Shown here: one piece after another, positions 1 through 64,000 of the stretch
How positions within the stretch are numbered: position 1 is the first letter of the stretch
How the letters are laid out: the number at the start of each line of letters is the position of its first letter
Source: Thalassococcus sp. S3
Lineage (GTDB): Bacteria; Pseudomonadota; Alphaproteobacteria; Rhodobacterales; Rhodobacteraceae
Direction: 5' to 3'
Assembly (NCBI RefSeq): GCF_004216475.1
Contig: NZ_CP022303.1
Span: 372,001 to 436,000 of the forward strand
Length of the DNA stretch: 64,000 nucleotides
Made by a program: the position numbers and the translations under genes
The notes under the pieces: model-generated
Told to the model about the DNA's origin: nothing
Database searches by the model: none
Seen by the model: the letters and a program-made list of their open reading frames with translations, nothing else

Positions 1-442
1 AATCCGCCTCCGATCCCACTTCCGTTCCGCCAGAGGCGATGGCGATGATGGCTCGTTTTCCGCTCAGCAATCCCTCGGGCCCGTTCTCGGAATAGCGAAA
101 GGTTTTACCGGCGCGTGCGACCAGGTCGATCCAGGCCTTCAGGCTGGCCGGGACGGCAAAGTTGTAGATCGGCGCACCGATCACGATCGTATCTGCGGCC
201 AGAACCTCTTCCACGATCTGATCGGACAGGGCCAGCAGATCACGCTGAACCGCATCGCGCTGATCTTCTGGTGTGAAATTGGCGGCAATCCATGCGTCCG
301 TTACGAACGGCAAATGGTCGTTGAGGTCGCGCCGCATTACCTGCGTCGCATTCAGCTTCGCCACGATTTTGGCTGACAGGTCGCGTGAAACCGATCCGGC
401 CTCGCGGGCCGAACTGTCGATGTGAAGAACGTGTTGGGTCAT
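1..442 (-). CDS. azoR: FMN-dependent NADH-azoreductase, C-terminus cut by window edge
   Basis: Flavodoxin-fold quinone/azo reductase that uses NADH and FMN for two-electron reduction of quinones and azo compounds in the cytosol. The first 147 residues are visible. The N-terminus has the FMN-phosphate loop SSAREAGSVSR (about residues 10-20), and the family motif APIYNFAVP follows near residue 93. The family is about 200 residues long, so roughly the last quarter lies outside the window. The start is the ATG at 442-440. It is divergent from the LysR gene at 559 with a 116-nt shared region, so the LysR protein is the obvious candidate regulator (inference). Confidence 0.93.
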   Translation of the reverse strand, partial: MTQHVLHIDSSAREAGSVSRDLSAKIVAKLNATQVMRRDLNDHLPFVTDAWIAANFTPEDQRDAVQRDLLALSDQIVEEVLAADTIVIGAPIYNFAVPASLKAWIDLVARAGKTFRYSENGPEGLLSGKRAIIAIASGGTEVGSEAD

Positions 443-558
443 GTCCAAGGCTCCTGCTGGTGTGTATGGTCTTAGAATTGGCCCTTGCAAAAACGAACGC
501 AACGTACGATTAGAAACAGCCAATGTGAGTAAATGCACAATAAGGCTTGGAGTGTTTG

Positions 559-1437
559 ATGGATAACTGGGATGAAGTCCGCACAGCCTATCAGGTTGCC
601 CGCATGGGAACGGTCAGTGGCGCCGCCGAGGTTCTGGGCGTGCACCATGCAACCGTCATCCGTCATATCGATGTGATCGAGGCCCGATTGGGCGTGAAAC
701 TCTTTCAACGCCATGCCCGTGGATACACGCCAACCGAAGCGGGCGAGGATCTGATGCGCGTCGCCCAGACGACCGAGGATCAGCTCAATCAGCTCTCCGG
801 CCGGATCAAGGGGCAGGGGGACGATGTTACCGGCGAACTGGTGGTCACCTCGCTGGTCTCGCTGGCACCGATGCTCGTACCCACCCTCAGCGCGTTCCAG
901 GCCGAGAATGAAGGGCTGATCGTCCGATATCTGACCGGAGAGCGGCTCTTTCGCCTGGAATATGGCGAGGCGCATGTCGCGATCCGTGCCGGGACCGCGC
1001 CGGATCAGCCTGACAATGTGGTTCAGCCGCTTCTGCGGCAGCGCATGGCGCTTTATGCCAGCCCCGACTATATCGCCCGGTTCGGCAAGCCCGCCAATCC
1101 GTCGGAGTTTGCCAAGCACCGCTTTGTCAGTTCCGACAATGAAACCAGTCGCGCCCCTTTCAACCGCTGGCTGCGGGCCCATGTTCCGGCGGAGGCCGTT
1201 ACCTTCCGCAGCTCCGACATCCGCGCGATGGAAGAGGCGGTGGCCGCCGGGGCCGGCATCGGCTTTGTCGCTGTTTGCGACGCGGCGCGCCGGTCGGATC
1301 TGGTGGAAGTTCATCCGCCCATGGATGATTGGTCCGCGCCGCTCTGGCTGGTTACCCATGTCGATCTTCACCGGACAGCCAAGGTGCAGAGTTTCCTGAA
1401 ATTTCTCAAGGCAGCCGCCAAGGATTGGGGTGCATGA
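559..1437 (+). CDS. LysR-family transcriptional regulator
   Basis: Cytosolic DNA-binding regulator of 292 residues, normal length for LysR. The winged HTH is at about residues 12-45 (GTVSGAAEVLGVHHATVIRH), followed by a type 2 periplasmic-binding-like effector domain. I chose the ATG at 559 because GGAG sits seven bases upstream; an in-frame TTG at 547 would add four residues. Divergence from azoR suggests it controls that gene, as many divergent LysR genes do. The effector is unknown. Its stop overlaps the start of the EamA gene (ATGA), so the two are probably translated from one mRNA. Confidence 0.93.
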   Translation: MDNWDEVRTAYQVARMGTVSGAAEVLGVHHATVIRHIDVIEARLGVKLFQRHARGYTPTEAGEDLMRVAQTTEDQLNQLSGRIKGQGDDVTGELVVTSLVSLAPMLVPTLSAFQAENEGLIVRYLTGERLFRLEYGEAHVAIRAGTAPDQPDNVVQPLLRQRMALYASPDYIARFGKPANPSEFAKHRFVSSDNETSRAPFNRWLRAHVPAEAVTFRSSDIRAMEEAVAAGAGIGFVAVCDAARRSDLVEVHPPMDDWSAPLWLVTHVDLHRTAKVQSFLKFLKAAAKDWGA

Positions 1438-2315
1438 CCCCACAATTGCAGGGCCACGCGGCCATGCTGCTCTTTTCGGCACTGGTCGCGGGGTCCTTCT
1501 CGCTGGGCGCCTTGGCCGCGAACGAAATCGCGCCCACCGCGCTGAATGCCGCGCGTTTCGGCATCGCGGCCCTGGTGATCGGCGTGGCCGCCCTTGCAAC
1601 GTCCGGCCTGCGCGCTCAGCATTTCGTCGCGCCCTGGCGCTACCTTGTTCTGGGCGGTCTCTTCGCGACCTATTTCGTGTTGATGTTCGAGGGGCTGAAA
1701 ACGGCGGCCCCGGTCAGTGCCGCGGCTGTCTTCACGCTGACGCCGGTCATGGCAGCGGGGTTCGGCTGGCTTTTGCTGCGCCAGATCACAACGCCGCGTA
1801 TGGCGCTGGCGCTGACCATCGGGGCGGTCGGCGCGCTTTGGGTCATTTTTCGCGCAGATCTCGCCGCGCTTGCCGCGTTTCAGATCGGGGGTGGGGAAGT
1901 CATCTATTTCTGGGGATGCATGGCGCATGCGGTCTATACGCCCATGGTGCGCAAGCTGAACCGCGGTGAGCCTGCGGTGGTCTTCACCTTCGGAATGCTT
2001 CTGGCGGGCGGCGCGGTCTTGACCCTGTGGGGGTGGGGCGACATCCGCGCCACCGATTGGGCGGGTTTGCCTGGCATCGTTTGGATCACGCTTGCCTACA
2101 TCGCGATCTTCGCCAGTGCAGCGACGTTTGTTTTGCTGCAATTCGCCACGCTGCGTCTGCCATCAGCCAAGGTCATGGCGTATACCTACCTGACACCGTC
2201 CTGGGTCATTTTGTGGGAAATCGCGCTGGGCAATGGTGTCCCACGTGGCCTCATTCTTGGCGGTGTCGGCCTGACGGTGATCGCGCTTGGCCTGCTGTTA
2301 CGCGATGAAAGCTGA
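1434..2315 (+). CDS. EamA/DMT-family permease
   Basis: Integral membrane transporter of the drug/metabolite superfamily, 293 residues with about ten hydrophobic segments in two EamA repeats. Typical features are the N-terminal stretch LLFSALVAGSFSLGALAA and the repeat-end sequence PVMAAGFGWLLL. The ATG at 1434 overlaps the LysR stop by four bases. A longer in-frame reading upstream overlaps the LysR gene and is unlikely to be used. The substrate cannot be told from sequence; relatives export amino acids, nucleosides or metabolites. Confidence 0.9.
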   Translation: MTPQLQGHAAMLLFSALVAGSFSLGALAANEIAPTALNAARFGIAALVIGVAALATSGLRAQHFVAPWRYLVLGGLFATYFVLMFEGLKTAAPVSAAAVFTLTPVMAAGFGWLLLRQITTPRMALALTIGAVGALWVIFRADLAALAAFQIGGGEVIYFWGCMAHAVYTPMVRKLNRGEPAVVFTFGMLLAGGAVLTLWGWGDIRATDWAGLPGIVWITLAYIAIFASAATFVLLQFATLRLPSAKVMAYTYLTPSWVILWEIALGNGVPRGLILGGVGLTVIALGLLLRDES

Positions 2316-2329
2316 TTGATGCGGATCAA
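2316..2329. promoter_or_regulatory. perfect FNR/FnrL-type box
   Basis: TTGAT-GCGG-ATCAA lies directly after the EamA stop codon and 49 bases before the ATG of the ClbS-like gene. It matches the palindromic FNR/FnrL consensus TTGAT-N4-ATCAA at all ten specified positions. The placement in a 62-base intergenic gap fits oxygen control of the downstream gene. No experiment supports binding. Confidence 0.5.
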
Positions 2330-2377
2330 GGCTTGGTTGGTCGGGCCAAGGCATTCTGGCGGGCAGAGGAGGACCAG

Positions 2378-2875
2378 ATGCCCGCTGCCACCACCAAGGC
2401 CGAACTGCATGCCGTGACTGCAAAGGAATACGGCAAATTGCGCAAGCTCATAGATCCGCTGCCGGAGACGCTGGCCCTGCACAAATTCGGCGACGATGTT
2501 TCGATCAAGGACGTGGTCGCCCACCGCGCCCACTGGACCCGTATGTTCTTTGGCTGGGTGGATGATGGTGCCGCCGCACGTGAGGTGCACCTGCCAGCCA
2601 AAGGGTACAAGTGGAACCAGCTCAAGGATTACAATGCAAAACTGCGCGCCGATCAGGCGGATATGACCTGGGAAGAAGCCAAGTCAGAGTTGGAAGCGAC
2701 GCACAAAACCCTGCTGGAGCGGATCGACACCATGACCGAGGCTGAGCTTTATGGCGGCCCGATGCCGGGGCAGTCCAAATGGACCACCGGCCGCTTCGCC
2801 GAGGCGTCCGGCGCAAGTCACTACCGCTCTGCCGCGAAATTCGTGCGGAACGCGTTGAAGGAAGCAAAAGCGTAG
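2378..2875 (+). CDS. ClbS/DfsB-family (DUF1706) four-helix protein
   Basis: Cytosolic protein of 165 residues resembling the ClbS/DfsB (DUF1706) four-helix-bundle family, related to DinB folds. Helices carry the family pattern LIDPLPETLALHKFGDD and VAHRAHWTRMFFGW (about residues 25-70), and PAKGYKWNQLKDYN follows. ClbS inactivates the genotoxin colibactin; most relatives have no known substrate. The ATG at 2378 follows a purine-rich GAGGAGGA. The FNR-type box upstream hints at oxygen-linked expression. The family assignment is from pattern recognition and the function is not assigned. Confidence 0.85.
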   Translation: MPAATTKAELHAVTAKEYGKLRKLIDPLPETLALHKFGDDVSIKDVVAHRAHWTRMFFGWVDDGAAAREVHLPAKGYKWNQLKDYNAKLRADQADMTWEEAKSELEATHKTLLERIDTMTEAELYGGPMPGQSKWTTGRFAEASGASHYRSAAKFVRNALKEAKA

Positions 2876-2995
2876 ACCGGGCCGCGCAGGGGCTCACCCA
2901 TCATGATCGGGCGGGTGTTCGCAGACCCATGTCCGACCATGGCCAACGCAAAGAGTGCCGCAAAGGGGCGTGGCGCCCGACGGGCAGCTTCGCGC

Positions 2996-3319
2996 TTAGC
3001 TGCCCAATTCGCTCTGCAGGAAGCGTTCGAACGCGTCAAGGTTCACCGGTTCGAACTGACCAAAGCCCTGCATCCAGACGCTGGCCTCTTTCAGCGCGTC
3101 AGGTTCCAGCTTGCACCACTTCACCCGCCCGCGCTTCTCCTGACTGATCAGGCCCGCCGCCGTGAGTACGCCCAGATGCTTTGAGATCGCGGCCAGTGAC
3201 ATCTCAAAAGGTTCGGCCACATCGGTCACCGCCATATCGTCCTCCAGCAGCATCGACAGGATCTGCCGCCGGGTCGGGTCGGCCAGGGCGGCGAAAACAG
3301 TGTCGAGCGGATGTGCCAT
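2996..3319 (-). CDS. ArsR/SmtB-family transcriptional regulator
   Basis: Small winged-helix repressor of 107 residues. It opens with DTVFAALADPTRRQIL, typical of the non-metal ArsR subgroup. The recognition helix region (SLAAISKHLGVLTAAGLI) is at about residues 42-60, and the wing contains KRGRVKWCKL. The Cys-rich metal-binding ELCVC motif is absent, so a metal sensor role is not supported. In many genomes such regulators sit beside a SRPBCC/AHSA1 partner; none is present here. The ATG is at 3319; the upstream in-frame extension has no family similarity. Confidence 0.9.
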   Translation of the reverse strand: MAHPLDTVFAALADPTRRQILSMLLEDDMAVTDVAEPFEMSLAAISKHLGVLTAAGLISQEKRGRVKWCKLEPDALKEASVWMQGFGQFEPVNLDAFERFLQSELGS

Positions 3320-3350
3320 CCCGACCTCATACGCCCCGCCGGGGCAGGCG

Positions 3351-3581
3351 TCAAAGCATAGGGTGGCGCGTGGTCTGGGATGGAAGCTGCAGGCGCATCC
3401 GTTCGCGCTCGGACTCGGAGAGGCCGATATCATCGGCCAGATGATCTGGAAGACCGGCCTTGGGGTCGGGCGACAGCGCTGTCCTGACCCTGTTGCGTGT
3501 CCGAAGGGGCCAGGGAATATGTCTGCGCAGGGCACAGATTATGCGGGCGTGCAAATGCACGTTGAGCCGGTCACTCTGCAT
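3351..3581 (-). CDS. small DUF1127-like protein
   Basis: A basic 76-residue reading frame upstream of and on the same strand as the ArsR gene, 31 bases away. Its C-terminal half contains LADDIGLSESERERMR, which resembles the short Arg-rich DUF1127 (YjiS-like) domain common in Rhodobacteraceae; small DUF1127 proteins are linked to RNA and phosphate or C1 metabolism elsewhere. The start ATG at 3581 follows GAAAGAGAG, and a plausible sigma-70 promoter lies 32-60 bases upstream. The N-terminal half is not recognised, so confidence is moderate. Confidence 0.55.
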   Translation of the reverse strand: MQSDRLNVHLHARIICALRRHIPWPLRTRNRVRTALSPDPKAGLPDHLADDIGLSESERERMRLQLPSQTTRHPML

Positions 3582-3612
3582 GACATGTCTCTCTTTCAGG
3601 AAGTCTGAGGCC

Positions 3613-3641
3613 AATATCGGACCTCTGGGCCGATCTGACAA
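3613..3641 (-). promoter_or_regulatory. candidate sigma-70 promoter for the DUF1127-like gene
   Basis: On the minus strand TTGTCA (3641-3636) and GATATT (3618-3613) are separated by 17 bases. That is five of six matches at -35 and four of six at -10. It lies just upstream of the ATG at 3581. Confidence 0.35.
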
Positions 3642-3687
3642 ACATCGTTGCTTGACATGACTTGTGCCAAAACTGCACACATCTTTC

Positions 3688-4572
3688 ATGCACCGCAACC
3701 TTCCCCCGTTGAACGCGCTGCGCGCCTTCGAGGCGGCGGGCCGGCATGAAAGTTTCAGTCGCGCGGCGGAGGAATTGGGCGTCAGTCATTCCGCCATTTC
3801 CCGCCATGTCCGCGGGCTGGAAGACCGCCTGGGCGCACAGCTTTTCCGTGACGCCGCGCGCGGTGTCATGCTGACACGGGATGGACGGGCCTATCTCGAC
3901 CGGGTGACGCCCGCGCTCGACGTGATCGGAGAGGCGACGGACAGCGTCGCCGAAACGCCCTCGGGTCGGCTCACCGTTAGCTCCGAGCCGCTCTTCGCGG
4001 CCAAAGCGGTGATCCCGCGCCTGCCTGATTTCTACGAGACCTTCCCGGAAGTCGAATTGCGGCTCGACGCGTCTCATGCCCTCGCTGATCTTGAGCGCTA
4101 TGAGGCGGACATTGCTATCCGCTTTGCCCATAGCGGTGTGCTGGATGTACCGTCAGATGTGCTGAGCACCGCCCCGCTCTACCCGTTCTCCGCGCCGGGC
4201 CTGTTACCGGACAATCGCATCACGCCAGAAGCGGTGCGCACCCATCGCCTTTACAAGGATCGCGGCAATCCGGTCTGGGAAACCTGGTGCGCGGCGGCGG
4301 GATTCCCGGACGGCCTCGTCCCCGACAGCCGCTGGCGCATGATGTCACAATACGCGCTAGAGGCGACACTCCATGGGCTGGGCCTCTATCTGGGTGCCTT
4401 CGACGCTGTCGAATATGAGGTGCGCTCCGGGCGGCTTGTTCAAGTGTCGGAGATCGGCATTCGGGATGGGGCGTATCACCTGCTTTGCAGCCAGCAGGGG
4501 ATGCGGCGCAAGGCCGTGCGGCAGTTCCGAACCTGGCTGCTGGAGCAGACGCAGCATCTGCGTGCGGGGTGA
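3688..4572 (+). CDS. LysR-family regulator, GcvA-like
   Basis: 294-residue LysR protein of the GcvA/AmpR-like branch, shown by the opening NLPPLNALRAFEAAGRHESF and the HTH (SRAAEELGVSHSAISRHVRGL, about residues 23-43 in two overlapping stretches). The effector domain follows, with WETWCAAAGFP near residue 195, a motif common to the branch. I chose the ATG at 3688 rather than the GTG at 3664 because the branch usually begins right at the LPPLNALR element. No target is adjacent; the next gene downstream begins the ATP synthase operon. Confidence 0.92.
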   Translation: MHRNLPPLNALRAFEAAGRHESFSRAAEELGVSHSAISRHVRGLEDRLGAQLFRDAARGVMLTRDGRAYLDRVTPALDVIGEATDSVAETPSGRLTVSSEPLFAAKAVIPRLPDFYETFPEVELRLDASHALADLERYEADIAIRFAHSGVLDVPSDVLSTAPLYPFSAPGLLPDNRITPEAVRTHRLYKDRGNPVWETWCAAAGFPDGLVPDSRWRMMSQYALEATLHGLGLYLGAFDAVEYEVRSGRLVQVSEIGIRDGAYHLLCSQQGMRRKAVRQFRTWLLEQTQHLRAG

Positions 4573-4773
4573 AAATCAACCTTTCGGTTGAATATGCGAA
4601 ACCGCCGAGGTTGGCGCTAACGCAGGCTGCGACTCAAAATCCCATATCCTTCTTCTGGGCGGAAATACCCAATATAACATAGGGTTATCCCATATCTGAC
4701 GGCTTGGATCAGGCGATTGACTCATGCCGCTCCGCAGCATAGCAAAGCGTCAAGTCATCCAAGGAGGGGTGGT

Positions 4774-5130
4774 GTGCCAGATCCGGACAAAGAGCAGCAA
4801 CTCAGGCAGCTTGAAGACCGGATCGCAGCGGCCAAAGCGGCCCAGGCGCCCAAGCCCCGTGCGGATGAACACTACTCCCAGGCTCAGCTTGCTTGGCGGA
4901 TGGTGATCGAACTCGTGGCCGGTCTGGGGATCGGTTTCGGCATGGGGTATGGGCTCGACAGCCTGTTCGGAACAACTCCGATCTTCCTCGTGATCTTTAC
5001 GTTCCTGGGCCTCGCGGCCGGCATTCAGACGATGATGCGCAGCGCGAGGGAGGTTCAGGAGAAAGCCGAAGCCAAAGAGGCCGAGGCAGAGACAGGGTCC
5101 GACAGGGCCGAGACGGACGACAGGAGCTGA
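4774..5130 (+). CDS. atpI: ATP synthase assembly protein AtpI
   Basis: Small membrane protein of 118 residues that helps assemble the c-ring and is not part of the finished enzyme. It has a charged N-terminal helix (DKEQQLRQLEDRIAAAK), two membrane segments at about residues 46-64 and 71-90, and a very acidic Lys/Glu tail. The start is the GTG at 4774, preceded by a strong AAGGAGG at 4761-4767; this is why the longer TTG-start frame was rejected. It is the first gene of the Fo operon, three bases before atpB. Confidence 0.92.
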   Translation: MPDPDKEQQLRQLEDRIAAAKAAQAPKPRADEHYSQAQLAWRMVIELVAGLGIGFGMGYGLDSLFGTTPIFLVIFTFLGLAAGIQTMMRSAREVQEKAEAKEAEAETGSDRAETDDRS

Positions 5131-5133
5131 GAC

Positions 5134-5892
5134 GTGGCAAGCGAAGCAACGGCAGAAGGTGGCAGCAGCCTCGAGTTTCATCCGATGGACCAGTTCATCG
5201 TCAAACCGCTCTTCGGCGGGGATGCGGTGTCTTGGTACACGCCGACAAACGTAACGCTGTGGCTGGCTCTTGCCGTCCTGGCCGTGTTCGCTTTGCTGGT
5301 GCTGGGATCGTCCAAACGCGCGATCGTGCCGTCCCGTGGCCAATCGGTGGCTGAGCTTGCCTATGGCTTTATCTACAAGATGGTCGAGGACGTCACCGGC
5401 AAGGACGGGATCAAGTATTTCCCTTATATCATGACGCTCTTCATGTTCATCGTCTGCGCCAACTTCCTTGGCCTCATCCCGATGAGCTTTACGACCACCT
5501 CTCACATCGCTGTGACCGCCGTGATGGGTTTTGGCGTCTTCATCGCGGTCACCGTTCTGGGTTTCGTGAAAAACGGCGCATCTTTCCTCAGCCTCTTCTG
5601 GGTGTCGAGCGCCCCTCTGCCGCTTCGCCCCGTTCTGGCTTTGATCGAGCTGATCTCCTATTTCGTTCGCCCCGTCAGCCATTCCATTCGTCTGGCCGGC
5701 AACATGATGGCGGGCCATGCGGTTCTGAAAGTGTTTGCCGGGTTTGCCCAGGTCACTGCGGTGGCGCCGATTGCCATCTTCGGCGTCATGGCGATCTACG
5801 GTCTCGAAGTGCTGGTGTCCTTCATTCAGGCTTACGTTTTCACGATCCTGACCTGCGTATACCTCAAGGACGCGCTGCATCCGCATCATTGA
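5134..5892 (+). CDS. atpB: F0F1 ATP synthase subunit a
   Basis: Proton-channel subunit of Fo in the cytoplasmic membrane, 252 residues. The essential arginine is R186 in [14 protein letters not shown], which faces the c-ring carboxylate. The protein has five or six hydrophobic helices and ends in the typical [15 protein letters not shown]. The start codon is GTG at 5134, three bases after the atpI stop. In alphaproteobacteria the Fo genes are split from the F1 cluster, as here. A strong hairpin separates it from atpE. Confidence 0.97.
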
Positions 5893-5893
5893 T

Positions 5894-5919
5894 GTAAGGC
5901 GGGGTTCACCCCGCCTTAC
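5894..5919 (+). repeat. perfect 11-bp hairpin between atpB and atpE
   Basis: GTAAGGCGGGG (5894-5904) and CCCCGCCTTAC (5909-5919) form a perfect stem closed by the tetraloop TTCA. It starts two bases after the atpB stop and is not followed by a T-run, so it is more likely a processing or stability element than a full terminator. Confidence 0.75.
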
Positions 5920-5959
5920 CGCACAGAAATCACCTCATTCCATCGTAAGGAGAAAAGAC

Positions 5960-6196
5960 ATGGAAGGCGATATCGCACAAATGGGTCAATTCATCGGCGC
6001 AGGCCTGGCCGCTATCGGTTCCGGCGCCGCTGCTATCGGTGTGGGCCACGTGGCCGGCAACTTCCTGGCCGGTGCCCTGCGCAACCCGTCCGCGGCTGCA
6101 TCGCAGACCGCAACGCTCTTCATCGGCATCGCGTTTGCAGAAGCCCTGGGGATCTTCGCGTTCCTCGTGTCGCTGCTGCTGATGTTTGCCGTCTGA
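5960..6196 (+). CDS. atpE: F0F1 ATP synthase subunit c
   Basis: Proteolipid of 78 residues that forms the rotating ring of Fo. Two transmembrane helices flank the polar loop ALRNPSAAA (R41-N42-P43), and the ion-binding carboxylate is E61 in FAEALGIF. Gly/Ala-rich helix 1 ([15 protein letters not shown]) is typical. AAGGAG sits upstream of the ATG. The c subunit is needed in many copies per enzyme, and this gene alone is flanked by hairpins on both sides within the operon, which may raise the stability or translation of its message. Confidence 0.97.
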
Positions 6197-6223
6197 TCCT
6201 TTAAGGGTACACATCCTTACGGT

Positions 6224-6254
6224 CGGGCGGGTGCTGTGACGCAGCGCCTGCCCG
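6224..6254 (+). repeat. 13-bp hairpin between atpE and atpX
   Basis: CGGGCGGGTGCTG (6224-6236) pairs with CAGCGCCTGCCCG (6242-6254) over 13 positions with two G-T wobbles and a five-base loop. It lies 27 bases after the atpE stop and 31 bases before the next ATG, with no T-run. Confidence 0.65.
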
Positions 6255-6285
6255 ATGTAACGGCAGGTTCCTGAAGGAGACGGAT

Positions 6286-6816
6286 ATGGCAACCGAAACA
6301 CCTGGTGCAGCCGACGCCGCGGCCAGCCCCAGCATGCCGCAGCTGGACTTTTCCACATTCGGAAACCAGATCTTCTGGTTGGTTCTGGCGCTGCTGGCGA
6401 TCTATTTCATTTTGTCCCGCGTCGCCCTGCCGCGGATCGGTGCTATTCTGACCGAACGTCAGAACACGATCACGAATGACATCGCCAAGGCCGAAGAGCT
6501 GAAGGCCGAAGCTGTCGCCGCCGAAGAGGCCTATAACAAGGCCCTTGCCGACGCGCGCGCCGAAGCACAGCGCATCGTGGCCGAGACGAAGGCAGAAATT
6601 CAGGCGGATCTCGACGTGGCGATCCAGAAAGCCGATGCAGAGATTGCCGCGAAAGCTGCGGAATCCGAAAAGGCGATTGCCGAGATCCGCGCCGGCGCTG
6701 TCGAAAGCGTCAAAGAAGTGGCGCAGTCAACCGCGGCCGAAGTCGTGTCCGCGATGGGCGCATCGGTCGATCAGGCCGAAATCGACGCGGCAGTTGCCAA
6801 CCGGATGAAAGGGTAA
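6286..6816 (+). CDS. atpX: F0F1 ATP synthase subunit b'
   Basis: Second peripheral-stalk subunit (b') of 176 residues, found in phototrophs and alphaproteobacteria, where it pairs with b as a heterodimer. There is a short Ala-rich N-terminus, one membrane helix ([18 protein letters not shown], about residues 27-44), and then a long Ala/Glu/Lys coiled coil to residue 165. The ATG at 6286 follows GAAGGAGACGG. The gene is four bases upstream of atpF. Confidence 0.95.
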
Positions 6817-6820
6817 CGAC

Positions 6821-7381
6821 ATGCGGACACTTCTCGCCCTCACCCTGACCTTCGGTGCCGCCACGCCCGCGCTGGCTGCGAAAGGGCCGTTCTTCTCGCT
6901 CGCCAATACCGATTTTGTCGTCCTGATCTCGTTCATTCTTTTCATCGGCGTCTTGGTTTATTTCAAGGTGCCGGGGCTGGTCTTCGGCATGCTCGACAAG
7001 CGCGCCGAGGGGATCCAGTCAGAGCTGGACGAAGCCCGCGCGCTCCGCGAAGAAGCACAAACCCTGCTGGCCTCCTACGAGCGCAAGCAGAAAGAGGTGC
7101 AGGTTCAGGCGGATGCTATCGTGAGTGCCGCCAAGGAAGAGGCCACTCTGGCCGCCGAACAGGCCAAAAAGGATCTTGAGGCCTCTATCGCGCGTCGGCT
7201 GGCGGCCGCGGAGGATCAGATCGCATCGGCCGAACAGTCTGCGGTCAAGGAAGTGCGGGATCAGGCCATCGCAGTGGCCATCGCCGCGGCACAGGGCGTC
7301 ATTGCAAAGCAGATGACGGCCCAGACCAGCAACAAGCTGATCGACGATGCAATCGCAGAGGTCGATGCCAAACTTCACTGA
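6821..7381 (+). CDS. atpF: F0F1 ATP synthase subunit b
   Basis: Peripheral-stalk subunit b, 186 residues. It begins with a signal-like hydrophobic segment ending TPALAAKG (about residue 21), then the membrane helix [18 protein letters not shown], then a long charged coiled coil that reaches up the F1 head. An N-terminal extension of this kind is common in Rhodobacteraceae b subunits. It is the last gene of the Fo operon and is followed within 25 bases by a strong terminator. Confidence 0.95.
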
Positions 7382-7405
7382 GTGAAGCGACACATCAGAA
7401 CATAT

Positions 7406-7438
7406 GGCCCGGTCTGCTTGTCAGGCCGGGCCCTTTTT
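7406..7438 (+). terminator. intrinsic terminator of the Fo operon
   Basis: GGCCCGGTCTG (7406-7416) pairs with CAGGCCGGGCC (7422-7432) with one wobble and a five-base loop, followed immediately by CTTTTT. Confidence 0.9.
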
Positions 7439-7548
7439 GTTCGTGAAGTTTTTGTGAAACCTGTCAAATCCGGGGCCAGATCAAATCTGGACCCTTTGTG
7501 CGCATGCAACCCTCCTCCCATATCGAGACCGGGAGAGAGAGGGAGAGT

Positions 7549-8364
7549 ATGTTTGACATGAGATACGCGCCGCACAGCCCCGAAGGAGCGACCCTTCGCA
7601 ATGCGCCGCCGGTTATGACCATCCGCAATCTGTCGTTGTTCTATGATGAAAAGCAGGCTTTGGATGAGGTCAATTTCGATCTCTATTCCAACGAGATCCT
7701 TGCCTTCATCGGTCCGTCGGGCTGCGGCAAGTCCACGGCCCTCAAATGCCTCAACCGGATGCATGACGGCACACGGGGTGTCCGGATCGTCGGGGATGTC
7801 TGCATGGACGGCCATGATATCCACGATCCCGCGATTGACCCGCCGGTACATCGCCGCCGCTTCGGATGGGTTGCGCAAAAGCCAAATCCGTTCCCGACAA
7901 CAATCTGGGAAAATGTCGCTTATGGTGCGCGTATTCACGGCTTGATGCCAAACCGCGCTGCACTGGCCGAGCATGTCGAGCTGTGTCTGCGTCGCGCGCA
8001 TCTTTGGGAGGAGGTCAAGGACAACCTGCACCGGCAGACCGGCACCGAACTCAGCGGGGGGCAACAGCAGCGGCTTTGCATTGCGCGGGCGCTGGCGACC
8101 CAACCGGACGTTCTTTTGATGGATGAGCCGACGGGCTCGGTCGATCCGATTGCGACTGCGCGCATCGAGGATCTGATGCTTGAGCTGCGAGAGGATCACA
8201 GCGTCGTCGTCATTACCCATTCCATGATGCAGGCGCGGCGCGTGGCGGATCGCGTGGCCTATTTCCACCTTGGAAAACTGCTGGAAATCGGGCCGACCGA
8301 GATGATGTTCACCGCGGCGCGAACGCCAGAGGCCCGCGCGTTTATCGCCGGCAAGTTCGGGTAA
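7549..8364 (+). CDS. PstB-like ABC transporter ATP-binding protein, orphan
   Basis: 271-residue nucleotide-binding domain closest in pattern to phosphate-import PstB. Walker A is GPSGCGKST (55-63), the Q-loop stretch is AQKPNPFPTTIWENVAYG, the signature is LSGGQQ (168-173), Walker B is VLLMDEP, and the switch is H224. It differs from standard PstB in the D-loop (TGSVDP instead of the usual CSALDP) and in its C-terminus. No pstS, pstC, pstA or phoU is nearby: a terminator lies upstream and a convergent regulator downstream. The ATG at 7549 has a GGGAGAG ribosome site. It may serve a transporter encoded elsewhere, or a different substrate. Confidence 0.85.
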   Translation: MFDMRYAPHSPEGATLRNAPPVMTIRNLSLFYDEKQALDEVNFDLYSNEILAFIGPSGCGKSTALKCLNRMHDGTRGVRIVGDVCMDGHDIHDPAIDPPVHRRRFGWVAQKPNPFPTTIWENVAYGARIHGLMPNRAALAEHVELCLRRAHLWEEVKDNLHRQTGTELSGGQQQRLCIARALATQPDVLLMDEPTGSVDPIATARIEDLMLELREDHSVVVITHSMMQARRVADRVAYFHLGKLLEIGPTEMMFTAARTPEARAFIAGKFG

Positions 8365-9132
8365 TCAACTCTCGGTCTCGTGGGCCAGCCGCTTTCGGGC
8401 AATGGCTTCGTTCCGGTCCGCCCTTTGCTGATCCGCAAGCGCCTGGCCGACATAGTCCAGATGCGCCTCCACCGCGGCGCGCGCCGCTGCGGGATCTCGC
8501 GCCTGAAGCGCGTCGTTGATCGCGCGGTGCTGGTCCAGCAGCGCCTCCCGTGTGGTGCGCTGTTTGAACATGACCTGCCGGTTGTAAAAGACGCCCTCCT
8601 GCAGCAGCTCGAACATCGAGCGCATCATGTGCAGCATCACCACGTTATGGCTCGCCTCGATGATCGCGGTGTGAAACTGCGCGTCCAGCCGGGCCTCATC
8701 CTCCGGATTCCGCTTGGCATGGGCGGTCTCCATCTTCTCGAACAGCGCCTGAACCACTTTCAGATCGCTGTCCGAACCCAGCCGCGCGGCCCGCTCCGCT
8801 GCCAGCCCCTCCATGTCGCGGCGGAAGGAAAGATAGTCAAAGACCGCCTCGTCATGGGTTGCAAAAAGACGTGTCAGCGCCGGGGAAAACGCGGATCCCA
8901 GCACATCGGCCACATAGATGCCCGACCCCGCCTTTGAACTCAGCAGACCCTTGCCCTGCAGATCCGCGATCGCATCGCGGAGCGACGGTCTTGAGACGCC
9001 CAGACGCTCGGACAATTCCCGCTCCGACGGCAAGCGCTCTCCGGGTCTCAGAATACCCCGCAGGATCAACAGCTCGATCTGCCGGACAACCGAAGTCGAC
9101 AGCTTTTCAGGTTGGACTTTCTCAAAGGGCAT
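8365..9132 (-). CDS. GntR-family regulator, FadR/PdhR subgroup
   Basis: 255-residue repressor-type protein. The N-terminal winged helix contains PGERLPSERELSERLGVSR (about residues 30-48) and RDAIADLQGKGLL; the C-terminal FCD domain carries metal-ligand-type residues such as DAQFHTAIIEASHN. FCD members usually sense a small organic acid. I chose the ATG at 9132, with GGAG upstream, over an in-frame extension. A TGGTCA...TGACCA dyad sits 15-33 bases upstream of the start and may be its own operator. It converges with the PstB-like gene, abutting its stop. Confidence 0.9.
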   Translation of the reverse strand: MPFEKVQPEKLSTSVVRQIELLILRGILRPGERLPSERELSERLGVSRPSLRDAIADLQGKGLLSSKAGSGIYVADVLGSAFSPALTRLFATHDEAVFDYLSFRRDMEGLAAERAARLGSDSDLKVVQALFEKMETAHAKRNPEDEARLDAQFHTAIIEASHNVVMLHMMRSMFELLQEGVFYNRQVMFKQRTTREALLDQHRAINDALQARDPAAARAAVEAHLDYVGQALADQQRADRNEAIARKRLAHETES

Positions 9133-9146
9133 CGGCCTGCTCCGTT

Positions 9147-9165
9147 TGGTCAAATGATATGACCA
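9147..9165. promoter_or_regulatory. candidate FadR/GntR-type operator
   Basis: TGGTCA (9147-9152) and TGACCA (9160-9165) form a perfect six-base dyad with a seven-base spacer, immediately before the regulator start. GntR/FadR proteins often bind TGGT...ACCA dyads, usually with a shorter spacer. Confidence 0.45.
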
Positions 9166-9223
9166 CATCAGGTCCTCTGCAATGGCAAGACTATCTTAAC
9201 CAAACTTGCACCAAAGTCGCGGC

Positions 9224-9625
9224 ATGCGTTGGTTCCTGTCCGTCTGCCTCTGCCTGCTCTGCGCCTGCAATGCACCCACCCGCCATTTTCGGGACGTGCC
9301 TCTGACCCGCATCGCGGTTGAGGACAGCATATTCGATATCCGCATCAAGGGAGAGTTGGCGGAGGCTGTCCGGATCAACCGGCAATATGCGCCGCGTCTT
9401 GGCCCGATCGGCCCGCGCGCGGCCCGTGCCATGGCCCATATCAGCGGGTGCGAGGTTGAGCGTATCCTGGGGGATCAGGCCGTTATTCTTGGCATTCTCG
9501 ACTGCGACGGAGTGCCGAACACCTATCCTCGCACCTCGGGTCAATACGACTGCATCACCGTGGATCGCTGGACAAATCACGGGCTCGGCATCGAGACGTT
9601 GGAATTTGAGTGTTCGCCGTACTAG
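9224..9625 (+). CDS. putative lipoprotein, unknown function
   Basis: 133-residue small exported protein that I do not recognise. The N-terminus RWFLSVCLCLLCAC has a hydrophobic core and a lipobox-like L-C-A-C ending at C15, so a lipid-anchored periplasmic protein is likely. The mature part contains several further Cys residues (SGCEVERIL, LDCDGVPN, YDCITV, FECSPY), which could form disulfides in the periplasm. The ATG at 9224 is preferred to an in-frame TTG at 9206. It is divergent from the FadR-type regulator. Confidence 0.7.
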   Translation: MRWFLSVCLCLLCACNAPTRHFRDVPLTRIAVEDSIFDIRIKGELAEAVRINRQYAPRLGPIGPRAARAMAHISGCEVERILGDQAVILGILDCDGVPNTYPRTSGQYDCITVDRWTNHGLGIETLEFECSPY

Positions 9626-9742
9626 CCGCAAGATTTTGTGGATAACTTGCCCGGAACGGCAAGATCCTGCGGTGTCCGCGTTGACACAGCGGGTATTCTG
9701 CGGCCACGCTGTTGCCTTGACAGGAATCACATCCGGCAGGCC

Positions 9743-12700
9743 GTGCGCTTTTCGAAACTCAGACTGACAGGCTTCAAAAGCTTCGTTGATCCGACCGATC
9801 TGATCATCGCGGACGGGCTGACGGGTGTTGTGGGCCCCAATGGCTGCGGCAAGTCCAACCTTCTGGAAGCCCTGCGCTGGGTGATGGGCGAAAATCGTCC
9901 GACCGCCATGCGCGGCGGCGGCATGGAGGATGTGATTTTCGCCGGGGCCGCCACCCGTCCCGCGCGCAACTTTGCCGAGGTCAGTCTGCAGCTCGACAAT
10001 TCCGAGCGGCTGGCCCCGGCAGGGTTCAACGACAGCGACACGCTCGACATCGTGCGGCGGATCACGCGGGACGTGGGGAGCGCCTACAAGACCAATGGCA
10101 AGGACGTGCGCGCGCGGGACGTGCAGATGCTTTTCGCCGATGCGTCCACAGGGGCGCATTCTCCCGCGCTTGTCCGGCAGGGACAGATCGCCGAGCTGAT
10201 CAATGCCAAACCCAAGAACCGGCGTCGCATTCTCGAAGAGGCTGCCGGGATCAGCGGTCTCTATCAGCGCCGGCACGAGGCAGAATTGAAGTTGAAGGGC
10301 GCGGAGACCAATCTGACCCGTGTCGATGACGTGATCGAGCAGCTCGCCGCGCAGCTCGCTCAACTGGCGCGCCAGGCCCGTCAGGCCGCCCGGTATCGTG
10401 AAATCGGCGACGCTTTGCGCAAATCAGAAGGAATGTTGCTTTATCGTCGCTGGTCCGAGGCCGATGCCGCGCGGGCGCAGGCTGATGATGCGCTTCGCGC
10501 AAGAACGACCGATGCGGCACGGGCCGAAGGCGCGGCAAGGGAGGCCGGAAAGCTTCGGGCCCTGGCCGAAGAGGCTTTGCCGCCGCTGAGGGAAGAAGAA
10601 GCGATTGCAGCAGCCGTTTTGCAACGCTTGCAGGTGCAGCGGGACACGCTCAACGATCAGGAGGCCCGCGCGCGCCAGACGATTGAAACGCTCACCTCGC
10701 GGATTGCCCAACTGGCCAAGGACATCGACCGGGAAAGCGGGCTGAACCGTGACGCGGGCGAAACCATTGATCGGCTCGAATGGGAAGCGACGGAACTCGC
10801 CAAAGCCTCCGAAGGGCATGAAGGCCGTCTCGGCGACGCGGCCGAGGCCGCCCGCGAGGCGGCGGCCACGTTGCAGGATCGCGAGGGGCATTTGGCACAG
10901 GTGACCGAAGATGTCGCCCGGCTCGCGGCGCGCCATCAATCCGCGCATCGCTTTTTGGACGACAGTCAAAAGACCCTTTCCAGAGCCGAAGCAGAGGGCG
11001 AACGCGCAAGAACGGCCGTGGCGGAGGCGCAGGAGACGGTCACGCGGGCCGCGACTGATTACGAAGCTGCGCGGCAGGCCGAAGCGGATGCCGTGGCCCT
11101 TGCCGAACGGGCGGAGGCCGCCCTCAACGCCGCAGAAGCCGCGCGCGCCGAAACACAGAGCCGCGAAGCAGACGCCCGCGCACAACGCTCAGAGGCCGAA
11201 GGCGAGCTGGGCGCCCTACGGGCGGAGGTCACCGCACTGGCCAAGCTGGTTCAGCGCGATACCGCGGAGGCGGGCCATGTTCTGGATGCGCTCACTGTGG
11301 CTCCGGGATATGAAAAAGCCCTGGGTGCCGCGTTGGCGGATGACCTGCGCGCGCCGGAAGTCGCCTCCGACGGGCCCACGGGCTGGACCCGTCTGCCGCC
11401 TTATGACGACGAACCGTCCTTGCCCGCAGGGGCAACTCCGCTCGCCGAATATGTCACCGGTGCTGCGGTTCTGGAACGGCGGGTCGCGCAGATCGGACTT
11501 GTCGAGGCGGATGTGGGGCCGCGCCTGCAGCCGCTTTTGCAACCGGGTCAGCGTCTCGTCACGCTGGAGGGCGATTTGTGGCGCTGGGACGGCTACCGCG
11601 CATGGGCCGAGGATGCGCCAAGTGCCGCCGCTTTAAGGTTGGAGCAGCTCAACCGGCTTGAGGCGCAAAAGCAGGAGATGGAGCATGTCACGGCCCGCGC
11701 CGAAGGCGCGCGTCAGGCGCATGACCTGCTGAACCAAAGGCTTGCGGAACTGACCGAGGCCGACAAGGCCGCCCGTGCCGCGCGCCGCGAAGCGGATCAG
11801 AGCGTGGCGGACGCAGCCCGCAAGCTCAGCCGGGCCGAGGCTGAACGCAATCTCGCCGAGGGCAAGCTCGAAACCCTTGGCCTTGCAGTCACCCGCCATC
11901 AGGAAGATGCGATGTCCGCGCGCAAACAGGTGAAGGAAGCCGAGGCAGCGGTGGCCGAGCTGGGGGATCTCGAGACCGCCCGCGCTGAAGCCGAGGACAT
12001 CAAGATCACAGTGGAAGCGGCCCGGATGACGATGATGGCGCGCCGCTCGTCCCATGATGAGTTGCGCCGCGAAGGCGACGCGCGCACGAAGCGATCCCAG
12101 GAGGTGGCCAAGGAGATCAGCGGCTGGAAACACCGGTTGCAGACGGCCGAGACGCGCATCGCGGAACTGGCCGAGCGCAAGGATGCTTCGGAGGCGGAGT
12201 TGACGGAGGCGACTGCAGCACCCGATGCCATCACCGCTGAACGCGAAGCTTTGGGTCAGGATATGGAGCGCGCGGAAGGCAGACGGCGCGCCGCATCCAA
12301 CCGTCTGGCCGAGGCTGAAACGGCGCTGCGCAATGCTGTCATGGCCGAACGCGATGCCGAGCGCGCCGCCTCGGACGCGCGAGAGGCCCGCGCCGCCGCC
12401 GATGCCAGAGCGGAAGCTGCCCGCGAAAGCGTGGATGCCGCCGCCGAACGGATCGCCGAGGATCAGCAATTGACCCCGAACCAGTTGTTGACCCGCCTCG
12501 ACGTCCTGCCTGATCAGATGCCTGGGGCCGAGGCATTGGAGGCAGAGGTCAACCGTCTCAAACGCCAGCGCGACGCGCTGGGTGCGGTGAACCTGCGCGC
12601 CGAAGAGGACGCCAAGGAGGTGCAGGAGGAGCATGACACGCTCCAGACCGAAAAGACCGACCTTGAAGAGGCGATCAAGGCCCTGCGCAGCGGTATCGCC

Positions 12701-13198
12701 AGTCTGAACCGCGAGGGCCGGGAAAGGCTGTTGACCGCGTTCGAGCAAGTGAACAACAATTTCTCGATGCTTTTCAAACACCTCTTCGGCGGGGGGGAGG
12801 CCAATCTGGTGATGGTCGAAAGCGACGACCCGCTGGATGCGGGGCTTGAGATCATGTGCCAGCCGCCGGGCAAGAAACTCAGCACGCTGAGCCTGCTTTC
12901 GGGCGGGGAGCAGACGCTGACGGCGATGGCGCTGATCTTCGCCGTCTTCCTCGCCAACCCCGCGCCGATCTGTGTGCTGGACGAGGTGGACGCGCCCCTG
13001 GATGACGCCAATGTCACGCGCTTCTGCGATCTTCTGGACGAGATGTGCCGCCAGACCGACACGCGGTTTCTGATCATCACGCACCACGCGGTGACGATGG
13101 CACGGATGGACCGGCTCTTTGGTGTGACCATGGCCGAGCAGGGGGTGTCGCAGCTTGTATCGGTCGATCTGAAGAAGGCGGAGGCTTTGGTGGCGTGA
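9743..13198 (+). CDS. smc: chromosome segregation ATPase SMC
   Basis: Condensin ATPase of 1151 residues. The head begins RFSKLRLTGFKSFVDP, with Walker A GPNGCGKSN at 31-39. Two long Ala/Glu/Arg-rich coiled coils surround a central hinge at about residues 520-640. The C-terminal head has the signature LSLLSGGEQTLTA and Walker B CVLDEVDAPLDDAN. I start it at the GTG 9743 because the family begins one residue before RF; the upstream in-frame stretch has no similarity. It acts with ScpA/ScpB, which are not in the window. The mirror strand also reads open for 545 codons, a base-composition artefact. Confidence 0.97.
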   Translation: MRFSKLRLTGFKSFVDPTDLIIADGLTGVVGPNGCGKSNLLEALRWVMGENRPTAMRGGGMEDVIFAGAATRPARNFAEVSLQLDNSERLAPAGFNDSDTLDIVRRITRDVGSAYKTNGKDVRARDVQMLFADASTGAHSPALVRQGQIAELINAKPKNRRRILEEAAGISGLYQRRHEAELKLKGAETNLTRVDDVIEQLAAQLAQLARQARQAARYREIGDALRKSEGMLLYRRWSEADAARAQADDALRARTTDAARAEGAAREAGKLRALAEEALPPLREEEAIAAAVLQRLQVQRDTLNDQEARARQTIETLTSRIAQLAKDIDRESGLNRDAGETIDRLEWEATELAKASEGHEGRLGDAAEAAREAAATLQDREGHLAQVTEDVARLAARHQSAHRFLDDSQKTLSRAEAEGERARTAVAEAQETVTRAATDYEAARQAEADAVALAERAEAALNAAEAARAETQSREADARAQRSEAEGELGALRAEVTALAKLVQRDTAEAGHVLDALTVAPGYEKALGAALADDLRAPEVASDGPTGWTRLPPYDDEPSLPAGATPLAEYVTGAAVLERRVAQIGLVEADVGPRLQPLLQPGQRLVTLEGDLWRWDGYRAWAEDAPSAAALRLEQLNRLEAQKQEMEHVTARAEGARQAHDLLNQRLAELTEADKAARAARREADQSVADAARKLSRAEAERNLAEGKLETLGLAVTRHQEDAMSARKQVKEAEAAVAELGDLETARAEAEDIKITVEAARMTMMARRSSHDELRREGDARTKRSQEVAKEISGWKHRLQTAETRIAELAERKDASEAELTEATAAPDAITAEREALGQDMERAEGRRRAASNRLAEAETALRNAVMAERDAERAASDAREARAAADARAEAARESVDAAAERIAEDQQLTPNQLLTRLDVLPDQMPGAEALEAEVNRLKRQRDALGAVNLRAEEDAKEVQEEHDTLQTEKTDLEEAIKALRSGIASLNREGRERLLTAFEQVNNNFSMLFKHLFGGGEANLVMVESDDPLDAGLEIMCQPPGKKLSTLSLLSGGEQTLTAMALIFAVFLANPAPICVLDEVDAPLDDANVTRFCDLLDEMCRQTDTRFLIITHHAVTMARMDRLFGVTMAEQGVSQLVSVDLKKAEALVA

Positions 13199-13206
13199 GG
13201 CGGTTC

Positions 13207-13243
13207 GTACGAAATCGCGTACGAACCCTACGCGATTTCGTAC
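13207..13243. repeat. perfect 15-bp inverted repeat after smc
   Basis: GTACGAAATCGCGTA (13207-13221) and its exact reverse complement (13229-13243) flank seven bases. The left arm region also contains CGTACGAA twice in direct order. No T-run follows, so this is not a standard terminator. Confidence 0.7.
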
Positions 13244-13302
13244 AAAACCCGTTTCACCCGAATGTGACACCGCGCGGCCTGCGGGCTCGCTAAGGTGGCC
13301 AG

Positions 13303-13659
13303 ATGATCAGATACCTCGTCCCGCTCTTTCTCCTGACCGCTAATGTCGCACTCGCCCAGGACTGGGCTTTGCGCGATACCGATATCGTGCTGACACGAGG
13401 AGAGGTGGAGGACCTCACAGCGGGCCAAACGCTGGTCTTTTACGATGACGGGCAATCCAAGTTTTCGGTCGGCGGCGCTTATTCCTACACCTATGCCAAT
13501 GGCGGCGGCACGGCCTATGGGCAATATGATTTGGCCGAAGATGGCACCGTCTGCATCGCCTACCGCAACGGCTTTTCCCGCTGTGACCGCTATGTCCGGT
13601 CAGGCGATCGGGTGGTCATGCTGACGGAAAAGGGCGAACGGTTTCCCATCCGCCCCTGA
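13303..13659 (+). CDS. small secreted protein, unknown function
   Basis: 118 residues with a clear Sec signal (YLVPLFLLTANVALAQD, cleavage after about residue 18). The mature part is rich in Tyr and Gly (GGAYSYTYANGGGTAYGQY) and has two cysteines about ten residues apart (TVCIAYRNGFSRCDRY) that could form a disulfide. I do not recognise a family. The ATG at 13303 is the only sensible start because it opens the signal peptide. It converges with the lytic transglycosylase gene, with six bases between the stops. Confidence 0.72.
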   Translation: MIRYLVPLFLLTANVALAQDWALRDTDIVLTRGEVEDLTAGQTLVFYDDGQSKFSVGGAYSYTYANGGGTAYGQYDLAEDGTVCIAYRNGFSRCDRYVRSGDRVVMLTEKGERFPIRP

Positions 13660-13665
13660 TCACCG

Positions 13666-14835
13666 CTAAAGCGCGTTCAGCAGCGCGGGCGTAGGCCAGG
13701 CATCCGCCGGCAGGCCCAGCCGCTTCTGTTCGGTCTGCACCGCGTTGCGGGTGCGCGCGCCCAGGATGCCGTCGATCTTGCCCACGTCGTGGCCCCGCGC
13801 CTGAAGCTTGGTTTGAAGCCGCTTCATCTGGTCACCGCTTAGACCTTTGTCCGGCTGACCCGCGTTGAAGATCGCTGCCCCCTCCAGCCGTGTGGCGAAG
13901 TAAGCGGCGGTCATCACATAGACAAAGCTTTGATTCCATTCGAAATAAACGCGGAAATTGGGATAGGCGATAAAGGCCGGCCCGTTGCGCCCCTGCGGCA
14001 GCAGGACCGACGCTTGAAGCCCGCCCGACCCCAGTGCCCCCTCGCGCGGGGTCACCCCCATCGCGGCCCAGTCAGAGACGGGACGGATCGTGTTGAGCCC
14101 GGTTTGCGACCAGTCGAAGCCTTGCGGCAGCGTGACCTCCTGCAACCAAGGCTCGCCCTTGCGCCAGCCCAGATGCGACAGCATCTTGCCGCCCGACATC
14201 AGCGCGTCGGGGGCGGAGGTTTTCAGCCGCACGCGACCGTCGCCGTCGCCATCCACCCCGTTGTCGAGGATATCCTGCGGCAGCATCTGCACCATACCGA
14301 TCTCACCCGCCCATGCGCCGGTGGTGCGGGCCGGGTCGAAATTGCCGTTCTCGTAAAGCTGCAGCGCGGCAAAGACCTGAGGGCGGAAAAGCTCGGGCCG
14401 GCGGCAATCGTGGCTGAGGGTGACGAGGGCGTTCAGCGTGTTGAAATCGCCCTGCACCGCGCCGTAATCCGTCTCAAAGGCCCAGAAGGCAAGCAAAACG
14501 CCTGCGGGGACGCCGTATTCCTGTTCGATCCGGTCAAAGACCGACGCGTAGTCACGCGCATTTCGTCGGCCCCGGTCGATGCGGTTCTGAGAGATCAGCC
14601 GGCGGGAGAAATCCACGAACGGGATCTGAAAGACGCCCTGAGAGCGGTCGGCACGCAGCACTCCGGGGTCTTGCGCAACACGGGCGAAAAAGAGGTTCAC
14701 GCTGTCGGGCGCATGCCCGCGCGAGACGGCTTCGGTCTTTAGACCGTCGACAAAGCCGGAAAAGGAGCCGCCACAGGCCGCAAATGTGGAGGAGCCTGTC
14801 AGCAGAATGGCCGCGAGGGCCGGAAGAATGCGCAT
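13666..14835 (-). CDS. lytic murein transglycosylase, MltB/SLT_2 family
   Basis: Periplasmic enzyme of 389 residues that cleaves the MurNAc-GlcNAc bond of peptidoglycan, forming 1,6-anhydroMurNAc. It has a signal sequence to about residue 20 and an SLT_2 catalytic domain with catalytic E121 in FWAFETDYGAVQGDFN, followed by GEIGMVQMLPQDIL. A C-terminal peptidoglycan-binding repeat (KRLQTKLQARGHDVGKIDG) runs from about residue 325. The ATG at 14835 opens the signal peptide; upstream in-frame sequence is not family-like. A Cys directly after the signal suggests possible lipidation, although the lipobox is poor. Confidence 0.93.
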   Translation of the reverse strand: MRILPALAAILLTGSSTFAACGGSFSGFVDGLKTEAVSRGHAPDSVNLFFARVAQDPGVLRADRSQGVFQIPFVDFSRRLISQNRIDRGRRNARDYASVFDRIEQEYGVPAGVLLAFWAFETDYGAVQGDFNTLNALVTLSHDCRRPELFRPQVFAALQLYENGNFDPARTTGAWAGEIGMVQMLPQDILDNGVDGDGDGRVRLKTSAPDALMSGGKMLSHLGWRKGEPWLQEVTLPQGFDWSQTGLNTIRPVSDWAAMGVTPREGALGSGGLQASVLLPQGRNGPAFIAYPNFRVYFEWNQSFVYVMTAAYFATRLEGAAIFNAGQPDKGLSGDQMKRLQTKLQARGHDVGKIDGILGARTRNAVQTEQKRLGLPADAWPTPALLNAL

Positions 14836-14885
14836 ATGTTCAAATACCTGTTCGATCTGTTCGCGCGGCACCCTAGCGGCGCCGG

Positions 14886-15794
14886 TTAGAGAATGCCAAT
14901 GACAATCACGAGGACCAGACCAGCCCCCCAAACGCGCCAGAGAAGCTGGATCGCGGCGTCGATCTCATCCGCGCCGATCCCGGTGCGCCCGGTGCCGTTA
15001 ACCCAATGCAGATCGCGCAACCCGCCATCGTACCAGCGCGGGCCGGCAAGCGCGATGCCGAGGCCGCGCGCCATCGCAGCCTCGGGCCAGCCGGCATTGG
15101 GGGAGCGGTGTTGGCGGGCATCGGCAACGATACCCCGCCAACCTTTCCAGCCGCCGGTCACGAACATGAAGAGCAGGGCCGTCAGGCGGGCGGGGATGAG
15201 GTTGAGCAGATCGTCGAGCCGGGCCGCGGCCCAGCCGAATTCAGCGTAGCGCGCGGTGCGGTAGCCGATCATGCTGTCTGCGGTGTTCACGGCTTTATAG
15301 ACGACAAGGCCCGGCAAACCCGCGACGAGAAACCAGAAGGCGGGCGCGATCACCCCGTCGGAGAGATTTTCCGCTGCGCTTTCGATTGCGGCGCGCGCGA
15401 CGTCAGGTTCGGTCATCTGTGCGGTTTCCCGGCTGACGATCAGAGCGACGCTGGCGCGCCCGGCTTCTACCGATTGACGCAGGCCGCGCGCCACATCCCC
15501 GACATGATCCACAAGAGAGCGATGGGCAAGGAGGATGGCGGCGGCAACGACCTCGACCACAAGGCCCAACTGGCCAAGCGCCCAACCGATCAGGGCCGCG
15601 CCGCAGACAAGTATGACAACGGCAAGGATACCGTTTCTCTTGCGCGAGGCGCCGGCATTCAAGGCACGGTCCAGCGAGCTTACCGCGCGGCCCATTAGAA
15701 CGGCGGGATGGGGCACGCGGGACCAAAGCCAGTCGGGCTCTCCCAGAAGGGCGTCAAGCAGCAGCGCCAGCGCCAGCACAAGGGCTGCGGTCAT
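14886..15794 (-). CDS. cobD: adenosylcobinamide-phosphate synthase CobD/CbiB
   Basis: Inner-membrane enzyme of 302 residues that attaches the aminopropanol arm to adenosylcobyric acid late in B12 synthesis. Recognisable sequences are [20 protein letters not shown] at the N-terminus, [18 protein letters not shown] in the middle, and [16 protein letters not shown] and [15 protein letters not shown] later, all family hallmarks, with four or more hydrophobic segments. Its start overlaps the cobC stop by four bases, so the two form a pair. No other cobalamin genes or B12 riboswitch are in the window. Confidence 0.95.
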
Positions 15795-16774
15795 AGCAGG
15801 GCAGCCTCCACCCGCGGGAAGGCATCCGGATGGGGCAGGCCCAGCCTGAGCAGGGTCTGGGAATAGGGAAAGATCCGCGACCAGATCTGACGGCGCGCGA
15901 GCCTCTCCTGCCAGGCGGCGGCGTCATCGACCTGATATAGACGGAAGAGGGTTGTGCCACCTGCCACCTGCGCACCTTTGGCGGTCATCGCGGTGTCCAG
16001 GCGGTTGGCGTCTTGGACCAGACGGGCACGGGTGGAGGCCGCCCAGTCCGGATCCTCCAGAGCGGTGGCGCCGGTGCGCAGGGCGGGGCCGCTGACGGGC
16101 CAGGGTCCCAGCATCTCGGCAAGGGCCGCAATGAGGGCGGGCGGTCCGACGGCAAAGCCCAGCCGCAGCCCGGCAAGGCCCCAGAACTTGCCAAAGCTTT
16201 TCAGCACGAGATGGTTTTCTGCCGCGGCGATCAGGCTCTTTTCGGGCAAGACGTCGCAAAAGCTCTCGTCGATAATCGTCAGCTCCGGTGCGAGGTCGGC
16301 AGGCTGCCACAGACGCCCATCGGGGTTATTGGGGTGGACCAGCACGCGCACAGGGGCCGGCGTGTCATCGACCTGCCAGCCGGCCGCGGTGAACGCGGCT
16401 TCATGTTCGTTGTAGGTCGGCGGCGTGATCCGGACATGGCCCGGGGCGCGCAAGGCCGGGATCTTGGCGATCACGGCGGAGAGGCCTGGCGCGGCGAGGA
16501 TATCGGCTCTGTCCGGGACGCGCCAAAAATGCCGCGCCGCCGATAAAAGGTGCGTTTGGGCGGCCTGGTCGGGCAGGTCGCGCCAATCTCCAGCGGTAAA
16601 GGTGGGCAAAGGATAAGGGACGGGATTGATGCCGGTCGAGAGGTCGATCCAATCCCTCCGGGCCCCGCCATAATGCGAAACTGCGGCATCGAGGCCGCCG
16701 CCGTGATCCCGGGCCCGGCTTTGTGCGATTATGGGAGCCATTGGCGAAAATATGTGCGCGGGGCCGTTGCCCAT
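15791..16774 (-). CDS. cobC: threonine-phosphate decarboxylase CobC (PLP)
   Basis: Class I/II aminotransferase-fold protein of up to 327 residues that makes the aminopropanol phosphate donor used by CobD. The PLP lysine is K196 in [16 protein letters not shown]; the pocket also shows VHPNNPDG (about 147-154) and IIDESFCD. The start could be the ATG at 16774 or MAPII at 16741; the latter fits usual family length slightly better. The overlap with cobD supports a shared role in nucleotide-loop assembly of cobalamin. Confidence 0.92.
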
Positions 16775-16834
16775 AGGCGAATAGACGCCGTCATCTCGTC
16801 CCTTTCCCGTATCTTAACGCCTGTTAGGACTCTT

Positions 16835-16849
16835 TTAAGAGTTTGTTAA
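16835..16849 (+). promoter_or_regulatory. full CtrA-type site
   Basis: TTAA-GAGTTTG-TTAA matches the CtrA consensus TTAA-N7-TTAA exactly. It lies 66 bases upstream of the chosen start of the receiver gene. A degenerate TTAA...TTAG pair occurs about 20 bases further upstream. Confidence 0.55.
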
Positions 16850-16915
16850 GAGATTGACGAGAAAGCGTGGGGGGAGTTGATGCGTTTTGTCTCGCTGATC
16901 CCTCTGGATGTCCGT

Positions 16916-17278
16916 ATGAATGTGATGATCGTAGAAAGCCGAGCCGAGTTGGGGGCGCTGTGGATGCGTCACCTGCAGCGGCAGGGCTATGAGGTCACCC
17001 TGGTCATGGATCAGGATGCGGCGATTGCGGCCCTCTATCAGACGGATTTCGACGTGATCATCCTGGATCTGGTGTTGGAGAAGGGGAGCGCGTTTGCAGT
17101 GGCGGATTTTGCGAGTTACCGCAGGCCGGACGCAAGGGTGATCTTTGTCACCAATACGAGCTTTTTCTCGGACGGGTCGATCTTTGCCCACGCGCCAAAC
17201 GCCTGCGCCTTCGTTCAGACCGAAACGCCGCCAGAGGATCTGGCGGCGATGATCGAGCATTACGCAGCACCCCGCTGA
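16916..17278 (+). CDS. atypical single-domain response-regulator receiver
   Basis: 120-residue CheY-like protein with no output domain. The phosphoacceptor Asp is D51 in VIILDLVL, but the usual acidic pair is replaced (IVES, E7-S8) and the conserved Lys near the end is missing (AFVQTETPPED). It may therefore work without ordinary phosphorylation. I chose the ATG at 16916, where the receiver fold begins; an ATG at 16880 would add twelve residues and has a purine-rich but close upstream site. Its 3' end overlaps the convergent hydroquinone reductase gene by 19 bases. A full CtrA site upstream suggests cell-cycle or motility-linked expression. Confidence 0.85.
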   Translation: MNVMIVESRAELGALWMRHLQRQGYEVTLVMDQDAAIAALYQTDFDVIILDLVLEKGSAFAVADFASYRRPDARVIFVTNTSFFSDGSIFAHAPNACAFVQTETPPEDLAAMIEHYAAPR

Positions 17279-18249
17279 CCGCGCCCATGCGGCGCGCCGT
17301 AGTCGAGCACGGGATTGGTGGGGATGATCCGGTGCGGATTGATGCTTTCGTGGCTGTAATGGTAGTGGCGCACGATATGGTCCATGCCCACGGTTTCGGC
17401 AACGCCGGGCCATTGGTAAAGCTCCCGCGTGTAGGCCCAGAGGTTGGGGTAGTCGACGATCCGGCGGCGGTTGCATTTGAAATGCAGGTGGTAGACGGGG
17501 TCGAAGCGGATCAGCGTGGTGAAGAGGCGCCAGTCGGCCTCGGTCAGACGGTCGCCCATCAGGTAGCGGTTGCGCGACAGACGCTCTTCAATCCAGTCGA
17601 GGCTATCGAAGAGGGGGCCGACGGCGGCGTCATAGGCCTCTTGCGTGGTGGCGAACCCGGCCTTGTAGACGCCGTTGTTCACGGTGTCGTAGATGCGGGC
17701 ATTGACGGGCTCGATGGTGTCGCGCAGGTCGGCGGGCCAGAAATCGGCCGTATTGCCGGTGATCGCATCGAAGGCGGAGTTGAACATCCGGATGATCTCG
17801 GAGCTTTCGTTCGAGACAATGGTGTTTTGCTGCTTGTCCCAGAGGATCGGGACGGTGACGCGGCCCGAGATCTTGGGGTCGGCCTTGAGGTAGATATCGC
17901 GCGCATAAGGAAGGCCGAAGAGGCGGTCACCGGTGGCGCCATGGTCATCTGTTTCGAAGGTCCAGCCATCCGACAGCATGTCGGGGTGGACAACGGAGAT
18001 ATCGATGTGATCGGTCAGGTCCTTGAGCGCCCGGAAAATCAGCGTGCGGTGGGCCCAGGGACAGGCGAGGCTGACATAGAGGTGGTAGCGACCCGATTCG
18101 GCCTTGAACCCGCCGGAGCCCGACGGGCCGGGCGCGCCATCGGCAGTGATCCAGTTGCGGAACTTGGCATCGGAGCGGACGAATGTGCCGCCCGAGGATT
18201 TCGTATCATACCATTTGTCGTGCCAGACGCCGTCGATCAGCAGGCCCAT
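17260..18249 (-). CDS. yqjG: glutathionyl-hydroquinone reductase (Xi-class GST)
   Basis: 329-residue Xi-class glutathione transferase that reduces glutathionyl-hydroquinones to hydroquinones with GSH. The catalytic cysteine is C63 in SLACPWAHRTL; VPILWDKQQNTIVSNESSEI forms the GSH site; the C-terminal helical domain contains LMGDRLTEADWRLFTTLIRF and the YxxH-type ending NPVLDYGAPHGRGQ. The ATG at 18249 has GAGGAG upstream; a much longer in-frame reading upstream is not homologous. Cytosolic; probably protects against quinone electrophiles. Confidence 0.95.
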   Translation of the reverse strand: MGLLIDGVWHDKWYDTKSSGGTFVRSDAKFRNWITADGAPGPSGSGGFKAESGRYHLYVSLACPWAHRTLIFRALKDLTDHIDISVVHPDMLSDGWTFETDDHGATGDRLFGLPYARDIYLKADPKISGRVTVPILWDKQQNTIVSNESSEIIRMFNSAFDAITGNTADFWPADLRDTIEPVNARIYDTVNNGVYKAGFATTQEAYDAAVGPLFDSLDWIEERLSRNRYLMGDRLTEADWRLFTTLIRFDPVYHLHFKCNRRRIVDYPNLWAYTRELYQWPGVAETVGMDHIVRHYHYSHESINPHRIIPTNPVLDYGAPHGRGQRGAA

Positions 18250-18462
18250 CTCTTTTCTCCTCTTCGCGATTGCCCTTTGAATTAGGGCCTGCCGCGGCCC
18301 CCGGCTATCGCTGCGGCTGCGCAGTCCCTCTGCATCTACGCACAAGGCGGGCGTCACGTTCCGGCCACGCCTTGCGCGGCGAAACGCTTTGTTAACCAAA
18401 GAAGGATTGAAATCGGGCGCAAAGTCGAGAGGGTTGGGGGGGACAATGCAGAGGGCGAAGAG

Positions 18463-18816
18463 ATGAGTACCTATCTTCCCAAAGAGGTGCAGGACGGCCT
18501 GCAGGCGGCGCGTCTGGCGGGGTTGAAGAAGACAAGCCGGCTGAGGGTCAGCGCCGGCGATGAGGTCTTTCCGGTGCTTCGTATGTGGGAGACAGGTTTT
18601 GCCGTGGAGGCGGCTGAGGTGCCGCGCTTGCGCGGGCTTGTCGATCTTTTTAGCGGTTCGCATCATCTCTATCAGTGCCTGATCGTCGCGGATGAAGAGG
18701 AGGCGGGCGAGATGCGGTATGCCTTCAAGCGCAATACGGCACCGCAGCAGAACGCGGCGCTGGATTTCTATCGCGAAGCCGATGCACCCGTCGCGTTGAT
18801 CGGCAAGGAGAGCTGA
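18463..18816 (+). CDS. conserved hypothetical protein
   Basis: 117 residues, with no signal peptide or membrane segment and no domain I can name. The sequence is charged and regular (RLRVSAGDEVFPVLRMWETG, then LVDLFSGSHHLYQCLIVAD), and codon use is like its neighbours, so it looks like a real cytosolic protein. GAGGG lies upstream of the ATG. A TTAACC half-site (18392-18397), a possible weak CtrA half-site, lies about 65 bases upstream. Function unknown. Confidence 0.75.
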   Translation: MSTYLPKEVQDGLQAARLAGLKKTSRLRVSAGDEVFPVLRMWETGFAVEAAEVPRLRGLVDLFSGSHHLYQCLIVADEEEAGEMRYAFKRNTAPQQNAALDFYREADAPVALIGKES

Positions 18817-19155
18817 TGCTAACCGGAAAAGGCGTGCCGCCTTTGCGCGATGCATCGACCCCCACCTGACCTCCCCCTTGTCGAGGGGAGGAAGCCCGTG
18901 GCGGGCCGACCCCGTTTCGCTGAGGTGGCGCGGTTTGGAACGCCGCCCATGATCGCCCGAGGCCTCGCACGGCGATGCGCCGCTTCTTTTGGCCATGTGG
19001 TTAAATGAACCCCACCCGCATTTAGCCCTGTGGGGTTGGTGTCGGCTTGGGGCGCAAGACAGGGCGCGCCGGTTGTGGAGCGGACTTGCATGTTGGCCTG
19101 TTGGGACGCAGTAACCGTGTCAGAAAGACTGGAGCCATAGGAAGGAACACGTCGT
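18817..19155. other. 339-base intergenic region with two tandem hairpins
   Basis: No convincing gene was seen. Directly after the stop a six-base stem AAAGGC/GCCTTT may act in termination. CCTCCCC (18870-18876) pairs with GGGGAGG (18885-18891), and three bases later GCCCG (18894-18898) pairs with CGGGC (18902-18906). The stretch from 18860 to 18990 has base use unlike the flanking genes and could be a dispersed intergenic repeat. The rest holds the upstream region of the VOC gene. Confidence 0.5.
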
Positions 19156-19572
19156 ATGATTGCCTACGTCACTGTCGGGGCGGATGACATCGCTCTTGCG
19201 AAACGGTTCTATTCGGCGATCCTGCCCGCGCTTGGTTACGGGCTGGAAGAGGGGCCCGAGGGCCTGAGCTATGCGCTGCCCGCGCAACCGGGGCAGTCCC
19301 CGGTTCTGCCTGAGTTTTACGTGAAGCCGACCTTTGACGGGCGCCCTGCATCGGCCGGGAACGGGTCGATGATCGCGTTCGAGGCGCGCGGGCAAAGTGA
19401 GGTTCGCGCCCTTCACGCCGCGGCCCTTGCCGCAGGCGGGACCGATGAGGGTCCGCCGGGTTTTCGAGCGGCCTATGGCCCACACTTCTATGTTGGCTAT
19501 CTGCGTGACCCTCAAGGCAACAAGATCGCGGTGTTTTCCAGCAATCCGAATGAACCGGGGCGAGACGATTAA
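19156..19572 (+). CDS. VOC-family (glyoxalase/bleomycin resistance fold) protein
   Basis: 138-residue vicinal-oxygen-chelate protein, probably a dimer in the cytosol. It opens with AYVTVGADDIALAKRFYSA, the classic first betaalphabetabetabeta unit, and closes with YVGYLRDPQGNKIAVFSS, where the D-P-x-G-N-K-I motif is typical. The sequence most resembles the stand-alone uncharacterised subgroup rather than glyoxalase I, because the usual metal ligands are not all evident. GGAAGGAA is upstream of the ATG. The substrate is not known. Confidence 0.9.
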   Translation: MIAYVTVGADDIALAKRFYSAILPALGYGLEEGPEGLSYALPAQPGQSPVLPEFYVKPTFDGRPASAGNGSMIAFEARGQSEVRALHAAALAAGGTDEGPPGFRAAYGPHFYVGYLRDPQGNKIAVFSSNPNEPGRDD

Positions 19573-19722
19573 CGTGGTTTGACCAGGCGTCGAAATCCAT
19601 CGGCCGCATCAGGCAAAACCGAGACAATGAAGACCTTGCGGACTTTTCCCGCAGGTTACCATTTACGCTTCAACGTCGCTTGACGGGTGACGGCCCAGGC
19701 CCGCTGAGCGTCTACATCATGC

Positions 19723-20892
19723 CTATTGCAGATCGGAGAAGGCGTGGGCCAGTCTGTCGCAAGCCTGTTCCACGAGAGCGCGCGGGGTTGCGATGTTGAA
19801 GCGGAGGAAGGTTTCGCCGCCCTTGCCGAAGGTGGGGCCGTGGTTGACGGCGATCCTTGCGTCGTTTTGCACACGGGCGGTGAAATCGCTCATCTCCATC
19901 CCGGTGCCTGAAAAGTCGACCCAGGACAGATAAGTGGCCTCCAGCGGCATGGAGGAGAGGCCGGGTATGGCGTTCACGGCCGCGTCAAAGAGTTTGCGAT
20001 TGCCATCGAGATAGACGACCAGATCATCGACCCATGCGGCACCTTCGGGCGTATAGGCGGCGGTGGCCATGAAGAGGCCGAAGGAGTTGGGCGACATGCC
20101 CAGGGCCGCCATGCGCGCGGCGAAGCGGGCGCGCAGGTCGGGATCTTCGATAATGACGTTGCCGGAATGAGAGCCGGCGATGTTGAAGGTTTTGGTTGTG
20201 GCGGTCATCATAACCAGCCGGTCCGTGACGCCGTCGATCTGGGCCATGGGAATATGAGCATGGCCGGGAAAAACCAGATCATGATGGATCTCGTCGGAGA
20301 CCAGAACGAGGTCATGGCGTTTGGCGAAATCCGCGACGGCTTGCAGTTCGGCACGGGTCCAGACGCGACCGCCGGGATTGTGGGGCGAACAGAGGATGGC
20401 CATCTTTTCGGAGCCGGTCATCATCGCGTCGTAGGTGTCGAAGTCCATCTCGTAGCGGCCGTCGCGATTGATCATCTCGCATTCGACGACCTGGCGGCCT
20501 GCGGCTTTGATGACCTTGGCGAAGGCGTGGTAAACGGGGGTGAAGAGCACGATGCCGTCACCCGGATCGGAGAAGGCGTCGACGCACATCGCGGTGCCGT
20601 TGACGAGGCCGTGGGTGGTGAAGACCCAGGAGGGATCGACCTGCCAGCCGTGACGCGTTTCCATCCACCATTGGATCGCGGCCATGTACTTGCTGTCATC
20701 ACCGAAATAGCCGTAGATGCCGTGGTCGATCAGCCCCTTGAGCGCGTCCTGAATAATCTCGGGCGGGCGGAAATCCATGTCGGCCACCCACATGGCGAGC
20801 CCGTCGTCCTGGGGCACGCCGTAAAGCTTTTCCATCATGTCCCATTTCACGCAGTGACTGCCGCGACGTTCGATGATCTCGTCAAAGCTCAT
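19723..20892 (-). CDS. patB: PatB/MalY-type PLP C-S lyase (cystathionine beta-lyase family)
   Basis: 389-residue fold-type I PLP enzyme that cleaves C-S bonds of cystathionine or cysteine conjugates, giving pyruvate, ammonia and a thiol. It opens with the family sequence SFDEIIERRGSHCVKWD. The PLP lysine is K234 in TATTKTFNIAGSHSG; supporting residues are N172 (CSPHNPGG) and D200 (SDEIHHDL). The ATG at 20892 begins at the conserved region. It is divergent from the deformylase cluster. MalY members can also regulate; nothing here suggests that. Confidence 0.93.
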   Translation of the reverse strand: MSFDEIIERRGSHCVKWDMMEKLYGVPQDDGLAMWVADMDFRPPEIIQDALKGLIDHGIYGYFGDDSKYMAAIQWWMETRHGWQVDPSWVFTTHGLVNGTAMCVDAFSDPGDGIVLFTPVYHAFAKVIKAAGRQVVECEMINRDGRYEMDFDTYDAMMTGSEKMAILCSPHNPGGRVWTRAELQAVADFAKRHDLVLVSDEIHHDLVFPGHAHIPMAQIDGVTDRLVMMTATTKTFNIAGSHSGNVIIEDPDLRARFAARMAALGMSPNSFGLFMATAAYTPEGAAWVDDLVVYLDGNRKLFDAAVNAIPGLSSMPLEATYLSWVDFSGTGMEMSDFTARVQNDARIAVNHGPTFGKGGETFLRFNIATPRALVEQACDRLAHAFSDLQ

Positions 20893-20990
20893 GAGAAGGG
20901 TCCTTTGCTGCACTTTCGCGCAAGCTAACGTGTTGGGACGGCGGTGCAAGGGGCGTTGCGGCCTGACCGGCGATGGCCTACATCAACGCC

Positions 20991-21509
20991 ATGAAACGCC
21001 CGATCCTGATCCATCCCGACCCGCGCCTGAAAAAGATCTGCGAGCCTGTTGCGGATCTGTCCGACGATCTGTGCGCGCTGGCCGATGACATGCTGGAAAC
21101 GATGTATGATGCGCCCGGGATCGGTCTTGCAGCACCGCAGGTCGGCGTGCTGAGCCGTCTGATCGTGCTGGACTGCGTGAAGGAAGAAGGTGAGGCGCCG
21201 CGCCCGCTGGTGATGTTCAACCCCGAAGTAACAGCACAGTCGGACGAGACGAGCGTTTATGAGGAAGGCTGCCTGTCGATCCCGGAACAGTTTGCCGACG
21301 TCACCCGGCCTACGGAAGTCGAGGTGGCCTGGATCGACCAGGATGGCAAAGCCCGAAAGGAAGGGTTTGGCGGTCTGTGGGCGACGTGCGTGCAGCACGA
21401 GATCGACCATCTCAACGGAAAGCTTTTCATCGACTACCTCAAGCCGCTGAGACGTCAGATGATCACCCGAAAGATGCAAAAGCTGAAGCGGGAACGGGCC
21501 CGCGCATGA
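20991..21509 (+). CDS. def: peptide deformylase (first of three)
   Basis: 172-residue metallo-hydrolase that removes the N-formyl group from new proteins at the ribosome exit. All three motifs are intact: GIGLAAPQ (44-51), EGCLSIP with metal ligand C94, and QHEIDH with H136, E137 and H140. The C-terminal tail is long and basic, typical of the type 1 enzyme. I chose the ATG at 20991; an in-frame ATG at 20973 is possible. This is the copy most likely to serve general deformylation. It overlaps the second def gene by four bases. Confidence 0.95.
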   Translation: MKRPILIHPDPRLKKICEPVADLSDDLCALADDMLETMYDAPGIGLAAPQVGVLSRLIVLDCVKEEGEAPRPLVMFNPEVTAQSDETSVYEEGCLSIPEQFADVTRPTEVEVAWIDQDGKARKEGFGGLWATCVQHEIDHLNGKLFIDYLKPLRRQMITRKMQKLKRERARA

Positions 21510-21997
21510 GCGTGCGGGAGATTGTGCTGTGGCCCGATCCGGGCCTGGAGATGAAGTGCGCTCCGGTTTCTCATGGGGATGATGTGCGCGTCCTGGCCGA
21601 AGACCTTCTGGAGACGATGTATGCCGCGTCCGGGCGCGGACTGGCCGCACCGCAAGTGGGCGTGCTGCGCCGGGTGTTCGTGATGGATGTCACTTGGAAG
21701 GACGGAGTGCGGGACCCCATGGTTTTCCTGAACCCGGAGGTCCTGTCGGCCTCTGACCGGATGTCGGAGGGAGACGAGGGATGTTTGTCGATCCCCGGTA
21801 TCACGGCGCGCGTGCGTCGGCCTGATGAGGTGTGTCTACGCTGGATGAACCTCGACGGCTCAGTCCGCGAAGACAGGTTTGACGGGTTTGCCGCGCGTTG
21901 CGTGCAGCATGAGGTCGATCATCTGGATGGCATCGTGACCCTGAACCGGATCGCACCCGACACGCGGGCGGCATTGGAAGCGGAGTATATGGCATGA
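21506..21997 (+). CDS. def: peptide deformylase-like protein (second of three)
   Basis: 163-residue paralogue overlapping both neighbours by four bases (ATGA). Motif 2 (EGCLSIPG, C93) and motif 3 (QHEVDH, H135-E136-H139) are complete, so it should bind metal and hydrolyse. Motif 1 is GRGLAAPQ, where an Arg replaces the usual hydrophobic residue, and it lacks the basic C-terminal extension of the first copy. It may have a narrower or different substrate range. Translational coupling puts it at equal dosage with the other two. Confidence 0.92.
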   Translation: MSVREIVLWPDPGLEMKCAPVSHGDDVRVLAEDLLETMYAASGRGLAAPQVGVLRRVFVMDVTWKDGVRDPMVFLNPEVLSASDRMSEGDEGCLSIPGITARVRRPDEVCLRWMNLDGSVREDRFDGFAARCVQHEVDHLDGIVTLNRIAPDTRAALEAEYMA

Positions 21998-22491
21998 CGG
22001 TGCGCAGATGCCTGCCATGGCCGGACAAAAGGCTTAGAACGATCGCGGCGGAGGTCGAGGAGATCACCGACGAAATAGCCGCCATCTGGACAGACATGAT
22101 CGACACGATGGAGGCGATGCCCGGTGTGGGCCTGGCCGCACCGCAGATCGGTGTGATGTTGAGGCTGGCCGTGGTCGACGGATCGACGGAACGCGGTCGC
22201 GTGACCCGGCTGGCCAACCCGGAGATCCTGCACGCATCGGTCGAGATGCGCGATTACGAGGAGGGCTCTCCCAACCTGCCGGGCGTGTCGGCCAAGGTGA
22301 CGCGTCCAAGGGCGGTCACGGTGCGGTATCTTGACGAAAACGGAATGATCAACCGAAAGGACTTTGTCGGGATCGAGGCGGTGAGCGTGCAGCATCAGAT
22401 CGACCATCTGAACGGGCGGATGTATTTTGACAATCTGTCAAAGGTGAAACGCGACATGCTGCTGCGCAAGGCTCGCAAGGTTCGGGCCTGA
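21994..22491 (+). CDS. degenerate peptide deformylase homologue (third of three)
   Basis: 165 residues with the overall deformylase fold and an intact motif 1 (GVGLAAPQ). The catalytic chemistry is altered: motif 2 reads EGSPNLPG, so the metal-ligand Cys is Ser (S92), and motif 3 reads QHQIDH, so the catalytic Glu is Gln (Q135). The two His ligands H134 and H138 remain. The frame is open, full length and coupled by overlap on both sides, so it is not a decayed pseudogene. Normal deformylation is unlikely; a binding or regulatory role is an inference. Confidence 0.9.
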
Positions 22492-23402
22492 TGCGTATCG
22501 TTTTCATGGGCACGCCGGATTTTTCGGTGCCGGTGCTAGAGGCTCTTGTCACGGCCGGGCATGAGATCGCGGCCGTCTATTGCCAGCCGCCACGTCCTGC
22601 GGGGCGTGGCAAGAAGGACCGGCCCTCGCCGGTGCAGGCGCGGGCGGAGGCGCTGGGTCTGCCTGTGCGCCATCCGGTGTCGCTAAGGAATGCCGAAGCG
22701 CAGGCGGAGCTTGACGCGTTGAAAGCGGATGTCGCGGTGGTCGTGGCCTATGGATTGATCCTGCCGCAACCCGTGTTGGACGCGCCACGGCAGGGGTGTC
22801 TGAACATACATGCCAGCCTGCTGCCAAGATGGCGCGGGGCGGCGCCGATCCACCGGGCGATCATGGCAGGTGATACAGAGACCGGCATTTGCATCATGCA
22901 GATGGAGGCGGGGCTTGATACCGGTCCGGTCCTCCTCAGATCCAGGACCGCCATTGAGGCGGAAGAGACGACCGGGCAATTGCATGACCGGTTGTCCCGG
23001 ATGGGCGCGGATCTGATCGTTGAAGCGTTGTCGTCGCTTGATGATCTGACGTCTGAGCCACAATCCGAGCAGGGTGTGAGTTATGCGCAGAAGGTGGAAA
23101 AGTCGGAGGCCCGCGTGGACTGGACGCGCCCGGCGGAGGAGGTCGACCGCTTGATCCGGGGATTGTCGCCCTTTCCGGGCGCATGGACGGAGATGTCGGG
23201 CGCGCGGGTGAAATTGCTGGCCTCCCGCATGGCCTGCGGGTCGGGGGCGCCGGGTGAGGCGCTGGACGACAGCTTGACGATCGCATGCGGACAGGGTGCG
23301 ATTTCGCTTTTGAGCCTGCAGAGGGCTGGCAAGGCGCCGCAGGACGCGGAGACCTTTTTACGCGGATGGCCGGTGCCAAAGGGCACGCAATTGGCGGGGT
23401 AA
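22491..23402 (+). CDS. fmt: methionyl-tRNA formyltransferase
   Basis: 303-residue enzyme that formylates initiator Met-tRNA using 10-formyl-THF. The N-terminal Rossmann domain has [16 protein letters not shown]; the catalytic region shows [20 protein letters not shown] and later MEAGLDTGP with the catalytic Asp; the linker [15 protein letters not shown] leads to the C-terminal beta-barrel. The ATG overlaps the preceding stop by one base (TGATG), so def-def-deflike-fmt is one operon that pairs formylation with its removal. Confidence 0.96.
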
Positions 23403-23406
23403 GGGC

Positions 23407-23643
23407 ATGTTTCCAACTTTGATCGGGACAGTCGTGATTGCGGGTATTGTTGGGTATCTGTCCGAAAAGACGGGATTTACCCGCAACGGAATTCTGCAAT
23501 CCATCATCATCTGTATCGGGGGCGCGTTTTTGTTTTACTTTGTGCGCCTGATGTTCGGCTTCGGGTTTTCCAGTCCGGGGGTGAACGCGATCATGGCTTC
23601 CCTCGGCGCCCTGGTGATCGTGCCGTTTCATTGGCGGAGATAG
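23407..23643 (+). CDS. small membrane protein, GlsB/YeaQ/YmgE-like
   Basis: 78 residues with three hydrophobic segments (about 3-18, 30-47 and 58-75) and Gly motifs such as IGGAFLFYF. Size and Gly spacing resemble the GlsB/YeaQ/YmgE stress-response membrane family, but the match is not strong. It lies four bases after fmt, so it is probably in the same transcript. The start is the ATG at 23407. Function unknown. Confidence 0.75.
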   Translation: MFPTLIGTVVIAGIVGYLSEKTGFTRNGILQSIIICIGGAFLFYFVRLMFGFGFSSPGVNAIMASLGALVIVPFHWRR

Positions 23644-23648
23644 GGATT

Positions 23649-23673
23649 GTGGCTTTTGCATAGCAAAAACCAC
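23649..23673 (+). terminator. possible terminator hairpin after fmt operon
   Basis: GTGGCTTTTGC (23649-23659) pairs with GCAAAAACCAC (23663-23673) at ten of eleven positions with a three-base loop, six bases after the stop. There is no T-run after it, so termination is uncertain. Confidence 0.35.
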
Positions 23674-23788
23674 GCGCCTCCGGCGGCCGTATTGGGATCG
23701 AGAAGAAGCAGGGGGCGCGCGGAGATGTGCAGGTGTCGCACCAGATGGTTGACGGCTTGATGGTTTGGGTCATCCCTATTCAGGCGCG

Positions 23789-23814
23789 TTAACCTTAACG
23801 GGTATCAAGGTTAA
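23789..23814. repeat. 8-bp inverted repeat between convergent genes
   Basis: TTAACCTT (23789-23796) and AAGGTTAA (23807-23814) are separated by ten bases. It lies 44 bases beyond the rnhA stop. It could be a weak transcription-end structure; the TTAACC arms also resemble CtrA half-sites. Confidence 0.4.
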
Positions 23815-23857
23815 TGATGTGCGGTGTCCGGGACGGGCCCGCCCGATTGCGCCGCGA

Positions 23858-24316
23858 TCAGGACGATGTCTTGAAAGGCGCCATGCCGCCGCGGGCCAGT
23901 TCGTCGGCACGTTCGTTTTCAGGATGGCCGGCATGGCCCTTGACCCATTCCCAGCGCACCTGGTGCCGTTTTTGGGCCTCGTCCAGTGCCTGCCATAGTT
24001 CGACATTCTTGACTGGCTTTTTCGAGGCGGTCTTCCAGCCGTTGCGCTTCCAGCCGTGGATCCAGCCGGTCACGCCGTTCTTTACGTAGGCGCTGTCGGT
24101 GATCACTGTGATGGTCGACGGACGCTCGAGCGCGTTCAGGGCGTTGATCGCGGCCAACAATTCCATCCGATTGTTGGTGGTTTCGGCTTCGCCCCCGCTG
24201 AGTTCACGTTCTTTGAGGATGGTGTCACCGTTCACCGCGCGCAAAAGTACCCCCCAACCGCCGGGCCCCGGATTGCCCGAGCAGGCACCATCCGTATAGG
24301 CAAAGAGTTCAGGCAT
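23858..24316 (-). CDS. rnhA: ribonuclease HI
   Basis: 152-residue nuclease that degrades RNA in RNA-DNA hybrids. All four metal-binding acids are present: D9 ([11 protein letters not shown]), E52 (NNRMELLAA), D74 ([10 protein letters not shown]) and D138 (ENERADELA), and H128 sits in [11 protein letters not shown]. The length is standard. The ATG overlaps the end of the methyltransferase gene by eight bases, making it the last gene of the ispH operon. Confidence 0.96.
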
Positions 24317-24902
24317 GCGCGATCATGGTCACGAAGGGGGCGTCGATACCGTCGAGCCCTTCAGAGGATCCGGTGCGGGTTTGCGTAACGGTCAGCCCGG
24401 CCCGGGCAAGATAGCCCTCTACCTCCTCCTGGGTGTAGTAGGTGTAGAGACGTCCGATACTGTCCCGCTTTGTGCCGGTGCCGGTTTTCAGACCGATGAA
24501 GAATATCCCGCCCGGTTTGAGCGCACGCATGATCTGGGCGAGATGGCCTGGAAACGCGTCGCGCGGAGCGTGAAGCAAGCTGAAGCTGGCCCAGATCCCG
24601 TCATAGACACTGTCGGCGTCAAGATCGTCGAAGCTGGCCTGACGGGCGGTGACACCATCGTGTTGAGAGGCCAGCTTGACCATCTCGGCGGAGAGATCCA
24701 TGGCATCCACGATCATCCCGGCCTTTGCCATGACCGCGCCCGACAGGCCCGGTCCGCATCCGAAATCGAGAACCCGCGCGTTTGGCGGCAACGCCTCGAT
24801 GAACGCGACAAGGTCAGTGTTCTCACTGGAAACATCGCGGGTCAGTTCAACATAGCGGGCGGCGTCGCGGTCATAGACGCGGATGGTTTCCGGATCGCTC
24901 AT
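24309..24902 (-). CDS. SAM-dependent methyltransferase
   Basis: 197-residue class I methyltransferase. The SAM-binding motif I is [12 protein letters not shown] (about residues 44-55), followed by [13 protein letters not shown] (motif II) and GGIFFIGLK (post-motif III). It resembles the broad Methyltransf_11/25 group, whose members methylate small molecules or lipids; the acceptor is not predictable. The ATG at 24902 overlaps the DUF3429 gene by four bases. Confidence 0.88.
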
Positions 24903-25351
24903 AAAAACGCAGTGGCTCCAAGGCAGACAAGGACAATCGCGGTGAGAAGGACGCGCAGGGACATCCACCATCGAGGGGTGAGGCCCCAATGGGAAAAAGC
25001 ATAGTCGAGAACGAGAAGCCCCCCGAACCCGAACATCAGATTGGTTGCGGCACTGACCGGGCCACCGCCTGTCATGAAGAAGGCCCAGAGCGCGGGGATG
25101 ACAGAGAGCGCATAGCCCGTGGCGGCCCGGGCGCCCGTTGTTCTGGTGGCAAAGCCCCAGAGCACACCGGACATGAAACTGAGGATCACGGACCCATAGA
25201 AGAGCTGAACGTAGGGTCCCACAAAGCGCGGGCCCAGATTGGCAGCACCCCAGGCTTGAAGATCGCCGTTGAGATGGGTGGCCGCCCCCCAGACGAACGG
25301 GATCAGCCCAGCCAGACCAAGGGTCAGAGGCGCGCGGGGGATTGTCGTCAT
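24899..25351 (-). CDS. DUF3429-family membrane protein
   Basis: 150 residues with about five hydrophobic helices. Sequences such as GPYVQLFYGSVILSFMSGVLWG match the DUF3429 pattern, in which a polar YG...SFxxGxxWG element sits inside the membrane. Relatives include parts of eukaryotic TMEM69-like proteins. Function unknown. It overlaps both neighbours by four bases within the ispH operon. Confidence 0.85.
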   Translation of the reverse strand: MTTIPRAPLTLGLAGLIPFVWGAATHLNGDLQAWGAANLGPRFVGPYVQLFYGSVILSFMSGVLWGFATRTTGARAATGYALSVIPALWAFFMTGGGPVSAATNLMFGFGGLLVLDYAFSHWGLTPRWWMSLRVLLTAIVLVCLGATAFL

Positions 25352-25800
25352 GCTTTGAGCTCGGCAATCAGGGCGGCGATGCGCCGTGTACGGGTGTCGG
25401 CGCGTTTAGCGCTGTTTACGGAGTGGAGCAACCCGCGTCGCTTGCCCGGGGTCAGCCCGCCCCAAAGGTCGGTGCAGCCCGCCGTCCGAAGGGCCGCCTG
25501 AACATCGTCCGGTATCTCGACCTGATCGGTCGGGGCCGGACGCAGGCGGATCTCAAGCGGATCGCCCGGAGCGACGCCAATGTCATCCAAAAGGGACTTC
25601 CCCGCCCAAAGAAACTGGCCGTCCATGACCGGCGCGCGTGTCGGGGCCAGGTTGACGGGATGATCGTTGATCTCGCCCTCGACGCGTTTCGCGCCATCAA
25701 GGGCGGCGGTCACGTCGGCGGGAAGGGGGATGACAGTATATGTCGATTTACCCCATTCCATCGTAACGACGCAGCCCTCAAAGGCAATCCAGTCGCTCAT
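25348..25800 (-). CDS. YdeI/OmpD-associated, DUF1905-type protein
   Basis: 150-residue cytosolic protein with two parts. The first 90 residues form a DUF1905-like beta-barrel (STYTVIPLPADVTAAL, then GEINDHPVNLAPTR). The last 50 match the YdeI/OmpD-associated helical tail (AALRTAGCTDLWGGLTPGKR, then RIAALIAELKA). Such proteins are common and poorly understood; one relative affects bacteriocin sensitivity. Translationally coupled to the LysE gene upstream. Confidence 0.82.
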   Translation of the reverse strand: MSDWIAFEGCVVTMEWGKSTYTVIPLPADVTAALDGAKRVEGEINDHPVNLAPTRAPVMDGQFLWAGKSLLDDIGVAPGDPLEIRLRPAPTDQVEIPDDVQAALRTAGCTDLWGGLTPGKRRGLLHSVNSAKRADTRTRRIAALIAELKA

Positions 25801-26411
25801 GCACGCTCAAAAGCCAGCCGTGCCCCGAGAGCGGCAAAGATGGCGGCAAAGCCGCGGTTCAGCCAGCGCATGATGCGGTCGCTTGTCAGCAGCCAGTCAC
25901 GCGCGGCGGCGGCAAAGACGCCGTAGGCCACGAAGACGGCAAAGGTCATCACCATGAAGATGGCGCCCATGCCGACCATCTCGGCGGTTGCGGTGGCCGG
26001 GTTGCCGGACAGAAAGGGCGGCAGCAATGCCAGAAAGAAGATCGACAGTTTCGGGTTCAGAATGTTGATCAGCGCCCCGCGCCGGGCAATGCGCCACCCG
26101 GAGTCGCGGTTCCGGTTCGCAGAGACCGAAAGCGCCCCGTCGGACTTCAACGCCTGCCACGCGAGATAAAGCAGATAGGCGACGCCAGCGAATTTCACGA
26201 TCTGGAACAAGAGCGCGCTGGTGTGCAGCAGGGCCGCAAGCCCCAGGGTGGCGGCAAGAAGGTGCGGCACGATACCCAGCGTACATCCCATGGCCGCCAT
26301 AAGGGCCGGGCCGCGTCCCTGTCCGAGGCCGATGGCCAATGTGTAGATCACTCCGGTTCCGGGTGCGATCACCACGACGAAAGCCGTGACCAGAAACTGG
26401 AGTGAGATCAT
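25797..26411 (-). CDS. LysE-family amino-acid exporter
   Basis: 204-residue inner-membrane protein with about six hydrophobic helices. The family motif is [19 protein letters not shown] at residues 17-35, and the Asn-Pro helix [17 protein letters not shown] appears near residue 115. LysE/RhtB members export lysine, homoserine or similar amino acids; the substrate here is unknown. It overlaps ispH by four bases. Confidence 0.92.
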
Positions 26412-27373
26412 GTGGATGCTCCTAGTGCGGGCTCACGCAGGACGCGTGGCACCTTGAATTCGACATTCTCGACCGCGGTTTCCACGCGTTCGACCGTGAC
26501 GTCGAAACGGGAGCGGAACGCCTCGATCACCTCGTTCACCAGAAGCTCCGGCGCGGAGGCCCCGGCGGTGATGCCAAGACTGCTGATCCCTTCGAGGGCA
26601 CGCCAGTCGATGTCACCTGCCCGCTGTACGAGTTGGGCGTAACGGCAGCCGGCCTTGGCGCCCACCTCGACCAGACGTTTGGAGTTCGAGGAGTTCGGCG
26701 CACCCACGACCAGCATGGCGTCCGCCAGCGGCGCCATGGCTTTCACCGCTTCCTGCCGATTTGTGGTGGCATAGCAGATGTCTTCCTTGTGCGGCCCCAC
26801 GATCGCGGGGAACCGGGCCTGCAAGGCCGCGACGATATTGGCGGTGTCGTCAACGCTGAGTGTGGTCTGGGTCACGAAGGCGAGCTTCTCAGGATCGCGG
26901 ACCTGGACCGATGCCACGTCTTCGACCGTTTCGACCAAGAGAACCTCGCCCTCTGGCAGCTGACCCATCGTGCCAACGGTTTCAGGATGACCGGCATGGC
27001 CGATCATGACCATCTGAAGCCCGTTGTCGGAGTGTCGTTGCGCCTCGATATGGACCTTGCTGACCAGGGGGCAGGTCGCATCGACATAAACCATCTCGCG
27101 CCGGGCCGCTTCGGCGGGGACTGCTTTTGGCACACCATGCGCGGAGAAAATCACGGGGCGGTCGTCGGGGCATTCGTCAAGGTGTTCGACAAAGACCGCG
27201 CCCTTGTCGCGCAGGCCATCGACCACGAACTTGTTATGAACGATCTCGTGACGGACATAGACGGGCGCGCCCCATTTCTGCAGGGCCATCTCGACGATCT
27301 TGATCGCGCGATCGACGCCCGCGCAAAATCCACGCGGGGCGGCAAGATAGACAGTCAACGGGGGCTTGGTCAT
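26408..27373 (-). CDS. ispH: 4-hydroxy-3-methylbut-2-enyl diphosphate reductase
   Basis: Last enzyme of the MEP isoprenoid pathway, 321 residues, using a [4Fe-4S] cluster to make IPP and DMAPP from HMBPP. The three cluster cysteines are C17 ([12 protein letters not shown]), the one in [12 protein letters not shown], and the one in [21 protein letters not shown] and SAHGVPKAV carry the substrate-binding His residues, and PNSSNSKRL binds the diphosphate. It is first in a six-gene run to rnhA in which every junction overlaps. Confidence 0.97.
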
Positions 27374-27382
27374 GCGAGGTCT

Positions 27383-27403
27383 CCTTACCGTCTAGAGGTA
27401 AGG
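27383..27403. repeat. 7-bp inverted repeat in ispH 5' region
   Basis: CCTTACC (27383-27389) and GGTAAGG (27397-27403) are separated by seven bases, 10-30 bases before the ispH start. It could be a short hairpin in the leader or an operator. Confidence 0.3.
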
Positions 27404-27509
27404 GTTTGAACCGCGTTGGTCCAGAGACATGACACCCGGTGACATGCGATAGGGCACCCAGACCGTTTTCACATCCTGGGCAGCCACAGGCCGAACCGGC
27501 CTGTTGGCT

Positions 27510-28082
27510 TTACTTTGAAGATGCGTAAGCGACGTCACGTTCCGCCGCCTGCTCGCGCGGGGGGCGTCCGATGACATCTTTAAGCTCTTCCAGCTCGATG
27601 AAGTTGTCCGCCTGGCGCCGCAGCTCATCCGAGATCATCGGGGGCTGGCTGCGGATCGTCGAAACCACCGAGACACGCACGCCTTGACGCTGCAGACTTT
27701 CCACGAGTGGTCGGAAGTCGCCATCGCCCGAGAACAGCACGATATGGTCGACGCGGGGTGCAAGTTCCATGGCATCGACCGCAAGCTCGATATCCATGTT
27801 CCCCTTCACCTTCCGACGCCCCATGCTGTCGGTGTATTCCTTGGCGGGCTTCGTCACCATCGTGAAACCGTTGTAATGCAACCAATCCACGAGTGGTCGG
27901 ATTGGCGAATACTCGTCATTTTCAAGAAGTGCCGTGTAGTAGAATGCGCGCAGCAATTTGCCGCGGCGCATAAACTCTTGGCGGAGGAGCTTGTAGTCGA
28001 TATCGAACCCCAATGCCTTGGCGGCGGCATATAGATTCGATCCGTCGATGAACAGCGCAAGCCGTTCGTCCTTGTAAAACAT
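27510..28082 (-). CDS. NYN-domain (LabA/DUF88) nuclease-like protein
   Basis: 190-residue PIN-like protein of the LabA/DUF88 family, predicted to be an RNA-acting nuclease. Conserved acids are D13 (ALFIDGSNLYAA), those in KGNMDIELAVDAM, and LFSGDGDFRPLV. Start ATG 28082 has GGAAGGA nearby and begins at the conserved domain; an upstream in-frame extension is not family-like. It is divergent from folK. In alphaproteobacteria such proteins are often near RNA or (p)ppGpp genes, as here. Confidence 0.9.
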   Translation of the reverse strand: MFYKDERLALFIDGSNLYAAAKALGFDIDYKLLRQEFMRRGKLLRAFYYTALLENDEYSPIRPLVDWLHYNGFTMVTKPAKEYTDSMGRRKVKGNMDIELAVDAMELAPRVDHIVLFSGDGDFRPLVESLQRQGVRVSVVSTIRSQPPMISDELRRQADNFIELEELKDVIGRPPREQAAERDVAYASSK

Positions 28083-28175
28083 ATAATGTCCTTCCGGCAA
28101 TTCGCGCCGCCTGTCAGTTCCGTGAGTGAGTGCTAAAATTTCGGCGGTCGACACAATTAAAATAGGAGAATTTTT

Positions 28176-28211
28176 GTGTATCACAAGTCTATGAATTCTG
28201 CCAGAAGTTGA
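28176..28211 (+). CDS. possible 11-codon leader ORF upstream of folK
   Basis: A GTG at 28176 follows AGGAG with a seven-base gap and opens an 11-codon frame (MYHKSMNSARS) whose TGA stop overlaps the TTG start of folK (TTGA). The ribosome site here is far better than the one directly before folK. It may couple folK translation to this mini-ORF; the peptide itself is not recognised. Confidence 0.35.
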   Translation: MYHKSMNSARS

Positions 28212-28786
28212 CGCGATTTGACATAAAACCGTCGGAAACAGCGATTGCTTTGGGCAGTAACTTGCCGTCCGACGGAGGTGACCCTACGGAAATTTTGCAT
28301 TCCGCGTGTCGCGCTCTGACCGGTAAAGGGCTGATGATTCGCGCGATCAGCCGGTTTTTTAGAACGCCATGTTTTCCGCCTGGCGCTGGCCCTGATTACG
28401 TGAATGGCGTTGTCGTTTTGCGGACGGACCGCTCTCCGAAAGAGGTTTTGCGGCTGCTTCACGAAATCGAGGGAGAGGCCGGCAGGGTGCGAAGAGAGCG
28501 CTGGGCGGCGCGTGTGCTTGATCTGGATTTGATCGCGATGGACGGTACGATCCTGCCGTCAGCAGAAGTGCAGGAGCGATGGCGCACCCTGCCGCTTGAG
28601 CACCAGGTGAGCGAGGCGCCGCCAGAGCTGATCCTGCCCCATCCCCGGCTGCAGGATCGTGCCTTTGTTCTTGTGCCGCTCGCGGATGTGATGCCGCAGT
28701 GGCGACATCCTCTGCTTGGATTGAACGTTGCTGAGATGCTGGAGCGGCTGCCAGCCAAGGATCGGGCGGAAATCATACCTCTCTAA
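28208..28786 (+). CDS. folK: 2-amino-4-hydroxy-6-hydroxymethyldihydropteridine pyrophosphokinase
   Basis: HPPK of folate biosynthesis, 192 residues, transferring pyrophosphate from ATP to the pterin. Hallmarks are AIALGSNLPSD near the start, FFRTPCFPPGAGPDYVNGVV, RVRRERWAARVLDLDLIAMD (ATP and Mg site) and LPHPRLQDRAFVLVPLADV. No ATG fits the N-terminus; the TTG at 28208 is the best start, overlapping the stop of the mini-ORF upstream. It is followed by rpoZ. Confidence 0.93.
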   Translation: MTRFDIKPSETAIALGSNLPSDGGDPTEILHSACRALTGKGLMIRAISRFFRTPCFPPGAGPDYVNGVVVLRTDRSPKEVLRLLHEIEGEAGRVRRERWAARVLDLDLIAMDGTILPSAEVQERWRTLPLEHQVSEAPPELILPHPRLQDRAFVLVPLADVMPQWRHPLLGLNVAEMLERLPAKDRAEIIPL

Positions 28787-28885
28787 GCTGAAACAGCCGT
28801 GTTTTCGGGCATTCGGCGCTTGTCAACCCATGGATTCGGAGATAGGTACTCACCTTCTGGACCAGATTTCGATTGGAGTACTCCC

Positions 28886-29239
28886 ATGGCCCGCGTGACG
28901 GTTGAAGACTGCGTTGATAAAGTGCCCAACCGCTTCGAATTGGTGATGCTGGCAGCGCATCGCGCACGTGAAATCTCTGCCGGTGCCGCGATCACGGTTG
29001 ATCGTGACAACGATAAGAACCCAGTCGTGTCCCTTCGCGAAATCGCAGATGAGACGCAGAGCGCCGATGAGTTGCGTGAACGCCTGATCGAAAGCAACCA
29101 GACCCAGATCGAGGTGGATGAACCCGAAGAAGACGCCATGGCGCTTCTGATGGGCGCTGAGGCGGACAAGCCGGTCGAGGACGACATGTCCGAAGAGAAA
29201 CTGCTGCGCGCGCTGATGGAGGCGCAAGGCCAAGGCTGA
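28886..29239 (+). CDS. rpoZ: RNA polymerase omega subunit
   Basis: Small RNA polymerase subunit of 117 residues that helps fold beta' and forms a (p)ppGpp-binding site in proteobacteria. The family signature [20 protein letters not shown] opens the protein, and [12 protein letters not shown] follows. The acidic tail after residue 70 is typical of alphaproteobacteria. GGAG lies seven bases before the ATG at 28886. It directly precedes the (p)ppGpp synthetase gene, the usual pairing. Confidence 0.96.
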
Positions 29240-29265
29240 CGCAGCCGGGGTAGGACGCGGACCAT

Positions 29266-31398
29266 ATGATTGCAGCAGATGATCTGATTGCGCTGGTCCG
29301 CAACTACAATCCTAAAACAAACGCTGAAAAGATATCTGCGGCCTATGATTTTGGCCGCGATATGCACGACGGGCAGCTTCGCCATTCCGGTGAGCCCTAT
29401 TTCACGCACCCCGTTGCCGTGGCCGCCATCCTGACCGAACAAAGGCTGGATGACGCGACGATTATAACGGCCCTGCTGCACGACACGATCGAAGATACCA
29501 AGGCCTCTTATTCAGAAGTCGCCCGGCGGTTCGGGGATGAGGTTGCGATGCTGGTCGATGGGGTGACCAAGCTGACAAACCTGCAGCTCTCCAGCCGCGA
29601 GACCAAGCAGGCAGAAAACTTCCGTAAGCTTTTCATGGCGATGTCCAAGGATCTCAGGGTGATCCTGGTCAAGCTGGCCGACCGGTTGCACAACATGCGT
29701 ACGATCAAGGCGATGCGCCCGGAAAAGCAGATCCAGAAGGCGCGCGAGACCATGGATATCTACGCGCCGCTTGCGGGGCGCATGGGAATGCAATGGATGC
29801 GCGACGAGCTGGAGGATCTCTCCTTCCGCGTGCTCAACCCCGAAGGCCGGGCGTCGATCATTCGGCGGTTCATCACGCTGCAGAAGGAAACCGGCGACGT
29901 GATTCATCGGATCACCGGCGATATGCGGCATGAGCTGAGCAAGGCGGGCATCGAGGCCGAGGTCTTTGGCCGGGCAAAGAAGCCCTATTCCATCTGGCGC
30001 AAGATGCAGGAGAAGGAGCAGGGTTTCTCTCGCCTGTCGGACATCTACGGATTTCGCATCATCACGCAGACGGAAGAAGACAGCTATCGGACGCTTGGCG
30101 CCATCCATCAGCGCTGGCGTGCGGTACCGGGGCGTTTCAAGGATTACATCAGCCAACCCAAGACCAACGGGTACCGGTCCATCCACACAACCGTATCAGG
30201 CCGCGATGGCAAGCGGGTCGAGGTGCAGATCCGCACACGCCAGATGCATGACGTGGCCGAAACCGGGGTGGCCGCGCATTGGTCCTATCGCGATGGTGTC
30301 CGGTCGGAGAACCCGTTTGCCGTGGATCCGGCCAAGTGGATCGCCTCGCTGACCGAGCAGTTCGATGGAGAGGATGATCACGAGGATTTCCTCGAAGCGG
30401 TCAAGCTGGAGATGTATTCCGATCAGGTCTTCTGCTTCACCCCCAAGGGCGATGTGGTCAAGCTGCCACGCGGCGCGACGCCCATCGACTTTGCCTATGC
30501 GATCCATACGCGCATTGGCAGTGCGGTCGTTGGTGCAAAGGTGGATGCCTTGCGCGTCCCGCTCTGGACCCGGCTGAAGAACGGGCAGTCGGTCGAGATC
30601 ATCACGGCAGAGGGACAGACCCCGCAGGCCAGTTGGCTGGATATCGCCACGACGGGCAAGGCCAGAACCGCGATCCGGCGGGCTTTGCGCGAAGTGGACC
30701 GCGAACGGTTTATCAAGCTGGGCCGCGAACTGGCGCGGGCTGCGTTTGAGAATGTCGGGCGAAAGGCCACGGACAAGGTGCTCGACACGGCTGCCAAACA
30801 TCTGCGGCTCGACAAAAGGGACGCATTGCTGGCCCGTCTTGGCAGCGCCGAGCTGACCGCGCATGATGTCGTCCAGGCCGTCTATCCCGAGCTTGCCCCG
30901 GATGAGGGTGATGCCATCCCCCTGCGCCGCGCGGTGATCGGCCTGCAACCTGGCCAGTCGTTCGAACGCGCCCCCTGCTGCCAGCCCCTGCCGGGAGAGC
31001 GCATCGTGGGCATTACCTTTCGCGGCAAGGGTGTGGTCGTCCATGCCATCGACTGTGACCGGTTGGGCGATTACGAGGACCAGCTTAGCCGCTGGGTCGA
31101 CCTGCATTGGCATGACGGCACGCACCCAGCGGTCTATGGGACCACGCTTGATCTGACCATTGGCAACGATGCCGGTGTCCTGGGACGTATTTGCACGTTG
31201 ATCGGTGAGAAAAAGGCCAATATCAGCGATCTGGATTTTGTGGACCGCAAACCTGATTTTTACCGGATACTGATCAATGTCGAACTAAGGGATGTCGAAC
31301 AATTGCATTCACTTATGTTGACATTGGAAGCCGAAAGCGATGTTGCCTCGGTTGAACGGTACCGGGAAAAAGCGCGAAGCCGCGCGGTGGCGAGTTGA
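29266..31398 (+). CDS. rsh: bifunctional (p)ppGpp synthetase/hydrolase (RelA/SpoT)
   Basis: Single long RSH protein of 710 residues that makes and degrades (p)ppGpp in the stringent response. The hydrolase HD domain is intact, with H48, the HD pair at 72-73 (LLHDTIED) and E76-D77. The synthetase domain follows with SDIYGFRIIT, GYRSIHTTV and EVQIRTRQMHDVAE. The C-terminal part has TGS (VFCFTPKGDVVKLPRG) and ACT domains. Both activities look complete, as expected for the one-RSH alphaproteobacterial type. Confidence 0.96.
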   Translation: MIAADDLIALVRNYNPKTNAEKISAAYDFGRDMHDGQLRHSGEPYFTHPVAVAAILTEQRLDDATIITALLHDTIEDTKASYSEVARRFGDEVAMLVDGVTKLTNLQLSSRETKQAENFRKLFMAMSKDLRVILVKLADRLHNMRTIKAMRPEKQIQKARETMDIYAPLAGRMGMQWMRDELEDLSFRVLNPEGRASIIRRFITLQKETGDVIHRITGDMRHELSKAGIEAEVFGRAKKPYSIWRKMQEKEQGFSRLSDIYGFRIITQTEEDSYRTLGAIHQRWRAVPGRFKDYISQPKTNGYRSIHTTVSGRDGKRVEVQIRTRQMHDVAETGVAAHWSYRDGVRSENPFAVDPAKWIASLTEQFDGEDDHEDFLEAVKLEMYSDQVFCFTPKGDVVKLPRGATPIDFAYAIHTRIGSAVVGAKVDALRVPLWTRLKNGQSVEIITAEGQTPQASWLDIATTGKARTAIRRALREVDRERFIKLGRELARAAFENVGRKATDKVLDTAAKHLRLDKRDALLARLGSAELTAHDVVQAVYPELAPDEGDAIPLRRAVIGLQPGQSFERAPCCQPLPGERIVGITFRGKGVVVHAIDCDRLGDYEDQLSRWVDLHWHDGTHPAVYGTTLDLTIGNDAGVLGRICTLIGEKKANISDLDFVDRKPDFYRILINVELRDVEQLHSLMLTLEAESDVASVERYREKARSRAVAS

Positions 31399-31431
31399 TC
31401 GGATCATAGAGTGACACGAAGGATCTGAACC

Positions 31432-32088
31432 CTGGTTTTCAAACGCAGAGATCGTCGGCCCGTTCTGCGTGTGATCGCGGATTTCGTCTATCCGCCGGGT
31501 GGCTGGGCCCGGGCGTTTCACTATGTCAAACATCGGGTGCGGCGTCTGCCGGACAGCCCGGAACGCATCGCCCGGGGGATCTGGGCTGGTGTCTTCACCA
31601 CGTTCACACCGTTCTACGGGCTTCATTTCCTTGTCGCCGCCCTGATCGCGCGGCTGATGCAGGGCAATATCTTTGCTGCACTGATGGCGACGTTTTTCGG
31701 CAATCCGCTGACCTACGTGCCGATTGGTCTGATCTCGCTCCAAAGCGGACATTGGATCCTGGGGACGCATTTCGACGAAGGCAGCCAGCGTTCTTTCGGT
31801 GGCAAGTTCCTGGATGCCGGGGAAGATCTGAAAGACAACCTTTTTGCCATGTTCACCGATGCAGAGGCGGAGTGGAGGGGGCTGAGCGTCTTTTACGACG
31901 AGGTGTTCTATCCCTACATGGTCGGAGGGGTGATCCCGGGCGTCGTGGCCGCGACCATCTGTTACTATCTGACCCTACCGCTGATCCGGGCCTATCAGCA
32001 TCGGCGCCGCGGGGTGATCAAGGCGAAGTTCGAAGCGATCAAGAAAAAAGCGGCGGTGAAGGCTGACGCCAAGCCCAATGCGGATTAA
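31432..32088 (+). CDS. DUF2062 membrane protein, probable CTG start
   Basis: About 218 residues if begun at the CTG 31432, or 205 from the GTG 31471. The sequence from CTG reads LVFKRRDRRPVLRVIADF, matching the basic N-terminus I expect of DUF2062 proteins, and AAGGA lies at good distance before the CTG but not before the GTG. The body has GIWAGVFTTFTPFYGLHF and ATFFGNPLTYVPIG, family hallmarks, with three or four membrane helices. The tail is Lys-rich. Function unknown. Confidence 0.88.
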   Translation: MVFKRRDRRPVLRVIADFVYPPGGWARAFHYVKHRVRRLPDSPERIARGIWAGVFTTFTPFYGLHFLVAALIARLMQGNIFAALMATFFGNPLTYVPIGLISLQSGHWILGTHFDEGSQRSFGGKFLDAGEDLKDNLFAMFTDAEAEWRGLSVFYDEVFYPYMVGGVIPGVVAATICYYLTLPLIRAYQHRRRGVIKAKFEAIKKKAAVKADAKPNAD

Positions 32089-32121
32089 GTTCCCCAAGAA
32101 CAATCGAATAGGGGTCTTGTG

Positions 32122-32871
32122 ATGGCGCTGGATGACAAGGTTCGCTTGGGCGTGAATATCGACCACGTCGCAACCGTACGCAATGCACGTGGGGGAGACA
32201 CGCCCGATCCGCTCAGGGCCGCTCAACTGGCCGAGGCGGCGGGGGCGGACGGCATCACCGCGCACCTGCGCGAGGACCGCCGGCATATCTCGGATGTCGA
32301 CATCGAAGGTCTGATGGACGTTCTCGAGGTGCCGCTCAACTTCGAGATGGCGGCCACCGAAGAGATGCAGGCCATCGCACTGCGCCACAAGCCGCACGCG
32401 GTGTGCATCGTGCCCGAAAAGCGCGAGGAACGCACAACCGAAGGCGGTCTGGAGGTGGCGCGGGAGGAAAACCGCCTGGCGCATTTCATCGCGCCGCTCC
32501 GCGATGCGGGATGCCGCGTTTCGATCTTTATCGCCGCGGATCAGAAGCAGATCGAGGCGGCCCACCGCATCGGAGCAGAAGTGATCGAGCTGCATTCGGG
32601 CGCGTATTGCGACGCCCATCACGAAGGCCGCTTCGAAGAGCGTGACGCAGAGCTGACTGCTCTGCGCGAGATGTCCGCCTTCGCACACGACCTGGGGCTA
32701 GAGGTGCATGTGGGCCACGGCCTGACCTATGAGACGGTGCAGCCGGTTGCGGCCTTCCCCGAAGTGCGTGAATTGAATATCGGCCATTTCCTGATCGGAG
32801 AGGCCATTTTCAGGGGACTGGCGCCCGCTATCGAGGAAATGCGGCGCCTGATGGACGAGGCACGGGGATGA
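32122..32871 (+). CDS. pdxJ: pyridoxine 5'-phosphate synthase
   Basis: 249-residue TIM-barrel enzyme of the DXP-dependent vitamin B6 pathway that condenses 3-amino-2-oxopropyl phosphate with DXP. Hallmarks are [18 protein letters not shown] at the start, [14 protein letters not shown], the catalytic EM in [20 protein letters not shown] and [14 protein letters not shown] chose the ATG at 32122; an in-frame GTG lies directly before it. A LysE gene and a hydrolase separate it from acpS, which is often adjacent. Confidence 0.96.
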
Positions 32872-33494
32872 GCCCCGAAACCCTTGCCGCGCTTACCAGC
32901 CTCGCAACGTTTGCATTCGCGGCCGCGTCGCCCGGCCCCGCAACGCTGGCGGTGGCGGCGGTTGCCATGTCGGCAGGCCGCCTGCACGGTCTTGCGATGG
33001 CTTTCGGGCTGGCGATCGGCCTGGCCGCGTGGGGGATCCTTGCCGCCATCGGCGTCGGAGCGTTGGTTGCGCAAAGCGCCGCAGCGCTGACGGTGCTGAA
33101 GATCATCGGCGGCCTTTACCTTCTCTATCTCGGGTTGAAATCCTGGCAATCGTCGCGCACCGACGAAACGCAGCGCCAGCTTGAGGGACATTCGCCATCC
33201 GCTGCCCGCTCGTTCCGGCGAGGGCTGGTGCTGAACCTGGGCAATCCGAAGGCGGTGCTTGCCTGGGTTGCGGCCCTGGCCCTTGGAAGTGCGGGGTCAG
33301 AGGCGCCTGCATTGTGGCTGGTTGCGCTCTGCATCCTTTTCGGCGTCGTCCTCTACGCCGCCTACGCACTTGTTTTTTCGGTCGAACAGGTCATGAGGGC
33401 CTATCGTGCAGCCCGCCGCTGGGTTGATCGCGTGTTTGCCGTTCTCTTCGGTCTGGCAGGTCTGCGGTTGCTGTTCTGGTCGCAGGAGCGCTGA
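32868..33494 (+). CDS. LysE-family exporter (second copy)
   Basis: 208-residue inner-membrane protein of the LysE/RhtB family, with about six hydrophobic helices, the N-terminal [19 protein letters not shown] and the later [17 protein letters not shown]. It overlaps pdxJ by four bases and is five bases before the hydrolase gene. The exported amino acid is unknown. It is not a duplicate of the copy at 25.8-26.4 kb; identity looks low. Confidence 0.9.
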
Positions 33495-33499
33495 GCCCC

Positions 33500-34981
33500 T
33501 TGCGCGTCTGGTTGGTCTTTCTGGTGTCACTGAGCCTTGCGGTGGTCGCGACATGGCGATTGGAAACGGCCCGCGCGGGGATCTCGATCACGGATACAAG
33601 CGCGGAGCGGACGCCGCTGACGCGATACGCAATGCCGGGGGCGGACGGTCCCCTGATCGTGATCGCCCACGGATTTGCCGGATCCCGCCAGATGATGCAG
33701 GCCTATGCGCTGACCCTCGCAAGGGCTGGTTACGTGGCCTACACATTCGATTTCGAAGGTCATGGCCAGCACACTGTACCCATGTCGGGCGATGTGGATG
33801 AAATCTCCGGCACGACCCGATTGCTGGTCGAACAAACGGTGAAGGTGATCAGCAGCACAACCCGGCGGGAGGGTTGGTCCGGCCCGGTGGGACTTTTGGG
33901 CCATTCGATGGCCACCGACATCCTGATCAGAGCCTCCATGGACGAGCCCAGGATCGGGCCCCTGGTGCTTTTGTCAGCCTTTTCGCAAGCGGTTGACGAG
34001 ACGACCCCGTCGGACATGCTTTTGATCTCGGGGCAGTGGGAAGCAGGATTAAGGGCGTTCGGCGAGCGAGCATTGCAGATGGTCGACCCGGACGCCACCG
34101 AAGGCGCGATCGTCGAGAGCGACGGTGTCCGCCGCGGCGCCATAGTCGCCCCGGCGGTCGAGCATGTGGGGATCCTTTACAGCCGGGCCGGGCAAGATGC
34201 CGCTTTGGCCTGGTTCGACCAAAGCTTTGGACGAAATTCAGATCAGGCGGCCCCCGTCACGGGATCTTGGTTCATGCTTTTGATCGCGGGCCTTGTCGCA
34301 TTGGTCTACCCGCTGAGCCGGCTGCTTCCAAAGCGGGAGATTGATCTTACGCCAATTCCCGCGCGCACCTTCTGGCTGGCGGCCCTTCCGCCAGCTATCG
34401 TGACACCCCTTGCGGCGGTCTGGGTGCCGCTGAACCTGCTTCCCGTCCTGGTGGCGGATTATCTTGCGCTGCACTTGTTGCTCTTCGGTCTGCTTCAGCT
34501 TGCGATCCTTCGGTGGGCCGGGATGTTATTTGGCGGCTTCTCGCCGTTGTCCACCCTTGCGCTCACGCTTTGGGGCGTGCTGGTTTTCGGCGGCGCGTTG
34601 CACCGCTATGGCGCAAATTTCTGGCCCACGCCCGACCGATTGGCGATCATCGCGGCGCTGTCTATCGGCGCCATTCTCTTCATGATGTCGGATGCCCGGT
34701 TGAGTGAAGGCGGCAAGGCACCGCTTTTGCGGCGTTGGGGCGCCCGGCTGGCTTTTCTTTTGTCGCTGGGCGTCGCCGTTGTGCTGGATCCCACGGACTT
34801 GTTCTTTTTGGCGATGATCGCCCCTGTGATCGTGCTCTTTTACGTGATCTTCGGTTTGATGGGACGATGGGTTGCCGCACGGGGCGGTGTCGTCAGCGCG
34901 GGGTTAGGGCAAGGCGTGATCCTCGCCTGGGCGTTGGGCGTCAGCTTTCCACTGTTTGCCATCGCGGGAGGGGGACAATGA
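33500..34981 (+). CDS. alpha/beta hydrolase fused to a multi-pass membrane domain
   Basis: 493 residues in two parts. Residues 45-230 form an alpha/beta-hydrolase with the oxyanion region [11 protein letters not shown] and nucleophile S136 in [10 protein letters not shown]222 in [10 protein letters not shown] may be the catalytic His. The acid is not certain. From about residue 255 on there are seven or more hydrophobic segments without a known domain. One N-terminal helix may be a signal-anchor. Start is TTG at 33500. It lies between a LysE gene and acpS, so a lipid- or cell-envelope role is possible but unproven. Confidence 0.85.
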
Positions 34982-35421
34982 TCCTGGGGATCGGTACGGA
35001 TCTTGCGAATATCGAGCGCATTCAAGGCACGTTGGAGCGATTTGGAGATCGGTTCCGCAATCGTGTTTTCACACCGACCGAACAGCAAAAGGCCGAACGC
35101 CGCCGGGATGTCGCGGGAACCTACGCCAAGCGCTGGGCCGCGAAAGAGGCGTGCTCCAAGGCGTTGGGCACAGGGCTGCGGATGGGGATTGCGTGGAAGG
35201 ACATGGCTGTCTCTAATCTCTCTACCGGCCAGCCTGTGATGCACGTGACGGGTTGGGCGGCCGAGCGGTTGAAAGAGATGACCCCCGATGGGCACGAAGC
35301 GATCATTCACGTCACCCTGACGGATGATCACCCCTGGGCACAGGCCTTCGTCGTGATCGAGGCGCGACCGGAAGGGGATCCCGCCACCGCCTTGACTTAC
35401 CAAAGCCCGGCCCGCATGTAG
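34978..35421 (+). CDS. acpS: holo-[acyl-carrier-protein] synthase
   Basis: 147-residue Mg-dependent enzyme that moves 4'-phosphopantetheine from CoA to apo-ACP. The metal-binding acids are D8 ([12 protein letters not shown]) and E57 ([13 protein letters not shown]). GGAGGGGG precedes the ATG, which overlaps the stop of the hydrolase gene (ATGA). It begins the block acpS-lepB-rnc-era. Confidence 0.96.
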
Positions 35422-35449
35422 CGGCGACCCTATTGCAACGGAGAGCCGC

Positions 35450-36286
35450 ATGGCCGCTACCGCCAAGAAAGCCAACGTCTTTGTCGAAACGATCAAGACC
35501 ATCGTCTACGCGCTCTTGATCGCTGGCGTGTTCCGAACCTTGTTTTTCCAACCGTTCTGGATCCCCTCCGGCTCAATGAAGGAGACGTTGCTGATCGGCG
35601 ATTTCCTCTTCGTGAACAAGATGGCTTACGGCTATTCCTACGCGTCGTGCCCCAGCGTGAATATTCCCAGCATCGGCATCGATATTGATGCGGAGGACGT
35701 CTGCGGCTTTCTGAAGGGTGACAATTCGCGCATTCTGGGCGGAGAGCCGGAACGCGGCGACGTGGTGGTCTTTCGCCATCCGGTCACGGGGCGTGACTTT
35801 ATCAAGCGCGTTGTGGGCATGCCGGGGGACCGCGTGCAGATGCGGGGCGGGGTTCTCTATCTGAACGACGAACCGGTCGGCCTGGAGGACGATGGTGTCT
35901 TCGAAGAGATCGTAGCACCCCAAGGCCCGAACCGGGTGCGTCCAAGATGCGAGAACGGACCCGTGGGCAATGGCGGGACCTGCCTGAAATCGCGTCAGAC
36001 CGAAACGCTGCCCAACGGGGTAAGCTATAGCGTTCTCAACATCACCAATCAAAGCTCGGACAATACCGGTGTTTATACCGTGCCGGCGGGCCACTACTTC
36101 TTTGTCGGAGACAACCGCGACAATTCCTCGGACAGTCGTTTGCCGCAAAGCGCGGGTGGCGTCGGCTTTGTGCCGTTCGAAAACCTTGTTGGTCGGGCGG
36201 ATCGGATCCTGTTTTCCTCTGCCGGCGGGTCGATGTTGTTCTTCTGGACCTGGCGCGGTGATCGCTTCTTTGAGAAGATCGAGTGA
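35450..36286 (+). CDS. lepB: signal peptidase I
   Basis: Membrane-bound Ser/Lys protease of 278 residues that removes Sec and Tat signal peptides. There is one N-terminal membrane helix (residues 17-33). The catalytic serine is S42 in [10 protein letters not shown], and the general-base lysine is K119 in [14 protein letters not shown]. The C-terminal box [13 protein letters not shown] is complete. It has four cysteines in the insertion region (SCPSV, DVCGF, RCENG, TCLKS). It is followed with four-base overlap by rnc. Confidence 0.96.
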
Positions 36287-36969
36287 AGCTGGGGGCGGAT
36301 CTGCGCGCGTTTGAAACGCGGATCGGGCATCGGTTTTCTGACCCTGCGCTCGTTGTGCGCGCGGTGACGCATTCCTCGATCTCTTCGGCGACCCGGGACG
36401 ACAACCAAAGGCTTGAATTCCTGGGCGACCGTGTTCTGGGGCTGGTGATGGCCGACGCGCTTTTGCGGGCGGATCCGGGGGCCAGCGAGGGGCAGTTGGC
36501 ACCAAGGTTCAACGCCCTTGTCCGCAAGGAGACCTGCGCAGAGATTGCACGCGAAATCGATGTGGGCGCGGTGCTGAAACTGGGCCGGTCCGAGATGCTG
36601 TCGGGCGGGCGGCGCAAGCAGGCGCTTCTGGGCGACGCACTTGAGGCGGTGATCGCGGCGGTCTACCGCGATGCGGGCTATGATGCGGCGGAGGCCCTGA
36701 TCCTGAGGCTCTGGGGCTCCCGGATCGATACCGTTGAGGTCGACGCGAGGGATCCAAAGACAGCGCTGCAGGAATGGGCGCAAGCGCGCGGATTGACACC
36801 GCCCGTCTATCGGGAGGTGGGCCGGTCCGGACCCGATCACGCGCCGGTCTTCACGATCCGGGCAGAACTGGACAATGGCGGCGTGGCCGAGGCGCAGGCA
36901 GGCTCAAAACGGCAGGCCGAGCAAACGGCGGCGGCGCAGCTTCTGGCGGAAATGGAGCAACAGCCATGA
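36283..36969 (+). CDS. rnc: ribonuclease III
   Basis: 228-residue double-strand RNA nuclease that processes rRNA and mRNAs. The nuclease signature is [13 protein letters not shown] (E45, D49) with a second metal pair D118/E121 in [12 protein letters not shown]; the dsRNA-binding domain occupies about residues 155-225, with [12 protein letters not shown] and [16 protein letters not shown]. Position R50 replaces the more usual Ser after GD. The start is GTG 36283, overlapping the lepB stop. Confidence 0.95.
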
Positions 36970-37871
36970 CAAAAGCTGGTTTCGTGGCCCTGATAGGGGA
37001 GCCTAATGCGGGCAAGTCGACGCTGCTCAACCGGATGGTCGGAGCGAAGGTATCGATTGTCACCCACAAGGTGCAAACCACGCGGGCGCGCATCCGCGGA
37101 GTCGCGATGGAGGGCGAGAGCCAGATCGTCTTTGTCGACACGCCGGGCCTCTTTCAACCGCGCCGGAGGCTGGACCGCGCGATGGTGGCGGCAGCCTGGG
37201 GCGGGGCGGCGGATGCGGATGTCATCGTTCTGCTGGTCGAGGCGCATCGCGGCGTGACCGAGGGGGTGGAGCGCATTCTTGAAGGGCTGGGCGAGGTGGC
37301 ACAGGGGCGCAAGGTGGCGCTGGCGCTCAACAAGATCGACAAGGTGCAGTCGGAGGTTTTGCTGGGCCTGACAAAGGACCTCAACGAGCGCCTCGCCTTT
37401 GCCGAGACGTTCATGATCTCGGCCGAGAAGGGGCACGGGGTCGACGCGCTGCGTGCCTGGCTGGCCGGGGAGGTGCCGGAGGGGCCGTGGCTGTACCCCG
37501 AAGACCAAATCGCGGATCTGCCGATGCGCATGATCGCGGCGGAGATGACGCGGGAGAAACTGACCCTGCGCCTGCATCAGGAATTGCCCTACCAGATGAC
37601 CGTCGAGACGGAGAGCTGGCAGGAGCGCAAGGATGGCAGCGCCCGGATTGACCAGGTCGTCTATGTCGTGCGTGACGGGCATAAGGGGATCGTGCTGGGC
37701 CACAAGGGCGAGACGATCAAGGCGGTCTCGAAAGCGGCACGGGAGGAGCTGCAGGAATTCCTGGGTCGGCGAGTGCATCTGTTCCTGCAGGTGAAGGTGA
37801 GACCCAACTGGCTGGAAGAGGCGGAGCGCTATGCGGAGATGGGGCTGGAGTTCAAGGATGGAAACACCTGA
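36966..37871 (+). CDS. era: GTPase Era
   Basis: 301-residue GTPase needed for 16S rRNA maturation and 30S assembly. G1 is GEPNAGKST (11-19), G3 is VDTPGLF, G4 is LNKIDK and G5 is ISAEKG. The C-terminal KH domain has [20 protein letters not shown] and [18 protein letters not shown]. It overlaps rnc by four bases, the common rnc-era arrangement. Confidence 0.96.
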
Positions 37872-37922
37872 GCCCCTGGCCAACCGACCCTCCGGGGGGA
37901 GTTTATCCGGCAAGATGAAGAT

Positions 37923-38252
37923 ATGGCCCGGCTGACGACGCGGTTCTGGGTGGATGCCTATCTGGCGCGCTTGCGGATGTTGGATATCCCGGCGTTTGTC
38001 GTGGCCCATGGGGACGATACCGGAGGCGCGGTGCTGGTGAAGCTGAGCACGCTGGACGGGAAGGCGGTGCTTTATCAGAGGTCCTTCGATCTGGAGAGCG
38101 GGGCGAGGGTCTGGATGTCGCTTGCCGAGGGCGCGGAGGCAGAGGTCGATGAAGCGGCGGAGCGGCAGCGCGGGTTCGATCCGGATCTCTGGGTGATCGA
38201 GGTGGAAGACCGCCAGGGGCGGCATTTGTTGGACCAGCCGGGTTTGGTCTGA
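37923..38252 (+). CDS. DUF1491-family protein
   Basis: 109 residues, conserved in alphaproteobacteria between era and recO. Recognised from [18 protein letters not shown] near the start and the closing region [17 protein letters not shown]. It has no signal or membrane segment. Function unknown; position suggests a link to ribosome or DNA maintenance. The stop overlaps the recO start by one base (TGATG). Confidence 0.88.
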
Positions 38253-38977
38253 TGGAGTGGCGTGATCAGGGTATTCTGCTGAACGTGAGGCGCCATGGAG
38301 AGACGGCGGCCATCATAGAGGTTTTCACCGAAGGGCATGGGCGTCACGCGGGCGTGGTGCGTGGAGGGACCAGCCGGAAGATCGCGCCGATCCTACAGCC
38401 GGGTGCGCAGCTCGACGTGGCCTGGCGCGCGCGGCTGGAGGATCATATCGGCACGTATCAGGTGGAGCCCTTGCGCAGCCGCGCGGCGGCGGCGATGTCG
38501 GGGCGTCTTGCGCTGGCGGGCCTGAACGCGGTGACGGGACTTCTGGCGTTCTGCCTGCCGGAGCGAGAGGCGCATCCCGCGCTTTACCGAAAGAGCGAGC
38601 AGGTGCTGGACCTTCTGGGGCAGGACGAGATCTGGCCGCTTGCCTATCTCAACTGGGAGATGGCGTTGCTGGAGGAGATGGGGTTTGGGCTGGACCTGAG
38701 CGCCTGTGCCGTGACCGGCACGACAGAGGGCTTGGCCTATGTCTCGCCCAAGTCGGGCCGCGCGGTGTCGCAGGCCAGCGCCGGGGAATGGGCGGATCGC
38801 CTGATGCCCTTGCCGCCCTGCCTGCGCGGCGATGGGCCCGCGCCGGATGCGGAAGTGTTAGAGGCGTTGCGGGTGACGGGATATTTCCTGGAACAGCGAC
38901 TGGCCCCGGAATTGGGCCACAAGCCGTTGCCCGACGCGCGGGGACGGTTCGTGGATGCGTTTACTCGGACGTTGTGA
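38252..38977 (+). CDS. recO: DNA repair protein RecO
   Basis: 241-residue mediator that loads RecA on SSB-coated DNA in the RecFOR pathway. It opens with the OB-fold sequence [20 protein letters not shown] and [16 protein letters not shown]; the central helical region has [20 protein letters not shown]. No complete zinc-finger motif is present; only a single Cys (LPPCLRGDG) is near that place. The last 17 bases overlap the convergent META lipoprotein gene. Confidence 0.94.
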
Positions 38978-39347
38978 ACAGCATCTCTCCGCCCGTTTCG
39001 TTTGTCAGGATCATCGTCTGATTGACAACCTCCACAAGGGTCATGGAACGCAGCGCGTCAAAGAATGCGACCTCGGCATCAAGATCCGGGCAGCCGCGTT
39101 TGGTCGCGGCGATCGGGCCGACTTCGAACCATGGGTAGGGCATCGTCATGCCGGTGCTGTACCGGTTGCAGGGCGCGTCGCCTGTCATGCGGCCCCGCTC
39201 GGGAAACTGAAGCGTGGCGCGCGGTGTGAACGGCGCGCCGTTCAGTTCCTGCAACACCCAGATACGATCGCCGGCGCCATGGCCGCGAACGGTTTCGTCG
39301 GGTTGGCAAGAGGCGATGAGGAGGGTCAGCAGAAGGGCGCGTGTCAT
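38961..39347 (-). CDS. META/HslJ-domain lipoprotein
   Basis: 128 residues with a short hydrophobic leader and lipobox-like ending IASC (C14), so a likely lipoprotein. The META domain shows [37 protein letters not shown] and the closing [14 protein letters not shown]. HslJ relatives are heat-inducible and affect novobiocin resistance; the biochemical role is not known. Its start overlaps the reductase gene by four bases. Confidence 0.86.
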
Positions 39348-40348
39348 CCCTTCACGCTATCGAGAAACCGCGCACTGTCCAGCATGGCGGTTTCGGCGGG
39401 AATAAATGTCAGACCGAAAGTGCCTCGCGTTGCGCTATTGTCGATTGCAATGCGCCGGTCGAGGCTTGGCAGGACCGTGCGCACCATCGGATCGAAGAGC
39501 GCCAGAAGGCGCAGCAGCCAGTTGGGCGCCTTACGGGTGGCGATCTTGCGGTTCGGAAAGGCGCTTGCCAGCGTGCTCGCGATCTCGGGCATCATCCAGA
39601 AACTGTCGGCGGTGATGACGCGCTGGCCGATGCTGGCGGGATTTTCCAGGGCTGCGACATGCAGGTCGGCCACATCCGCGATATCCACGACAGGCAAGCC
39701 GAAATTGGGCTGAACGGGATCCCGCCCGGACCACACACGTTCGATCACCTCAAGCGATGAGCCATAGCGCGCGTCGGCGGGGGTGCCGCAGACGAGGCCG
39801 GGATTGATCGTGGTCAGTTGCATCTCGGGGTTGTCCCGAACGAAATCCCATGCCGCGCGTTCGGCCAGGGTCTTTGACCGGATATAGGCGTTGGCCGTCG
39901 GATGCTTGGGGTCGGTCCAATCCTTGGGACCGAAGGCGTGCCCCTCCGGGCGGTCCACATGCATCACAGCGGCCATGGAGGAGGTCAGAACGATCCGATT
40001 GACCCCTTTGGCCTGTGCTGCGGTTAGCGCGCGCAACGTGCCGTCGACAGCGGGGCGGATCAATTCCTCTTCATCCTTCGGCTCGCTCAGCGGGAAAGGA
40101 GAAGCCGTATGCAAAAGCGCGTCGACCCCGTCCAGCGCCTCTGCCCAGCCTTCGTCTTTGCCGAGGTCCAGTTCGACAAAGCTGAGCCTGTCTGTTTCGA
40201 CATCTCCCATCGCGGCGCGCACCTCGTCGGCGCGGGACAGGCTGCGCAGAGAGCCACGCACGCTATAGCCCTTGTCCAGGAGCACGCGTGCGATGCGTTT
40301 GGCGATGAAGCCGGAGATGCCGGTCAACAGGACGGTTTGGTGGGTCAT
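39344..40348 (-). CDS. NAD(P)-dependent epimerase/reductase (dihydroflavonol-reductase-like)
   Basis: 334-residue extended short-chain dehydrogenase. The cofactor motif is VLLTGISGFIAKRIAR (Gly-x-x-Gly-x-x-Ala variant); TSSMAAVMH has the catalytic Ser, and the YxxxK motif is in ANAYIRSKTLAERAAW. It resembles the dihydroflavonol-4-reductase/cinnamoyl-CoA reductase group, which in bacteria reduces unknown aldehydes or ketones. The ATG at 40348 has GGAAG upstream; nested inverted repeats lie about 50-80 bases upstream. Confidence 0.9.
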   Translation of the reverse strand: MTHQTVLLTGISGFIAKRIARVLLDKGYSVRGSLRSLSRADEVRAAMGDVETDRLSFVELDLGKDEGWAEALDGVDALLHTASPFPLSEPKDEEELIRPAVDGTLRALTAAQAKGVNRIVLTSSMAAVMHVDRPEGHAFGPKDWTDPKHPTANAYIRSKTLAERAAWDFVRDNPEMQLTTINPGLVCGTPADARYGSSLEVIERVWSGRDPVQPNFGLPVVDIADVADLHVAALENPASIGQRVITADSFWMMPEIASTLASAFPNRKIATRKAPNWLLRLLALFDPMVRTVLPSLDRRIAIDNSATRGTFGLTFIPAETAMLDSARFLDSVKG

Positions 40349-40395
40349 CAAAGGCTTCCTTTCCGAATGTCCTCTTCAGAAGGTAGCGAGCTAAA

Positions 40396-40427
40396 TGACG
40401 TTTTCAATATTTATTGTCAGAACGTCA
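40396..40427. promoter_or_regulatory. nested inverted repeats upstream of the reductase gene
   Basis: Outer arms TGACGTT (40396-40402) and AACGTCA (40421-40427) enclose inner arms CAATA and TATTG around two bases. It lies 48-79 bases upstream of the reductase start, where an operator could sit, and 15 bases beyond the stop of the membrane protein gene. Confidence 0.4.
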
Positions 40428-40441
40428 GATTTGAAACTGCC

Positions 40442-40948
40442 TCACCCCGGCATTGCCAGGACAAGCAGGCCGACGATCATCAGGCTCAGCATCGCGTAAA
40501 CTGGCACATAGTGGGGCAAATCATGGACCCAACCTTGCCCGCGCTTAACGAGGGCCTCGGCGATCGATTCCCACATCATTTTGAAGAAGGTCGCGCTATA
40601 CGCCAGCGTCAGGATGATAACGAACAGGTTGAGCAGGATGCTACGCAGGCCATCCTTGCCCTCTGCGGTGATAGCATAGCTGAAGCCGAGAAGATCGGTG
40701 ACCTTGAAAGCGGCGACAAGGGCCAGCAGCGGTAGGATGAGCGACATGGCGATGATGGTATATCCCTGTTCGGGTTTGCCGGTGCGGCTTAGATCGCCGT
40801 GCAGAGCAAGCACAGCGCCGAAGAACATCGGTCCCATCATGAAGAGCGCGGTTTCGGGAAAGATAAATCCCATGACAAGGCCGTAGACCAACAGGCCAAA
40901 TCCAATCGCCGGCGGCGTCATGGCTTTGGTGAGATCGGTGAGAATCAT
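40442..40948 (-). CDS. integral membrane protein, unknown
   Basis: 168 residues with about five hydrophobic segments (for example IGFGLLVYGLVMGFIF and LLNLFVIILTLAYSATFF) and a short polar N-terminus. No family recognised. The start ATG at 40948 follows AAGGATACC; the extension to 41023 reads into a hairpin region and is less likely. It is upstream of the reductase on the same strand, with 93 bases between them. Confidence 0.75.
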   Translation of the reverse strand: MILTDLTKAMTPPAIGFGLLVYGLVMGFIFPETALFMMGPMFFGAVLALHGDLSRTGKPEQGYTIIAMSLILPLLALVAAFKVTDLLGFSYAITAEGKDGLRSILLNLFVIILTLAYSATFFKMMWESIAEALVKRGQGWVHDLPHYVPVYAMLSLMIVGLLVLAMPG

Positions 40949-41021
40949 ATCAAGGTATCCTTTTTCTGGAGGTTGGGGCTCCAGAATAGGAAGATCGGAA
41001 CAAATCAAGAACATATAATAC

Positions 41022-41062
41022 AAAAAGAAACCGGCGCGGGCGGGTTATCGCCTGCGCCGGTT
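41022..41062 (-). terminator. intrinsic terminator of mcd
   Basis: On the minus strand a 14-bp stem (41029-41042 with 41049-41062, one wobble, six-base loop) is followed by TTTCTTTTTG. It lies 18 bases past the mcd stop. Confidence 0.85.
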
Positions 41063-41079
41063 CAATAGATACCCAAAGA

Positions 41080-42768
41080 TCAGCCCAGCAGACGCCGTGC
41101 AATCACCTGTGCCTGAATTTCCGCGGCACCCTCGAAGATGTTGAGGATACGCGCGTCACAGAGTACGCGGCTGATCTTGTATTCCAGCGCGAAGCCGTTG
41201 CCGCCGTGGATCTGCAGGCCATTGTCTGCCGCTGCCCAGGCCACGCGGGCGCCAAGCAGTTTGGCCATGCCGGCCTCCACATCGCAGCGGCGTCCTTCGT
41301 CCTTTTCGAACGCACTGAAATAGGTCAGCTGACGCGCCACCATGATCTCGACCGCCATCATGGCCAGCTTGTTGGTCACACGGGGGAAGTTGATCAGCGA
41401 TTTGCCAAACTGCTTGCGATCCTGCGCATATTGCATCGAGATATCGAGGGCCGATTGCGCCACGCCGATGGCGCGGGCCGCGGTCTGGATGCGGGCGGAT
41501 TCAAACGTCTCCATGAGTTGTTTGAAACCTTTGCCTTCTTCGCCGCCCAGCAGGTTTTCGCCCTTCACATGGAAGTTGTCGAAACCCAGCTCGTATTCCT
41601 TCATGCCGCGATAGCCCAGCACCTCGATCTCGCCGCCGGTCATGCCTTCGGTGGGGAAGGGATGCTCATCGGTGCCAGGCGTTTTCTCCGCCAGGAACAT
41701 CGACAGGCCTTTGTAGTCGGAGGTCTCGGGATCGGTGCGCGCCAACAGCGTCATCACATGGGTGCGCGAGGCATGGGTGATCCAGGTCTTGTTGCCGGTG
41801 ATCTTGTAATCGCCGTTTTCATCCTTGACCGCCCGGGTCCGGAGCGAGCCGAGGTCGGAGCCGGTGTTTGGCTCGGTGAAGACCGCCGTGGGCAGCGTTT
41901 CGGCGCTGGCCAGTTGGGGCAGCCATTTCTGCTTTTGCTCTTCGGTGCCGCCCGCGATGATCAGTTCTGCCGCGATCTCGGACCGGGTGCCCAGAGAGCC
42001 CACGCCGATATAGCCGCGCGACAATTCTTCGGAGACGACACACATGGAGGCCTTGGAGAGGCCGAAGCCGCCATATTCCTCGGGGATGGTCAGACCGAAA
42101 ACGCCCATCTCGGCCAGTTCTTCGATGACCTCAAGCGGGATCAGTTCGTCCTTGAGGTGCCAGTCATGGGCGAAGGGCTCGACCTTTTCCACCGCATAGC
42201 GGCGGAATTGCTCGCGGATCATCTCCAACTCTTCGTCGAGGCCGGAGGCGCCGACGGTGATGTTGGCCGACTGCTCCTGCATCAGCTCGACCAGACGCGT
42301 ACGCGCAGCCTGTGTGTTGCCGGACTGGGTCAGCGTCATCACCGCGTCATCCATCATGGAGCGCATGTCGTCCTGGGTGAGGCCCATGTCCTGCAGGCGC
42401 AGAACCTCGCCCTGGTTCATCTGGATGCCGCCGTAGATCTGCCAGAGATATTCGCCAAAGGCGATCTGGTGGATCAATTGTTCGGTCTCGCCGAACTTGC
42501 CGTCGCTTTCCAGCCTTTCCGCCCAGACCTGCATCTGGCGGAGCGATTCGACATATGTCGCCAGCCAGGCAAAGCCGTGCGCAGCTGTCTGGTTCGCCTC
42601 GACCAGTGCGCCGGATATGCGGCCGTCACGGGTCACCATCTCACCCACACGTTCGCGGGCAATGTCCAAAATCCGCTCTGCCGGCGGCACGGAGGCCTTG
42701 GTCAGCGCCAGCAAATCATCAAGTAGGACCGCATCGGTCAGTGTCAGGTCCTGTCCATCATGGGCCAT
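41080..42768 (-). CDS. mcd: (2S)-methylsuccinyl-CoA dehydrogenase
   Basis: 562-residue acyl-CoA dehydrogenase with a long N-terminal helical extension (about residues 1-165), a feature of Mcd in the ethylmalonyl-CoA pathway, which oxidises methylsuccinyl-CoA to mesaconyl-CoA during acetyl-CoA assimilation. The FAD/substrate region has FTEPNTGSDLGSLRTRAV and KTWITHASRTHVMTLLAR; the C-terminal domain has QYAQDRKQFGKSLINFPRV and GGNGFALEYKISRVLCDARI. Other pathway genes are not in the window. Start is ATG 42768; a strong terminator follows. Confidence 0.88.
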   Translation of the reverse strand: MAHDGQDLTLTDAVLLDDLLALTKASVPPAERILDIARERVGEMVTRDGRISGALVEANQTAAHGFAWLATYVESLRQMQVWAERLESDGKFGETEQLIHQIAFGEYLWQIYGGIQMNQGEVLRLQDMGLTQDDMRSMMDDAVMTLTQSGNTQAARTRLVELMQEQSANITVGASGLDEELEMIREQFRRYAVEKVEPFAHDWHLKDELIPLEVIEELAEMGVFGLTIPEEYGGFGLSKASMCVVSEELSRGYIGVGSLGTRSEIAAELIIAGGTEEQKQKWLPQLASAETLPTAVFTEPNTGSDLGSLRTRAVKDENGDYKITGNKTWITHASRTHVMTLLARTDPETSDYKGLSMFLAEKTPGTDEHPFPTEGMTGGEIEVLGYRGMKEYELGFDNFHVKGENLLGGEEGKGFKQLMETFESARIQTAARAIGVAQSALDISMQYAQDRKQFGKSLINFPRVTNKLAMMAVEIMVARQLTYFSAFEKDEGRRCDVEAGMAKLLGARVAWAAADNGLQIHGGNGFALEYKISRVLCDARILNIFEGAAEIQAQVIARRLLG

Positions 42769-42916
42769 GATTCAACATCCTTTTTTCGCGTTGCCCGGGT
42801 CTATCTAGTTCGCAGGTGCAGCGCAACAAAAATACTATAGGGTGCGCGGATTTGTTCGAAAATTGCGCTTTGACTTTTTGCATCGCAGCACTATCGCTGA
42901 GCGGGTATGCAGAGGC

Positions 42917-43684
42917 ATGGACGCGCTCTTTCCCTTTCTGGACCCGGTGACCCTGTCATTGACCCTTATTATCGCCGTTTTGGCGGGTCTGGTCAAAGGA
43001 CTCGTGGGCTTTGCCATGCCGATGGTGATGGTAGCGGGAATGGGAACGTTTCTTGCGCCGGATCTGGCACTGGCGGGACTGATTCTGCCGACGCTGGTGA
43101 CGAATGCCTGGCAGGCCCTCGGGCAGGGTGCGCGTGCGGCGATGGCCTCTATCGTTTCGTTCCGTATTTTTCTTGGGATGGGGCTGGTCACGTTGCTGGC
43201 CACGGCACAGCTTTTCCGGTTTCTGCCTGCCGATATGCTGTTTCTGCTGATCGGGGGGCCAATCACCCTATTTGCGCTGGTCCAGCTTGTCGGCGTGCAA
43301 TTCGTTCTGAAAGCGCGCAGCAAGCGGGTGGAGGCGGCCATCGGCGCCTTTGCCGGAGCGATCGGGGGGGTGTCGGGTGTCTGGGGGCCGCCGACGGTGG
43401 CCTATCTGACGGCGCTGAACACCGAAAAGTCCGAGCAGATGCGGGTTCAGGGCGTGATCTATGGCCTGGGTGCTGTGGCGCTGCTGGCCGCCCATATCGG
43501 GTCGGGCGTCATGCGGTCAGAGACGGCGCCTTTTTCGCTGCTTCTCGTCATGCCGGCCCTTGCGGGCATGTGGGTGGGCGGGCTGATCCGGGGCCGCGCG
43601 GATCAGCAGATGTTCCGACGCATGACGCTCTTTGTCCTGCTGATCGCCGGTCTGAACCTCGTGCGCCGTGGCCTGATCGGATGA
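42917..43684 (+). CDS. TauE/SafE-family sulfite/anion exporter
   Basis: 255-residue inner-membrane protein with about eight hydrophobic helices. Family features are GLVKGLVGFAMPMVMVAGMG and GAIGGVSGVWGPPTVAYLTAL, the inverted-repeat Gly/Pro elements. Members export sulfite, sulfoacetate or other anions. I chose the ATG at 42917 because the membrane region begins there. Its stop abuts the convergent cysG stop. Confidence 0.88.
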   Translation: MDALFPFLDPVTLSLTLIIAVLAGLVKGLVGFAMPMVMVAGMGTFLAPDLALAGLILPTLVTNAWQALGQGARAAMASIVSFRIFLGMGLVTLLATAQLFRFLPADMLFLLIGGPITLFALVQLVGVQFVLKARSKRVEAAIGAFAGAIGGVSGVWGPPTVAYLTALNTEKSEQMRVQGVIYGLGAVALLAAHIGSGVMRSETAPFSLLLVMPALAGMWVGGLIRGRADQQMFRRMTLFVLLIAGLNLVRRGLIG

Positions 43685-45088
43685 TCAGGCGCTGAGTGCG
43701 GCAAGCTGCGGCCTGGGCCGGGCGATTGCCGCTGCGGCCTTTGGATGCCGGATAAAAATGACTGCGGGGTTGGCGATGTCGTTCTGCTCCATCTCCCGGC
43801 TCAACGTGCCGAGAGTACAGTGCAGGATCTTTTCTCCCTTTTGGCTCGCTTGAGAGACGACATCCACCTCAAGCGTTCCAGGCAGACCTTTGGACAAAAG
43901 CTCTGCCTGTATGCGGGGGGCGGCGGCCACGGCCATGTAAAGCGCCAGTGTCGTTCCGGGTCTCAGCGTCTCGGCAAAGAGAGGGGCAGCGTCTCCGTCC
44001 CGGCAGGTGCCGGTGGCGAAGGTCACCCGTTCGATGGCACCCCGCTCGCTTAGCGACCTGCCGAGCGTGGCGGCGCTGGCACTTGCAGCGGTCACGCCGG
44101 GTACGATTTCAACGGGTATGCCGTTGGCGCGTGCAGCGGCCAGTTCCTCTTCCGCGCGGCCAAAGAGCATGGGGTCGCCGCTTTTCAGCCGCACGACATT
44201 CTGGCCGGAGCGCGCGGCGGCCACGATAACGGCGTCAATCTTCTCTTGCGGCCATTTGCAGGCGCCGACGGCCTTGCCGACATAAATGCGTTCCGCATCG
44301 CGGCGGGCGAGTTCCAGCACCTCGGGATCGACTAGGCGGTCGTAAAAGATCACGTCGGCCTCCTGCAGGCGCTTGACCGCACGCAGGGTCAGCAGATCGG
44401 CCGCACCCGGCCCGGCACCGATCAGGCAGATGGAGCCTTGGGGTGTTACGTCCGGCGCTCCTCCGCCAGCGATCGCTGCCTTCAGCAGCGCCGCGGCGTC
44501 CCGTTCTGCCCCCTGAGCGTGCAGCTTGCGCGGCTGATCTGAAAATGCCCACCGCCAGAAGGCCCGCCGCTGGGCGCGGGGGACAGAGCGGGCCACGGCG
44601 CCGCGCATCCGACCGGCCAAAGCGGCGAAACCGCCGAGTTGCGGCTCCAGCAAGGTCTCCATCCGGCTTTTGATCTGACGCGCGAGGACGGGTGCCGTGC
44701 CCTCGGTCCCGATGGCCACGACGACCGGGTCCCTGTCCACGATGGAGGGGGTGATGGCCGAGCAAAGGTCGGGTTGGTCGACGACATTCACGACCGCTCC
44801 GGCGGCTTCGGCCAGCCCATGCAGGGCGGCGGCGGAGCCTGGGCAGCCGGTGGCGATGAAGGCCAGGGCGGCGCCCTTGAAGGTTGCGGCGGTGACCGGA
44901 TCCTTGTGCCATGTAATCCGGCCCCGCGCCGCGAGGTCGTGTAATTCGTCGTCCAGCTCGGGCCAGCAGACGGTGATCCGTGCTTCGGTCTTGAGCATCA
45001 GGCGGCATTTCTGCGCGGCCTGCTCCCCGCCGCCCACGATGATCACGGGGCGGTCAGCGACGCGCAGGAACATGGGAAAGGTCTTCAT
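43685..45088 (-). CDS. cysG: siroheme synthase CysG
   Basis: 467-residue trifunctional enzyme: SAM-uroporphyrinogen III methyltransferase, precorrin-2 dehydrogenase and ferrochelatase. The N-terminal NAD-binding half has PVIIVGGGEQAAQKCRLM and VATGTEGTAPVLARQIKSR-type sequence (AIGTEGTAPVLARQI). The C-terminal methyltransferase has LIGAGPGAADLLTLRAVKRL, RLKSGDPMLFGRAEEE and ATGTCRDG. As the last gene of the nitrate operon it supplies siroheme for NirB. Confidence 0.95.
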   Translation of the reverse strand: MKTFPMFLRVADRPVIIVGGGEQAAQKCRLMLKTEARITVCWPELDDELHDLAARGRITWHKDPVTAATFKGAALAFIATGCPGSAAALHGLAEAAGAVVNVVDQPDLCSAITPSIVDRDPVVVAIGTEGTAPVLARQIKSRMETLLEPQLGGFAALAGRMRGAVARSVPRAQRRAFWRWAFSDQPRKLHAQGAERDAAALLKAAIAGGGAPDVTPQGSICLIGAGPGAADLLTLRAVKRLQEADVIFYDRLVDPEVLELARRDAERIYVGKAVGACKWPQEKIDAVIVAAARSGQNVVRLKSGDPMLFGRAEEELAAARANGIPVEIVPGVTAASASAATLGRSLSERGAIERVTFATGTCRDGDAAPLFAETLRPGTTLALYMAVAAAPRIQAELLSKGLPGTLEVDVVSQASQKGEKILHCTLGTLSREMEQNDIANPAVIFIRHPKAAAAIARPRPQLAALSA

Positions 45089-45099
45089 CTCGGTCTCCT

Positions 45100-46071
45100 T
45101 CAGGCGGCGCGACGTAGATGTCGGTCACGCCAAAGCGTGCATGCCGCCTCTTCGGCACGGGGTAGATCGGAGGCAACGCCGAGTGCCAGCAGGGCCAGGG
45201 CCGCGGTGCCCGTAACGGTGGCTTCGGCGTCGGCGTGGTGCAGATCGCCTTGCCAAAGCGCGGCAAGCGCCGCGGGGTCTTCGGGCAGATCGGTCAGCCG
45301 CTTTGCTGCAGGGCGCAGGGCCGGAGCAGCCTCGAAACGGGTGGCGCCGCGCGCACCGAAGAGTGTGACGGGTTTGAAGGGCGTGCGCTCGAATTCTCCG
45401 CCACCGCCTTTTAGGATCATAGTGGCTTTGTCGCCGAGCACGTCCGCAACTTCGGCCTGAAGCACGCGGTAGCCCGGGTGGAACACGCCTTGGACGCTGG
45501 TGGCGGCCCCGCCGGGATTGGCCATGCGCAGGCAGGTGTTGATGCAGGAGCGCAGACCAAGCGCGGCGCGAAGGCCAAGAAGGTCAGAGGCCGGAGCACT
45601 GAGCGCCTCTACCGGGACATAGCACAATCCGCCTTTTGCGAGGGATGTGCGCGCTGCGTCCGGTGTACGGACGACGGGGATAGTGAGCGCAGGCAGATGC
45701 GCCCGCAATTGTGCATCGCTGGCATTGCGGCCATGGATCAGGACGGGATGACCCGCCTGCGCGATCAGACGGGCGCTGAGCAGGAACCAAGGCAGGCCGC
45801 GCGTCCGCCCGGCGGCGTAGCTGGGCCAGTCGAGCGCCGGAGCGGCGGCCTGCCAGTCCGTGAGTGTGGTGCGAAGCGCGCGTACAAAGCCCGCGATCTC
45901 GTCGGTGGTTTCACCGCGCAGGCGCAGGACCATCAGAAGGGCGCCGATGGCTTCGGGGGCCGCCTCGCCGCCGAGAATGATCTCCATCGCCGCATGGGCC
46001 TCTGCCTCTGTCATAGGGCGGGCACGGCCCTTGCCCTGGGCCACGATGCGGACAAAGGGGGCGAGGGTCAT
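45100..46071 (-). CDS. TrpD2/YbiB-like glycosyl transferase family 3 protein
   Basis: 323-residue homologue of anthranilate phosphoribosyltransferase (nucleoside phosphorylase/GT3 fold). The N-terminal helices (AHAAMEIILGGEAAPEAIGAL, LRGETTDEIAGFVRAL) are typical, but the Gly-rich PRPP loop of true TrpD is weak (LIHGRNASD), so tryptophan synthesis is unlikely. YbiB relatives bind nucleic acid. It lies between nasA and cysG in the nitrate operon, overlapping nasA by four bases. Its role there is unknown. Confidence 0.82.
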   Translation of the reverse strand: MTLAPFVRIVAQGKGRARPMTEAEAHAAMEIILGGEAAPEAIGALLMVLRLRGETTDEIAGFVRALRTTLTDWQAAAPALDWPSYAAGRTRGLPWFLLSARLIAQAGHPVLIHGRNASDAQLRAHLPALTIPVVRTPDAARTSLAKGGLCYVPVEALSAPASDLLGLRAALGLRSCINTCLRMANPGGAATSVQGVFHPGYRVLQAEVADVLGDKATMILKGGGGEFERTPFKPVTLFGARGATRFEAAPALRPAAKRLTDLPEDPAALAALWQGDLHHADAEATVTGTAALALLALGVASDLPRAEEAACTLWRDRHLRRAA

Positions 46072-48665
46072 TCGGCTGCGATCCTAAGCTGGGCGGCCGC
46101 GATGAGGCCGCGCAATTCCGGACGGCATGACCCGCAATTGGTCCCGGCGTTCAGACAGGCTCCAAGCGCTTCGACGCTCTGAGCACCCGCAGCAATGGCG
46201 GCGCGAACCTCTTCGGTTCCGACGTCGAAGCAGGCGCAGACCGTGGCGCCCTTGCGCGGCTGATCGGCTCCGGGAACACCGGCGAGGGCTGTGCTGACGG
46301 GCGTGTCGGTTCCGATCAGGTCGACCGCTGTCGCCCGCGCGACGGCGACAGGGCTGCGGCTGGCAAAGAAAAGGCCGGTGAGCCGGTCATGTTCGCGAAT
46401 GGCCACACGGGCGGCCCCGGAGGCAGGGTCATGGTAGACGCTGGCGGTGCCATTGGGCAGGGAAAGGATGGCACGGGCTTCGGCCTCCCAATTCCGAGGG
46501 GCTTTGCAGCCTGCGACCTCGGCCCGCCAGCCGGTCCGGCTGCGCGCGATGGCGGCATAGGGACGGGTGGGGGTCATCTGGGCAGAGCTGGCGGCGAAGC
46601 CGTACCAGGCGGCGGCGAATGGTGCGACTGACACAGGTGTGCCTTTAGAGGCGGGTTGTCCCGAAACCGGGTCGGTTCGGGGCGCAACGAGCGCGTTGAC
46701 ACGTCCGGAGGCCGCGGTGATGCCGGTCCAGTGCATCGGTGCGAAGGCGGTGCCGGGGCGGACGCGGTCGGTGATGAGCACGCGGAGCGTGGCGGTCCCG
46801 TATGTGTTGGAGAGTGTCGCAAGGCTTGCAGGCGCAAGGCTCAGTCGCGCGGCATCGTCGGGGTGAAGTTCGACGAAAGGTTCGGCCATATGCGCACCGA
46901 GGCGCGGAGCGCGGCCGGTGCGGGTCATGGTGTGCCAGTGGTCACGCACGCGGCCGGTGTTCAGCCAGATCTGAGGGCTCTCGACCGGTGCGGGTGGCGT
47001 GATCGGCAGCATCTTTGCCTTGCCGCCCGCGTGGTAGAAGCCCCCACCGGCAAAGAAGCGCGCCGGTCCCTTGCCGGAGGCGGGGGCGGGCCATGTGATT
47101 GGTTTCAGGGCCTCATAACCGTCGTCTGAAAGATCGCTGAGGCCGGTAATGTCGAAATCACGCCCAAAGCGGGCGGAGAGGCCCGACATCGTGGCGTATT
47201 CCCGGAATATCTCAGCCGGGGATCTATAGTCGAAAGCATTGGCCCAGCCCATCCGGCGCGCCACGTCAGAGATGATGTCCCAATCGGGGCGGGCCTGGCC
47301 GGGCGCCGGCAAAAACGGGCGCTGGCGGGAGATACGACGTTCGGAATTGGTGACGGTGCCTGATTTCTCGCCCCAGCCAGTCGCGGGCAGGAGCACGTTG
47401 CAGAGGCGATTGGTGTCAGTGTCGGCGATGATGTCGGTCGCAACGGTAAAGGGTACGGCGCGGATCGCATCGGCCACAGCATCGGCGTCGGGCATGGAAA
47501 CCGCGGGGTTGGTGGACATGATCCAGAGCGCCTTGATCCGTCCGTCGGCGCAGGCCTGAAAGAGGTCAACGGCCTTGAGGCCGGGCCGGTCGGCAATACG
47601 CGGCGCGCTCCAGAAGCCTTGGACGGCGTGTCGGTGGTCGGGGTTTTCGAGATCGAGGTGGCAGGCGAGCATGTTAGCAAGCCCGCCCACTTCACGCCCG
47701 CCCATCGCGTTGGGCTGGCCGGTCATGGAGAAGGGGCCGCAGCCCGGCGTGCCGATGCGGCCCGTTGCCAGATGGCAGTTGAGGATCGCATTGACCTTGT
47801 CGGTGCCGCAGGCGGATTGGTTCACGCCCTGTGAGTAGAGCGTGACGACTTTCCGCGTACCGCACCAGAGGTTGAGGAACGTGGCAATCTCGGTTTCCGT
47901 CAGGCCGGTTTGCGCCGGGTCGGTGCCGCGTGCGGCCTCCAGCGCATCGGAGAGGCCCGTGACATGGGCATCGGTGTAAGCACCGTCGATCAGGCCACGC
48001 GCTTCGATGGCTTCGAGGAGCAGGTTGAAGAGAGCGGCGTCACCGTCGGGGCGGATGCTGAGTTGCAGATCGGCGATCTGCGACGTGGCGGTGCGGCGGG
48101 GGTCCACGACGACGACCTTCAGGTCGGGTCGCCGTGCGCGGGCGGCTTCGATGCGCTGGAAGAGGACCGGATGGCACCAGGCGAGGTTGGAGCCGACGAG
48201 GACGATCAGGTCGGCCTCCTCGAAATCCTCGTATTGGCCGGGGACGGTATCGGTCCCGAAGGCGCGTTTGTGACCTGCGACGGACGAGGCCATGCAAAGG
48301 CGGGAATTGGTGTCGATGTTGGCCGAACCGATGAAGCCTTTCATCAGCTTGTTGGCGACGTAGTAATCCTCGGTCAGCAATTGGCCGGAGACGTAGAAGG
48401 CCACGCTGTCGGGGCCATGCGCGCGGATCGCTTCATTGAACTTGGCCGCGACCAGGTTCAGGGCGGCGTCCCATGGGGCAGCCTGCCCGTCGATCTGCGG
48501 CTCCAGCAGGCGCCCTTCGAGAGAGATCGTCTCGGCCAGCGCCGATCCTTTTGAGCAGAGGCGCCCGAAGTTTGCAGGATGATCCGGGTCGCCTTTCACG
48601 CTGTCCGGCGTGGCCAGAACCCCGCAGCCCACGCCGCAATAGGGGCATGTGGTGCGGGTCGTCAT
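46068..48665 (-). CDS. nasA: assimilatory nitrate reductase, catalytic subunit
   Basis: 865-residue cytosolic molybdopterin enzyme reducing nitrate to nitrite. The [4Fe-4S] cluster ligands are C7, C10, C14 and C37 (CPYCGVGCG ... RLCSKG); the Mo-cysteine is near residue 124 in SRLCMASSVAG. The bis-MGD fold follows, with GQPNAMGGREVGGLANML. The C-terminal 60 residues add a BFD-like [2Fe-2S] domain (TVCACFDVGTEEVRAAI, then NCGSCRPEL), giving a built-in electron entry. It overlaps nirD and the TrpD2-like gene by four bases each. Confidence 0.97.
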   Translation of the reverse strand: MTTRTTCPYCGVGCGVLATPDSVKGDPDHPANFGRLCSKGSALAETISLEGRLLEPQIDGQAAPWDAALNLVAAKFNEAIRAHGPDSVAFYVSGQLLTEDYYVANKLMKGFIGSANIDTNSRLCMASSVAGHKRAFGTDTVPGQYEDFEEADLIVLVGSNLAWCHPVLFQRIEAARARRPDLKVVVVDPRRTATSQIADLQLSIRPDGDAALFNLLLEAIEARGLIDGAYTDAHVTGLSDALEAARGTDPAQTGLTETEIATFLNLWCGTRKVVTLYSQGVNQSACGTDKVNAILNCHLATGRIGTPGCGPFSMTGQPNAMGGREVGGLANMLACHLDLENPDHRHAVQGFWSAPRIADRPGLKAVDLFQACADGRIKALWIMSTNPAVSMPDADAVADAIRAVPFTVATDIIADTDTNRLCNVLLPATGWGEKSGTVTNSERRISRQRPFLPAPGQARPDWDIISDVARRMGWANAFDYRSPAEIFREYATMSGLSARFGRDFDITGLSDLSDDGYEALKPITWPAPASGKGPARFFAGGGFYHAGGKAKMLPITPPAPVESPQIWLNTGRVRDHWHTMTRTGRAPRLGAHMAEPFVELHPDDAARLSLAPASLATLSNTYGTATLRVLITDRVRPGTAFAPMHWTGITAASGRVNALVAPRTDPVSGQPASKGTPVSVAPFAAAWYGFAASSAQMTPTRPYAAIARSRTGWRAEVAGCKAPRNWEAEARAILSLPNGTASVYHDPASGAARVAIREHDRLTGLFFASRSPVAVARATAVDLIGTDTPVSTALAGVPGADQPRKGATVCACFDVGTEEVRAAIAAGAQSVEALGACLNAGTNCGSCRPELRGLIAAAQLRIAAE

Positions 48666-49000
48666 TCGGCGGCCCGCATCTGGAGGAACGACGCCTCGAT
48701 CCAGATCCGCCCCTCGCTGACGCGGGCGGGATAGGTGGCGACCTGCCCCTTATCGGCGCCCTGGGCGAGGCCCGTTTCGAGCGAGATCACCCAATTGTGG
48801 AGAGGGCACGTTACCGCCTTGCCATGCACGATCCCCTCGGCCAGAGGCCCGGCCTTGTGCGGGCAGGCATTGTCGAGGGCAAAGACCTCGTCCGCGCCGG
48901 TGCGGAACACCGCAACGCAGCCATGCGGCGTCTTGACCACGCGCGCGCCGCGCATCGGGATGGCATCCAGCGCGCCCACATCGACCCAATCGCTGATCAT
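48662..49000 (-). CDS. nirD: nitrite reductase small subunit
   Basis: 112-residue Rieske-fold partner of NirB. The cluster ligands C46 and H48 (NACPHKAGP) and C65 and H68 (TCPLHNW) are all present, so a [2Fe-2S] cluster should bind; many NirD proteins lack them. It has four-base overlaps with both nirB and nasA, so stoichiometry with NirB is likely maintained by coupling. Confidence 0.95.
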   Translation of the reverse strand: MISDWVDVGALDAIPMRGARVVKTPHGCVAVFRTGADEVFALDNACPHKAGPLAEGIVHGKAVTCPLHNWVISLETGLAQGADKGQVATYPARVSEGRIWIEASFLQMRAAE

Positions 49001-51432
49001 TCCGCGGCCTCCAGTTTGAAATCGGACAGGGGCTGGTAGCTGTCGGCCTTGTCAGCGACATGCTCCGCCCAGGGGTCCTTTTGATAAATGCTTTGGCTGA
49101 GCGCGAAGGCGTCGAGAAGGCGCTGGCGTTCTGCCGGGTCCTCGATCCGCCCTTTCACCCAGTCGAGGCCGACCTTGGCGATCCATTTATAGGGCCGGTC
49201 GAGATACTTGGCGTTCTCACGGTAAAGCTGGACGAAGGCGACGGTGACGTCGATGGCCTCTTGTTCGGTCGGCACGTCCAGCAGACGCTCGGTCTCTTTC
49301 ACGTCCATGCCGGCGGCCCCGCCGACGCTGACCTGATAACCGCTGTCGACGCAGATGACGCCGACATCCTTGCAGGTTGCCTCGGCGCAGTTGCGGGGGC
49401 AGCCGGAGACGGCGAGCTTCACCTTGTGCGGGGTCCAGGAACCCCAGAGCGCCTGCTCCAGCTTGATGCCAAGCCCGGTGCTGTCTTGCGTGCCAAAGCG
49501 GCAATGATCAGTCCCGACGCAGGTTTTCACCGTACGCAGCCCTTTGGAATAAGCGTGACCGGAGACCATGCCAGCGCGGTTCAGATCGGCCCAGATGGCG
49601 GGGAGGTCTTCGCCCTTCACACCCAGAAGGTCGATCCGTTGGCCGCCGGTGACCTTGACCGTGGGCACGTCGTATTTGTCGGCGGCATCGGCGATGGCGC
49701 GCAATTCGTCCGGCGTCGTGATCCCGCCCCACATGCGCGGCACGACGGAGAAGGTGCCGTCCTTCTGGATGTTGGCGTGCTTGCGTTCGTTGATGAACCG
49801 GCTTTGCGGGTCGTCCTGATACTCCAGAGGCCAGTCGGCCAGCAGGTAGAAGTTGAGCGCCGGGCGGCAGACATGGCAGCCGCAGGAGGTTTTCCAGCCC
49901 AGTTCCTGATGCACGGCGGCCATGGATTTGAGACCCTGACTCTTGATCAGGCGGCGCACCTCCTCATGAGTGAGGTCGGTGCAGCCGCAGATGCCGGCCG
50001 CTGCGGGCAGGACGAAATCGTCGCCCAGAGTGCTGCCCAGAACCTGTTCGACCAGCCCCGTGCAGGTCCCGCAGGAGGCGCTTGCCTTGGTGGTTGCGCG
50101 AATGGCGGCGAGGTCGGTGGCACCGCCCTCGATCGCCTGGACGATCTGCCCTTTTGACACGCCGTTGCAGCCGCAGATCTCCGCATCAAGCGGTAAGGCT
50201 GCAACGGCCGCCATAGGGTCCAGCGGTGCGCCCCCCTGGAAGGCCGGCCCGAAGATGAGCGTGTCGCGCATGTCGGAGATGTCGGTCTTGTCGCGCATCA
50301 GGCCGAAGAACCAGTTGCTGTCGGCGGTGTCACCGTAAAAGACCGCACCGACGATGCGGTTGTCTTCGAGCACGAGACGCTTGTAGACGCCGCGGGCGGG
50401 GTCGCGGAAGACGATGTCTTCGCGTCCCTCGCCCTCGGCAAAATCACCGGCACTGAAGAGGTCACAGCCGGTGACTTTGAGTTTGGTGGAAAGCTCCTTT
50501 TGCTTGAAGGCTGCCTCTTCGCCCAAAAGCGTTTTTGCGACGACTTTGGCCTGATCGTAGAGGGGGGCCACGAGGCCGAAGAGCTGACCGTCATGTTCGA
50601 CGCATTCGCCGACGGCCAGGATATCGGGGTCGGAGGTGAGCATCTGGTCGTCCACATGGATCGCTTTGCCCACGGCGAGGCCAGCGTCCTGGGCAAGCGC
50701 CATGTTGGGGCGGATGCCCACGGCCATGACCAGAAGGTCACAGGGCAGTTCGGTACCATCGTCCAGAAGGAGCGCACGGACCTTGCCGTTCTCGCCCAGG
50801 ATTTCCTTGGAATTGGCCTGACAGCGGACGGTGATGCCCTTGTCTGTCAGCGCCTTGCGGAGGAGGTAGCCTGCGGCCTCATCCAGTTGACGCTCCATCA
50901 GGTGGCCCATGATGTGCACGACGGTGACGTCGACGCCGCGCGCGGCCATGCCGGCGGCGGCTTCGAGACCGAGGAGGCCCCCGCCGATGACAACGGCCTT
51001 GTGACCGGTGCCGAGGCGCATCATGCGTTCGGTGTCTTCAAGGTCGCGGTAGGCGATCACACCGTCCAGATCATGGCCCGGGAGGGGGATCATGAAGGGG
51101 TTGGAGCCGGTGCCGAAGAGGAGCTTATCGTAGGCAAGCGTGTCGCCGGTGGAGGTGGTGACACTTTTGGCCTGCCGGTCGATCCGGGTGATCTTTTCGC
51201 CGAAGCGGCAGGTGACGTCGTGGTCCGCATACCAGGCATCGTCATGGGTGACGATATCGGCATAGGTCTGGTCACCGGCGAGCACGGGGCTCAGCATGAT
51301 GCGGTTGTAGTTGCCACGCGGCTCGGCGTTGAAGAGGGTAACGTCATAGGCGTCGGGGGCAGCCTCAAAGAGGTGTTCCAGCGCCCGGCCCGAGGCCATG
51401 CCGGCCCCGATCACGATCAGTTTCTGGGTCAT
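48997..51432 (-). CDS. nirB: nitrite reductase large subunit (NADH)
   Basis: 811-residue enzyme reducing nitrite to ammonium with NAD(P)H. The FAD domain starts VIGAGMASGRALEHL, the NADH domain has VVIGGGLLGLEAAAGMAARG, two BFD-like [2Fe-2S] modules follow (CGCNGVSKGQ, CGTCTG and CGCTDLTHEEV, SCGCHVCRP), and the siroheme/[4Fe-4S] cysteines are in TCVGTDHCRFG and VSGCPRNCAEA. ATG 51432 begins the FAD domain; a short in-frame extension upstream was rejected. It is four bases after the transporter ATPase gene. Confidence 0.97.
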   Translation of the reverse strand: MTQKLIVIGAGMASGRALEHLFEAAPDAYDVTLFNAEPRGNYNRIMLSPVLAGDQTYADIVTHDDAWYADHDVTCRFGEKITRIDRQAKSVTTSTGDTLAYDKLLFGTGSNPFMIPLPGHDLDGVIAYRDLEDTERMMRLGTGHKAVVIGGGLLGLEAAAGMAARGVDVTVVHIMGHLMERQLDEAAGYLLRKALTDKGITVRCQANSKEILGENGKVRALLLDDGTELPCDLLVMAVGIRPNMALAQDAGLAVGKAIHVDDQMLTSDPDILAVGECVEHDGQLFGLVAPLYDQAKVVAKTLLGEEAAFKQKELSTKLKVTGCDLFSAGDFAEGEGREDIVFRDPARGVYKRLVLEDNRIVGAVFYGDTADSNWFFGLMRDKTDISDMRDTLIFGPAFQGGAPLDPMAAVAALPLDAEICGCNGVSKGQIVQAIEGGATDLAAIRATTKASASCGTCTGLVEQVLGSTLGDDFVLPAAAGICGCTDLTHEEVRRLIKSQGLKSMAAVHQELGWKTSCGCHVCRPALNFYLLADWPLEYQDDPQSRFINERKHANIQKDGTFSVVPRMWGGITTPDELRAIADAADKYDVPTVKVTGGQRIDLLGVKGEDLPAIWADLNRAGMVSGHAYSKGLRTVKTCVGTDHCRFGTQDSTGLGIKLEQALWGSWTPHKVKLAVSGCPRNCAEATCKDVGVICVDSGYQVSVGGAAGMDVKETERLLDVPTEQEAIDVTVAFVQLYRENAKYLDRPYKWIAKVGLDWVKGRIEDPAERQRLLDAFALSQSIYQKDPWAEHVADKADSYQPLSDFKLEAAE

Positions 51433-51436
51433 GCTT

Positions 51437-53116
51437 TCACTCCGCCGCAATCGCTTGCGGTTTCGGCTTGGGTTTCGCGCCGTGCTCGTATTCTTCGAGG
51501 AAATCGAGCACTTCCTGGCGGAAGGTGTAGTAGTCGGGATGCTCCAGCAGCGCCTTGCGGCTGCGGGGGCGGGGCAGGTCCACGTCGACGATCTTGCCGA
51601 TCGTGGCGCGGGGGCCGTTGGTCATCATCACCACGCGGTCGGCGAGCAGGATGGCCTCGTCCACGTCATGGGTGACGCAGATGGCGGTGACCTTGGTGCG
51701 GGACCAGACCTCCATCAGCACTTCCTGAAGCTCCCAGCGGGTAAGGCTGTCGAGCATCCCGAAGGGCTCATCCAGCAGCAGGAGTTTGGGCGAAAGGGCA
51801 AAGGCACGCGCGATGCCCACGCGTTGCTTCATCCCGTTTGACAGCTCGCTGGCCTGCTTGTCCATGCTGTCAGCCAGACCGACCCGTTCCAGGTAATACT
51901 CAACCACGTCCTGGCGTTCGGATTGGGAGGCTTTGGGATAAACCCGGTCGACACCGACACTGACATTCTCCTTCGCGCTGAGCCAAGGGAAGAGCGACGG
52001 CGACTGGAACACCACGGCGCGTTCGGGATCGGCGCCTTCGACGTGACGGCCATCCAGCTTAATCGCGCCCTTGGAGATCTCATTGAGCCCGGCAGCCATG
52101 GTCAGCACCGTAGACTTGCCGCAGCCGGAATGGCCGATGAGGGAGATAAACTCACCCTTGTTGAGCTTGAGGTTGAAATCCTCGACCACGGTCAGGGGCC
52201 CCTGGGGCGTGGGATAGATCTTGTGAAGCTGGCTGAAGTCCAGGAAGTTGCGGTCGATCATGCCCTTCTGAGCGTCCGCCACCGCGGCGGGAACGCCGTG
52301 AATGGGGGTGACTTCGGGCAGGATCTTGGTGCCTTCGACCTTGGCTTCGATCCCGACATCCATCAGGTAGGTGGTGACCTGGGCGCGCAGGCTCTTGAAT
52401 CCTTCGTGATGGTTCATCTCCCCCCGGTCGCGCGGACGCGGGATAGTGACCTTGAATTCTTCCCCCAGCGTGCCGTCGGGGTTGAGCGCAATGATGCGGT
52501 CGGCAAGCAAAATGGCTTCGTCCACATCGTTGGTGATGAGCACGCAGGTTTTCTTGTCGGCTTCCCAGATACGCTCAATCTCATCGGCGAGATTGGCGCG
52601 GGTGAGCGCGTCGAGGGCCGAAAGCGGCTCGTCCAGCAGCAGCACCTCGGGGTTCATCGCGAGGGCACGGGCCACGTTGACCCGCTGGCGCATCCCGCCC
52701 GAAAGCTCTGCCGGGCGGCGGGCGGCGGCGTGAGACAGGCCTACCATTTTGACATAGTGGTCGACCTTCGCGGCCTTTTCCTTGGACGAGAGGTTCGGGA
52801 AGATCGTGTCGACCGCGATGCGGACATTCCCCGTCACCGTGAGCCACGGCATCAGGGAATAGTTCTGGAAGATCACCCCCCGCTCGGGTGCCGGTTCGGT
52901 GATGAGCTGACCTTTGAACGTGACGGACCCTTTGGATGGCTGTTCAAGCCCGGCCATCAGGTTGATCAGGGTCGTCTTGCCGGTGCCGGAGAAGCCGAGA
53001 AGCACGAGGAACTCGCCCTCCTCAACGGTAAGGTTGATGTCCTTGAGCACGTGGGAGACGGCGGAGGTGCCTTCCCCAAAGCTCTTCGAGACGTTCTTGA
53101 ATTCGATCACGCTCAT
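51437..53116 (-). CDS. nrtCD: fused nitrate ABC transporter ATPase (NrtC-NrtD type)
   Basis: 559 residues with two nucleotide-binding domains in one chain. NBD1: Walker A GFSGTGKTT (41-49), signature LSGGM (138-142), Walker B LLLDEP, but N196 (LITNDVDEA) replaces the switch His. NBD2: Walker A GHSGCGKST (328-336), signature LSNGM (425-429), Walker B LLLDEP, and H483 (VTHDVDEA). The NrtA-like extra domain of cyanobacterial NrtC is absent. It powers nitrate uptake with NrtB and NrtA. The altered residues would fall in one composite ATP site. Confidence 0.94.
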   Translation of the reverse strand: MSVIEFKNVSKSFGEGTSAVSHVLKDINLTVEEGEFLVLLGFSGTGKTTLINLMAGLEQPSKGSVTFKGQLITEPAPERGVIFQNYSLMPWLTVTGNVRIAVDTIFPNLSSKEKAAKVDHYVKMVGLSHAAARRPAELSGGMRQRVNVARALAMNPEVLLLDEPLSALDALTRANLADEIERIWEADKKTCVLITNDVDEAILLADRIIALNPDGTLGEEFKVTIPRPRDRGEMNHHEGFKSLRAQVTTYLMDVGIEAKVEGTKILPEVTPIHGVPAAVADAQKGMIDRNFLDFSQLHKIYPTPQGPLTVVEDFNLKLNKGEFISLIGHSGCGKSTVLTMAAGLNEISKGAIKLDGRHVEGADPERAVVFQSPSLFPWLSAKENVSVGVDRVYPKASQSERQDVVEYYLERVGLADSMDKQASELSNGMKQRVGIARAFALSPKLLLLDEPFGMLDSLTRWELQEVLMEVWSRTKVTAICVTHDVDEAILLADRVVMMTNGPRATIGKIVDVDLPRPRSRKALLEHPDYYTFRQEVLDFLEEYEHGAKPKPKPQAIAAE

Positions 53117-53120
53117 GACA

Positions 53121-54203
53121 TCACCGGTTGTTCGTGAAGGTGAAGAGGGACTGGATCGCGTACATCATCCGGTCGAGCAGGAAGCCGATGATCCCGATGG
53201 TAAAGACGGCAACCATGATCTTGGCGAGCGAAGACGACGAGCCGTTCTGGAACTCGTCCCAGACGAATTTGCCCAAGCCCGGGTTCTGGGCCAGCATTTC
53301 GGCGGCGATCAGGACCATCCAGCCGACACCGAGCGACAGGCGCAGACCGGTGAAGATAAGAGGCAGAGCGGAGGGCAGGACGAGCTTGGTGATCTTGGTC
53401 CAGGTGCTCATCTTGAGGACTTTGGAGACGTTGACGAGGTCCTTGTCGATGCTGGAGACGCCAAGGGCTGTGTTGATCAGCGTGGGCCAGAGCGAGCAGA
53501 GCGTCACGGTGATGGCGGACGTCAGGAAGGACTTGGTGAACCAGCCGTCATTGGTGGTGTAGACGGCGGATACGACCATGGTCACGATGGGCAACCAGGC
53601 GAGCGGCGAGACCGGTTTGAAGATCTGGATCAGAGGGTTGAGCGCGGCATTGGCGGTCTGCGACAGGCCTGCGGCGATCCCCATCGGTACGGCCACGGCG
53701 GTGGCGATCAGAAAGCCGAAGAAGACGGTCTGGATGGAGGTCCAGATCTGGTCGTAATAGGTTGGCTTTCCGGTATAGGTGCGCCACTTCACACGGTCTT
53801 CCTTGCCGTCAGCGACGAGCTTGGCGTTTCTTACCTCCTGACGTTCATAGAACGCTTCGGCCTTGTCGCGCTCACGCAGGTGGTCGGCGTGCAAAACCTC
53901 GACCTGCTCCCAGACCTGTGCGGGGCCGGGGATAGCGCCGAGGGAGGTCTGCACGGTCGGGGCGAGTGTTCCCCAGGCGAAGAGGAAGGCGATGATGGCG
54001 AGGACGGGCACCCCGAGGAGGCGCCAGATTTCCTGCATCTGGGCGCGCGGGTTGTCGCCGGCCGCCGCCTTGAGGACGGGAGTTATCCAGCTGAGGCCAA
54101 GGACCTGAAACCAGGCGTCGGCACGGTTGATACGGGAGAACAGGCGGGCCTTGCGGGCTTCCTTGGCCTGGCTTTCGGCGAAATCGGGATCGACGGTGGT
54201 CAT
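53121..54203 (-). CDS. nrtB: nitrate ABC transporter permease
   Basis: 360-residue inner-membrane permease. There is a long polar N-terminus, one hydrophobic segment ([18 protein letters not shown], about 65-82), and a large hydrophilic loop before the BPD_transp_1 core. The EAA-loop region is [20 protein letters not shown]. It ends four bases before nrtCD. The extra loop is common in NrtB-type nitrate permeases. A folded RNA element separates it from nrtA. Confidence 0.94.
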
Positions 54204-54231
54204 GGGAAATCCTTGCGCTGGGGGCGAGGGG

Positions 54232-54295
54232 AGCTGCTCCTCCGCCCTTGCGGGCGTCGTCGCGAGGAAAGCCCGTCAGGGCTTGAGGAGCAGCT
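54232..54295 (-). promoter_or_regulatory. three-way-junction RNA element between nrtA and nrtB
   Basis: Outer arms (54232-54242 and 54285-54295) are perfect 11-bp complements. Inside are two separate hairpins: 54243-54256 (five-bp stem, loop of four) and 54269-54284 (AAGCCC/GGGCTT, loop of four). There is no T-run after it on the transcribed strand. The nrtA stop lies ten bases away and the nrtB start 28 bases away. It is probably an mRNA end-protection or processing structure. Confidence 0.65.
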
Positions 54296-54305
54296 GTTTC
54301 AGGGG

Positions 54306-55673
54306 TCAGCCTTGCACTTCGTTGCCGACGACGCGCTGGTCGCCTTTCAGGCCAATCGGCAGGCTTTCGAGATAGGCGTTGGGCTGACGACCATCGTAGG
54401 GAATGCCGTCGATGATATCCTCAGCCGGCGTTGCCGCTTTGTAGCCGTCGCTGTCCCATGGGAAATCGGCCTCATCGGCCAACCCTTCATCAACAAGCAT
54501 CCGTGCCGCTTCGAGGTAGATTTCTGGTTTGTAGACGGATTTGGCCACTTCGTCATACCAGCTGTCGGGCTTGGCTTCGGAAATCTGACCCCAGCGGCGC
54601 ATCTGGGTGAGGTACCAGACGGCGTCCGAGTAGAAGGGATAAGTCGCATTGTAGCGGAAGAACACGTTGAAGTCCGGGATTTCCCGCTTGTCGCCTTTCT
54701 CGAATTCGAAAAAGCCGGTCATGGAATTCGCGATCACGTCGTAATCGGCGCCGACATATTCCGAGCGGCTGAGGATCTCCACCGCCTCGGGCCGGTTGGC
54801 GTTGTCGTTTTCATCGAGCCAGATCGCCGCGCGGATCAGGGCCTTGGTCAGGGCCAGGGTGGTCTGTGGGTTCTCTTCGGTGAATTCCTTGGTCAGGCCG
54901 AAGACCTTCTCGGGGTTGTTCTTCCACATCTGGTAGTCGGTGATGACCGGGACGCCGATACCCTTGAAGACGGCCTGCTGGTTCCATGGCTCACCCACGG
55001 CATAGCCATAGATCGTACCGGCTTCCATCGTGGCGGGCATTTGCGGTGGCGGCGTCACCGACAGCAGCACGTCGGCGGCGATCTGGCCGCTCACGTTTTC
55101 GGGGCTGTAGTAACCGGGCTCGATCCCGCCTGCGGCCAGCCAGTAGCGAATTTCGTAATTGTGCGTGGAAACTGGGAAGACCATGCCCATGTTGAAGGGC
55201 TTGCCCTCATCGGCATAGGCCTCGACCACCGGCTTGAGCGCCGAGGCAGAGATGGGATGTTGCGGGCGACCGTCATCCATCGAGGGGATGTTAGGGCGCA
55301 TCTGCTCCCAAATTTCGTTGGAGACGGTGATGCCGTTTCCGTTGAGATCCATCGAGAAGGGCGTGACGATATGCGCCTCGGTGCCGTAACCGATCGTGGC
55401 CGCCAAAGGCTGGCCGGCCAGCATGTGGGCGCCGTCAAGCTGGCCATCGATCACCCGGTCGAGCAGCACCTTCCAGTTCGCCTGGGGCTCGAGCGTGACG
55501 AAGAGGCCTTCATCTTCAAAATATCCGTTCTCGTATGCGATGGCGAGAGGGGCCATGTCGGTGAGCTTGATGAAGCCGAAGGTGAGTTCGTCTTTTTCCA
55601 CGTCCAGCATTTCAGCAAAGGCCGGCGCCGTTAGAGCGGTGCTGGCCAGGATGGCAAAGAGTGCGCGTTTCAT
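54306..55673 (-). CDS. nrtA: nitrate ABC transporter substrate-binding protein
   Basis: 455-residue periplasmic or membrane-associated nitrate-binding protein of the NrtA/CmpA family. It has a clear Sec signal ([20 protein letters not shown]), then the family regions [21 protein letters not shown] and [20 protein letters not shown], with [20 protein letters not shown]. First gene of the nrt-nir-nas operon. AAGGA lies eight bases before the ATG. Expression is probably controlled by the upstream antitermination leader. Confidence 0.96.
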
Positions 55674-55693
55674 TGTTGCGTCCTTACGTCAAA

Positions 55694-55714
55694 GCCCCAG
55701 GGAGGAGATGGGGC
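55694..55714 (-). repeat. short hairpin just before nrtA
   Basis: GCCCC and GGGGC (five bp) enclose 11 bases, 21-41 bases before the nrtA start. It sits downstream of the leader terminator and may affect translation or be incidental. Confidence 0.3.
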
Positions 55715-55715
55715 G

Positions 55716-55778
55716 AAAAACAAAAAAGCTGCCGATCCGTCGTGTGCGGGAGGAGCACATCAACAGGTCAAGCAGCTT
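55716..55778 (-). terminator. leader terminator of the nrt-nir-nas operon
   Basis: On the minus strand AAGCTGC (55778-55772) pairs with GCAGCTT (55732-55726), with an inner hairpin TGTGC/GCACA, and is followed by T6-G-T5 ending at 55716. It lies between the ANTAR-type hairpin and nrtA, the position expected for an attenuator that NasT must overcome. Confidence 0.75.
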
Positions 55779-55788
55779 CGCTTCAGGT

Positions 55789-55803
55789 CCCAAATCGCTG
55801 GGG
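55789..55803 (-). ncRNA. candidate P2 hairpin of the ANTAR target
   Basis: On the minus strand CCCC and GGG enclose AGCGATTT. AGCGAT (55799-55794) carries A1 and G4 like the P1 loop AACGAT. The closing pairs are imperfect: an A-T closing pair would shift the loop register to GCGATT. It lies eight bases after P1 and just before the terminator arm. Confidence 0.45.
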
Positions 55804-55811
55804 TAAATCGG

Positions 55812-55838
55812 TTCAAACGACATCGTTGTCTGTTTGAA
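55812..55838 (-). ncRNA. P1 hairpin of the ANTAR antiterminator target
   Basis: On the minus strand TTCAAAC and GTTTGAA form a seven-bp stem, then a one-base bulge, then GAC/GTC closing the hexaloop AACGAT with A1 and G4. This is the loop signature recognised by ANTAR proteins such as NasT. It starts at about the predicted transcript end. Confidence 0.75.
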
Positions 55839-55845
55839 TAATGTC

Positions 55846-55874
55846 ATAATCGCGAAAGGCAGGCGCCCGATCAA
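55846..55874 (-). promoter_or_regulatory. candidate promoter of the nrt-nir-nas operon
   Basis: TTGATC (55874-55869) and GATTAT (55851-55846) are spaced by 17 bases on the minus strand, each four of six to consensus. Transcription would begin at about 55840, so P1 would be near the 5' end of the RNA. Confidence 0.45.
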
Positions 55875-55944
55875 GAGAGATGCGACCAAGGTCGCGGTCT
55901 CTGCAGGCTTGTCTTTGCGGCAATGCAACGGGCTGCACAATTTT

Positions 55945-57126
55945 TCATCGCTGCAGCGCAGAAAGATCAAAGACTGCGCCATCAAAAAACCGGTCTGGCC
56001 GCAGAATCAGTGTGCCGGAGGCCGATGCGATCTCGCGCGGGGTGTCGAGCGCGCCTTCTACTTTCTCGGACGCGCCGGGTAAATCGACATGCAGGGCCGA
56101 CAGCGCGTTGCGGTAGAGATCGGTGCGAAAAACCTGGTGCGCGGCGGCAAGAGACATGTCCCGGTCGAGCCCGGTCCGGGCAGCCAGGCGCTGTGCGATC
56201 CATTGCGCCTGGCTGCGCCATGGGAATGTCGCAGCCCCTTCATGAAAGGCCACGAAGCTGTCGCGTTGCCGCTGGTCGCCACGCGGGGAGATAACGAAAT
56301 GCCCGCTGAGAGCGCGATCGAGAATCTCGGCCGTCACGCCCAGATAATGTGGCTGGCTTAGGATCTCTGATGCGGTGGCCCGATTGGCCGGTTGCGAGAG
56401 CCACCGTCCCGCGCGCCAGAGCGTGCGGATCAGCTTGCCGGTCAAAACGGGCTGGGTTCCGGCCCAGTCATGGCGCACGGCGAGCACCTTTTCGGGCGCG
56501 AAGGACCAGATCGCGGAGCCGGGCAAAAGCAACTCTCCCACGCCGTTCTCCACGGCGATGGACCCCCACGGCTCACCCACGCAAAAGGCATCCACCTCTC
56601 CGGCTGCGATGGCATCTGCCATGAGGGGCGGCGGCACCGTGCGCACGTCGAGCGATTGCGGCGCGGGCACACCCAGCGCGCCCAGCCAGTAATAGAGCAG
56701 TTCGGCATGCATCGAGAACGGGAAGGGCACCCCGATGCGCAATTGCCCGTCGACGGCTTTCATCAGCGCCTCGCCCGCGGCGCGCGGGTCACTGAAGTCG
56801 AACGCGTAACCGCCCGCGCGCATGCGGTCCGCCAGTGCGCGCGAGACGCAGACGACATTACCGTTCACCGACAGCACCGACAGCGCATCCAGCCGGGTGG
56901 CGTTACCACCGAGCCCAAGCGCAGTGGCGACCGGCACCGGAGAAAGCATATGTGCGGCCTCGATCTGGCCCAGTGCGACCATGTCACGGAGCGTGGACCA
57001 GGACGGCGCTTTGCGAAGATCGAGGGCGAGCCCCTCTTCTTCGGCGAATCCGATCTCATGCGCGACGATCAGCGGGGCGGCATCGACCAGCGGGATGAAA
57101 CCCGCGCGCAGCAGGTGCAGGTTCAT
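55945..57126 (-). CDS. nasS: nitrate sensor NasS
   Basis: 393-residue NrtA-like protein without a signal peptide, so it stays in the cytosol. It shares AGFIPLVDAAPLIVAHEIGF, AAHMLSPVPVATALGLGG and DAFCVGEPWGSIAVENGVGE with nitrate-binding proteins. In the NasS-NasT system NasS binds nitrate or nitrite and releases NasT, which is otherwise held inactive. It overlaps nasT by four bases and lies upstream of the leader. Confidence 0.94.
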   Translation of the reverse strand: MNLHLLRAGFIPLVDAAPLIVAHEIGFAEEEGLALDLRKAPSWSTLRDMVALGQIEAAHMLSPVPVATALGLGGNATRLDALSVLSVNGNVVCVSRALADRMRAGGYAFDFSDPRAAGEALMKAVDGQLRIGVPFPFSMHAELLYYWLGALGVPAPQSLDVRTVPPPLMADAIAAGEVDAFCVGEPWGSIAVENGVGELLLPGSAIWSFAPEKVLAVRHDWAGTQPVLTGKLIRTLWRAGRWLSQPANRATASEILSQPHYLGVTAEILDRALSGHFVISPRGDQRQRDSFVAFHEGAATFPWRSQAQWIAQRLAARTGLDRDMSLAAAHQVFRTDLYRNALSALHVDLPGASEKVEGALDTPREIASASGTLILRPDRFFDGAVFDLSALQR

Positions 57127-57707
57127 GACAAAAGCCCCGCTGCGGTGACGAGCGATTCCGCGACATCGGCTACTTTGCGGCCCTGATCCATCGCAGTCTT
57201 GCGCAGGAGGGCATAGGCCTCGTCTTCCTCGATCCCACGGGCTTTCATCAAGATACCCTTGGCGCGGTCGATCACCTTGCGTTCCTGAAGGGCCTTTTTG
57301 GTCGCCTCCAATTCAGCGCGCATTTGCTGGAACATGTGGAAGCGCGCGATGGCGGCGTCGATGATCGGCTTGATCCGCTCCGGACGCAGGCCATCGACGA
57401 CGTAAGCGGAAACACCTGCCTCGATCGCGGCTTTGGTCAGGCCGTCCTCACTTTGATCGACGAACATGGCAACGGGACGTTCCAGAGGACTGGACGCGAG
57501 GGTCAATTCCTCAAGCATGTCGCGCGAGGGGCTGGCGACATCCATCAGAACGATGTCCGGGTTCCGTTCGCTGATCCGGCGGGCCAGGCCGGCCTCTTCC
57601 GAGATCACGAACACGTCGTGATTGCCCGAGGTGCGCAGACTGTCGATGATCAGAAGCGCGCGATCCCGATCCTTTTCGACGACGACGATAGAGAGGTTGT
57701 CCGACAT
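57123..57707 (-). CDS. nasT: ANTAR-domain antiterminator NasT
   Basis: 194-residue RNA-binding regulator. Residues 1-120 form a pseudo-receiver (VVVEKDRDRALLIIDSLR; D56 in IVLMDVASP), and residues 131-190 form the ANTAR three-helix domain with RKVIDRAKGILMKARGIEED. Released NasT would bind the leader hairpins and prevent termination before nrtA. The ATG at 57707 begins at the receiver domain; a TTG at 57746 is in frame. It overlaps nasS and no other promoter is evident between them. Confidence 0.95.
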   Translation of the reverse strand: MSDNLSIVVVEKDRDRALLIIDSLRTSGNHDVFVISEEAGLARRISERNPDIVLMDVASPSRDMLEELTLASSPLERPVAMFVDQSEDGLTKAAIEAGVSAYVVDGLRPERIKPIIDAAIARFHMFQQMRAELEATKKALQERKVIDRAKGILMKARGIEEDEAYALLRKTAMDQGRKVADVAESLVTAAGLLS

Positions 57708-57866
57708 ATCGTGGACGACAGACGCCGCGGCGCTTGGAGGCTTCAAGGGCCCATGCGCGTATCCTCGCTGGCAAGGACGACGCGCTTAATCATTGTGCGT
57801 GCCATTGCTTGGTTGCATGGAAATTGTGCGCGTTTGGGAGATGTGCGCATCCAGTCCCCAGGGGTG

Positions 57867-57911
57867 CGTTTTCCGTGACGGAAAACGACCGGAAAATGTG
57901 AAATTTTCCGG
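57867..57911. repeat. two tandem TTTTCCG palindromes
   Basis: CGTTTTCCG and CGGAAAACG (57867-57887) form a perfect nine-bp hairpin with a three-base loop. CCGGAAAAT and ATTTTCCGG (57889-57911) form a second nine-bp hairpin with a five-base loop. Both are built from the core TTTTCCG, which occurs again at 57970. They lie 160-205 bases upstream of nasT. Confidence 0.6.
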
Positions 57912-57931
57912 CGCCCTGTTGCGGACGTCTC

Positions 57932-57967
57932 AAAGAAAAAGGTCCCGATGAGGACATCGGGACCTTT
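57932..57967 (-). terminator. intrinsic terminator of pckA
   Basis: A perfect 13-bp stem AAAGGTCCCGATG/CATCGGGACCTTT (57938-57950 and 57955-57967) with a four-base loop. On the minus strand it is followed by TTCTTTG, a T-rich tail. Confidence 0.9.
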
Positions 57968-57987
57968 GATTTTCCGTGGCGCCAGGA

Positions 57988-59586
<1,599 letters not shown>

Positions 59587-59938
59587 TGTGTACTGTCTCC
59601 TGTATCCGCGCCTCTTATGATCGGCCTGACCTGCTGGCAAATCCGCGCGTCAATGTCGGTTCGACGACCGTGCCCGTGCACATAGCATGACGATTTATCA
59701 CATGAACAGGACGCTTTAGCGCAGTTAGCGCCACCAGCGCGAAGTTTAGCGCAACCATGATTCAGCCTTGCCGATGGCTGCCAAGAAAGTGAGATAAATT
59801 AGTCATTCCTAAGGAAATTCGCGCTCAAATCATCCGGTCAAGGACGCGCGATTCGCAGTTAAGGATTGATTCGCCCAGTCAAATTGGTGAGTATTGATGC
59901 AAAAAACGACCAATAAGAGCAGTACAAGGGCACATGGA
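59587..59938. promoter_or_regulatory. pckA-chvI divergent control region (352 bases)
   Basis: No gene was seen here. It must hold promoters in both directions. The most notable content is three copies of TTAGCGC on the plus strand (59716, 59725 and 59746), each in a slightly longer TTTAGCGCA-like context. A five-bp hairpin CAGCC/GGCTG lies near 59764-59781. I could not place clear -10/-35 elements. Confidence 0.5.
59716..59752. repeat. three TTAGCGC direct repeats
   Basis: TTAGCGC starts at 59716, 59725 and 59746, spaced by 9 and 21 bases, roughly one and two helix turns. They lie in the centre of the pckA-chvI region and could be a regulator binding array such as for ChvI. Confidence 0.45.
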
Positions 59939-60640
59939 ATGTCGAAGATCGCATTGGTGGACGACGACAGGAATATCCTGACGTCGGTTTCCATGACGCT
60001 CGAAGCCGAGGGCTTCGAGGTTGAAACATATAATGATGGGCAGGCCGCACTGGACGCGTTCAACAAGAAGCTACCGGATATGGCCGTTCTGGATATCAAG
60101 ATGCCGCGGATGGATGGGATGGATCTGCTCCAGCGGCTGCGCCAGAAGACGACAATGCCGGTTATCTTTCTGACATCGAAGGATGACGAGATTGACGAGG
60201 TTCTCGGGCTGCGGATGGGCGCCGACGACTACGTCAAAAAGCCGTTTTCGCAACGTTTGCTGGTGGAACGTATTCGCGCGCTTTTGCGGCGGCAGGATGC
60301 CGTGGCGGGCGATGTGGCCGGGGAGCCGCAGGAATCCAAGGTGATGGAACGCGGATTTCTCAAGATGGATCCCCTGCGCCATGCGGTAAGCTGGAAAGGC
60401 AAGGACGTGTCGCTCACGGTGACCGAGTTCCTGCTGCTGCAGGCCCTGGCCCAACGCCCGGGTTTCGTTAAAAGTCGCGATCAGCTGATGGATGTGGCTT
60501 ACGACGATCAGGTCTATGTCGACGATCGCACCATCGACAGCCACATCAAACGCCTGCGCAAGAAGATGCGGAGCGCCGATGATGAATTCTCGGCGATTGA
60601 GACGCTTTACGGCATTGGCTACAGGTACAACGAAGAGTAA
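59939..60640 (+). CDS. chvI: response regulator ChvI
   Basis: 233-residue OmpR/PhoB-type regulator. The receiver has D52 ([16 protein letters not shown]), the acidic pair VDDD, and a Lys in [16 protein letters not shown]; the C-terminal winged helix has [19 protein letters not shown] and [17 protein letters not shown] chose the ATG at 59939 because the receiver begins there; an ATG at 59897 would add 14 residues. The partner ChvG follows nine bases after the stop. ChvGI responds to acid or envelope conditions in alphaproteobacteria. Confidence 0.96.
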
Positions 60641-60649
60641 CCCGCCAGA

Positions 60650-62383
60650 ATGGCTTTGGTCGAAAGGACCTTCGTGCGCGACACCGCTTCTCCTCCCTCT
60701 GGCCGCAGTGGCGATGTGGTTCTCGGCGATGACTGGGTCGCGCCCGACAGCACCGGCGGCGCGGAGCTTCAGGTGCGTCGGGCTCGGCGTGGCCGGTTCT
60801 CCCTGACCGGTTCCGCGCTCACGCGTAAGATCATTACCTTCAATCTGATTGCGCTGAACGTTCTGGCGGCTGGGATCCTATATCTCAACGCCTCACGTGA
60901 CAGCCTTGTGCTGCAGCGCGCCACCGCGCTTGTCAGCGAGGCGGAACTGATCGCTGACGTGTTCGAGGCGCGCATGCCGTCAGGCGCGCCGGTAAGCCTT
61001 GCTTCCGGGGACGGCATAGATATCGACGCGACGCTCGATGGCCTTTCTTTGCGAAAAGGCGTGACCGTGTTCGTATTTGACCCCGGTCAGCAGCTGATTG
61101 CCCAGACGACCGGAGCCAATGACAGCGCGGCCCTTGGTGGTCTCCGGCAAGGAGAGGAAAGCAGGACGCTGATCACCGATGGGCTCACGTCCCTTTGGGC
61201 GCGCGTCTCGGGCCTTGTCTCTCCCGCGGGTGAAACACAGCCTGCTCTGCTCGCCGATCAGCTTGCGACCCGCGTACCTCCCACGCTAACGGGCGGGACG
61301 CGGTTCGAGACCACCATCGACACCGAAGGCGGTGCGGTCATCGCGGCACTCACTCCGGTGACACATGTGGGAGAGGCGGTTGCGGTTCTGGCGGTTGCCA
61401 GCGCATCCGGTGAGATCGATGCGCTTGTCCGCACGGAGCGGGAGCGCGTTTTGCAGATGTTCGTGGTGGCCACGCTTGTTTCAATCGGGCTGAGCCTGGT
61501 GCTGGCATCTACCATCTCAAACCCTCTCGCCGAGCTTTCGGAGGCGGCGGAGGTTGGGCGTGACAAGAATACCAGGAAGGTCAATCCCGGGCGGATCCGC
61601 ATCCCCGACCTGACAGCCCGGCCAGATGAGATTGGGCGGCTTAGCGGTGCCTTGCGGGGTATGGTGGCCGCTCTCTACAACCGGATTGACAGCAACGAAC
61701 AATTCGCTGCCGACGTCGCACATGAAATCAAGAACCCTCTGGCGTCGCTTCGCAGCGCGGTTGGCACGCTGCGCATGGTCAAACGCGACGATCAGCGCGC
61801 GAAGTTGCTTGATGTGATCGAACATGACGTGCGCAGGCTGGACCGCCTTGTGAGTGACATCTCGAATGCATCCCGGCTGGATTCAGAGCTGGTCAAGGAA
61901 GAGGAAGAGCAGTTCGACCTGCTGAACATGCTCAACAATCTCAACCAGTATCTGAGCGAAGATGCCAAGTCGAAAGGCATCGACTATATCACCGACATGC
62001 CGGACGCTATGATCACGATCCAGGGGCTTGAGGCGCGCCTGGCGCAAGTGTTCGTCAACCTGATCACCAACGCCATTTCGTTCTGCGAGGACGGCGATGC
62101 GATCCGGGTCTGGGCCCGCAAACGGGAAAACCGGGTGCTGGTGGTGGTTGAGGATACCGGTCCGGGCATTCCCGACCAGGCACTCACAAAGATCTTCAAG
62201 CGCTTTTATTCGCAACGCCCGGAAGAGCATTTCGGGAACAATTCCGGCCTCGGCCTGGCAATCTCCAAGCAAATCGTAGAAGCGCATGGCGGTGTGATCT
62301 GGGCGGAAAATATCCGCCCGACGGATGCTGATATCAGTTCGGAACCGCTAGGTGCACGGTTTGTGGTGGGTTTGCCCGTCTGA
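60650..62383 (+). CDS. chvG: sensor histidine kinase ChvG
   Basis: 577-residue membrane kinase. A 55-residue cytosolic N-terminus precedes the first membrane helix (61-79), a periplasmic sensor domain (80-265) and a second helix (268-288). HAMP covers roughly 290-345; HisKA has the phosphorylated H358 in QFAADVAHEIKNPLASL; the ATPase domain has NLITNAISF, VEDTGPGIPD and NNSGLGLAISKQIV. It phosphorylates ChvI. HprK begins directly after its stop. Confidence 0.96.
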   Translation: MALVERTFVRDTASPPSGRSGDVVLGDDWVAPDSTGGAELQVRRARRGRFSLTGSALTRKIITFNLIALNVLAAGILYLNASRDSLVLQRATALVSEAELIADVFEARMPSGAPVSLASGDGIDIDATLDGLSLRKGVTVFVFDPGQQLIAQTTGANDSAALGGLRQGEESRTLITDGLTSLWARVSGLVSPAGETQPALLADQLATRVPPTLTGGTRFETTIDTEGGAVIAALTPVTHVGEAVAVLAVASASGEIDALVRTERERVLQMFVVATLVSIGLSLVLASTISNPLAELSEAAEVGRDKNTRKVNPGRIRIPDLTARPDEIGRLSGALRGMVAALYNRIDSNEQFAADVAHEIKNPLASLRSAVGTLRMVKRDDQRAKLLDVIEHDVRRLDRLVSDISNASRLDSELVKEEEEQFDLLNMLNNLNQYLSEDAKSKGIDYITDMPDAMITIQGLEARLAQVFVNLITNAISFCEDGDAIRVWARKRENRVLVVVEDTGPGIPDQALTKIFKRFYSQRPEEHFGNNSGLGLAISKQIVEAHGGVIWAENIRPTDADISSEPLGARFVVGLPV

Positions 62384-62389
62384 TTGGCG

Positions 62390-62830
62390 ATGGCGCGCGC
62401 GCAGGATCATTCCAAAGTCCTGCATGCAACATGCGTCGCCTATGCTGGCAGGGGATTGCTGATCACCGGGGCGTCCGGTCAGGGCAAATCATCCCTTGCA
62501 CTGCATCTGATGGCATTGGGGGCCGAGCTGGTTTCGGATGACAGGGTCATTTTGACCCGGAGAGACAACAGGATCGTCGCAGATGCGCCGGACACGATTC
62601 GGGGCCTGATCGAAGCCCGGGGTTTCGGCCTGCTCAACGCAAAGCCTTTCGGCCCGTCAGATCTGCATGCTGTGGTTACTTTGGACAAAACAGAGGCAAA
62701 GCGCTTGCCGGATCCTGCCGAGATCACCCTTCTTGGCGTCACTTTTCCGTTATTTCAAAAATCCGAGACCACCCATTTCCCCGCCGCTCTGGTGCAATAC
62801 CTAAAGGCTGGTCTATGGGTCGGGTCATGA
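62390..62830 (+). CDS. hprK: HPr kinase/phosphorylase, short alphaproteobacterial type
   Basis: 146-residue kinase equal to the C-terminal catalytic domain only; the N-terminal domain of Gram-positive HprK is absent, as usual in alphaproteobacteria. Walker A is [15 protein letters not shown] (about 26-40), followed by [15 protein letters not shown] and [14 protein letters not shown]. It phosphorylates HPr of the regulatory PTS. Start is ATG 62390, six bases after a possible TTG. Overlap with rapZ confirms the operon. Confidence 0.93.
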
Positions 62831-63720
62831 GTGAACCTACTGCCTCAGCACATCAGTTGATCCTTGTCACCGGCCCCTCCGGTGCGGGGCGTTCGACCGC
62901 GATCAACGTGCTGGAGGATCTGGGCTTCGAAGCGATCGACAACATGCCCCTGCGCCTGGTTCCGCGTTTGTTAGAGGGGGCGCCTGCCAAGCATCCGATG
63001 GCTTTGGGCATGGATGTCCGCAATCGCGATTTCTCAACCTCGGCGCTGATCGAAACCATCGACCGGTTGGAGCGTCGCCCGGACGTCTGGCTGACCGTTC
63101 TCTACCTTGATTGCCGCACCGATGTGCTGTTGCGGCGGTTTTCGGAGACCCGTCGCCGCCATCCCCTGGCGCCAGCCGAAAGTCCGGAGCGCGGCGTCGA
63201 CCGGGAACTGGATCTGCTCGCGCCGATCCGCGCCAGGGCCGATAGCCTGATCGACACGTCGGAATTGAATGTGCATCAATTCCGGGCCGAGATGGAGCGC
63301 CGTTTCGCTGCGGAGACGGCTCATGGGCTGGCGCTATCGGTCGAATCCTTTTCGTACAAACGCGGTCTGCCGCGGGGGATCGACATGGTCTTTGATTGCC
63401 GGTTTCTGACAAATCCCTACTGGCAATCCGACCTGCGCCCGCTGGATGGCCGGTCGCCGCGAGTGGCGGCCTATGTCGCATCGGACCCGAAGTTTCACCC
63501 TTTCTATGATCGGGTCCTAGATTTGACCCGACTCCTGCTGCCGGCCTATGTCGAAGAGGGCAAGGCACATCTTTCAATCGGCTTCGGCTGCACCGGCGGG
63601 CAACATCGCTCTGTCGCGATGGCCGAACGTCTGGCCAAGACCCTTGCGGAGGACGGACAGCAGGTGGCAATACGGCATCGCGAATTGGAACGCCGCAAGC
63701 CGGAAGAGGGGGCAGCGTGA
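62827..63720 (+). CDS. rapZ: RNase adapter/nucleotide-binding protein RapZ
   Basis: 297-residue P-loop protein (former YvcJ/YhbJ). Walker A reads GPSGAGRST (16-24), with Arg in place of the common Lys, a known family variant. The C-terminal domain has [20 protein letters not shown]. In enterobacteria RapZ directs RNase E to GlmZ; the role in alphaproteobacteria is not settled. ATG 62827 overlaps the hprK stop and is preferred to the ATG at 62815. Confidence 0.94.
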
Positions 63721-64000
63721 TCGGGATTGTCATCGTTGCCCATGGCGGTTTGGCCCGCGAATATCTGGCGGCGGTCGAACATGTGGTTGGTCGGCAAGCC
63801 GGCATTTCAGCGATTTCGATCGAACCGGATCATGATCGTGACGCCAAGCAGCTTGAGATCTGCAATGCCGCCGATGCAGTGGACCGGGGCGACGGTGTTG
63901 TCATGGTGACCGATCTCTTTGGTGGCTCGCCCTCAAATCTTAGTCTGCGTGCCTGTGCGCCGAACAACCGGCGCATTTTGTACGGCGCGAATCTCCCTAT
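63717..64000 (+). CDS. PTS IIA component, mannose family, cut by window edge
   Basis: The first 94 residues are visible. It starts GTG at 63717, overlapping the rapZ stop by four bases, and reads [20 protein letters not shown], with active-site H9, then [19 protein letters not shown], the EIIA(Man) dimer region. In alphaproteobacteria this domain is the end acceptor of the sugar-independent regulatory PTS, with no sugar permease. HPr (ptsH) is probably just beyond the window. Confidence 0.92.

Follow-up and report, generated by a model that had tools for sequence, protein, structure and literature searches.

In the window (the whole 64,000-nucleotide stretch of Thalassococcus sp. S3 DNA analysed here), 271 bases of the minus strand run from nasS to nrtA, and the question raised by this leader is whether it controls the nitrate/nitrite assimilation genes behind it and, if so, how hairpins that depart from the published pattern could do so. 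The published ANTAR target consists of two hexaloops at a limited distance, with A at loop position 1 (A1) and G at position 4 (G4), while in the family that includes the window's leader the two stand roughly twice as far apart, with a third hairpin between them, and in a few natural leaders, that of the window's genome included, A1 is changed and G4 kept. We consider it very probable that the leader is a cis-acting NasS-NasT antitermination leader of the nitrate/nitrite assimilation operon, a kind known from Paracoccus nasA. This agrees with an earlier first-pass annotation of the same DNA, and is supported by the gene context, an intact ANTAR protein, the first hairpin (P1), the terminator, and the occurrence of the element in 146 of 394 family genomes. 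Against it we count the G at position 1 (G1) of the second recognition hairpin (P2), a 28-nt linker, a middle hairpin that is opened in a longer fold, and a weak promoter match. The mechanism itself is known, and the two departures from the textbook motif are the three tandem hairpins and the G1 in P2.

Gene context and the region upstream of the hairpins

On the minus strand, an open reading frame at 57123..57746, with a likely ATG start inside, encodes NasT, a REC-like and ANTAR RNA-binding protein (Pfam ANTAR, E 1.6e-22), and its stop is overlapped by 4 bases by the start of nasS (55945..57126, minus strand), whose NrtA-like product (Pfam NMT1_2, E 4.2e-64) is the probable nitrate/nitrite sensor. 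Pfam domains and gene positions agree with the first-pass placement of both genes just upstream of the leader, and the nasT-then-nasS order recurs in named relatives by locus comparison. This is the makeup of a NasS-NasT system, i.e., an ANTAR protein without a nitrate-sensing domain adjoining an NrtA-like protein. The first gene 3′ of the leader is nrtA (54306..55673, minus strand), encoding an NMT1_2 protein, and it is followed on the same strand by nrtB, nrtC, nirB, nirD, nitrate reductase, and then a cysG-like siroheme synthase gene (43727..45088, minus strand; 59% identity to the CysG of locus L261, discussed below).

NasT is the only protein in the whole genome that matches Pfam ANTAR at E 0.001 or better. 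Aligned with EutV (residue numbers are chain numbers less 2, to match PMC8934654), it keeps R142, K143, K149, E160, Y164, R168, and M172, and differs at four residues (K147 to R, N173 to D, R175 to G, and R177 to K). In EutV, R142, K149, E160, and Y164 contact G4 and Met172 is the plug (PMC8934654).

Upstream of P1, a promoter with 17-base spacing had been proposed. Its letters and spacing are there by direct reading, as a sigma70-like candidate TTGATC-N17-GATTAT (55846..55874, minus strand; −35-like TTGATC at 55874-55869 and −10-like GATTAT at 55851-55846), and its place is similar in relatives, but the match is weak (8 of 12 consensus letters) and a promoter scan returned 0 promoter-like sites, leaving this pair unreported. 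Among the 67 aligned family leaders described below, the −10 hexamer of the best promoter-like pair starts 17-25 nt 5′ of the P1 loop in 42, the window included, a count made without a shuffled control. Transcription would start just 5′ of P1. Just upstream of the candidate, after nasS, the sequence GCGACCTTGGTCGC (55895-55882, minus strand) can form a short hairpin with a T-rich run behind it, perhaps the nasTS terminator. Palindromes of the form TGC-N4-6-GCA occur upstream in 38 of the 67 leaders, at scattered places with no consistent site, and were set aside. By eye, several leaders outside the family (L114-L123) seem to have sigma54-like TGGCAC-N5-TTGC promoters before P1, in contrast to the sigma70-like candidate of the window.

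Recognition hairpins, terminator, and conservation

Named nasT loci were taken from the best 80 of 586 matches, with nasS and, where present, nrtA located in each, so that 81 leaders (80 relatives and the window) were compared. The leader search required both A1 and G4 of P1, together with a P2 hairpin closed by C-G and having G4. Sixty-nine of the 81 fitted, two of which were mis-placed and dropped, and the remaining 67 were aligned. The 12 that did not fit were L044 (start mis-set, with a later model match), L055, L085, and L096 (stretch without a full leader, or none found), L097, and seven Paracoccus-type leaders, L052 being the sole one of the eight Paracoccus-type leaders that fitted. 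A covariance model (R1) was built from the 67 rows, the window among them, and 80 further short stretches together with the earlier loci gave 183 matches, or 171 distinct sequences; these are sequence matches to R1, with the following gene mostly unchecked in the unnamed ones, and a few precede cysG. Because the rows were chosen for A1 in P1, G4 in P1, and G4 in P2, those three conservation figures lean towards conservation, while A1 in P2 was not a selection criterion.

The covariance search across family leaders that had been suggested as a check recovered the whole element, with R1 matches in 146 of 394 family genomes. In its own genome the window's leader is the one clear match (E 4.1e-11; next match E 0.04), and four weaker ones (E 0.04-0.52) were taken as background; its P1-to-P2 element scores 48.1 bits, being itself one of the 67 rows of R1. 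Taken together, the three helices have more paired cells, more cells changed on both sides, and a higher covariation score than any of 500 shuffles, with P1 carrying most of the covariation.

P1 (55812..55838, minus strand) reads GAC-AACGAT-GTC plus an outer stem, i.e., a stem of at least 3 bp closing a hexaloop (55827-55822) with both A1 and G4. Six of its seven pairs change on both sides among the 67 leaders, and its loop keeps A1 in 168 and G4 in all 171 distinct matches, so that reading, covariation, and loop conservation bear out the hairpin as first annotated. The P2 loop shows the same figures (A1 in 168 and G4 in all 171).

P2 (AAGC-GAAGCT-GCTT, 55770..55783, minus strand) was missed in the first pass. 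It sits inside the 5′ arm of the terminator, 20 nt 3′ of a hairpin containing the letters AGCGAT, and occupies the homologous place in both the alignment and R1. It has a stem of at least 3 bp, a hexaloop, and G4, with G in place of A at position 1 (55779). The linker between P1 and P2 (55811-55784) holds the third hairpin and, at 28 nt, lies outside the 2-25 nt used to curate actinobacterial ANTAR RNAs (PMC8164766); 163 of the 171 matches have linkers longer than 25 nt (contiguous stems counted), and searches that demand 2-25 nt could miss NasT leaders of this family.

The intrinsic terminator (55716..55778, minus strand) pairs AAGCTGC (55778-55772) with GCAGCTT (55732-55726) and carries a T6-G-T5 tract (55727-55716), as first annotated and as confirmed by reading and stepwise folds. 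When the RNA was folded stepwise, P1, the middle hairpin, and P2 coexisted at ends 55770 to 55740, a long-range fold appeared at end 55730 with P2 still kept, and at ends 55722 and 55716 the terminator took the place of P2, with P1 and the middle hairpin intact. Up to the T tract, P2 alone competes with the terminator in these folds, and the folds and the shared bases together make the two mutually exclusive. In 56 of the 67 leaders, pairing is possible between the 3′ half of P2 and the arm adjoining the T tract. A longer stretch of the leader (55695-55845) folds at z −5.96, with 0 of 200 shuffles as good, and in this fold the middle hairpin is opened, its CCCCAG pairing with CUGGGG 3′ of the T tract. 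Beyond the tract lies a GCCCC...GGGGC hairpin (55694..55714, minus strand; −10.7 kcal/mol).

These parts, their conservation, and the exclusion of P2 by the terminator were computed directly, and onto them the following order of events would be transferred from known systems. Without nitrate, NasS would hold NasT, the terminator would form, and RNA polymerase would stop at the T tract. With nitrate, freed NasT would load on P1 and hold P2 folded, and since P2 and the terminator share 55778-55770, holding P2 would prevent termination. Read-through would then allow transcription of nrtABC, nirBD, nitrate reductase, and probably cysG. In Paracoccus denitrificans, nitrate dissociates the NasS-NasT complex and NasT binds the nasA leader (PMC3795266), and the nas genes are nitrate-induced (PMC3795266, PMC5424462). 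By analogy, nitrate-dependent dissociation may also operate in the window's system.

The middle hairpin and the altered P2 loop

Between P1 and P2, the window has a hairpin CCC-AGCGATTT-GGG (55789..55802, minus strand), the site of the second loop AGCGAT of the first-pass annotation. The letters are there (55799-55794), and the eight-base loop offered as one option is apt, but there is no closed hexaloop: the C that precedes these letters faces U, the hairpin closes only as an 8-nt loop, and in RNAfold its stem extends to CCCAG-CGAU-UUGGG. Of the 171 matches, 149 show CCC-(5 to 9 nt)-GGG in the linker that joins P1 and P2. Among 35 leaders with a seven-base middle loop, the P1-to-middle spacing is 25-30 in 34 and 23 in one, and the middle-to-P2 spacing is 20-22 in 30 (typically about 28 and 20-21 nt, respectively). 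The middle stem is nearly invariant, and covariation therefore supports it weakly: in the same 35 leaders, the three outer pairs gave P 0.052, 0.048, and 0.99, and the inner pairs 1-7 and 2-6 gave P 0.005 and 0.80. Folded alone, the linkers are mildly below shuffles in energy (mean z −1.0, n = 171), with 14 lower than all 60 shuffles.

For the middle hairpin two roles seem most likely: it would either offer NasT a binding site partway between P1 and P2, or form a compact bridge so that these two do not lie too far apart to work together. That it is a mere structural spacer, which shortens the path from P1 to P2 and is never touched by NasT, is a realistic possibility, if short of probable. In four leaders (L235, L243, L245, and L250), the middle stem is kept with other letters and with a loop that is not ANTAR-like, and the CCC-GGG loops of the family are mostly of 7 or 8 bases (92 and 39, together 131 of 149), both as a spacer would allow. 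A NasT-binding role is favored instead by loop position 4, which is G in 80 of the 92 seven-base loops (elsewhere in these loops G makes up 1-21%) and in 109 of 149 overall, and by a C-A-A-N-G start common to P1, the middle hairpin, and P2 (in the middle hairpin C 59, A 38, A 46, and G 57 of the 67 aligned leaders). Closed ANNGNN hexaloops with at least 4 bp occur in only 22 of the 171 linkers, which counts against the reading, versus 3.1 expected from letter shuffling (maximum of 50 rounds, 8). Hexaloops with other letters also occur (A..A 17, G..G 14), and among the 22, L059 and L088 at least have their hexaloop in a hairpin other than CCC-GGG.

Further evidence against an untouched spacer comes from Paracoccus-type leaders, where the middle hexaloop is ANNGNN in seven of eight (counting the first of two hairpins as the middle one in L048 and L092), the exception, L072, reading GATGAT, and from L097, which has an ANNGNN hairpin at the middle place. 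Three tandem G4 hexaloop hairpins were found in six of these eight leaders, and two in L048 and L092. The hairpin of L097 (Roseovarius azorensis) has 7 bp and lies 20 nt before P2; no ANNGNN P1 was found in this leader at the usual distance.

Leaders outside the family bear on the same question from both sides. A scan for two ANNGNN hairpins, the second overlapped by a terminator, covered the surroundings of NasT at 53 loci (L277 and 52 from other families) and gave any such pair in 15. Short-linker leaders with two hairpins spaced 19-27 are L283, L294, L295, L297, L300, and L306; L122 and L123 have a spacing of 18, with the overlapping terminator unconfirmed, and L304, L311, and L130 have three canonical hairpins. 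Ten pairs have long linkers (24-39 nt), five of which failed the terminator test or lie on stretches that ended before it. Four of the ten fold better than nearly all shuffles (as low in 2, 5, 6, and 12 of 200 for L118, L121, L309, and L124, respectively), as expected if a long linker has to be compacted. Any such need is countered by L127, L131, L135, and L292, where no hairpin stands out and the linker folds no better than chance, and by L305 and L307, which are not significant (34 and 40 of 200). A hairpin in every long linker outside the family was considered as a rule and rejected, since the shuffle control bore it out in only these 4 of 10; the bridging hairpin, common within the family, is thus no rule elsewhere. 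In L016, a hairpin pair 36 nt apart has an unstructured linker.

If the middle hairpin is a NasT site, the protein might pass in a three-step relay from P1 to the middle hairpin to P2, with G4 as the sole fixed recognition letter; A1 would constrain folding and could give way to G, more often where the sixth letter is U, as in the window's P2. We put this forward tentatively, as a possibility rather than an expectation. With steps of about 28 and then 20-21 nt, neither would depart far from the 18-27 nt found in dual leaders, although together they span twice the distance. In EutV, antitermination was abolished by a linker 20 nt longer (PMC8934654), a point against antitermination by the window's leader. 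The family bears on two points left open in that 2022 structure paper, namely the successive handover of a dimer between hairpins, and whether A1 serves contact or loop folding.

On the second of these points, all six A1 exceptions across the P1 and P2 loops of the 171 matches are A to G. Four of these six loops have U at position 6, versus 46 with U6 among all 342 loops (Fisher P 0.0035, uncorrected for kinship). P2 with G1 occurs in 3 of the 171, i.e., the window (GAAGCU), L089 (GAAGCC), and L184 (GAGGCC). The usual P2 in the 67-leader alignment is mostly GAGC-AAAGCC-GCTC, and the P2 loop of Marinibacterium (L032), the closest by NasT (84%) among the best 80 of 586 loci, is AAAGCT. In the eut system, induction fell when A1 was mutated in either loop (PMC3369931), while in the EutV-RNA structure A1 contacts nothing specifically and its proposed role is to keep the loop from pairing across, with G4 stacking on Tyr164 (PMC8934654). 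A fixed G4 with an occasional change of A1 to G fits this structural view.

It is unlikely that G1 has left the window with a weak or broken switch and an operon that is poorly induced or otherwise regulated. The rarity of G1 in P2 would suit such a defect, as would the ability of G1 to pair with U6, which in the window's P2 makes RNAfold give a tetraloop, and the poor T tract of L089. However, the other parts of the window's leader are intact, L184 has G1 together with a full T tract, and a G likewise opens the loop of the last hairpin in the Paracoccus leaders L057 (GACGAT), L080 (GAAGAT), and L072 (GATGAG), while in P. denitrificans nas is nitrate-induced and NasT binds (PMC3795266, PMC5424462). 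The lack of a specific A1 contact in the EutV structure (PMC8934654) argues in the same direction, and the G1 loop of the window's P2 probably still works.

Two further readings survive poorly. Motifs like CTCCTCCC are known from Rhodobacteraceae small RNAs, and this stretch is present in the terminator loop (55755-55748, minus strand) and again in the hairpin after the T tract (55707-55700, minus strand). The terminated leader might then act mainly as a small RNA, with attenuation secondary, which we regard as very improbable: besides the two stretches, it has in its favor a sub-threshold match to Rfam ar14 near the leader (18.8 bits versus a gathering score of 58.8, E 0.2; the Rfam scan of the window gave no match above threshold), and against it that CTCCTCC is found in the terminator region of only 20 of the 67 leaders. 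Hardly credible, finally, is the first-pass view of the AGCGAT hairpin as P2 itself in a variant shape, since, for all its A at 1, its G at 4, and its place after P1, it coexists with the terminator in stepwise folds, and alignment and model put P2 20 nt downstream in a hairpin that overlaps the terminator and aligns with P2 of 66 other leaders (themselves chosen for a P2-like hairpin), making AGCGAT part of a separate conserved middle hairpin.

Known systems and second copies of the element

Nitrate-responsive ANTAR antitermination is also known from the Klebsiella nasF leader with NasR, a one-component sensor, where two hairpins are described. The preferred reading of the window, as a NasS-NasT antitermination leader, is closest to the Paracoccus denitrificans nasA leader (L057), which shares the order nasT-nasS-leader, the ANTAR regulator, and G1 in the last hairpin, and in which a leader hairpin is needed for nitrate induction (PMC3795266, PMC5424462). 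It differs in that the transporter gene nasA follows the leader and in that the middle hairpin is an ANNGNN hexaloop; a pattern search of the L057 stretch found no T tract. The published description has two hairpins, HI and HII, 46 nt apart (PMC3795266, PMC5424462), and their mapping onto hairpins of the window's type is uncertain, with P1 and P2 starting 49 nt apart and the middle hairpin starting near the stated place of HI (134 versus 137 bp).

The Enterococcus faecalis eutP leader likewise has hexaloop hairpins, a P2 exclusive with the terminator, and a regulator with most of the same ANTAR contact residues (PMC3369931, PMC8934654). It has two hairpins, their loops separated by 24 nt (A29 and A53), versus three over 48 nt in the window, A1 in both loops, unlike the window's P2, and a regulator, EutV, that is activated by phosphorylation, whereas NasT is activated by release from NasS. 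EutX RNA carries one further hexaloop in addition to the dual motif (PMC8934654), and the nosR leader of Bradyrhizobium diazoefficiens is subject to NasT antitermination likewise, with other target genes (PMC6759348). A three-hairpin NasT leader is not named in the titles and abstract openings listed for ANTAR and NasT hairpin leaders in the open-licence literature.

The element is not confined to nrtA. Among eight further loci, three (L256, L258, and L261; genomes G276, G259, and G446) have a second copy just upstream of a siroheme-synthesis gene, which is CysG by NCBIfam in L261, a uroporphyrinogen-III C-methyltransferase match in L256, and CysG-like by translation only in L258; the middle hairpin is not evident in L261. 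The gene after the element in the other five is nrtA in L257, L259, and L262, and unclear in L260 and L263. Siroheme is the cofactor of NirB, and the element thus follows the pathway.
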